The position numbers and the translations under genes were made by a program. Below are positions 1 to 37,714 of a stretch of 37,714 bases of DNA, piece by piece. The notes beneath the pieces were generated by a model. It did no database searches, was not told the origin of the DNA, and saw nothing but the letters and a program-made list of their open reading frames with translations. This stretch comes from Rhizobium sp. Q54 (GTDB lineage Bacteria; Pseudomonadota; Alphaproteobacteria; SHVV01). Position 1 is the stretch's first letter, and every line of letters starts with the position of its first letter. The stretch is taken from the NCBI GenBank assembly GCA_945903685.1, contig CAMDOQ010000004.1, forward strand, positions 1 through 37,714. Reading direction: 5' to 3'.

Positions 1-11
1 AAGGCCTGCGC

Positions 12-479
12 GTGCCGGCGCTCGCCGTCGTCATCGGCGACGTGCGCACGCTCGATTTGGTCTACAGCCAGCGGCTCGCGCTGGCGGCGCGGCGAAGCGG
101 GGTGGCGGCCCTGATCGTCCGCCCCGGGCTCGGCGGCGCGATGGCCGAGCCGAGCGCGGCGGCCATGGCCGAGCCGAGCGCGGCGGCAACGCGATGGTGG
201 GTGCGGACGGCGCCGGCTGCGGCGGTCGAACGGCCGGCGCCGCGCGGCATCGCTTGGGATCTCGATCTCGTTCGCGCCCGCGGCGGCGGCGGCGGGCGTT
301 GGCGCGTCGCCTGGCAGGGCGAGCGCTTCGCCGTGCTCGATCGCCGCGACGATCAACCTGCAGCCAGCGAGGTAGACCATGGCCCGGATCGTTTCGGTTT
401 GGCTCCCGTCCTTCGCCACCGACCGCCGGCACCGCACGGCGAGGTCGACGCCCGCGGCTTTTCCCGCCGCACCGGCTAA
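12..479 (+). CDS. imuA: ImuA-like (RecA/SulA-like mutasome accessory protein), C-terminal part, truncated by window start
   Basis: Translation PALAVVIGDVRTLDLVYSQRLALAARRSGVAALIV...W.LDLVRARGG; directly precedes and overlaps imuB. Confidence 0.75.
   Translation: MPALAVVIGDVRTLDLVYSQRLALAARRSGVAALIVRPGLGGAMAEPSAAAMAEPSAAATRWWVRTAPAAAVERPAPRGIAWDLDLVRARGGGGGRWRVAWQGERFAVLDRRDDQPAASEVDHGPDRFGLAPVLRHRPPAPHGEVDARGFSRRTG
141..188 (+). repeat. 24-bp perfect tandem duplication inside imuA (ATGGCCGAGCCGAGCGCGGCGGC[C/A])
   Basis: Two consecutive near-identical 24-mers, encoding MAEPSAAA twice. Confidence 0.9.
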
Positions 480-2139
480 GCCGTCCGCCGCTAAGCCGTT
501 CGTCGTCGTCACCGCCGATCATGGCGGGCTGCGCATCGCCGCGGTCGATGCGGCGGGCGAGGCCGCCGGTATCGTCCCCGGCATGGCGCTGGCGGACGCC
601 CGCGCGCTCTGTCCGGGCTTGGCCGTCGCGCCCGAGGATGTGGCCGGCGACCAAGCGGCGCTCCTGAAACTTGCCGCCTGGTGCGGCCGTTATACGCCCT
701 GGGTCGGTCCCGACCGCTTCGGCGACTACGCCAGCGGCCTCTTTCTCGATATCACCGGCTGCGCCCACTTGGTGGGCGGCGAAGCGGCGCTCCTCGCCGA
801 CCTCACCCGCCGGCTCGCCGGTCTCGGCATCGCGGCCCGCGCGGCCGTCGCCGACACGCCCGGCGCGGCGTGGGCGGTCGCCCGCTTCGTGCCGCCCGCG
901 GCCAACGTTCATCATCTGATCGTGCCGGCAGGGGCGACCGCGGCGGCGCTCGCTTCGCTCCCGGTCATGGGCCTGCGGATCGCACCCGAGACGGCGGCGA
1001 CGCTCGATCGCTTGGGCTTGAAGACGATCGGGACGCTGGCGCGCATTCCCCGTGCCGCACTCGCCGCGCGCTTCGGCGCCGGGCTGGTCGGCCGGCTCGA
1101 CGCTGCCTTGGGCTATGCGCGCGAGCCGATCTCGCCGCTCGAGCCGGCACCGGCGCTTCGCGCGAGCCTCGTGTTCGCCGAGCCGATCGCGCACACGGAC
1201 GGCGTCGCCCACGCGACCGAGCGGTTGCTGGCGGCGCTCATCGCCGATCTCGCGCGGGCCGCACTCGGCGCCCGCCGGTTGACGCTCGCGTTCTATCGCG
1301 CCGACGGCGAGGTGGTGTCGATCGCGATCGGCACCAGTCGGCCGACCCGCGACGTCAAGCACTTGACGCGGCTGTTCGCCGAGCGCTGGGCGCTGCTCGA
1401 TTTGGGCTTCGGCGCCGATGCCGCGGTGCTGGCAGCGACGATCGCCGAGCCGCTGCCGGCCGAGCAGATGACGTTCCGCGTCGCCCGGGGCGGCGCCGTC
1501 ACGGCGGCGACGCCAGAGGGGAGCGAGGGGAACGACGTCGAGTTGGCGGCGCTCGCCGATCGCCTCGGCAATCGCTTGGGCCTCACCAACGTCGTCCGAC
1601 CGCGCGCGGTCGCGAGCCACCTGCCCGAGCGGCGGGTGGCGTGGCAGGCGGCGGTGCGGCTCGCCGCGGCGGCGCCCGCTTCGCCGGCCGGGGTGCCATG
1701 GCCGGAGGCGCTGCCGCGGCCGCTCTGCCTGTTTCTCAAGCCCGAGCCGGTTGCCGTGGTCGCGCCGGTGCCCGACGACCCACCGGTCCTGTTCCGCTGG
1801 CGCAAGCGCGTCCATCGCATCGCCTGGGCCGAGGGCCCCGAGCGGATCGGTGCCGAGTGGTGGCGCGCGGCCGGACCGGCGCTCGCCGCCGCGCCGCTCG
1901 CGACCCGCGACTACTTCCGGGTCGAGGACGAGGACGGCCAGCGCTTCTGGCTCTATCGAAGCGGCCTCTACCGCACCGATCCGGCGCCGGTGATGGTGAT
2001 CGCGAGCCAGGACAGCGGCCCCGAAGTCCCGCATCGCGAACGGCGCGGTCCGCTCGCGTTCGCGCCGCCGCCTGCCGCTCCGCGGCCGGCCAGCCCGGCG
2101 TCGGGGCCGGCCTGGTTCCTGCACGGAATCTTCGCCTGA
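379..2139 (+). CDS. imuB: ImuB, catalytically degenerate Y-family DNA polymerase homologue
   Basis: MARIVSVWLPSFATDR...GDYASGLFLDITGCAHLVGGEAALL; lies between imuA and dnaE2. Confidence 0.9.
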   Translation: MARIVSVWLPSFATDRRHRTARSTPAAFPAAPAKPSAAKPFVVVTADHGGLRIAAVDAAGEAAGIVPGMALADARALCPGLAVAPEDVAGDQAALLKLAAWCGRYTPWVGPDRFGDYASGLFLDITGCAHLVGGEAALLADLTRRLAGLGIAARAAVADTPGAAWAVARFVPPAANVHHLIVPAGATAAALASLPVMGLRIAPETAATLDRLGLKTIGTLARIPRAALAARFGAGLVGRLDAALGYAREPISPLEPAPALRASLVFAEPIAHTDGVAHATERLLAALIADLARAALGARRLTLAFYRADGEVVSIAIGTSRPTRDVKHLTRLFAERWALLDLGFGADAAVLAATIAEPLPAEQMTFRVARGGAVTAATPEGSEGNDVELAALADRLGNRLGLTNVVRPRAVASHLPERRVAWQAAVRLAAAAPASPAGVPWPEALPRPLCLFLKPEPVAVVAPVPDDPPVLFRWRKRVHRIAWAEGPERIGAEWWRAAGPALAAAPLATRDYFRVEDEDGQRFWLYRSGLYRTDPAPVMVIASQDSGPEVPHRERRGPLAFAPPPAAPRPASPASGPAWFLHGIFA

Positions 2140-2310
2140 CTCGCCCAATGCCAGCAAAACGCCATCATGCTGCATGCATTTTGCTAGCTCGCGCCGACCG
2201 CATCGCGGCGATGACGCCCAAGGGTGCCGAGCAGGTCGACAGCACCGACCTCATTCGTGAGGAGCGCGCCCGCCGATGACTCTCATCGTCGACGCCGCCG
2301 CGAGGTACTG

Positions 2311-5300
2311 ATGCCCTACGCCGAGCTGCAGGCGACCAGCAACTTCTCGTTTCTGCGCGGCGCCGCACACCCCGAAGAGCTGGTGGTGCAGGCCAAGGCG
2401 GCGGGCTTGGCAGCGTTGGCGCTCACCGACCGCAATACGCTCGCCGGCGTCGTCCGCGGGCACTTGGCGGCCAAGGAAGCGGGCTTGCGCTACGTGGTCG
2501 GCGCCCGGCTCGATGTGAGCGACGGCGCGAGCGCGCTCTGCTTTCCCACGGACCGCACCGCCTACGGCCGTTTGGCGCGCCTCATCACGGTGGGGCGCCG
2601 GCGCGCACCCAAAGGCAAGTGCGAGATCGTCCGCGCCGAGGCCTGGGCGCACGGCGAGGGGCAGCTCTTCGTCGTGATTCCGCCCGCGGAGGTTGCCGAC
2701 GAAGCCGCCTTCGCCGCCGAGCTCACCGCCTGGGCCGATCATTTTCCCGGCCGCGTCTACTGCGCCGCGAGCTATCTCTATCGGGGCGATGATCGCGCCC
2801 GGCTCGCGCGGCTCAAAGCGATGGCCGATGCGGCGCGCGCGCCGCTCCTCGCCACCAACGACGTCCACTACCACATCCCGGCGCGGCGCCCGCTCCAGGA
2901 CGTGCTCACCTGCATCCGCGAGCACTGCACGGTCGACGACGCAGGCTATCGCCTGTTCGCCAACGCCGAGCGCTACGTGAAGCCGCCGGCCGAGATGGCG
3001 CGGCTCTTTGCCGATTATCCCGACGCGCTCGCGCGCACGGTCGAACTCGTCGCGCGTTGCTGCTTCGCGCTCGATGAACTTCGCTACGAATATCCGGACG
3101 TGAACGAGGAAGCGGCGCGCGATCCGCAGGCCGAACTCGTGCGGCTCGCCAGGGCCGGCGCCGCCGAGCGCTACCCGGGCGGCATTCCCGACAAGGTCAA
3201 GCGGCTGCTCGACCACGAACTCGCGCTGATCGGCCAGCTCGCCTACGCGCCCTATTTCTTGACCGTCCACGACACCGTCCGCTTCGCGAAAAGCCAGGAC
3301 ATCCTCTGCCAGGGCCGCGGTTCGGCCGCCAATTCGGCGGTCTGCTATTGCCTCGGCATCACCGCGGTCGACCCCGACCGCATCGACCTCCTGTTCGAGC
3401 GGTTCATCTCGGCCGAGCGCAACGAGCCGCCCGACATCGACGTCGACTTCGAGCACGAGCGGCGCGAGGAGGTGATCCAGTACATCTACGGCAAGTACGG
3501 GCGCGAGCGCGCCGGCTTGACCGCCGTCGTCATCAGCTACCGCTGGCGGAGCGCGATCCGCGAGGTTGCCAAGGCGCTCGGGCTTTCGGCCGATATCGGC
3601 GGCGCGCTCGCCGGCTACGTCTGGGGCCAGTCGAGCAGGGGCCTCGACCTCGCCCAGGTGCGCGAACTCGGGCTCGACCCGGAAGACGCGCGGCTCTGGC
3701 TCGCGCTCCGGCTCGCCAAGGAGTTGACCGGCTTCCCGCGCCACCTGTCGCAACACCCGGGCGGCTTCGTCATGAGCCGCGGGCCCTTGTGCGAAGTGGT
3801 GCCGATCGCCAACGCGGCGATGCCCGACCGCACCATGATCGAGTGGGACAAGGACGACATCGACGCACTCGGGATCCTGAAAGTCGATGTCCTGGGCTTG
3901 GGCATGCTCACCTGCATCCGCAAGGCGTTCCATTTGATCGAGCGCCACCACGGCCGCGCGCTTACCCTCGCCAACCTCCCGCCCGAGGACCCCACCGTTT
4001 ACGACATGCTGTGCCTGGCCGATTCGGTTGGCGTGTTCCAGGTCGAGAGCCGGGCGCAGATGACGATGCTGCCGCGCTTGAAGCCGCGCTCGTTCTACGA
4101 CCTCGTGATCGAGGTCGCGATCGTCCGCCCCGGCCCGATCCAGGGCGACATGGTGCACCCCTACCTTCGCCGCCGCTCGGGCCAGGAGCCGGTCGCGTAT
4201 CCCTCGGAGGCGCTCCGGAACGTGCTTGCCAAGACCTACGGCGTGCCGCTCTTCCAGGAGCAGGCGATGCAGATCGCGATCGTCGGCGCCGGCTTCGCTC
4301 CGGCCGAGGCCGACCGCCTGCGCCGCGCCATGGCGACCTTCCGCCGCATGGGCACGATCCATACCTTCCGCGAGAAGTTCATCGCCGGCATGATCGGCAA
4401 CGGCTACGAGGAAGACTACGCGGTCCGCTGCTTCAAGCAGATCGAGGGCTTCGGCGACTACGGCTTCCCCGAATCGCACGCCGCTTCGTTCGCGCTCCTG
4501 GTCTACGTCTCGTCGTGGCTCAAGTGCCACTACCCGGCGGCGTTCGCGGCCGCGCTCCTGAACAGCCAACCGATGGGCTTCTACGCCCCGGCCCAGATCG
4601 TGCGCGATGCCCGCGATCATGGCGTTCAGGTGCGTCCGGTCGACGTCAACGCGAGCCAATGGGACTGCACGCTCGAAGCGGCGTCCTCCCACCCGGCGCT
4701 TCGCGCCGACCTCCCCCACGAGGGGGGAGGGACAGAAAAAAAAGTCGCGCCGCTCCACCAAATAGCTGTCCCCCTCCCCTTGTGGGAGGGGGTAGGGGGA
4801 GGGGTCAAGGGCAGTCCCGCCTGGCGCGCACCCGAGGATGCACGGACCGCGCTCCGCCTGGGCTTGCGCGAAGTCAAAGGCTTGGGCGAGGCCGACGCAG
4901 CGGCACTTGCGGCCGCGCGCGCTGCGCTGCCCGAAACGCGCTTCGCCGACATGCACGAACTCTGGCGGCGGAGCGGGCTCAAGCCGGCGACGTTGGCGCT
5001 CCTGGCGGATGCCGATGCGTTCGGCTCGATGGGGCTTTCGCGGCGGAAGGCGCTGTGGGCGGTCAAGGGCTTCAAGGACTCAGCCCTCCCGCTCTTCGCG
5101 GCCATGGAGTCCCTCCCCCCTCAAGGGGGGGAGGGTAGGGAGGGGGGTAAGGAGAGGGGTGAAGGGGATGCGCTCTACACGAGTTCGATCGAGCAGGGGG
5201 CCGAACCCGCAGTCGACCTCCCGGTGATGCCGATCGGCGAAGAAGTCTTGACCGACTATGCGGCGATGCGCCTTTCGCTTAAGTCGCATCCGCTCGCGCT

Positions 5301-5847
5301 GTTGCGTCCCGCCTTGGCGCGGACGAAGCACATCCCGTCGGCGACGCTGGCGGACGTCGCGCCGGGCGCGCGGGTCAAGGTCGCGGGCCTCGTCATCAGC
5401 CGCCAGCGCCCGGGCACTGCGAGCGGCGTCATCTTCATGACGCTCGAGGACGAGACCGGGGTCGCCAACGTGATCGTATGGCCGCGCATGTTCGAGAAGA
5501 ACCGCAAGACCGTGCTGCGGTCGCGGCTCCTGTCGGTGACGGGCAAGGTCGAGCGCGAGGGGCTCGTCATCCACGTCGTCGCCGACCGGATGCGGGACGA
5601 GACCGCGCGGCTTTTCGATTTAGGCGAACTCGATTCGCTGAAAGGATTCGACGTCCGCCACGCCCACGCCCAACCCGCGCCCGCGACCGGTTACGCAACG
5701 CGACCGCTGGCGACCGGCGGCAACGCCAACAACGATCACTTGAAGATGGGATTTGTGGGCGGCCCCGCCGATCAGGCCGCGACCGGGCGGCCATCCGATC
5801 CCGGTACCGTCGCCCGTCGCCTGTTCCCGTCGCGGGATTTTCACTGA
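2311..5847 (+). CDS. dnaE2: Error-prone DNA polymerase DnaE2 (ImuC) with two in-frame low-complexity insertions
   Basis: PHP start MPYAELQATSNFSFLRGAAHPEEL, active-site DIDVDFEHERREEVIQY, C-terminus SRDFH; start chosen at 2311 by homology to the family N-terminus. Confidence 0.95.
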   Translation: MPYAELQATSNFSFLRGAAHPEELVVQAKAAGLAALALTDRNTLAGVVRGHLAAKEAGLRYVVGARLDVSDGASALCFPTDRTAYGRLARLITVGRRRAPKGKCEIVRAEAWAHGEGQLFVVIPPAEVADEAAFAAELTAWADHFPGRVYCAASYLYRGDDRARLARLKAMADAARAPLLATNDVHYHIPARRPLQDVLTCIREHCTVDDAGYRLFANAERYVKPPAEMARLFADYPDALARTVELVARCCFALDELRYEYPDVNEEAARDPQAELVRLARAGAAERYPGGIPDKVKRLLDHELALIGQLAYAPYFLTVHDTVRFAKSQDILCQGRGSAANSAVCYCLGITAVDPDRIDLLFERFISAERNEPPDIDVDFEHERREEVIQYIYGKYGRERAGLTAVVISYRWRSAIREVAKALGLSADIGGALAGYVWGQSSRGLDLAQVRELGLDPEDARLWLALRLAKELTGFPRHLSQHPGGFVMSRGPLCEVVPIANAAMPDRTMIEWDKDDIDALGILKVDVLGLGMLTCIRKAFHLIERHHGRALTLANLPPEDPTVYDMLCLADSVGVFQVESRAQMTMLPRLKPRSFYDLVIEVAIVRPGPIQGDMVHPYLRRRSGQEPVAYPSEALRNVLAKTYGVPLFQEQAMQIAIVGAGFAPAEADRLRRAMATFRRMGTIHTFREKFIAGMIGNGYEEDYAVRCFKQIEGFGDYGFPESHAASFALLVYVSSWLKCHYPAAFAAALLNSQPMGFYAPAQIVRDARDHGVQVRPVDVNASQWDCTLEAASSHPALRADLPHEGGGTEKKVAPLHQIAVPLPLWEGVGGGVKGSPAWRAPEDARTALRLGLREVKGLGEADAAALAAARAALPETRFADMHELWRRSGLKPATLALLADADAFGSMGLSRRKALWAVKGFKDSALPLFAAMESLPPQGGEGREGGKERGEGDALYTSSIEQGAEPAVDLPVMPIGEEVLTDYAAMRLSLKSHPLALLRPALARTKHIPSATLADVAPGARVKVAGLVISRQRPGTASGVIFMTLEDETGVANVIVWPRMFEKNRKTVLRSRLLSVTGKVEREGLVIHVVADRMRDETARLFDLGELDSLKGFDVRHAHAQPAPATGYATRPLATGGNANNDHLKMGFVGGPADQAATGRPSDPGTVARRLFPSRDFH
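4684..4815 (+). repeat. REPIN-like pair of inverted G/C palindromes inserted in frame in dnaE2
   Basis: CGGCGCttcGCGCCG (4695-4709), CCTCCCCC-acga-GGGGGGAGG (4710-4730), CCCCCTCCC-cttgt-GGGAGGGGG (4770-4792); outer GGGACAG (4729-4735)/CTGTCCC (4766-4772) shows the two units are in inverted orientation. Confidence 0.85.
5108..5150 (+). repeat. Second, single-unit G/C palindrome of the same family, in frame in dnaE2
   Basis: CCCTCCCCCC (5111-5120) tcaa GGGGGGGAGGG (5125-5135) followed by TAGGGAGGGGGGTAAGG. Confidence 0.8.
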
Positions 5848-5868
5848 CCCGCGCAAGCCTACGCGCGC

Positions 5869-7047
5869 CTACCGCTTGAGCTCCCGCATCGACTGGTCGA
5901 GGCCGTCGAGCGTCAAGGGATACATCCGCCCGCTCACCGTCTGGTGCATGACCTGGATCGAGGGGGTCGACTCCCAGTATTTGGGCGGCGACGGATTGAG
6001 CCAGACCGCGTGCTTATAGTGGTCGAGCAGGCGGCGCATCCACACCGATCCAGCCTCCTCGTTCCAGTGCTCGATCGAGCCACCGGGCGCGGTGATTTCG
6101 TAGGGGCTCATAGTGGCATCGCCAACGAAGATGAGCTTGTAATCGGGCCCGTAGGTGTTGATGAGGTCGCGGGTCTCGGTTCGCTCGGCGTGGCGGCGGC
6201 GGTTGTCGCGCCACAGGCCCTCGTAGACGCAATTGTGGAAGTAATAATACTCGAGGTGCTTGAATTCGGCCCGCGCCGCCGAGAAGAGCTCCTCGCAGGT
6301 GCGGGTATGGACGTTCATCGAGCCGCCGACGTCGAGGAGCAAGAGCACCTTGACCGCGTTGTGGCGCTCCGGGACGAGCTTTAGGTCGAGGTAGCCCGCG
6401 TTCTTCGCGGTCGAGCGGATCGTGTCGGGCAGGTCGAGTTCGAGCTCGGCGCCCTCGCGCGCAAATTGGCGAAGGCGTCGGAGCGCCACCTTGATGTTGC
6501 GCGTGCCCAAGACGACCGAGTCGTCCAGGTTCTTGAAGTCGCGCCGGTCCCACACTTTGACCGCGCGGCCTTCGCGGTTTTCGTCCTGGCCGATGCGGAT
6601 GCCTTCGGGGTTGTAGCCATAGGCGCCGAAGGGCGAAGTGCCGGCCGTGCCGATCCACTTCTTGCCGCCCTGGTGGCGCGCTTTCTGCTCGGCCAGGCGC
6701 TGCTTCAAGACTTCCAACAGTTTGTCGAGCCCGCCCAGCGCCTCGATCATCGCCTTTTCTTCGGGCGTCAGGAACTTCTCCGCGAGCTTCTTCAGCCACT
6801 CGGCCGGGATCTCGACCGCGAGCGGGTCGGCCGGCGCTTCGAGACCCTTGAAGCAGTGGCCGAACACGCGATCGAACTTGTCCAGGTTGCGCTCGTCCTT
6901 CACCAGGATCGCGCGCGCGAGGTAATAGAAATCGTCGACCTTGTGCTCGGCGATGCCGGCTGCCATCGCCTCCATCAGCGCGAGATACTCCTTGAGGCTC
7001 ACCGGCACCTTGGCCGCGCGGAGTTCGGTGAAGAAGTTGAGGAACAC
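5869..7047 (-). CDS. VWA domain-containing CoxE-like protein (MoxR-associated)
   Basis: VFLNFFTELRAAKVPVSLKEYLALMEAM...LLLDVGGSMNVHTRTCEELFSAARAEFKHLEYYYFHNCVYE; GTG start proposed at 7047 just after the moxR stop. Confidence 0.85.
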   Translation of the reverse strand: MFLNFFTELRAAKVPVSLKEYLALMEAMAAGIAEHKVDDFYYLARAILVKDERNLDKFDRVFGHCFKGLEAPADPLAVEIPAEWLKKLAEKFLTPEEKAMIEALGGLDKLLEVLKQRLAEQKARHQGGKKWIGTAGTSPFGAYGYNPEGIRIGQDENREGRAVKVWDRRDFKNLDDSVVLGTRNIKVALRRLRQFAREGAELELDLPDTIRSTAKNAGYLDLKLVPERHNAVKVLLLLDVGGSMNVHTRTCEELFSAARAEFKHLEYYYFHNCVYEGLWRDNRRRHAERTETRDLINTYGPDYKLIFVGDATMSPYEITAPGGSIEHWNEEAGSVWMRRLLDHYKHAVWLNPSPPKYWESTPSIQVMHQTVSGRMYPLTLDGLDQSMRELKR

Positions 7048-7067
7048 GGGGGGCCGCGCTCCGCCGA

Positions 7068-7913
<846 letters not shown>

Positions 7914-7968
7914 TCTCGACCCGCACTATGACCGCATGAACGAAAGCCCAACTTAGGGGGTCGGGACG

Positions 7969-8589
7969 ATGCGATCAACCGCGCGTCCCGCGGCGGACGG
8001 CGTCCGCGATCTTGCGGCGCTGCTCGGGGCGATTCGCGCCTGCCGGCTCTGCGAGGCGCACCTGCCGCTCGGGCCCAGACCGACACTGGTCGCCGCCGCC
8101 AGCGCCCACATCCTGATCGCGGGCCAGGCGCCGGGCACCAAGGTCCATGCGACCGGGATCCCGTGGAACGACGCGAGCGGCGATCGCCTACGCCAGTGGC
8201 TCGGGCTCGACCGCGCGGCGTTCTACGATGCGCGCCGGATCGCGATCGTGCCGATGGGTTTCTGCTATCCGGGCAAGAACGCGAGCGGCGATCTGCCGCC
8301 GCGGCCCGAGTGTGCCGCGACCTGGCACGGTCCGCTGCTTGCCGAACTCGCCAAGGTCGAGCTGATCGTCGCGGTCGGGAGCTACGCCCACGCCTATCAC
8401 CTGGGACGAAAACGCAAGGCGACCTTGACCGCGACCGTGCGCGCATGGCGGGCGTTCCGGCCCAGGGTCGTGCCGATCCCGCACCCGTCGTGGCACAACA
8501 ACCGCTGGCTCAAAGACAACCCGTGGTTCGAGGCGGAGACGATTCCGTATCTACGCGCCCGAGTCGCGCGGCTGATCGCGGCGGAGTAA
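7969..8589 (+). CDS. Uracil-DNA glycosylase superfamily protein, 4Fe-4S type
   Basis: GQAPGTKVHATGIPWND motif, HPS motif (PIPHPSWHNN), CRLC plus C-x15-C (CYPGKNASGDLPPRPEC). Confidence 0.85.
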   Translation: MRSTARPAADGVRDLAALLGAIRACRLCEAHLPLGPRPTLVAAASAHILIAGQAPGTKVHATGIPWNDASGDRLRQWLGLDRAAFYDARRIAIVPMGFCYPGKNASGDLPPRPECAATWHGPLLAELAKVELIVAVGSYAHAYHLGRKRKATLTATVRAWRAFRPRVVPIPHPSWHNNRWLKDNPWFEAETIPYLRARVARLIAAE

Positions 8590-8619
8590 CGTTCGCCCGA
8601 TCGAATCCCCGGGGGAGCC

Positions 8620-10014
8620 ATGGCCGATCTCATCGTCGCCAACGCCTACGTCGTCTCCATGAATGCGAAGCGCCAGATCTTTTCCGACGGCGCGATCGCG
8701 ATCCAGCGTAACAAGATCGTCGCGGTCGGCCCGACCGCGACGGTGCGCGCCAAGCACAAGGCCGCGCACGTGATCGACGGCAGCGGGATGATGGCGATTC
8801 CGGGCCTGATCGACGGGCATCTCCATCCCAACCAGTACCTCTCGAACGGGATCGGCGACGATATCGACATCATGTCGTGGCTCTACAAGCGGATTTATCC
8901 CTACGAAGCGGTGCTGACGCCCGAGGACGCCTACCTCTCGGCGTTGGGCGGCTTCGTCGAGGCGATCCGCTACGGCACCACCTGCTTCAACGACCCCGGC
9001 GGAATTCATGCCGACGCCATGGCGCAAGCGGCGGTCGACATCGGCATTCGCGGCATCATGACGCGCTCGACCCGCGACATTCATGATCCGATCGCACCGT
9101 TGCCGAAATCGTTGATCGAGACCACCGATCAAAATCTCGAACGCGGCGAAGCGTTCGTCAAAAAGTGGCACAAGGCGGCCGACGACCGCATCCGCGCGTG
9201 GTTCTCGCTCCGCTACGTCTACAACATCAGCGACCGGCTCGCGTCCGGGATCGGCAAGCTCGCGCGCAAACACAAGGTCGGGGTCCATGCCCATGCCGCC
9301 GCCGTCAAGGGCGAGAACGAGGCGATCCAGAAGATGTTCGGCAAGCGCTCGCTCGAGCGCTACTACGACCTCGGTTTGTTCGGGCCCAACCTCTATCTGG
9401 TCCACATGGGCTGGCCCAACGCGCGCGAGATCACGTGGTTGGCCGACAACGGCTGTAAGGTCGCGCATTGCCCGGGCGCCTCGATGTTCGGCGCCTACGG
9501 CGTGTTCGGGAACGGCATGATGCCGAAGATGGCCGACGCCGGGATCACGATCTCGCTCGGCACCGATTCGGCCTCGGCCTCGGGCAACCTCGACATGGTC
9601 CGCGTCATGTATCTCGCTGCCTGCGGCCACAAGGACATCTACAACGATGCGACCCTATGGGGCGCCTACAAGGCGCTCGAAATGGCGACCATCGACGGCG
9701 CCAAGGCACTGCTGTGGGACGACGCGATCGGCTCGCTCGAGGTCGGCAAGAAAGCTGACGTGACCTTGGTTGACATGGCCGGGATCGAGTTCGCCAACCA
9801 CCCCGGCCGGCATCCGGTGCGCTCGCTGGTTTACTCAGCGACCGGGAAAAGCGTCGACACCGTGATCGTCGATGGCCGCGTCCTCTTGCGGCGCGGCACG
9901 TTAGTTACGGTCGATGAGGCCGACGTCAAACGACGCCTGAAGGCGGCAAGCCAGGCGTGGCGCAAGCGCGCCGGCCTCAAGCTGCCGCCGCCGTGGCCGG
10001 TGATCCGCGGCTAG
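8620..10014 (+). CDS. Amidohydrolase family protein (TRZ/ATZ-like)
   Basis: PGLIDGHLHPNQY metal-binding motif, HAHAAAVKGE, HCPGASM, GTDSASASG. Confidence 0.88.
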   Translation: MADLIVANAYVVSMNAKRQIFSDGAIAIQRNKIVAVGPTATVRAKHKAAHVIDGSGMMAIPGLIDGHLHPNQYLSNGIGDDIDIMSWLYKRIYPYEAVLTPEDAYLSALGGFVEAIRYGTTCFNDPGGIHADAMAQAAVDIGIRGIMTRSTRDIHDPIAPLPKSLIETTDQNLERGEAFVKKWHKAADDRIRAWFSLRYVYNISDRLASGIGKLARKHKVGVHAHAAAVKGENEAIQKMFGKRSLERYYDLGLFGPNLYLVHMGWPNAREITWLADNGCKVAHCPGASMFGAYGVFGNGMMPKMADAGITISLGTDSASASGNLDMVRVMYLAACGHKDIYNDATLWGAYKALEMATIDGAKALLWDDAIGSLEVGKKADVTLVDMAGIEFANHPGRHPVRSLVYSATGKSVDTVIVDGRVLLRRGTLVTVDEADVKRRLKAASQAWRKRAGLKLPPPWPVIRG

Positions 10015-10024
10015 CGGCGTCGGT

Positions 10025-10762
10025 TTAGGGGTAGGGGTCTTTCTTGACGTTGAACGAGATCGAGACCCGCGGCCGCTTGCCGCCGTGGGGGTAGACCATC
10101 TGCGCGATGTAGCTCGGCCATACCATCATCAGTCCGGGCTCGGGTCGCACGATGTAGCGCATCGGAATCGCATTGCGATAGAAGCTCATCGCCTGGGCGA
10201 GGTTCGGGTTGATCAAGCCGATGACGCCGCTGGTGGTGTCGTTCTTGTCGTCGAGGCCGGTGTCGACGATGTAGGTGCCCGACCAGGTCGATCCCGGCTG
10301 GACGTGGAGCCGGTTGTAATTGCCGCGGCGATTGACATTGGCCCACATCGCGATGGTCCAGGTCGGGCGCTCCTGGCCGCTGAAGGTCGCGTAGATTTCA
10401 GCGGTCGCGTGCTTCACCATTTCGGCGACGCGCTGGATGATCTTTTGCCCCTGCTCGCCGGCCCACTGGTGGAAATCGTCGCTCGATTCCCAGCCGCCGA
10501 TCGCGCTGTAGCTCGCGCCTTTGCCGCCGCGGGTCTTGTTGATGATGATGCGGCGGAGATCGTCGTTGAGCGGGCCACTGTCGGCCCAGATGTGCTTCAA
10601 GATCGGGGTCGTAAAGAGGTGGATGAGCTTTTGCGCCTTGAGTTCGCTCGCCGGTGTGCCCGGCCGGCGGTTGGGATCGGCCGGGCGCGGCGGCGTGGCA
10701 GCCGGGCGCGGGTCGGCGGCCGGGCGCGGCGGGATCGTCGTCGGTCCTTGCGGTTTCCTCAT
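10025..10762 (-). CDS. TIGR02466-type putative 2OG-Fe(II) oxygenase with Pro-rich N-terminus
   Basis: LFTTPILKHIW...RRGNYNRLHVQPGSTWSGTYIVDTG...PSYIAQMVYPHGGKRPRVSISFNV. Confidence 0.75.
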   Translation of the reverse strand: MRKPQGPTTIPPRPAADPRPAATPPRPADPNRRPGTPASELKAQKLIHLFTTPILKHIWADSGPLNDDLRRIIINKTRGGKGASYSAIGGWESSDDFHQWAGEQGQKIIQRVAEMVKHATAEIYATFSGQERPTWTIAMWANVNRRGNYNRLHVQPGSTWSGTYIVDTGLDDKNDTTSGVIGLINPNLAQAMSFYRNAIPMRYIVRPEPGLMMVWPSYIAQMVYPHGGKRPRVSISFNVKKDPYP

Positions 10763-10861
10763 GTGGTGGCCCCCGTATCGTCCTGCGCACCCGAGGGTTT
10801 TGGCCCTCGTTGCCATGGCGTCCGCGGACCATATAGCGTGAAATATAGGTTTCGCCCAGCC

Positions 10862-11902
10862 ATGACCGCCGTTCTCGATCCGTCCAACCGTCCGCGGCAC
10901 GGGCCGCGCCGCGGAAGCGGCTTGCAAGCAGCGGCGATCGCACTGACGCTTCTTGCGGTCGCCTGCGCGCCGCGCGTTCAGGATTCCGGACCCGGCACGC
11001 AGACACCCGAACTCACCGAGGCCGCATTCATCGCCAGCGACGGGCGTGCACTCCCCTACCGCGTGTGGCGTGCCGGCCGGCCGCAGGCGATCGTGGTCGG
11101 GTTGCACGGGTTCAACGATTACTCGAACGCGTTCGAGGCGCCGGCCCGCTATTGGGCGGCGAATGGCATCACCACCTACGCCTACGACCAACGCGGCTTT
11201 GGCGCGACCGAGCAGCGCGGGATCTGGGCGGGTGAGCACCGCTTGACGCAGGACCTCCGCGAGGTGGTCGGCGCGATCAAACGGCGCCATGCTGACCTCG
11301 CCGTGACGCTCGTCGGCGAGAGCATGGGCGGGGCGGTAATCATGGCCGCCGAAGCCGAGGCCGCGAACGGCGTGGTCGAGCGGCCGGCCGGCGATGGGAT
11401 TGTCCTGGTCGCGCCGGCCGTGTGGGGGCGCGCGACGATGCCGCTCCTCTACCGCGCATTCCTGTGGCTCGGCGCGCACGTCACGCCGTGGAACCAAGTG
11501 ACGGCGAGCGGGCTCAACATCGTTCCGTCCGACAACATCGAGATGCTGAAGGCGCTCGGGCGCGATCCGCAAGTGATCAAGCACACCCGGATCGATTCGG
11601 CCTGGGGCCTCGTCAACCTGATGGACGACGCGCTCGCCGCCGCGCCGGCGGTGCAGACGCCAGCGCTGGTGCTATACGGCGCCAAGGACGAGATCGTGCC
11701 GAAGCGCCCGACCGTACAGATGTTGGAGACCATGAAGGGAACCCGCCGGGTCGCGGTCTATCCCGCCGGCTACCATATGCTGCTTCGCGACTTGCAGGCC
11801 GAAACGGTATGGCGCGACGTAGCCGCCTGGATCCGCGACCGCCAAGCGCCGCTACCCTCGCAGGCCGAAGTTGCCGACGTTCGCCGCGCGCTCGCGCCTT
11901 AG
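10862..11902 (+). CDS. Alpha/beta hydrolase (monoacylglycerol lipase-like), predicted lipoprotein
   Basis: LHGFNDYSNAFE, GESMGGAV nucleophile elbow, catalytic H in YPAGYHMLLRD, N-terminal LLAVACAP lipobox-like sequence. Confidence 0.85.
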   Translation: MTAVLDPSNRPRHGPRRGSGLQAAAIALTLLAVACAPRVQDSGPGTQTPELTEAAFIASDGRALPYRVWRAGRPQAIVVGLHGFNDYSNAFEAPARYWAANGITTYAYDQRGFGATEQRGIWAGEHRLTQDLREVVGAIKRRHADLAVTLVGESMGGAVIMAAEAEAANGVVERPAGDGIVLVAPAVWGRATMPLLYRAFLWLGAHVTPWNQVTASGLNIVPSDNIEMLKALGRDPQVIKHTRIDSAWGLVNLMDDALAAAPAVQTPALVLYGAKDEIVPKRPTVQMLETMKGTRRVAVYPAGYHMLLRDLQAETVWRDVAAWIRDRQAPLPSQAEVADVRRALAP

Positions 11903-14184
11903 TGGGCGTAGACCTCGAGCAAGCGATCGGTATCAGATAAACGCTCGGCCAGTTGCCGCGCCATGAACTCGTGGAACGCGGCAGCGACGCCGGGATCGTC
12001 GGTCTGCATGCGGTCGAGCGCATCGGCGGTCAGGCGGTAAGCGGTGGTCGGTGCGGTCGCGACCACCGACGCCGAGCGCAGCCGGCCCAAATAGAACGCA
12101 ACCTCGCCGACACAAGTGCCGGCGCCCATCACGCGAAGCCGCAGATTGTGGCCGCCGTTGGTCGTGATCTCGACTGTGACCTCGCCCGACTCGATGAAGT
12201 AGAGGTCGCGCGACTCGTGGCCCTGGCGGATCAGGACGTCGCCGACCTGATAGGTCGCGGCCGCGACGTAGCCCATGAACCGCGCGACGTCGACCGACTC
12301 CGGGAACGTGCGGCGCAACTGCGCTTCGAGCGGATCGACGATGCCGCTGCGGAGCTGGTTCACGGTCAGCAGGAGATGGTTCTCGCACCACTCGAGCGCG
12401 TGATCGATATCGGTGAAGCGCCGGACCCGGGCGCCGAACGGGCTCGCGGTATCGGGGCGTCCGCTGCGCCGTTCCAGATCGGGGCGACCGACCGGCAGCG
12501 CGATGCGGCGCTCCTCAGCCATCCCCTCGCGCTCGAGCAGCGCGAACTGGTCGTCCGATAGATGGGCGAGACAGAGTTGGAAGCCGTAGGTCTGGGCGTA
12601 TTGGCAGAGTTTGGTAAAGCTCACCGCAGCCGAAGAGTCGATGCCGTTGACGCGGCGAAAATCGAGCACGACGTAGCGGAGCGGTGGCCGGGTGCGGTCG
12701 TTGACGCGGTCGCGCAGCCGATAGACCAACCGGTAGGCAGTGCCGAAGAACAGGAACCCTTGCAGCTCGATGATGAAGAGCCGCGAGCCCTCCTCGCGCA
12801 AGATGTTTCGGAGCGCTTCGGAGCGATCGACATTGCTCCGCTGCTCGACGCCGGTCATTTCCGAGTAGACGATCGAGACGCGGCTGTAGTTGACCGCGAA
12901 CAGAATCACGCCGGCGACCACGCCGATCGCGATCCCCTCCATGAATCCGACCAGCACCACCACCGCGAACACGAGCAGCACCACCAGGTACTCGCTCCGC
13001 GTCATCTTGCCGTACGAGGCAACCAACCAGTTCAGGATCTGATCGGTGCCGGCGAACACCAGCAGCATCCCGACTACCATGGTCGGGAGGTAGGGGAGGA
13101 GCTTGTCGCCGGTGAGCAGCGTCGCCAGGCAAACCAGCGCGGCGACGATGCCGACACCCTGGGTTCCGACCTTGAAGCGCTGCGTCAAGCGCGAAGGTCC
13201 CATGTAGTGGAAGCCGGCGAGCCCGCCGCCCAGTCCCGACAACACCGTCGCGACCCCGGTCGCGCGCAGCTCGCGGTTGAGGTTGATGTCCTTTTGGATC
13301 GAGAGCTCGATCGCGTTCGAAGTCAGCAGCGTGCCGATTAGGTTGACGGCCATCAGTGAACCGGCGAGCGGTACCAGAGCGGCGAACGCGCGCCAGTCGA
13401 CGCGGCCCAGTTCGGCGACGTAGTCGAACGGCAGTCCCAGCCCCTCCGAGCGAAAACCGCCGAACACCCAGCCCTGGGCGTGGAGGACGTCGATCGAGGC
13501 GCCGACGAACTCGGCGACGATCCAGAACAGGCCGATGCCGACCGCTACAACGACCGGCAGGTTGAAGAGGTTGAAGCGGTGGCGATGGAGGTAGGTGAGG
13601 ATGAGGCCGAGGATCAGGCCGGGGGCCCACTTGAGCGCGATCGCGGGTTCGAGATAGAGCGGCAGATTGTCGACCGTAAGTTTTAGCCCGGTCATGGTCG
13701 CGAACGCGCCCTGGATCACGAGCCAGCCGACCCCGCCGATAAAACCGCCCATCACCGGGAACGGGATATAGCGGGCGACACGGCCCCAACGGAAATAGCC
13801 GAGTGCCATGAAAAAGATGCCGGTCAGGAGCGTCGAAGCCGCGAACGCCGCCAGCAGCGTCGGCACCACTGCCTCGGGCGGGCTGCGCCCCATGATCTCG
13901 ATCCCCATCAAACCGACGATCGCGACCGGGGCCGAGACGCCAGCGACCATCCCGGCATAGCTCGAGAGGAACGGCACCACCGCCGCCAGCACCATGGAGC
14001 TGAACAGCGCGAGGCCCATGCCGATATTGACGCGATCGGCGAGTGCGCCCGGGAAGATCAGGGCTGCGAACGCCAGCGTATTGAGCATGAGCCAGAGGCC
14101 GGCGACGAAGCCGACGCCGACGACGCGGCCGAGCCGCGGCGGAACCGGCTTCGAGAGCGCGGCGGTCGCGCTTACGGTTGTCAT
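11899..14184 (-). CDS. SulP family transporter with STAS and cyclic nucleotide-binding domains
   Basis: SulP membrane domain (NLIGTLLTSNAIELSIQKDINLNRELRATGVATVLSGLGGG), STAS (YVVLDFRRVNGIDSSAAVSF), cNMP fold (YFIESGEVTVEI...GTCVGEVAFYLGRLRSASVVA). Confidence 0.9.
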   Translation of the reverse strand: MTTVSATAALSKPVPPRLGRVVGVGFVAGLWLMLNTLAFAALIFPGALADRVNIGMGLALFSSMVLAAVVPFLSSYAGMVAGVSAPVAIVGLMGIEIMGRSPPEAVVPTLLAAFAASTLLTGIFFMALGYFRWGRVARYIPFPVMGGFIGGVGWLVIQGAFATMTGLKLTVDNLPLYLEPAIALKWAPGLILGLILTYLHRHRFNLFNLPVVVAVGIGLFWIVAEFVGASIDVLHAQGWVFGGFRSEGLGLPFDYVAELGRVDWRAFAALVPLAGSLMAVNLIGTLLTSNAIELSIQKDINLNRELRATGVATVLSGLGGGLAGFHYMGPSRLTQRFKVGTQGVGIVAALVCLATLLTGDKLLPYLPTMVVGMLLVFAGTDQILNWLVASYGKMTRSEYLVVLLVFAVVVLVGFMEGIAIGVVAGVILFAVNYSRVSIVYSEMTGVEQRSNVDRSEALRNILREEGSRLFIIELQGFLFFGTAYRLVYRLRDRVNDRTRPPLRYVVLDFRRVNGIDSSAAVSFTKLCQYAQTYGFQLCLAHLSDDQFALLEREGMAEERRIALPVGRPDLERRSGRPDTASPFGARVRRFTDIDHALEWCENHLLLTVNQLRSGIVDPLEAQLRRTFPESVDVARFMGYVAAATYQVGDVLIRQGHESRDLYFIESGEVTVEITTNGGHNLRLRVMGAGTCVGEVAFYLGRLRSASVVATAPTTAYRLTADALDRMQTDDPGVAAAFHEFMARQLAERLSDTDRLLEVYAH

Positions 14185-14195
14185 CGCACTTGGTC

Positions 14196-15884
14196 CTAAG
14201 GAGAGCGACGGCCCCGGAGCAGATGTCCGGGGAGGCGCGCGCTTTCGTCGACAACATCGACCCCGTGGCGGCGGATGACGGTACCGTTGACGATGACGGC
14301 GTCGATTCCGATCGCATCGGAGATAAGGCGGTCGGCGCCGGCGGGCAGGTCGTGGACCCGCCGGATCGGCCCATCGAGAACCGTCGCCGGGTCGAAGACG
14401 ACGAGGTCGGCGGCGAGGCCCGGCGCGATCCGCCCGCGGTCGCGCAAGCCCAGCACCTCGGCCGGGCGGGCGGAGAGGGCCCGCACGCCTTCTTCCAGCG
14501 TGAGCGTCCCTTTCTCGCGCACCCAGCGGCCGAGGAGATAGGTCGGATAGCAGGCGTCGCAAAGCGAATTGGCGTGCGCGCCGGCGTCCGAGAGGCCGAG
14601 CACCGTGTTCTTGTCTCGTAGGATTTCGGCGACACCCGCCTCGTCGTAGTTGAGGATCGGGACGCGCAGCTTGAGCGCCAAGTCGCTGGCGATGCTCAAG
14701 TCGAGCACGAGGTCGACCGGGTCGACGCCGCGCTCGGCCGCGACCTCGCGCACCGGGCGTTCGGTGAGCTCGGGCTCGCCCGGCGAATAGGAAATCACCG
14801 CCCGCTCGTCCCATCCGACCATTTGGTGTGGCCGGGGATCGTGGCGGTCGTCCTTGAAGGCTTGGCGGAAGGCCGGATCGCGGAATAGCGCCGTACGCCC
14901 GGCGCGGTCGGTGCGCATGGTCGGCGCGTAGAACGGCCGCGACTCGAACGCGAACGCCGAGTCGAAGTTGAACTCGAGCGTGAGCGGGCGGGGCGAGGTC
15001 TGCGGGATCACGTTGGCGCCCGCGGCGATCATCGCCTGGGTCTGGTCGAGATATTTGCGGTGCGACCCCGGCCCGGCGATGTTGGTCAGGAGCGCCGTCC
15101 AGGCAATGGTGGTGCCGTAAGTTTGGGCGATCGTCTTGTATTCGTCGAGGAAGAAGCCGCGCCCCATCGACACTTGGAAAAAATGGCCACCGCCGGCGGT
15201 CATCGCCGCAATCAGGCGATGGAACTCATCGACGCTGGCCAGTCGGCTCGGCACCGGTTTGCCGTCGAAGCCGTTGTGGGTCGGGAGCCGCGAGGACGAA
15301 AAGCCGAGCGCGCCGGCTTCGATCCCCTCGTGCACCAGGCGTTCCATCGCCGCAATCTCGTCCGCGGTCGCTTCGCGCTCGACCGCGTCCGTCCCCATGA
15401 CGTGCAGCCGGACCGCGGTGTGGCCGATGTAACAGCCGACATTGATCAGCGAACCGCGCCGCTCGACCGCATCGAGATAGGAGGGAAAACTTTCGAAGCC
15501 CCAATCCGGCCCGGTGCCGACCCGGAGCGCATCGAGGCTCATGCCCTCGACCCGTTCGAGCGTGCGCAGGATAAGGTCGCGTTGCGCCGGCCGGTTGGGC
15601 GCGATGGTGAAACCGCAATTTCCCATCACTACCGTGGTCACGCCGTGCCAAGGCGAGATCGAGAGCTTCCGGTCCCACAGGATCTGGGCGTCGTAGTGGG
15701 TGTGCATGTCGATGAAGCCAGGCGCGACCGCATGGCCGCCGGCATCGATCACGGTCTTGGCTTCGCCCGGCGCGGTGCCCACTGCGGCGATGCGGCCGGC
15801 GGCGACCGCGACGGCACCCGTGCAGCGCGGCGCGCCGGTGCCATCGACGATGGTGGCGTTGATAATTTTGAGATCGTAGGACAT
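14196..15884 (-). CDS. D-aminoacylase / N-acyl-D-amino-acid deacylase family amidohydrolase
   Basis: GFIDMHTHYDAQILWD, TTVVMGNCGFTIAP, ALGFSSSRLPTHNG, GLSDAGAHANSLCD. Confidence 0.88.
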   Translation of the reverse strand: MSYDLKIINATIVDGTGAPRCTGAVAVAAGRIAAVGTAPGEAKTVIDAGGHAVAPGFIDMHTHYDAQILWDRKLSISPWHGVTTVVMGNCGFTIAPNRPAQRDLILRTLERVEGMSLDALRVGTGPDWGFESFPSYLDAVERRGSLINVGCYIGHTAVRLHVMGTDAVEREATADEIAAMERLVHEGIEAGALGFSSSRLPTHNGFDGKPVPSRLASVDEFHRLIAAMTAGGGHFFQVSMGRGFFLDEYKTIAQTYGTTIAWTALLTNIAGPGSHRKYLDQTQAMIAAGANVIPQTSPRPLTLEFNFDSAFAFESRPFYAPTMRTDRAGRTALFRDPAFRQAFKDDRHDPRPHQMVGWDERAVISYSPGEPELTERPVREVAAERGVDPVDLVLDLSIASDLALKLRVPILNYDEAGVAEILRDKNTVLGLSDAGAHANSLCDACYPTYLLGRWVREKGTLTLEEGVRALSARPAEVLGLRDRGRIAPGLAADLVVFDPATVLDGPIRRVHDLPAGADRLISDAIGIDAVIVNGTVIRRHGVDVVDESARLPGHLLRGRRSP

Positions 15885-15932
15885 TAAGCGGCGTAGACTA
15901 GCGCATATCGCCAAGGACGTGCGACCGCCCCG

Positions 15933-16498
15933 ATGTTGCTCCGATCGTTGAGGACCTTCCTCGCGTGGGCTTTGTGCCTGGGGCTTGCTTTGACGGGAAC
16001 TGCTGCGATGGCTGGATCGAGTGCGTTCGAGTTCTCGTTCACCGCGATCGAAGGCGGCCCGCTGCCGCTCAAGAAGTTCGAAGGCAAAGCGCTCTTGATC
16101 GTCAACACCGCCTCGTTCTGCGGCTATACGCCGCAGTACACCGGCCTTCAAAACCTATGGCAACGCTATCGCGACCGCGGGCTGGTGGTGATCGGCGTGC
16201 CCTCGAACGATTTCGGCGCGCAGGAGCCGGGGTCGGCTACCGAGATCAAGCAGTTCTGCGAGGTCAACTACGCGATCGACTTTCCGTTGGCCGAAAAAGT
16301 CGTCGTCAAGGGCGAACAGGCCCATCCCTTTTACCGGTGGGCGCAGGACGTGCTCGGACCTGCCAGGCACCGCAGTGGAACTTCCATAAGTACCTGGTGA
16401 CGCCGGATGGCCGGCTCGCGGCCGCTTTTTCGACCCAAACCCCGCCCGAATCCCCGCGCCTTACCGGCGCCATCGAGGCCGTTCTGCCGCGCAAGTGA
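15933..16498 (+). pseudogene. Glutathione peroxidase-like protein split by an apparent -1 frameshift near 16366
   Basis: First frame: LLIVNTASFCGYTPQYTGLQNL...HPFYRWAQDVLGPAR; the conserved APQWNFHKYLVTPDGRLAAAF continues in the next frame. Confidence 0.85.
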
Positions 16499-16625
16499 CG
16501 CGCTCAGCCTCGGACTAGTGTCGGCTATCGCAGAAACGTGCGTCGCGCGGCGGCGATCGCGCTAGGATGGCGGTCCCGCGTCCCGCGGCGGCCGTTCGAG
16601 CGATTCGTGGTGCGTTCCCGTCCCC

Positions 16626-18053
16626 ATGCGTGAGCTTCCGTTTCCGCGCCGCATCATGGTGCCGTTGATCGTCGCAAGCGGCCTCTTCATGGAGAACCTC
16701 GATGCGGCGGTGCTGGCGACGGCGCTGCCGGCGATCGCGGCCGAACTCGGCGAAAACCCGCTCCGGCTCAACCTGGCGATCACGTCCTATCTCTTGAGCT
16801 TTGCGGTGTTCGTACCGGTGAGCGGCTGGATGGCCGATCGCTTCGGGGCGCGTAACGTGTTTCGTGCCGCCGTCATCGTCTTCACCCTGGCCTCGGTCGC
16901 ATGCGGCTTGAGCCAGTCGCTCTCCGATATGGTCATTGCCCGCATCGTGCAGGGCCTCGGCGGCGCGATGATGACGCCGGTCGGCCGCCTGGTCGTGCTG
17001 CGGAGCGTCACCAAGAGCGAGCTGGTCGGGGCGTGGGCCTATCTCACGGTGCCGGCACTGATCGCGCCGGTGTTCGGGCCGCCGCTCGGCGGGTTTCTCG
17101 CCACGTTCGCGTCCTGGCGCTGGATCTTCTGGATCAACGTACCGATCGGTATCATCGGTTTCATCCTGGTTACGATCTACATCGACGACATGCGTCAGGA
17201 CGATGTCCCGGCGCTCGATCGTCGTGGCTTCCTGCTCGCGGCCTTGGCGCTACCGGCGCTGATGTTCGGGTTCGAGAATATCGGCCGCGCGATCGTTCCC
17301 GAAGCAGTGGTGCTCGGTTTGATCGGGGTAGGCTGCGCCTTGCTCGCGCTCTACGTTCGCCATGCCGGTCGCACGGCCTATCCACTGGTCGATCTGCGGC
17401 TGCTCCGGATTGCCACCTTTCGCGCCGGCATCGCGGGCGGGTTCTTGTTCCGGATCGGCACCGGGGCGATGCCGTTCTTGCTGCCGCTCATGCTGCAGCT
17501 CGGCTTCGGCATGACCCCGTTCGAGGCGGGTCTCGTCACCTTCGCGACCGCGGCTGGTGCGATCATGATGAAGTTCACGATGACCGCGATTCTCCGCCAC
17601 ATCCGCTTTCGCACCGCGCTCATCGTCAATGGGATCTTGAGCACGGCGTTCGTCGCCTCGTGCGGGCTATTCCGTCCCGAAACGCCAGTCGCGGTGATGA
17701 TCGCGGTGCTGGTGATCGGCGGCTATGTGCGCTCGCTCCAGTTCACCGCCACCAATACGATTGCCTATGCCGACCTCGGGCCTGGCGAGATGAGCCGGGC
17801 GACCAGTTTCGCGGCGATGACGCAGCAACTGTCGCTGACGGTCGGGGTCGGCGCCGGCGCGCTGTTCGTGCACTTGGCGACGCTCCGACACGGCGGCGGC
17901 CAGCCGTTGGCCACCGATTTCGGTCTCGCCTTCTTCGGCGTGGCCGCGATCGCCGCGGCCTCGGTCGCGGTGTTCGCGCTGCTGCCGAAAGATGCCGGGT
18001 TCGCACTCCGGCCGGGCGCGGGAAACGAAGGCGACCGCGGCGCGGCTATGTAG
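16626..18053 (+). CDS. MFS transporter, DHA2/EmrB-like
   Basis: MENLDAAVLATALPAIA, GWMADRFGARNVF, RIVQGLGGAMMTPVGRLVVLR; many hydrophobic helices. Confidence 0.92.
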   Translation: MRELPFPRRIMVPLIVASGLFMENLDAAVLATALPAIAAELGENPLRLNLAITSYLLSFAVFVPVSGWMADRFGARNVFRAAVIVFTLASVACGLSQSLSDMVIARIVQGLGGAMMTPVGRLVVLRSVTKSELVGAWAYLTVPALIAPVFGPPLGGFLATFASWRWIFWINVPIGIIGFILVTIYIDDMRQDDVPALDRRGFLLAALALPALMFGFENIGRAIVPEAVVLGLIGVGCALLALYVRHAGRTAYPLVDLRLLRIATFRAGIAGGFLFRIGTGAMPFLLPLMLQLGFGMTPFEAGLVTFATAAGAIMMKFTMTAILRHIRFRTALIVNGILSTAFVASCGLFRPETPVAVMIAVLVIGGYVRSLQFTATNTIAYADLGPGEMSRATSFAAMTQQLSLTVGVGAGALFVHLATLRHGGGQPLATDFGLAFFGVAAIAAASVAVFALLPKDAGFALRPGAGNEGDRGAAM

Positions 18054-18115
18054 CCCGCGTCGGCGCGAGTGTGTAGATTACGCCCGAACGCCGAACGATC
18101 TTCAGGGAGATGACG

Positions 18116-18409
18116 ATGGCCAAAGCGTACTGGATCGCTTTTTACCGCAAGATCAACGACCCCAACGCGCTCGCCGAGTATGGCAAGCTCGCCGGTCCCG
18201 CGATTCTGGCAGGGGGCGGCAAATTCCTGGCGCGCGGCGGCAAGGTCCAGCCGTACGAGGCCGGCTTGGACATGCGGACGGTGCTGATCGAGTTTCCGAA
18301 CATGGCGGCGGCGATCGCGGCCTACGACGGGCCGGGCTATCAGGCCGCGCTCCAGAAACTCGGCAAGACCGTCGAGCGCGACATGCGGATCGTCGAGGGG
18401 ATCGAGTAG
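18116..18409 (+). CDS. DUF1330 domain-containing protein
   Basis: MAKAYWIAFYRKINDPNALAEYGKLAGPAILAGGGKFLARGG...LIEFPNMAAAIAAYDGPGYQAAL. Confidence 0.88.
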   Translation: MAKAYWIAFYRKINDPNALAEYGKLAGPAILAGGGKFLARGGKVQPYEAGLDMRTVLIEFPNMAAAIAAYDGPGYQAALQKLGKTVERDMRIVEGIE

Positions 18410-18442
18410 CCGGGCGGCAGAGCCCCGGACTCGAGGCGGACC

Positions 18443-19636
18443 GTGGAGATACAGGTTCAGAACCAAATTGCGCGCACGCTGGCGCGCGATCTCTCGATCG
18501 ACCTGACCCAAGCGATGGTCAGGACCGACAGTACTTGGGGCAAGGAGACGACCTTGGCCCGCGAACTCGAGGCGCGACTTAACGCGATTGCCGGCGGTCA
18601 AGGCCGGGTGTGGTCCGAGGAAGTGTTTGAGGGTCGCCTCAACACGTTCTGGGAAGTCGACAGCGGTCGACCGGGCCCCAACCTCGTCCTCACCGGCCAC
18701 CTCGACACCAAGCCGGTGTGCGAAGGCTGGACCCGCGATCCGTTCGCGGGAGACATCGAAAACGGTCGGTTGTTCGGACACGGCGTGATGGACATGAAGG
18801 CCGGACTCGGCGCGCAAGTCGGGGCCATGCGGACGCTGCTCGACTCCGGCGTTGCGTTCACGGGCAAGCTCACCTTCGCCGCCGTGTGCGATCACATGGG
18901 GAAACAGACCGGGAGCATCGACCTTTTCCGTCGCCACACATTCGACCACTGCATCCTGGGCGAGCTCACCGACATGCAGATCTACGTGGCGCACCGCGGA
19001 CGCTACTATTTCGATATCTCGACGATCGGCCGCTCGGCGCACACGTGCCACAAGTACCAGGCGATCAACGCGATCGAGAAGATGCTGCCGCTGGTCGATG
19101 AGCTTTCGAAGCTGCGCTATTTCCCCAAGATATCCGACCACCTGAAGGAGCTGGTCGGACCCGAACTCCTGATGGCGGTCGGCCGCATCTTCGGCGGCCT
19201 CTTTCCCGGCGGCCCGTCGATGATCCCGGACCGCTGCACCATCCGGGTCGACACCCGCCCGCAACCCGGCGTCCCGCTCGACGAAGTACGGGGCGTGCTC
19301 GAACAGGCGATCGCGCGCGCCAAAGCGCGCGATCCGGAAATCGTGGTCGAGGTCGAAGTCGCCGACGTCAAGAACTCGTTCATGGTCGACCCCAACGCGA
19401 CCGTGGTTCGCTGTCTCAAGGAAGCGTGGGAGGCGGTAATGCAACGACCGGCCAAGCTGGTCGGCGGCTCGTGGCTCGGCGATACCGCATCGTTCGGCAA
19501 CCTATGCGAGACCGTGATCTTCGGCCCCGGCGGCGAGCCGGTCTATCAGCCGGACGAGTCGCTCGCGCTCTCCGACATCGAACAGGCGACCCGTATCTAC
19601 GCGCTCGCGGCGGCGCGGCTGCTCAAAGCGGCCTGA
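18443..19636 (+). CDS. M20-family peptidase/deacylase (ArgE/DapE-like) with atypical catalytic residues
   Basis: LTGHLDTKPV, GHGVMDMKAGL, dimerisation-domain GRSAHTCHKYQAINAIEKM; usual DEE segment reads CDHM. Confidence 0.85.
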   Translation: MEIQVQNQIARTLARDLSIDLTQAMVRTDSTWGKETTLARELEARLNAIAGGQGRVWSEEVFEGRLNTFWEVDSGRPGPNLVLTGHLDTKPVCEGWTRDPFAGDIENGRLFGHGVMDMKAGLGAQVGAMRTLLDSGVAFTGKLTFAAVCDHMGKQTGSIDLFRRHTFDHCILGELTDMQIYVAHRGRYYFDISTIGRSAHTCHKYQAINAIEKMLPLVDELSKLRYFPKISDHLKELVGPELLMAVGRIFGGLFPGGPSMIPDRCTIRVDTRPQPGVPLDEVRGVLEQAIARAKARDPEIVVEVEVADVKNSFMVDPNATVVRCLKEAWEAVMQRPAKLVGGSWLGDTASFGNLCETVIFGPGGEPVYQPDESLALSDIEQATRIYALAAARLLKAA

Positions 19637-19662
19637 CACGGTCGCTGGATACCGGCGTGCCA

Positions 19663-20517
19663 ATGGCCCGGGCGTTCTCTCGCCGTACGGCCCCGCCCGC
19701 GACGGTTGTCGCCGATGACGGCGTCGCGCTCGCGGTCCGCGTCGTAGGCCGCGGCCCGGCGCTGGCGTTCGTTCACGAATTCACCGGCGACCTTCGAAGT
19801 TGGGCACCGCAGTTCGCTGCCTTCGCGCCGTCGTACCGTTGTATCGCATTCAACGCGCGCGGCTATCCGCCTTCCGACACGCCTGCCTCGGCGAGCGCCT
19901 ATAGTCAGGCGCGCGCCGCTGACGATGTCGCGGTTGTGATCGCTGCGCTGGCGCGGCGGCCGGCGCATGTCGTCGGCCTGTCGATGGGCGGGTTTGCCGC
20001 GCTCCACTGTGCGCTCCGTCATCCGCAACGCGTCCGCTCGCTGGTCCTGGCCGGGGTGGGATACGGCGCCAAGCCCGAGCAAACCGCCAGCCACGCGCGG
20101 GCGTCGCGCCGCGAGGCCGATCATGCGCTGACGATCGGCATCGGGCGCTATGCGCGGATGATGGCGGCGAGCGACTACGCGGCGCCCTTGCGGACCAAGA
20201 ACCCGCGTGCCTGGCGGCGCTTCGCCCACGAACTCTCGGGCCATTCGGTCGAAGGCATGGCGGCCACGCTCCGGTACGTCCTAGCCGGGCGGCCCTCGCT
20301 CTGGCGCCTCGCGCCCAAGCTCAAGCGGCTTCGCGTTCCGACCCTCATCGTGGTCGGCGATCGGGACGAGCCGTGTCTCGAGCCCGCGCTTTTCCTCCGG
20401 CGGACAATCCCGGGCGCCGAGCTCGCGGTACTCCCGGGAGTCGGCCACCTCACCAATCTTGAAGAGGCGAGCCGATTCAACGCGCTCGTCGCTGCCTTCA
20501 TCGCCGTCCATTCCTAA
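19663..20517 (+). CDS. Alpha/beta fold hydrolase
   Basis: GLSMGGFAALHCALRHPQRVRSLVLAGVGYG, RVPTLIVVGDRDEPC, GVGHLTNLEEASRFN. Confidence 0.88.
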   Translation: MARAFSRRTAPPATVVADDGVALAVRVVGRGPALAFVHEFTGDLRSWAPQFAAFAPSYRCIAFNARGYPPSDTPASASAYSQARAADDVAVVIAALARRPAHVVGLSMGGFAALHCALRHPQRVRSLVLAGVGYGAKPEQTASHARASRREADHALTIGIGRYARMMAASDYAAPLRTKNPRAWRRFAHELSGHSVEGMAATLRYVLAGRPSLWRLAPKLKRLRVPTLIVVGDRDEPCLEPALFLRRTIPGAELAVLPGVGHLTNLEEASRFNALVAAFIAVHS

Positions 20518-20538
20518 TCGAAACGGAGGAACAGTCGC

Positions 20539-21297
20539 ATGGGCACGGAAAAACGCCTCGCCGGCAAGGTCGCGCTGATCACGGGAGCAAGCCGCGGATT
20601 GGGCCGGGGCATCGCTGAAGGGTTCGCGGCCGAAGGCGCCAAGATCGTCGTCAATTACGTCAAGGATGCGAACGCCGCGGCCGAAGTCGCGCGCGCGGTC
20701 GAAGCGGCCGGGAGCGAAGCGTCGGTGGCGCAAGCCAATGTCGCCGATGCCGCCGCGGTCAAGCGCATGGTCGATGATGGCGTCCGCCGCTTCGGTACCA
20801 TCGACATCCTGGTCAACAACGCCGGGCATTTGAACTCGGTGCCGCTCGCCGAGATGGCGGTCGAGGTATGGGACGAGATGATCGCCGCGCACTTGCGCGG
20901 CATGTTTCTGTGTACGCGAGCGGTGATCCCGCACATGCTAAAGCGGAAGCGCGGCAAGATCATCAACATGACCGGTACGTTCGGCGTAGTCGGCGGCGCC
21001 ACCTTTACGCATTTGTCGACCGCCAAGGCCGGCATGATCGGATTCACCCGTGCCCTCGCGCGCGAGGTCGGGCACGACGGCATCCACGTCAACGCGATCG
21101 CGCCGGCGATCATCCGCACCGACCTCTACAACTTCATGCCCGAATCGGTCCGCGACGAGATCGTCGGCGCTTATCCCTTGGGCCGCGTCGGCGAGGTCGC
21201 GGACGTCGTCGCGACCGCGCTCTTCCTTGCCACCAAGGACTCCGACTTCTTCACCGGCCAGACGCTCTGTCCCGCCGGCGGCGATGTGATGGTATGA
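20539..21297 (+). CDS. SDR family oxidoreductase (FabG-like)
   Basis: GKVALITGASRGLGRGIAEGFAAEGA, ILVNNAGH, NAIAPAIIRTD. Confidence 0.92.
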   Translation: MGTEKRLAGKVALITGASRGLGRGIAEGFAAEGAKIVVNYVKDANAAAEVARAVEAAGSEASVAQANVADAAAVKRMVDDGVRRFGTIDILVNNAGHLNSVPLAEMAVEVWDEMIAAHLRGMFLCTRAVIPHMLKRKRGKIINMTGTFGVVGGATFTHLSTAKAGMIGFTRALAREVGHDGIHVNAIAPAIIRTDLYNFMPESVRDEIVGAYPLGRVGEVADVVATALFLATKDSDFFTGQTLCPAGGDVMV

Positions 21298-21303
21298 GGG
21301 CGC

Positions 21304-21777
21304 TTAGGGGCGTCGAGCGCGAATCTCGGACGCAGCCTTCTCGATCGCGTTGACGATGCCGAGGTAGCCGGTGCAACGACAGAGGTTGCCGCTCAGTTCG
21401 AGACGGATGCGTGCCCGGTCGGCGTTGGGCAAGCGAGTGACGATGTCGCGGGCGGTTACCAGCATGCCCGGCGTGCAGTAGCCGCATTGGAGCGCGTGGC
21501 ACTCCGAGAAACAGCGCCGCACGACGGCCATCACCGGGTCGTCGTCGAACCCCTCGACGGTCCGCACGTCGCGGCGGTCGGCGGTAACGGCGAGCGCGAT
21601 GCACGAACGCACGGGCCGGCCGTCGACCAAGATCGTGCAGGCGCCGCACACCCCTTGCTCGCAGGTGATGTGTGTGCCGGTCAGGCCTTCGCGCTCGCGG
21701 ATGAAATCGGCGAGCGACTTGCGCGCCTCGACATCGGCTTCGATCGGGCGCCCGTTCAGGGTGAGGGTGACTTTCAT
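21304..21777 (-). CDS. (2Fe-2S)-binding subunit of xanthine dehydrogenase/CO dehydrogenase-family enzyme (CoxS-like)
   Basis: CEQGVCGACTILVDGRPVRSC, CGYCTPGMLVTA, GNLCRCTGYLGIVNAIEKA. Confidence 0.94.
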   Translation of the reverse strand: MKVTLTLNGRPIEADVEARKSLADFIREREGLTGTHITCEQGVCGACTILVDGRPVRSCIALAVTADRRDVRTVEGFDDDPVMAVVRRCFSECHALQCGYCTPGMLVTARDIVTRLPNADRARIRLELSGNLCRCTGYLGIVNAIEKAASEIRARRP

Positions 21778-21788
21778 GGGGGAGGTCG

Positions 21789-22631
21789 CTAGCGGTTGAA
21801 CGCGTGGGCAGCGGCGCGCATGGCGGCGGCGCTGAGGATGTGTAGCTGCAACTCGTCGGACGCGCCGACCGCCGCAAGCTCGGTGCGGGCCGCATTTCGA
21901 AACGCAGTCAGCCCATCGCGGTCGGCGCCTTTCAACGCGAGCAAATGAACGGCCGCCTGCGGCAGCAGGACCGGCCGGTGATTGGGCATGGCGATGGCGA
22001 CGCGGGACTGACCGGCCGCCTTATCCATCACTACGACCGCGATGGCGTCGGCGAACTTTCCGGGTTTGCGGCAGATTTTGTAGCGGCCCCAGCGGGCGGT
22101 TGCCGCGAGCCGAGGAATACGAATTTCCGTAACGATCTCGCCCGGGCGCAAGCTGGTCGTCAGGATGCCCTCGACCAGGTCGGCCACCGCGATGGTCCGT
22201 TCGCCCGCGGCGGAAGCCGCGACCACGGACGCGCCGAGCGCCATCAGTACCGGACACCAATCACCGACCGGATCGGCGTGACTGAGGCTGCCGCCGATGG
22301 TCCCGCGGTTGCGGACCGCACGATACGCGATGGTGCCGGCGGTTTCGGTGAGAAGTCCGTGGCATGGGTCGGGAACCTTACCGTCCTCGATGTCGGCGTG
22401 GATGACCGCGCTGCCGATCGCCAGCGTGCCATTGACGGTAGCGGTGCGCGATAGGTCGGCGAGCCGGGAGATATCGACCAGGAGCGTCGGGCGCGCCAAG
22501 CGCAGATTGAGCATCGGCCCCAGCGATTGCCCGCCAGCCAGTACCATGGCGCTGTCGCCGCCTTGCTTGAGATGCGCCAGTGCCTCGGCGACCGTCGCCG
22601 GGCGAACGTAGTCGAATGGAGGCGCCTTCAT
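21789..22631 (-). CDS. FAD-binding subunit (CoxM-like)
   Basis: MKAPPFDYVRPATVAEALAHL, AGGQSLGPMLNLRLARPTLLVDI, NRGTIGGSLSHADPVGDW. Confidence 0.94.
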   Translation of the reverse strand: MKAPPFDYVRPATVAEALAHLKQGGDSAMVLAGGQSLGPMLNLRLARPTLLVDISRLADLSRTATVNGTLAIGSAVIHADIEDGKVPDPCHGLLTETAGTIAYRAVRNRGTIGGSLSHADPVGDWCPVLMALGASVVAASAAGERTIAVADLVEGILTTSLRPGEIVTEIRIPRLAATARWGRYKICRKPGKFADAIAVVVMDKAAGQSRVAIAMPNHRPVLLPQAAVHLLALKGADRDGLTAFRNAARTELAAVGASDELQLHILSAAAMRAAAHAFNR

Positions 22632-24976
22632 AGTTTGCCTGCCGCCGCAAGCGCTGCGAGGACGCGACGCGGCGTGATCGGGGTTTCGGCGATTTCGACG
22701 CCGAGCACGCGGAGCGCGTCGTTGACGGCATTGGCGATCGCGGCCGGCGGCGCGATCGCGCCGCCTTCGCCCATCCCTTTGATACCGAACTCGGTCCACG
22801 GCGAGAGCGTCGTCATGTGCGCGAGCTTGATGTCGGGTACCTCGGTTGCGCCCGGGATCATGTAGTCGGCCAGCGTTCCCGTCAGGGCTTCGCCGTTGGG
22901 ACCATAGAGCGCTTCCTCATAAAGCGCGGTCCCGATTCCTTGGACGGTACCGCCGAGGACCTGACCGTCGACGACCATCGGGTTAACCCGTCGGCCGCAG
23001 TCCTCGACCACGACATAATCGATCAACTTGACCGTACCGAGATCGGGATCGACCGACACCACGGCAGCGTGGGTGGCATAGGAGAACGTGCCGCTGTCGG
23101 GATTGGGGCGGTACCCTTCCGTCACCGTGAGCCCTCCGCGGTCGACGGCCGGTGGCAGGTCTTCGGGATGCAGGTACCAGGCGCGGCCCAGCGCGCTGAA
23201 ATCGACTTGCCCTTTCGGTCCGATCACCTGGGCATTCTCGATCCGGACATCGTCGGCCTTGGCTTGCAGCAGGTGGGCGCCGATGACGGCGATACGCTTG
23301 GCGAGCGTGCGGCACGCGGTTGCGACTGCGCCGCCGGCCATGACGATGCTGCGCGAGGCGTAGGTGCCGGTGCTGTAGGGCGACATGGCGGTGTCACCGA
23401 ACTTGACCTTCACCCGCTTCGGATCGACGCCGAGCACTTCACTCGCGATCTGCGCGAGTGTCGTTTCCATACCCTGGCCGTGCGAATGGATGCCGACTTC
23501 GATCACGAGATCGCCGTCTGGCGTCATCCGCACCGTCGCCATTTCGTAGCCGGGTACGAGCTCGACGCCCCATTTCGAGAGCACCGAGGTGCCGTGCGCG
23601 GTTTGCTCGGTATAGCTCGCGAAGCCGACCCCAATCAGCGTGCCGTCGGTCTCGCCGCGCCGCTGGCGGGCCCGAATCCCGTCGACATCGGCGAGCTTCA
23701 CCGCCTGGCGCACGCTTTCGGGGTAGTCACCGCTATCGTAGAGTTTATTGGTGATGGTGCTGTACGGCATCTGCTCCGGCCGGACCATGTTGTCGATCCG
23801 AACCTGGTACGGTTCGCGTCCGATCGCGCGGGCCACCGCATCGACGATCAATTCGCCTGAAAAACAGACGCCTGGCCGCGCAACGCCGCGATAGACGCAA
23901 ATCGGCGGCTTGTTGGTGGCGATGGTCGCCAGCTTGGCGTGGATGCTTGGTAGATCGTAAGCCGCGGTCAAAATACCGGCGCACTGCGCCGCCTCGACGC
24001 ACGAGGTCCACGGATAGATCGAATACGCACCGCCGTCGACGACGACGTCCAAGTCGAATGCCAAGAACTTGCCCTGATTGTCGGCATACGCAGTCAAGGT
24101 GTGGCGATGCTCGCGGCAATTGGCATCGGCGGTCAGGTGCTCGAGGTTGTCCTCGATCCAGCGGATCGGACGGCGTAGGCGCATCGCGAGCGACGCCGCC
24201 ACTAACGCTTCGGCCTCGACGAAGATTTTCAGTCCGAAACCGCCGCCGACGTCGGGCGAGATCACGCGTACCCGGCGCTGACTCATGCCCAGGAACTTGG
24301 CGAGGCCGGTCGCCAGGAGATGCGGCGTCTGATGCGAGGCATAAACGACTAGCTCGTCCTGGCGCGCATCGTAATGGGCAAGCGCGGCCCGGCTCTCCAT
24401 CGGCATCACCGCCTGGCGGCTGATGCGGAACTGGCGCGTGACCTTGTGCGCCGCCTTCTTCACCATCTCATCGAAGGGCCCGAGCTTGAACTCGGCCTGG
24501 TGCACGATATTGTCGGGCCATTGTTCGTGAACGAGCGGCGCGCCGCTCTTGCGCGCGTCGAGGCACTCGACCGCTGCCGGAAGCGGATCGAACTCGACCG
24601 CGATCCGCTCGATCATGTCTTCGGCTTCGGCCCGCTCGGGCGCGAGGGCAACGGCGATCGGCTCCCCGACGAAACGGACTTTCTTGGTAGCCAGCACCGG
24701 ATATTCGGAGACCCGGAAGCCCGGGAGTGACGAGATGCCGACGATGGGACCGACGCCGGTCATATCGGCGGCGGTAAAAACCCGGCCTTTGAGGTCGTCG
24801 GGGATCGTTATCGACTTGATACGGGCATGCGCGATCGGGCTGCGCAGGAACGCCGCGTTCCAGGTGCCGGGTAGCGTGATGTCGGCGACGTACTGGCCGC
24901 GGCCGTGGAGAAAGCGTTCGTCTTCGTTCCGAAGAACGCTGGCGCCGATGCCTTGGGATGCCATCGTTCGCTCCAA
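22628..24976 (-). CDS. Molybdopterin-binding large subunit (CoxL-like), xanthine dehydrogenase family
   Basis: RNEDERFLHGRGQYVADI, DVGGGFGLKIFVEAEAL, YRGVARPGVCFSGE, catalytic GMGEGGAIAPPAAIANAV; ATGA overlap with coxM start. Confidence 0.94.
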   Translation of the reverse strand: MERTMASQGIGASVLRNEDERFLHGRGQYVADITLPGTWNAAFLRSPIAHARIKSITIPDDLKGRVFTAADMTGVGPIVGISSLPGFRVSEYPVLATKKVRFVGEPIAVALAPERAEAEDMIERIAVEFDPLPAAVECLDARKSGAPLVHEQWPDNIVHQAEFKLGPFDEMVKKAAHKVTRQFRISRQAVMPMESRAALAHYDARQDELVVYASHQTPHLLATGLAKFLGMSQRRVRVISPDVGGGFGLKIFVEAEALVAASLAMRLRRPIRWIEDNLEHLTADANCREHRHTLTAYADNQGKFLAFDLDVVVDGGAYSIYPWTSCVEAAQCAGILTAAYDLPSIHAKLATIATNKPPICVYRGVARPGVCFSGELIVDAVARAIGREPYQVRIDNMVRPEQMPYSTITNKLYDSGDYPESVRQAVKLADVDGIRARQRRGETDGTLIGVGFASYTEQTAHGTSVLSKWGVELVPGYEMATVRMTPDGDLVIEVGIHSHGQGMETTLAQIASEVLGVDPKRVKVKFGDTAMSPYSTGTYASRSIVMAGGAVATACRTLAKRIAVIGAHLLQAKADDVRIENAQVIGPKGQVDFSALGRAWYLHPEDLPPAVDRGGLTVTEGYRPNPDSGTFSYATHAAVVSVDPDLGTVKLIDYVVVEDCGRRVNPMVVDGQVLGGTVQGIGTALYEEALYGPNGEALTGTLADYMIPGATEVPDIKLAHMTTLSPWTEFGIKGMGEGGAIAPPAAIANAVNDALRVLGVEIAETPITPRRVLAALAAAGKL

Positions 24977-25026
24977 TCGAGGGATGACGTTTCAGGCGAT
25001 GGAATAGAGACGCCGAGACAAGCGAG

Positions 25027-25056
25027 CGACGGGCGCCGCTCCTGCAGCGCCCGTCG
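25027..25056 (-). terminator. Strong hairpin between TRAP binding-protein gene and coxL (intercistronic hairpin or terminator lacking a U-tract)
   Basis: Perfect 10-bp stem CGACGGGCGC (25027-25036)/GCGCCCGTCG (25047-25056), just after the stop at 25068; no T-run follows. Confidence 0.55.
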
Positions 25057-25067
25057 CCCTTACGTCC

Positions 25068-26081
25068 TTATGAGGTCGGCTTGAAACCGAGTTGCTTGAG
25101 TTTGGCGCCGTTCTCGGCATCCACCTTGAGGATGTCGGACCACCCGGTGTCGTAAACGCGCCGATAGAACCCGATCTCCTCGGCTTTCGGCAGCTTGGTG
25201 AAGGTCAAGCCGTGGCCGCGAAGGACTTTGTCCTCGTCGTCGTAGATTTTCTGGATGCGCCGAGTCGATTCGCCTTCGAGCTGTTCGGCGATGCGCTCGA
25301 TCGCCGCTTTAACATCGGCGGGCAGTTTGTTGTAGGTCGCCGCGTTCATGAGGATGCCGGTGTCGACGGTTTGGAACGGATGGTCGAGAACGAATTTCGT
25401 GACTTCCTGAAATCCGAACTGGGTCAAACCGGAGACGCCCCACCCCAAGCCGTCCGCGACGCCGCGCTCGAGTGCGGCGTAGGTTTCGCCGGGCGCGATG
25501 ATGAGCGGTACGGCGCCGAGCGCGATCGTCATCGACTTGTAGGCTGGCGAGCCGCGCAGCTTCAGATTCTTTAAGTCGTCGATCCGTTCGATCTTCTTTT
25601 TGGTGTAAAAGCGGAACCCTCCAACCGGCCCGCCCACCTGCGACAGGTAGATCGTGTTGGTCTTCTCGAGGTGGAGCTTGCGAACGAGGGCGTAATAACC
25701 GTTGGCGCGCCGCGTTTCGACCGGCTCCGATACGAACAACCCGGCCTGCGCGACCGGCAACTGGCCGGTGTAGTAAGACGCCGAGGTGAGCAGAACGTCG
25801 AAGGTTCCGTTACGCAGGCCTTCGAACTGCTCGAAGGGCGGCGCGACTTCGGCCGCGCCCAGGATGTTGAGGCTGACTTTGCCGGCGAGTTCCTTCTCGA
25901 GCGCTTCCTTGAACCAGATCAGTGGCAGGCTGGCGAAGAACGGCGGCGACCAGGCATAGACGCCCTTGAGCTTGATCTCCTGGCTCGCGGCCGAATTCGC
26001 TCCGATGCAGGCCAGAGCAACCGCGCTGATCGCCATGGCTGCCGCCCTGGCGAGCACGCGTCGACGCAATACTCGGATCAT
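25068..26081 (-). CDS. TRAP transporter substrate-binding protein DctP-like
   Basis: Signal peptide; FEQFEGLRNGTFDVLLTSASYYTGQLPVAQAG, IDDLKNLKLRGSPAYKSM, ALERGVADGLGWG. Confidence 0.85.
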   Translation of the reverse strand: MIRVLRRRVLARAAAMAISAVALACIGANSAASQEIKLKGVYAWSPPFFASLPLIWFKEALEKELAGKVSLNILGAAEVAPPFEQFEGLRNGTFDVLLTSASYYTGQLPVAQAGLFVSEPVETRRANGYYALVRKLHLEKTNTIYLSQVGGPVGGFRFYTKKKIERIDDLKNLKLRGSPAYKSMTIALGAVPLIIAPGETYAALERGVADGLGWGVSGLTQFGFQEVTKFVLDHPFQTVDTGILMNAATYNKLPADVKAAIERIAEQLEGESTRRIQKIYDDEDKVLRGHGLTFTKLPKAEEIGFYRRVYDTGWSDILKVDAENGAKLKQLGFKPTS

Positions 26082-26301
26082 TACTGTCCTCCCCTGTTAT
26101 TCGTTGATGGGCGATCGATCTTCGACCGATGCCGATGTCCGGTCAAGCGTAGCCGCGGAATCAGGCTCTGCTTCCGATGCCCGGATTGCTCGCCGATCGT
26201 CAGCTCGTCGATGCCCTCGCCGGAGGAGGATTGACGCCCGTTCGGGTGAGGGCGACAGTCACCGATCAAACGCGTCCGATAATTGCATGTGGGAGGCGAG
26301 C

Positions 26302-27576
26302 ATGAGGCCGGAGGACAACCAAACGCTGACCCAGGTAGGCCCCGGAACGCCGATGGGAGGCATGATGCGGCGGTACTGGGTGCCGGCAGCGTTGTCGAGC
26401 GAACTTCCAGACGCCGACTGTTCTCCGATCCGCGTACGTTTGCTGGGCGAGGACCTCGTCGCGTTCCGGGACAGCGAAAGAAGGCTCGGATTGGTGGAGG
26501 AGTTCTGCGCCCATCGCCGCGCCTCGCTGTACTTCGGACGCAACGAGGAGGGTGGCTTGCGCTGCTCTTATCATGGCTGGAAGTACGACGTCGGCGGGCA
26601 ATGCGTCGACCTGCCACAACAGCCGTCCTACGCGCCAAAAATCGCCATCCGTTCCTATCCCTGCGTCGAAGCGGGGGACGTCGTCTGGGCTTACATGGGG
26701 CCGCCCGAACTTCGCCCCGATCCGCCGAGCGTCGAGTGGGCGACGATCCCGGCCGAAGGCCGCTACGTTTCGAAATGGCTCCAGTACTCCAACTACCTTC
26801 AAGGGATCGAGGGGGCCATCGACTCGAGCCACGTCTCTTTCCTGCATCGCTACGAGATCGAGCAGAACCCGCTACTCAAGAAGACGGCTGCGACGGAGTT
26901 CATCAAGGGTGACGCCAACCCCGAGTTCGACATCGACCACACGAGCGGCGGCCTGATCGTCTACGCCAAACGTCGCGACCGAAACGGCCGAGCCTATTAC
27001 CGCATCACGCAGATGCTCATGCCGTGGTTTTCGTTCCCGCCCCCGTTCGGTCACCACCCTCTGCTGTGCCAGGCGTGGGTTCCGTGCGACGACGAGTCGT
27101 GCATGGTCTGGAGCATCAGCTACTGCACCGACCGCGCGCTTACGGCCGAGGAACGGGCGGCGATGGCGGACGGCGGCGGCATCAACGTGACGTACGTACC
27201 CGGGACCTTCATCCCAATCCAGAATCGCTCGAACAATTATCTGCTCGACCGGGCCGCCCAGAAGGCGAAGAAGACCTTCTCCGGGGTTGTCGGACTGGTC
27301 GCGGCGGACGTCGCGATCCAGGAGAGCATGGGGGCGATCGTCGATCGCTCGCTCGAGCACCTCGTGCACACCGACAAAGCCGTGGCCGAGACAAGACGGA
27401 TGATGCTGGAAGCCGCGCGCAATCACGCGAAAGGCCGCACCACGCCACCCGGCGTGTCGAGCGAAAGCCAGCGGATCCGGCCGGGCTCCCTTATCCTGCC
27501 CGTAGAAGAGGACGTGCGCGAGTTCCTGCGGAAGGGCCAGCTTCGGGTCGGCGATCAGGCCGTCCTGTCGGTTTGA
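26302..27576 (+). CDS. Rieske non-heme iron ring-hydroxylating oxygenase alpha subunit (phthalate 4,5-dioxygenase-like)
   Basis: Rieske CAHRRASLYFGRNEEGGLRCSYHGWKYD; Fe site EGAIDSSHVSFLH; RBS ggaggcgag before 26302. Confidence 0.92.
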   Translation: MRPEDNQTLTQVGPGTPMGGMMRRYWVPAALSSELPDADCSPIRVRLLGEDLVAFRDSERRLGLVEEFCAHRRASLYFGRNEEGGLRCSYHGWKYDVGGQCVDLPQQPSYAPKIAIRSYPCVEAGDVVWAYMGPPELRPDPPSVEWATIPAEGRYVSKWLQYSNYLQGIEGAIDSSHVSFLHRYEIEQNPLLKKTAATEFIKGDANPEFDIDHTSGGLIVYAKRRDRNGRAYYRITQMLMPWFSFPPPFGHHPLLCQAWVPCDDESCMVWSISYCTDRALTAEERAAMADGGGINVTYVPGTFIPIQNRSNNYLLDRAAQKAKKTFSGVVGLVAADVAIQESMGAIVDRSLEHLVHTDKAVAETRRMMLEAARNHAKGRTTPPGVSSESQRIRPGSLILPVEEDVREFLRKGQLRVGDQAVLSV

Positions 27577-27751
27577 GGTCGGTTCGCCCCGGCTGCCAAG
27601 CCGCGAGCGCAACGGTCCGGCAGAGGCGCTGTTTGCGGACGCGGAAGGTGCGCGATCCGATTTCGGATTGACGGACTTCGAGCGTTCGTTGTTGGCTTGG
27701 GTTCGGGATCGCGCGGCCGTCGCGGTCTACCCGCAGCGAAAGGTCACTGCC

Positions 27752-28387
27752 ATGAAACTCGTCTACGAAAAGGTGATGCCGCCCAAGACTGGGCTCGCGC
27801 TCGAGGTCAAGGATGGCCAGCACTGGCGCGTCATCGACCTCGAGGGGCGTCAGGTCGTCGACATGGCGCTGTTCAATCTCGCCAACTTGCGCGAGAAGCT
27901 TTCGACTTCGTACTCGCGCACGCGTTACATCCCCAAGGCGGGCGCCCCCTATGTCCCGCGCGACAAGCTGACCGAGGGCGACACGCTGATGTCGACTATC
28001 TGCCGGCCGATGGCGACCATCATCAAGGAGACGCCCGAGCCCAAGGGCATCCACGACACCCATAACCGGATGTGCAACCGCTTCCTCTACGAATCGCACG
28101 GGTTCGGCCCGCGCGACGGCTGCCACGAGATCATCACCAAGGCGGTGGCGCCGTGGGGACTCCTGGCCGAGGACATCCCCGACACCATGGACCTGTTCAT
28201 GAACTACCACCACGACTGCGCGCAGGGGCGCTGGATCATCGGCCGGCCGGTGTCGAAGCCGGGCGACTACATCGAGTTCAAGGCGACGATGGACATCCTG
28301 ATCGGCTTCTCGAACTGCCCGCTCGATGTGCTGGCGCCGTGCAATGACTTCAACTGCACCCAGGTCAAGGTCGAAGTCTACGCCTAG
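27752..28387 (+). CDS. DUF1989 / urea carboxylase-associated family protein
   Basis: LEGRQVVDMALFNLANLREKLSTSYSRTRY, HDTHNRMCNRFLYE, APCNDFNCTQVKVEV. Confidence 0.85.
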   Translation: MKLVYEKVMPPKTGLALEVKDGQHWRVIDLEGRQVVDMALFNLANLREKLSTSYSRTRYIPKAGAPYVPRDKLTEGDTLMSTICRPMATIIKETPEPKGIHDTHNRMCNRFLYESHGFGPRDGCHEIITKAVAPWGLLAEDIPDTMDLFMNYHHDCAQGRWIIGRPVSKPGDYIEFKATMDILIGFSNCPLDVLAPCNDFNCTQVKVEVYA

Positions 28388-28450
28388 GCGCAGCCGGGGC
28401 GCCGCTCGGACCCGCGCGAGATCGCTTGGCGAACCCGCGTGGAGCGCTGC

Positions 28451-29722
28451 TCACACTCGCGTGAGATAGAGCGCGATCCCGGGGAACACGTAGATCGCGC
28501 CGACCCCGACCAGCATCAGGCCGACGAATGCCCAGACGCCGGCGGCGACGTCCTGGAGGTTGGCCTTGGCGATTGCTTGGATGACGTAGAGGTTCAAGCC
28601 GACCGGCGGCGTGATCAGCGCGCACTCGATCATGATCGTGAAAAAGACGCCGAACCAGATCGGGTCGATCCCGAGCGCGCGCAGCGCCGGCGCCAGCACC
28701 GGCACCATCAGGAGCATCATCGACATCGCTTCGAGGAAGCAGCCCATCACCAGCAGGATGACGGTGGTGGCGGCGATGAACAGCGCCGCCGAGCCGATGT
28801 TCTGGACGATGAAGGTCGAGATCTCGTGCGGGATTCGATAGAACGCGATCGCCTTGCCGAATGCGGTCGCGGCGGCGACGATCAGGAGCACCGCGACCGT
28901 CGTCACCATCGCTTCGACCGCGGCCTCCTTGAACTTGGCCCAGGTCATGGTGCGCAGCACGACCGTGGTCAGCAACAACGCGAAGGCGAGGCCGACGGCC
29001 GCCGCTTCGGTCGGGGTGGCAGCGCCCGTATAGATCGCGACGAAAACGAACGCGGCGACCGCGATTGCCGGCAGCGCACGCAAGCCGGCGCGGCGCCGCA
29101 CCGCGGCGGACGCGCGCGCCTCGCGCGGGATCTCCTTGTGTCGGATCGCGAAGAAAATCGAGTAGGCCGAGAACAGGGCCGCGAGCAGCAGGCCCGGCCC
29201 GACGCCGGCCACGAACAGCTGCGTCACGCTTTCCTCGGTGATGAAGCCGTAAACGATCATCGGAATCGAGGGCGGGATCAGAATCCCGAGCGTGCCGCCG
29301 GCCGCGAGCAGGCCGTAAACGAACCGCGGCGGGTAGCCTCGCCGGATCATCTCCGGGATTGCGACCGTACCAATGGTTGCGGCGCAGGCGACCGAGGAGC
29401 CCGAAATCGCGGCGAAGATGGCGCAGCTGATCACGGTCGCGATCGCGAGCCCGCCTGGCCAATGCCCGACCCAGGCCTGGACCGCCTCGAATAAGTCTCT
29501 GCCCACGCCGCCCTTCAGCAGGATGCTCGACATCATCACGAACAGCGGCACCGAAATCAGCACGAAGCTTTGCGTCGCGGCGTGGAGCGACTGCGGGACG
29601 ATCAACGGCGAGAACCCACCGATCAGCAGCAAAAAGACACCGAGCCCGGCCATCGCGAACGCGACCGGGACCCGGAGCGCTAGGAGGCCCAAGAGGCCAC
29701 CCAAGACGGCGATCGTCGTCAT
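28451..29722 (-). CDS. TRAP transporter large permease subunit DctM-like
   Basis: VGRDLFEAVQAWVGHWPGGLAIATVISCAIFAAISGSSVA, GGTLGILIPPSIPMIVYGFITEESV, LITPPVGLNLYVIQ. Confidence 0.94.
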   Translation of the reverse strand: MTTIAVLGGLLGLLALRVPVAFAMAGLGVFLLLIGGFSPLIVPQSLHAATQSFVLISVPLFVMMSSILLKGGVGRDLFEAVQAWVGHWPGGLAIATVISCAIFAAISGSSVACAATIGTVAIPEMIRRGYPPRFVYGLLAAGGTLGILIPPSIPMIVYGFITEESVTQLFVAGVGPGLLLAALFSAYSIFFAIRHKEIPREARASAAVRRRAGLRALPAIAVAAFVFVAIYTGAATPTEAAAVGLAFALLLTTVVLRTMTWAKFKEAAVEAMVTTVAVLLIVAAATAFGKAIAFYRIPHEISTFIVQNIGSAALFIAATTVILLVMGCFLEAMSMMLLMVPVLAPALRALGIDPIWFGVFFTIMIECALITPPVGLNLYVIQAIAKANLQDVAAGVWAFVGLMLVGVGAIYVFPGIALYLTRV

Positions 29723-30234
29723 GCCTGGCGTGCCATGTCGGCATCGATCCCGCGCGGGGCTTCCACCCGTCCGGTCGCGACCCGGTAGAGCTCGAGCGCG
29801 GTTTGCACCGCCGCCCAGGTGCAGCCGACCGGCACCGCGAGCTCTTCCCACCAGCTCGGGTAGTTGAGCATGGTGCCAGTGGTGGTGCCGCGCTCGATCG
29901 ACTCCCACGCCAGCGCGAAGCCGTAGCGGGCGATGAAGACGAGGATCACCAAGGTCAACGCCAGCGCAAAGCCGTCGATCAGCCGCCGTCGCGCCGGGCC
30001 GAAGCGCTCGTAGACGACGTCGATCGCGATGTTCTCGCGCCGATGTACGATCCGCCCGAGCGCGATGAAGACGCCCCATAGCAGCGAGAGTTCGGAGAGC
30101 TCCTGCGCCCACTTGGTCGGAGCGGTAAAAACGTAGCGGGCGACGACCTCGTAGGTGAGGAACGCGCCGGTCGCAAGCAGGAGGACGGCGCCGACCACGC
30201 CCAAAAAGTCGCTGGCGCGGTCGATCGCCTTCAT
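29719..30234 (-). CDS. TRAP transporter small permease subunit DctQ-like
   Basis: Four hydrophobic helices, YVFTAPTKWAQELSELSLLWGVFIALG; ATGA overlap with dctM. Confidence 0.9.
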   Translation of the reverse strand: MKAIDRASDFLGVVGAVLLLATGAFLTYEVVARYVFTAPTKWAQELSELSLLWGVFIALGRIVHRRENIAIDVVYERFGPARRRLIDGFALALTLVILVFIARYGFALAWESIERGTTTGTMLNYPSWWEELAVPVGCTWAAVQTALELYRVATGRVEAPRGIDADMARQA

Positions 30235-30295
30235 CGCCGACGCGCGATGTCGGTCCGGTTCGGCGCCGTCTTGTGCCCGTCCGCGGGGTCGCGGC

Positions 30296-31291
30296 TCACT
30301 TGAGCGCGAGCGCCGCGTCGTACACTTGCTTGCCGAGCGCGCCGGATTCTTTCAGGAACGCGTCGCGCACCGGCGCGGTCGACTTCCGCCACGCGTCCAT
30401 CTCGGCCGCGTTCGGCGTGTAGATCGCCATCTTGTTCTGGCGGCCGGCCTCGATCGCGTCCTTCTCGATCTGAGCGAAATCGGCGCGGAGCTTGGCCTCG
30501 GCGCGCTTACCGGCCTCGACGATGATTGTGCGCTCGGCCGGACTCAGGCTCTGCCAGGTCCGTTCGTTGATGACGACCAGGAATTCGATCGCGGCCGAGT
30601 TGGCGATGGTGACGGTATCCATCACCTCCCAGATCTTGCGCGATTTGACGGTGTCGGGACCGGTCATGCCGATGTCGACGGTGCCGCGCTGGTAGGCGAA
30701 ATACTGCTCGTTGCCGGCGACGTTGACCGGGCTGCCGCCATTGGCCTCGACCCAGGTCCCGAGCAGCTTGCCGAACACCCGCACTTTCTTGCCCTTGAGG
30801 TCGGCCGGTGACTTGACCGTTGTGCCCTTGCCGAGAAAGACGGTGCCGCCATAGGCCTGCCACCACAGCACCCGGCCGCCGGTCTTCAGGATCGCGTCGT
30901 CGAGCGGGCCGCGCACCGCGCTTCCCGGTGCGACCGCGGCGCGGAGCTTGGCGTCCGAATCGAACAGGAACGGCACGTAGAAGACGTCGGCCGCGGGCAC
31001 ATCGCCGACGTAGCGGGCCAGCGAGGCGACACCCATTTCGACCTGGCCGGTACCGACCGCTTTGGGTACGTCCTTGTCGGCGTAGAGCTGGCCCGAGTCG
31101 TAGATCTGAATCTCGATCTCGCCCTTGGTCGCCTGCTCGACCTCGTTCTTGAACATGACGACGTTTTCGCCGAGCACGCTTTTCAACGGCAGCTGGAGCG
31201 TGAGCCGCAACGTCTTCTTGGCCTCCGCCGGCGCGTTCGCCGTCACCGCGAGCGCCAGGACCGCCACTGCACCGATCAACCATCGCATCAT
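30296..31291 (-). CDS. TRAP transporter substrate-binding protein DctP-like
   Basis: FKNEVEQATKGEIEIQIYDSGQLYADKDVPKAVGTGQVEMG, DLKGKKVRVFGKLLGTWVEANGGSPVNV. Confidence 0.9.
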   Translation of the reverse strand: MMRWLIGAVAVLALAVTANAPAEAKKTLRLTLQLPLKSVLGENVVMFKNEVEQATKGEIEIQIYDSGQLYADKDVPKAVGTGQVEMGVASLARYVGDVPAADVFYVPFLFDSDAKLRAAVAPGSAVRGPLDDAILKTGGRVLWWQAYGGTVFLGKGTTVKSPADLKGKKVRVFGKLLGTWVEANGGSPVNVAGNEQYFAYQRGTVDIGMTGPDTVKSRKIWEVMDTVTIANSAAIEFLVVINERTWQSLSPAERTIIVEAGKRAEAKLRADFAQIEKDAIEAGRQNKMAIYTPNAAEMDAWRKSTAPVRDAFLKESGALGKQVYDAALALK

Positions 31292-31377
31292 GCTTGCCAC
31301 GACCTGCCTCCCTGAATTAGCTACCGCGACGGTAATCTGATACGGGCCGCGCCGATTGGCACTAAGGTGATGGGACC

Positions 31378-32544
31378 ATGCGCATCGTCGATATCCGCCA
31401 GCGAACCTTCCCCTTGAATGTCGCGATCGCGAACGCCGCGATCTCGTTCGACGACATGACCGCGTCGGCGGTCGCGGTCGTGACCGACGTCGTCCGGAAC
31501 GGCAAGGCGGTCGTCGGCTACGGGTTCGATTCGGTCGGGCGCTATGGTCATGGCGGGCTCCTGGCCGAGCGCTTCGCGCCGCGCGTGCTGGCCGCCGACC
31601 CTGCGTCGCTTCTCGATGACAGCGGCCGCAACCTCGACCCCGACAAGGTGTGGGCGGCGGCAATGCAGAACGAGAAGCCAGCCGGCCACGGCGAGCGCAG
31701 CGGCGCGATCGGGCTCTTGGACACCGCCGTCTGGGACGCGGTCGCGAAGATCGAGGACCGGCCGCTCTGGCGCGTTCTCCACCAGCGCTACGGCCGCGGG
31801 CCGGCGCCGACCACGGTTCCGGTCTACGGCTCGGGCGGCCACTATCGCCCCGACGGCGACATCCGGACTCTGGCCGATGAAGTGAAGGCGATGCTGGGCC
31901 AGGGTTACGCGCGCGTCAAAATCAAGGCCGGCGGCGCGCCGCTGGTTGAAGACCGCCGCCGCATCGAGGCTGTGCTCAAAGTACTGCCGTCGCCGGACCG
32001 GCTGGCGCTCGACTTGAACGGCGCGCTCGCACCGGCGGTCGCGGAGACTTTTCTCGACACCGTCGCCCCCTACGGCTTGGGCTGGGTCGAAGAGCCGGCG
32101 CCGCCGCTCGATTTCGCGACCAGCGCGCGCCTGGCCGAACGCTACTCGCATCCGATCGCTACCGGCGAGAACCTGTTCGCGGCCGACGAGGTCAAGAATC
32201 TGCTCCGCTATGGCGGGCTCCGCCCCGATCGCGATCTCCTGCAGTTCGACATCGCGCTCGCCTACGGCATCCCCGAGTACCGGCGGATCGTCGCCGCGGT
32301 CGAGGCCGCCGGCTGGACGCGAGCGCGGCTCTACCCGCACGCCGGCCACGCGTTGGCGCTCCACGTCGTTGGCGGTCTCGGCTTGGGTTGCGCCGAAGCC
32401 GGCGCCGATCAGTCCAAAATGTTCGGCGGCTTTCCCGCGGGCGTCACGATCGCCGACGGCCGCGCTTCGCTTCCCGATACGCCCGGCATCGGTTTCGAGC
32501 GCAAGGCCAACCTTTTTGCGATGGCGGCTGGGCTCGTCGAATGA
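31378..32544 (+). CDS. Mandelate racemase/muconate lactonizing (enolase superfamily) enzyme, D(-)-tartrate dehydratase-like
   Basis: VVTDVVRNGKAVVGYGFDSVGRYGHGGLLAERFAPRVL, LDPDKVWAAAMQNEKPAGHGERS, ARVKIKAGGAPL, LLRYGGLRPDRDLLQFDIALAYG, PHAGHA; recalled similarity to D-tartrate dehydratase. Confidence 0.85.
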   Translation: MRIVDIRQRTFPLNVAIANAAISFDDMTASAVAVVTDVVRNGKAVVGYGFDSVGRYGHGGLLAERFAPRVLAADPASLLDDSGRNLDPDKVWAAAMQNEKPAGHGERSGAIGLLDTAVWDAVAKIEDRPLWRVLHQRYGRGPAPTTVPVYGSGGHYRPDGDIRTLADEVKAMLGQGYARVKIKAGGAPLVEDRRRIEAVLKVLPSPDRLALDLNGALAPAVAETFLDTVAPYGLGWVEEPAPPLDFATSARLAERYSHPIATGENLFAADEVKNLLRYGGLRPDRDLLQFDIALAYGIPEYRRIVAAVEAAGWTRARLYPHAGHALALHVVGGLGLGCAEAGADQSKMFGGFPAGVTIADGRASLPDTPGIGFERKANLFAMAAGLVE

Positions 32545-32560
32545 TGGCGTCGGGCAGACC

Positions 32561-33670
<1,110 letters not shown>

Positions 33671-33924
33671 GGGGTCCTCGTTTGGCGTGGGGAAGGGAGG
33701 GTTCGCCAGTATGCGGGCGAATGCCGGAGCGTCAACGATCCGTACGACCGACCGGAGCTTGGCGTCTCCGGCGATGTTCGGGTTCGGGGGACCCCACATG
33801 GCGTTGCGGACGCGGCCGCCGTCCGTCGCGTCATCGGGAGCGGCGTGGTGTCCAGGTAGCCTCGAAGCCCTCGGCGAACGTCAAAGCACGTCTGACGCGG
33901 CGGCTGGTGGCCGGAAGGGGCCGG

Positions 33925-34716
33925 ATGACGCCCCAGGGCTACCAGCCCGAGAACTTCGACTATCTCGACCTGCTGACCGAGACAGTCGACGGCGAACTCG
34001 TCGGCCGCGGTCCAATGGCGATCCCGCCCGCAGTGCTGACAGCGGCAGGGCATGGGCCTCGCGAAACGCGGTCGATCGTCGCCGCGATGGGCAACGTCGG
34101 CCTAGTCGATGGCTTGAAGGAATACGGCGACCTTCGTCGGCAGTGCTTGGCTTGTGTCGAAGGTCCGAAAGCGGTCCGCGACTGTGAGATCATCGATTGC
34201 CCGATCTGGCCCTACTGCCACGTTGGCACGAACTCGCCGCGCCAGATCCCGCGCCGCTTCGCACGCGCCTCGTCCTCGCACAATCGAGATGCTGGCTGCC
34301 ATCGAGAGATCAGGCACCCCCTCCCTACAGGGGGAGGGGGCTTTCCAACACCGACTGCCAATCATGAAAGGAGCGAGGACGCGCCTCGGTACCGCTCATT
34401 ACTTCGATGCCGCTTTCCACCAGTGCGCGAAACTGAAAGCCCCGGCAACAGAACCCGAGGCGGGCGTATGTCTTCAACACGGTGTCGAATGCAGGAATCC
34501 CGGCGCACCGCGGCAACCAAAAAGCGCCGAGCGCGATCCAGTGGAGCGCGCTCGGCGGGCTTCGGCTTGGTACTCGTCGCCGACGATTGGTATTACGCCG
34601 CTACCTTGGTTTCGACGAGTTTCCTCGCCTGGTCGGAGAGCTTGCCCGGGCCTTTGGTGACCTCGATCTTGCGGGGCTTCATCGCCTCGGGTAGCTCGCG
34701 GACGAGATCGATATAG
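33925..34716 (+). CDS. Small cysteine-rich hypothetical protein; only the N-terminal ~100 aa looks genuine, 3' end uncertain
   Basis: MTPQGYQPENFDYLDLLTETVDGELVGRGPMAIPPAVLTAAGHGPRETRSIVAAMGNVGLVDGLKEYGDLRRQCLACVEGPKAVRDCEIIDCPIWPYCHVGTN; frame then runs through a palindrome and antisense to hsp20. Confidence 0.45.
   Translation: MTPQGYQPENFDYLDLLTETVDGELVGRGPMAIPPAVLTAAGHGPRETRSIVAAMGNVGLVDGLKEYGDLRRQCLACVEGPKAVRDCEIIDCPIWPYCHVGTNSPRQIPRRFARASSSHNRDAGCHREIRHPLPTGGGGFPTPTANHERSEDAPRYRSLLRCRFPPVRETESPGNRTRGGRMSSTRCRMQESRRTAATKKRRARSSGARSAGFGLVLVADDWYYAATLVSTSFLAWSESLPGPLVTSILRGFIASGSSRTRSI
34317..34341. repeat. Related G/C palindrome outside dnaE2
   Basis: CCCCCTCCCTacaGGGGGAGGGGG, same arm composition as the dnaE2 inserts. 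Confidence 0.65.
34520..34557 (-). terminator. Rho-independent terminator of hsp20
   Basis: Minus strand: CGCCGAGCGCG-ctccactggat-CGCGCTCGGCG-CTTTTTGG; 11-bp perfect stem plus T-run, 36 nt after the hsp20 stop. Confidence 0.85.
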
Positions 34717-35072
34717 AGCAACCCATTGTCGAGCCGGGCGCCAGACACCTTCACGTAGTCGGCGAGTTGAAAGCGGCGCACGAAGTCGCGGCCGGCGATG
34801 CCGCGAAAGAGGAAGTGCTCGTCCGCGACCCGATCCTCCTTGTGGCCAGCGACCACCAGGGCGTTCTCCTGGGTCTCGATATTGAGATCGCCTTCACCGA
34901 AGCCGGCGACCGCCATCGTGATGCGATAGCTGTCCTGATCGGTAACTTCGATGTTGTAAGGGGGATAGCTCGTGGCCGTTTCGTCGAGCCGCGATGCGTC
35001 TTCAGCAAGCCGGGCCAAGCGATCGAAGCCAACGGTGGAACGGAGTAGCGGCGAAAAGTCGAATGTAAACAT
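34593..35072 (-). CDS. Small heat shock protein Hsp20 (IbpA-like, alpha-crystallin domain)
   Basis: MFTFDFSPLLRSTVGFDRL, YPPYNIEVTDQDSYRITMAVAGFGEGDLNIETQENALVVAG, FLFRGIAGRDFVRRFQLADYVKV. Confidence 0.95.
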   Translation of the reverse strand: MFTFDFSPLLRSTVGFDRLARLAEDASRLDETATSYPPYNIEVTDQDSYRITMAVAGFGEGDLNIETQENALVVAGHKEDRVADEHFLFRGIAGRDFVRRFQLADYVKVSGARLDNGLLYIDLVRELPEAMKPRKIEVTKGPGKLSDQARKLVETKVAA

Positions 35073-35160
35073 GGCTACATATCCTCTTCTGAGCGACATG
35101 CTTTGTCGGTGGCCCACCCGCAGGTCGGGCCGGTTACGTACCGCCGGACCCGTAGTGGGC
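35073..35160 (-). promoter_or_regulatory. Candidate ROSE-type RNA thermometer in the hsp20 5' UTR
   Basis: SD-sequestering hairpin CAUGUC[G]CU-cagaag-AGGAUAUG (35078-35100) with a single bulged G; upstream long hairpin closed by GCCCAC/GTGGGC (35155-35160 / 35112-35117). Confidence 0.7.
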
Positions 35161-35177
35161 GTTCCGGCTAAGCAGCC

Positions 35178-35205
35178 ATGTATGACGTCATGCCGTGAAT
35201 ACAAG
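35178..35205 (-). promoter_or_regulatory. Candidate RpoH-type promoter for hsp20 (CTTG-N17-CATACAT)
   Basis: Minus strand CTTGTATTCACGGCATGACGTCATACAT, about 105 bp upstream of hsp20 ATG; partial match to CTTG-N17/18-CYTATNT. Confidence 0.4.
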
Positions 35206-35400
35206 CGAACCCCGATTGAACGATGTTCTTTGCGGCTGAGTTGCGATTTCGGTTGAAGTTGCGGGGTCGAATACTCATATCTACTTCAAGTACTAGTTCA
35301 AAGGCCCGGCGCGTGTTCTGTTTGTCACGCCCGCCTCGCAACACTCCTCGGAAACTGGTGGCCGCTACCGCCTGCGCGACGCGCGGGGATAGGCGACGCG

Positions 35401-35451
35401 CTCTTGGCACGTCCAAGACTTGGCAGGTCCAAGACTTGGCAGGTCCAAGAG
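35401..35451. repeat. 16-bp tandem repeat GTCCAAGACTTGGCAG (2 full + partial copies), each containing CCAAG-a-CTTGG
   Basis: Units 35411-35426, 35427-35442, partial 35443-35450; outer CTCTTGG/CCAAGAG arms. Confidence 0.9.
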
Positions 35452-35471
35452 AAGCGATCTTTGAGGTTGCC

Positions 35472-35564
35472 ATGACACTGACGAATAACTGGTACTTGTG
35501 GACGGTAGCCTGCGTCCTTGGTGTGATCGCAGGCACGATCGGCCTCGCTTTCACCGTATCTTGA
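35472..35564 (+). CDS. Putative 30-aa single-pass membrane microprotein
   Basis: MTLTNNWYLWTVACVLGVIAGTIGLAFTVS: polar N-terminus then a hydrophobic helix; in the same frame as the longer ORF 35223-35564. Confidence 0.4.
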   Translation: MTLTNNWYLWTVACVLGVIAGTIGLAFTVS

Positions 35565-35736
35565 CCGATCGGCCCGACCGACCGCTGGCCCGGAACGGGA
35601 CGTGCGAAAGGTCCACAGATCGCAACCTCGGACCCCACAAGGTGGTCCTACGGTCATGCCGGGCACTACCGCCGCGCCAGCCCGCGACGCTTGGAGAACG
35701 CTGAGACGAGAAGCGGCCACCCGGCGCGAGCCGCGG

Positions 35737-35764
35737 CCAGGAGCCAGGAGCCAGGAGCCAGGAG
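35737..35764 (+). repeat. Four perfect tandem copies of 7-bp CCAGGAG directly upstream of the rpoH-like start
   Basis: CCAGGAGCCAGGAGCCAGGAGCCAGGAG followed by CATCGA and ATG at 35771. Confidence 0.95.
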
Positions 35765-35770
35765 CATCGA

Positions 35771-36673
35771 ATGATCTCGCACGACAGCCCCGCAACGACC
35801 GCCGCCAATCGTCGCTTCATCCGCGACGCGATGAATGGGGACCTCCTAACACGGGAGCATGAGCTCGAGCTTGCTCGCCGCTGGCGCGACGAACGCGACG
35901 AGGTCGCGTTGGGCGAGCTCGTCACCGCCTACATCCGCTTCGTGGTCGGCGTGGCAAGCAAGTTCCGCAACTACGGCCTGCCGTTCGGCGATCTCATCCA
36001 GGAAGGTTGCGTCGGCGCTATGCAGGCGACCTCACGCTTCAACCCGGCCCGCGGCTTGCGGTTCTCGACTTACGCCCGTTGGTGGATACGAGCGGCGATA
36101 CAGGACTATGTCCTGCGCAACTGGTCGATCGTACGAACCGGCACGACGACCGCCCAGAAGACACTGTTCTTTAAACTTCGGGCGCTCAGGGCCAAGCTCG
36201 AAGCGTCGCCCGGGCGCGGCTCCGACGCCGCGATTCAAACCGAGATAGCACGAAAGTTCGAAGTGTCCGAGCGCGCCGTCAACGCCATGACCGTCCGGCT
36301 TGGCGCCCAGGATCAATCCCTGAACGCTGCCGTTGGCGCCGATAGCGACGTCGAGTTCCAGGACCTTCTCATCGACGAGACATCCTCGCCGGAGGACATC
36401 GTCATTGAGCGGCGTGAGGGCGAGAAAAGCTGCGTATGGGTCGAAGCGGCGATGAAGGACTTGACCCAGCGTGAACAGACAATCATTCGCGACCGCCGCT
36501 TGCGGGATGGGAAGCTGACGTTGGCTGTGCTCGGCAAGCGATTCGGCATCAGCAGAGAGCGCGTACGCCAGATCGAGCGCGAAGCCCTCACCAAGCTCCG
36601 CCATTCGGTCGAGAGAAAGGTGGGGAACCCATTCCTGCTCGGCGTCAATGCCGGCCGCGCCGTCAACGCCTAG
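35771..36673 (+). CDS. rpoH: RpoH (sigma-32) family RNA polymerase sigma factor
   Basis: NYGLPFGDLIQEGCVGAMQATSRFNPARGLRFSTYARWWIRAAIQDYVLRNWS, RpoH-box-like AQKTLFFKLR, region 4 LGKRFGISRERVRQIEREALTKLR. Confidence 0.9.
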   Translation: MISHDSPATTAANRRFIRDAMNGDLLTREHELELARRWRDERDEVALGELVTAYIRFVVGVASKFRNYGLPFGDLIQEGCVGAMQATSRFNPARGLRFSTYARWWIRAAIQDYVLRNWSIVRTGTTTAQKTLFFKLRALRAKLEASPGRGSDAAIQTEIARKFEVSERAVNAMTVRLGAQDQSLNAAVGADSDVEFQDLLIDETSSPEDIVIERREGEKSCVWVEAAMKDLTQREQTIIRDRRLRDGKLTLAVLGKRFGISRERVRQIEREALTKLRHSVERKVGNPFLLGVNAGRAVNA

Positions 36674-36706
36674 TCTTTAGTCCACGTCTAGGAAAACGAC
36701 TGCCGA

Positions 36707-36803
36707 CGCGGCGAGAGGCTCGATGCGAAAAACGCCGCCCCTCCGGCGCTTGCGCGCCGCGACCTTCCCCGCCGTGGCACGGCCAGGGAGGGGCGATTGA
36801 GCC
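36707..36803. repeat. Imperfect long inverted repeat in the rpoH-hutG-like intergenic region
   Basis: CGCCCCTCC (36736-36744)/GGAGGGGCG (36787-36795) with outer GGCTC/GAGCC arms. Confidence 0.5.
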
Positions 36804-36831
36804 GGGCAGGCATCGCCGCCAGAGTCCCGCT

Positions 36832-36850
36832 CCGCGCGGCATCCGCGCGG
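36832..36850. repeat. Perfect palindromic hairpin CCGCGCGG-cat-CCGCGCGG
   Basis: Two identical self-complementary 8-mers separated by 3 nt. Confidence 0.7.
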
Positions 36851-36901
36851 GGAAGAGGGACGCCGATGTTGGATTCGATCCACGAGGCACCATAGCTCGG
36901 C

Positions 36902-37702
36902 ATGACAGCCGCAATAGCCAATGAAACGTTGCTGGCCTCCGATGAACCGGCCGCCTTTGAAATCGTCAACGCCGACGGTGCGGGAAGCGCCGTTGTGGTC
37001 TGCGACCATGCGTCCAATCGGCTGCCGCGCCGGCTGGGCGCGCTCGGGCTTGGCGCGGCCGATCTCGCCGATCATATCGCCTGGGACCCGGGCGCAGCCG
37101 ATGTCGCGCGCCGTTTGTCGGAGCTGTTGGACGCTCCCTTGGTGTTGAGCGCTTACTCGCGCCTGGTCATCGACTGCAACCGACCAACCCACAGTCCGGA
37201 GTCGATCCCCGCCCAAACTAACGGAGTGCCGGTGCCGGGCAACCGGATGCTGACACCGGGCGAGCGGGCGCTGCGCATCGAGGCCGTGTTCAGCCCCTAC
37301 CATCGGGCGATCAGCGACGTGCTCGATCGCCGTGCCGGGAGGTCAAGCCTGTTGCTGAGCATTCACAGCTTCACGGCGGTTCTTGCCGGCCAGCGGCGAC
37401 CCTGGTCGATCGGCTTCGCGCATGGGCGCGACCGCCGTTTGGCCGCGCTCATCCTCGCTGCGATGAACCGCGACGCAAGCCTCCTGGTCGGCGACAACCA
37501 ACCCTATGCGATCGACCATGCCGCCGACTACACCATCCCCGTCCACGGCGAGGACCGCGGGTTGCCGCATATCCTGGTCGAGATCCGGCAGGATGGGATC
37601 GCAACGCCGGCCGACGCTGCCGCGTGGGCGGCGCGACTGGCCGCAGCGTTTAGCCAAGTCGAGCCGGCGGCGCTTCGTCTGCACAGGATATCGCGGCGCT
37701 GA
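36902..37702 (+). CDS. N-formylglutamate amidohydrolase family protein
   Basis: VVVCDHASNRLPRRLGALGLGAADLADHIAWDPGAADVARRLSELLDAPLVLSAYSRLVIDCNR; HSFTAV; HILVEIRQD. Confidence 0.92.
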   Translation: MTAAIANETLLASDEPAAFEIVNADGAGSAVVVCDHASNRLPRRLGALGLGAADLADHIAWDPGAADVARRLSELLDAPLVLSAYSRLVIDCNRPTHSPESIPAQTNGVPVPGNRMLTPGERALRIEAVFSPYHRAISDVLDRRAGRSSLLLSIHSFTAVLAGQRRPWSIGFAHGRDRRLAALILAAMNRDASLLVGDNQPYAIDHAADYTIPVHGEDRGLPHILVEIRQDGIATPADAAAWAARLAAAFSQVEPAALRLHRISRR

Positions 37703-37714
37703 GAGGGTAACGGC

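Follow-up and report, generated by a model that had tools for sequence, protein, structure and literature searches.

The window, the whole 37,714-nt stretch of DNA analyzed here, carries a dnaE2 gene with an upstream Y-family polymerase-like gene. DnaE2 is a dispensable, inducible polymerase. The encoded protein consists of PHP, DNA_pol3_alpha, finger, HHH_6 and OB domains, as assigned by Pfam, and shares 93% and 83% sequence identity with its congeneric counterparts. G001 and G002 are the two congeners of the source genome (G000). The upstream gene may be called ImuB-like, given its position beside dnaE2. The main features of the locus are as follows.

379-2139, plus strand: Y-family polymerase-like gene (Pfam IMS, 9.3e-9), upstream of dnaE2
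2311-5847, plus strand: dnaE2, error-prone DNA polymerase III alpha subunit (Pfam; ATG at 2311; 1178 aa)
4678-4842, plus strand: expanded tip of DnaE2 loop 1, aa 790-844 (protein alignments, AlphaFold and the HHH_6 match)
5111-5147, plus strand: second palindromic insert of dnaE2, located in the HhH-to-OB linker and made of one unit (repeat search; pLDDT <50 at aa 935-964)

Loop 1 connects two short beta strands (787-790 and 846-849) of the AlphaFold model (mean pLDDT 82, 59 sequences) and lies within the HHH_6 region, whose match spans aa 771-914 for a 90-position profile. The segment between the CTLE and LRLG motifs mostly contains 5-10 residues among 108 aligned DnaE2 sequences and contains 58 residues in the window protein. 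By this alignment, the window loop is about 50 residues longer than the commonest DnaE2 loops, in agreement with the initial annotation, which had estimated an insertion of about 45 residues. The comparison with other DnaE2 proteins supports the view that the DNA element encoding the expanded tip has been inserted. The AlphaFold model assigns pLDDT values below 50 to residues 794-833, residues 935-964 and the C-terminal tail. The first two segments coincide with the two inserts, which are thus predicted to be disordered and to lie outside the folded core. The dnaE2 sequences on both sides of the insert are under purifying selection, with dN/dS values of 0.110 upstream and 0.131 downstream of loop 1 against G002 and of 0.130 and 0.205, respectively, against G001.

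The expanded tip of loop 1 is encoded by a palindromic element that is built from two inverted units.

4684-4806, plus strand: the whole element, two head-to-head units of a dispersed, GC-rich palindromic repeat in REPIN-like arrangement, in frame in dnaE2
4685-4693, plus strand: left tail remnant CCTCCCACC, inside the left tail part 4685-4709
4695-4707, plus strand: mini-hairpin GGCGCTTCGCGCC (GGCGC-TTC-GCGCC) of the left tail
4710-4735, minus strand: left unit with an 8-bp stem, CCTCCCCC/GGGGGAGG, and a tag on its inner side (CTGTC on the minus strand)
4736-4765, plus strand: 30-nt spacer, A-rich at its 5' end
4766-4806, plus strand: right unit with the tag CTGTC, the stem CCCCTCCC/GGGAGGGG and the tail GTAGGGGGAGGGGTC

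The left hairpin (4710-4730) reads CCTCCCCC-ACGAG-GGGGGAGG and is followed by GACAG, and the right hairpin (4771-4791) reads CCCCTCCC-CTTGT-GGGAGGGG. The inverted pair of G/C palindromes around an A-rich spacer, which the initial annotation had described as a REP-doublet layout, was confirmed in the sequence, and the dnaE2 frame is open all through 4684-4806, as it had also noted. However, GGGACAG (4729-4735) and CTGTCCC (4766-4772), which had been taken as the outer arms, constitute the inner pair that flanks the spacer, whereas CCTCCCACC (4685-4693) pairs with TAGGGGGAGGGG (4793-4804) on the outside. A near-identical mini-hairpin is present in one intergenic copy of the repeat in G002 (L129).

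Could the palindromes have arisen by chance in an ordinary variable linker of GC-rich, low-complexity sequence, with no element inserted? Loop 1 is variable in length within the family, including non-palindromic variants of 20-30 residues (for example, L015, L053 and L073), and the exact-arm inverted-repeat score of the window loop, 10 nt, does not rise above the background of its own gene. However, this score allows one mismatch at most, and the window loop is left unflagged because its arms, which are 26 nt long and 81% complementary, carry mismatches. Furthermore, intergenic sites of the genome contain both the same composite unit, a stem with the tail GGTAGGGNGAGGGG, and head-to-head doublets, and a stringent pattern for the unit matches 5, 3 and 8 sites in G000, G001 and G002, respectively, versus 0 for the reversed control pattern. 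A chance origin is accordingly very improbable. Within the window, the right-hairpin pattern has three matches against a chance expectation of 0.04; two of them are the two strands of its own palindrome, and one is located at 34319. The latter belongs to a further GC-rich palindrome (34319-34339) that fits the unit pattern with three mismatches.

Short palindromic repeats are usually considered to be extragenic elements. A blastn search with the doublet identified an inverted pair in the same genome (C9:206-298). The covariance model R1 was built from 12 units of the genus, including those of dnaE2, so that the dnaE2 scores are not independent; the best match in the genus is the right unit itself (4766-4806, E 1.5e-7), with which R1 was built. 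R1 has 57, 14 and 105 matches at E<=0.5 in G000, G001 and G002, respectively, where G000 is a draft of 227 contigs with 86% completeness in which repeats may be under-assembled. The motif is thus repeated elsewhere in the genome, as the initial annotation had anticipated, and DnaE2 orthologues do not all carry a conserved non-palindromic peptide at the loop. Given that only 12 of the G000 matches are well matched (E<0.001), the family looks old rather than active. The genome-wide survey of copies consists of these searches and 20 fetched G000 regions, which were assessed using a codon-usage score trained on the Pfam-supported genes of the window. The two dnaE2 copies, used as positive controls, both scored as coding, with one frame running through the element. 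In 19 of the 20 further regions, no frame scored as coding on either flank of the element and also stayed open across it on the way to a coding flank, and in most of these the coding frames or strands differed between the two sides; the other region (C11 26772-26812) gave very weak coding scores. The copies elsewhere in the genome are intergenic wherever they can be judged, and the only intragenic copies among the sites examined are the two in dnaE2 (4684-4806 and 5111-5147). The copies occur as singles, head-to-head pairs and tail-to-tail pairs, which is the usual REP layout.

The element resembles several known systems. REPINs consist of two inverted REP units around a spacer, are capable of forming a single hairpin and are mostly extragenic (Bertels and Rainey 2011, PMC3116915). 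Likewise, the window element consists of two inverted REP units that form a hairpin, and its unit is repeated and predominantly extragenic. Unlike typical REPINs, the window copy is intragenic, and its mobility as a unit is putative. The RAYT transposase domain (Y1_Tnp, PF01797) was found in none of the three genus genomes, of which G000 is 86% complete, and is present in 5 of 14 control genomes, including Caulobacter. The REPIN assignment of the initial annotation therefore stands with respect to the inverted doublet layout and the repetition of the unit but not with respect to a RAYT partner, and the element is better described as REPIN-like than as a demonstrated REPIN. An association with RAYT was rejected for the genus (0 of 3), and it is not general among the 11 other hosts of inserts, only 4 of which have a Y1_Tnp.

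REPs of the CGTC superfamily have stems of 8-9 bp and loops of 4-5 nt and form head-to-head dimers, and the window units share this organization, with 8-bp stems, 5-nt loops and a head-to-head orientation. The superfamily tag is CGTC or TGTC/CCTC; the tag of the genus copies is TGTC at both window units and some other copies, and CTGC or none at others. However, the superfamily has a short CCA tail and stems whose first two pairs are A-T, and the window element has neither: its stems start with C, and its tail is GTAGGGGGAGGGG. The element also differs from the GTAG superfamily, which is defined by an unpaired GTAG tag at one end of the stem-loop. A GTAG string does lie on the 3' side of the right stem, but it leads into a tail that can pair with the upstream C-runs and is not a free tag. 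Rickettsia palindromic elements (RPEs) resemble the window insert in that they are in-frame palindromic inserts that add a peptide to functional alphaproteobacterial proteins; the window insert is in frame in an open gene that, judging from dN/dS values of 0.11-0.13 against G002, probably encodes a functional protein. RPE-4 and RPE-6 have been equated with CGTC REPs (Di Nocera et al. 2013, PMC3733652), and by description the window unit lacks the A-T stem ends and the CCA tail of such elements.

Loop 1 is also expanded in both congeners, to 28 residues in G002 and 30 residues in G001. Each of these expansions is encoded by a palindrome, and the sequences differ. The G002 loop contains a single palindrome, TCCTTCCCCTGCTTGCAGGGGGAGGGGG (reported sequence, CTTCCCCTGCTTGCAGGGGGAGGGGG), and the G001 loop contains another, CCCCCTCTCCCGATGCGGCAGGGGGAGGCTCGGGAGGGGG. 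On the 3' side, the flank K-G-S/D-P-A-W-R-A is common to the window and the congeners. The presence of different palindromes at one site indicates that the site was already occupied earlier in the genus and that elements have since turned over. All three species carry an element at loop 1, and no exact empty site was found within the genus, so the exact insertion junctions cannot be placed. The initial annotation had called the doublet domesticated, a description that the data do not support; we observed no sign of function in a segment that is predicted to be disordered and whose sequence is wholly different between congeners. The congeners also bear on an RNA-level explanation, in which the dnaE2 transcript forms a hairpin that would slow ribosomes or direct processing, the peptide being a mere by-product. 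The 161-nt segment is indeed predicted to fold strongly (-89.4 kcal/mol, z -3.5), surpassing 198 of 200 dinucleotide shuffles. However, the congeners contain single, different hairpins with no conserved structure, and REPs sit mostly between genes, downstream of coding regions (PMC3733652), which makes a role in the mRNA scarcely probable.

The second palindromic insert of dnaE2 (5111-5147) had been missed by the initial annotation. This element is common to the window and G002, and G001 has a doublet in its place. At the same site, the HhH-to-OB linker of L048 and L153 shows a non-palindromic expansion, the tandem peptide repeat LPAM.PLPAM.

How widespread is the insertion of palindromes into loop 1? 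Our class sample comprised 288 Alphaproteobacteria genomes, approximately 136 of which have a DnaE2-level match, and alignments are split at loop 1 in 16 of the 288 genomes. The fetched loops are palindromic or of the REP type in G118, G195, G276, G080 and G184, besides the source genus. Further palindromic inserts are present at loop 1 in L042, from a metagenome-assembled genome (MAG), L045 (Roseomonas genomosp. 6), L056 (Reyranella), L096 (Caulobacter), L101 (Jiella) and L105 (Erythrobacter); the same peptide is found in L042 and G080, which may represent one event. G269, a congener of G184, has a REP-type peptide at the loop that is cut by the contig end. The inverted-repeat arms measure 16-36 nt in five loops, compared with a maximum of 11-13 elsewhere in those genes. 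When the pooled loops were searched against 11 host genomes, 26-66 matches were found in 10 hosts and 6 in G276, and the matches listed fall mostly on the host's own loop, which indicates host-specific dispersed repeats. In total, loop 1 bears palindromic inserts in about ten further lineages, nearly all of them host-specific dispersed repeats. Most DnaE2 proteins have no insert at loop 1. Longer loops that are not palindromic, namely those of G011 and G137 (RKRWKTKPRHT type), G058, the HxRHAxM...H type, G177, G181 and G266, and G156, were set apart.

The replicative paralogue DnaE1 provides a control. A search of 192 class genomes with the corresponding DnaE1 region showed no comparable loop insertion among the 150 alignments listed, the longest of which covers 546 nt for 169 query residues, corresponding to at most 13 extra residues. 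The alignments listed include those of G080, G184 and G195, whose DnaE2 proteins carry inserts; about 40 lower-scoring genomes fall outside them, two of which (G017 and G018) gave a pair of weak matches, possibly a split alignment in each case. The control is therefore strong but not complete.

Based on these observations, we propose with considerable confidence that the window insert represents a dispersed, non-autonomous repeat (a REP-type doublet) of this alphaproteobacterial genus, copied in frame into a disordered DnaE2 loop, to which it adds about 50 residues as a tolerated passenger peptide. The repeat would spread in trans by some activity, and the doublet copy in dnaE2 would be transcribed with the gene and translated into the polymerase. 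In-frame landings would be kept where the loop is permissive and the polymerase is needed only under certain conditions, and out-of-frame or inactivating ones would be lost. In-frame copies may survive because the GC-rich units hold few stop codons and the loop tolerates additional residues. DnaE2 may be decorated repeatedly because it is dispensable and inducible and because its loop is far less constrained than that of DnaE1.

Alternatively, the insert could be adaptive, with a disordered Gly/Pro-rich loop beside the HhH altering DnaE2 activity or its interactions with ImuB or the clamp and thereby tuning SOS mutagenesis, along the lines of the mutator speculation of Di Nocera et al. The location of the loop within the HHH_6 region, the recurrence at one loop in about ten lineages and the repeated appearance of repair genes among REP-decorated genes (PMC3733652) would be consistent with such a role. 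However, the lineages have no peptide sequence in common, the congeners are wholly different at the site, and the flanks in the source genome are under ordinary purifying selection. Tolerance alone explains the recurrence, given that most DnaE2 proteins carry no insert, and we regard an adaptive insert as quite improbable. It is also unlikely that the DnaE2 loop is a true palindrome capture site across Alphaproteobacteria, arising either through favored insertion, by DNA-level targeting or the polymerase's own template switching, or through a selectable change in SOS mutagenesis.

Insertion of this kind has a precedent. REPs, many of them dimers, have been described in frame in DNA repair and replication genes, with DnaE2 named among them, and a mutator effect was speculated upon (PMC3733652). 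A REPIN-type pair in a translesion polymerase, which the initial annotation had considered less familiar, is thus ordinary in kind, and the interesting part is the recurrence. The reported cases represent the same kind of event with GTAG- or CGTC-tagged families, whereas the window unit lacks A-T first pairs, shows TGTC in some of its copies and carries a long tail, GGTAGGG.GAGGGG. Moreover, the reported REPs occupy different sites in genes of one functional category, recB excepted (PMC3733652), whereas one DnaE2 loop is hit repeatedly here. In the literature compared on DnaE2 with REP or palindromic repeats, only PMC3733652 is directly relevant; in-frame copies are not treated in RepRanger (PMC12306157), and some in-frame MITE examples are given for Coxiella, none in dnaE (PMC5896051). 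As far as the text of these papers extends, the recurrence at one loop and the contrast with DnaE1 are additions to the earlier report. Here, palindromic repeats have provided a mutagenic polymerase with new protein sequence again and again, each time a different sequence but at the same loop. With one loop of a single enzyme having received many independent inserts and a paralogue that is uninserted in the alignments listed as a control, nature has performed an experiment. Are the inserts neutral, or do they alter translesion synthesis?

Several other regions of DnaE2 are also expanded. A second recurrent site was observed in genus g226, where L211, L212 and L213 (G457, G467 and G330; three species with 7-9 Mb genomes) carry different REP-like inserts inside the HhH region after ...DGF.W.DEDEERLK, with arms of up to 19 nt (L213). 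L062 and L032 contain N-terminal insertions of 25-29 residues near window aa 131 (nt about 2704), with 14-nt inverted-repeat arms that exceed the gene background. In the window, the C-terminal tail of DnaE2 (5629-5830, L006), which is predicted to be disordered, contains GYATRPLATG, a short repeat in frame, of which G002 has a duplication.
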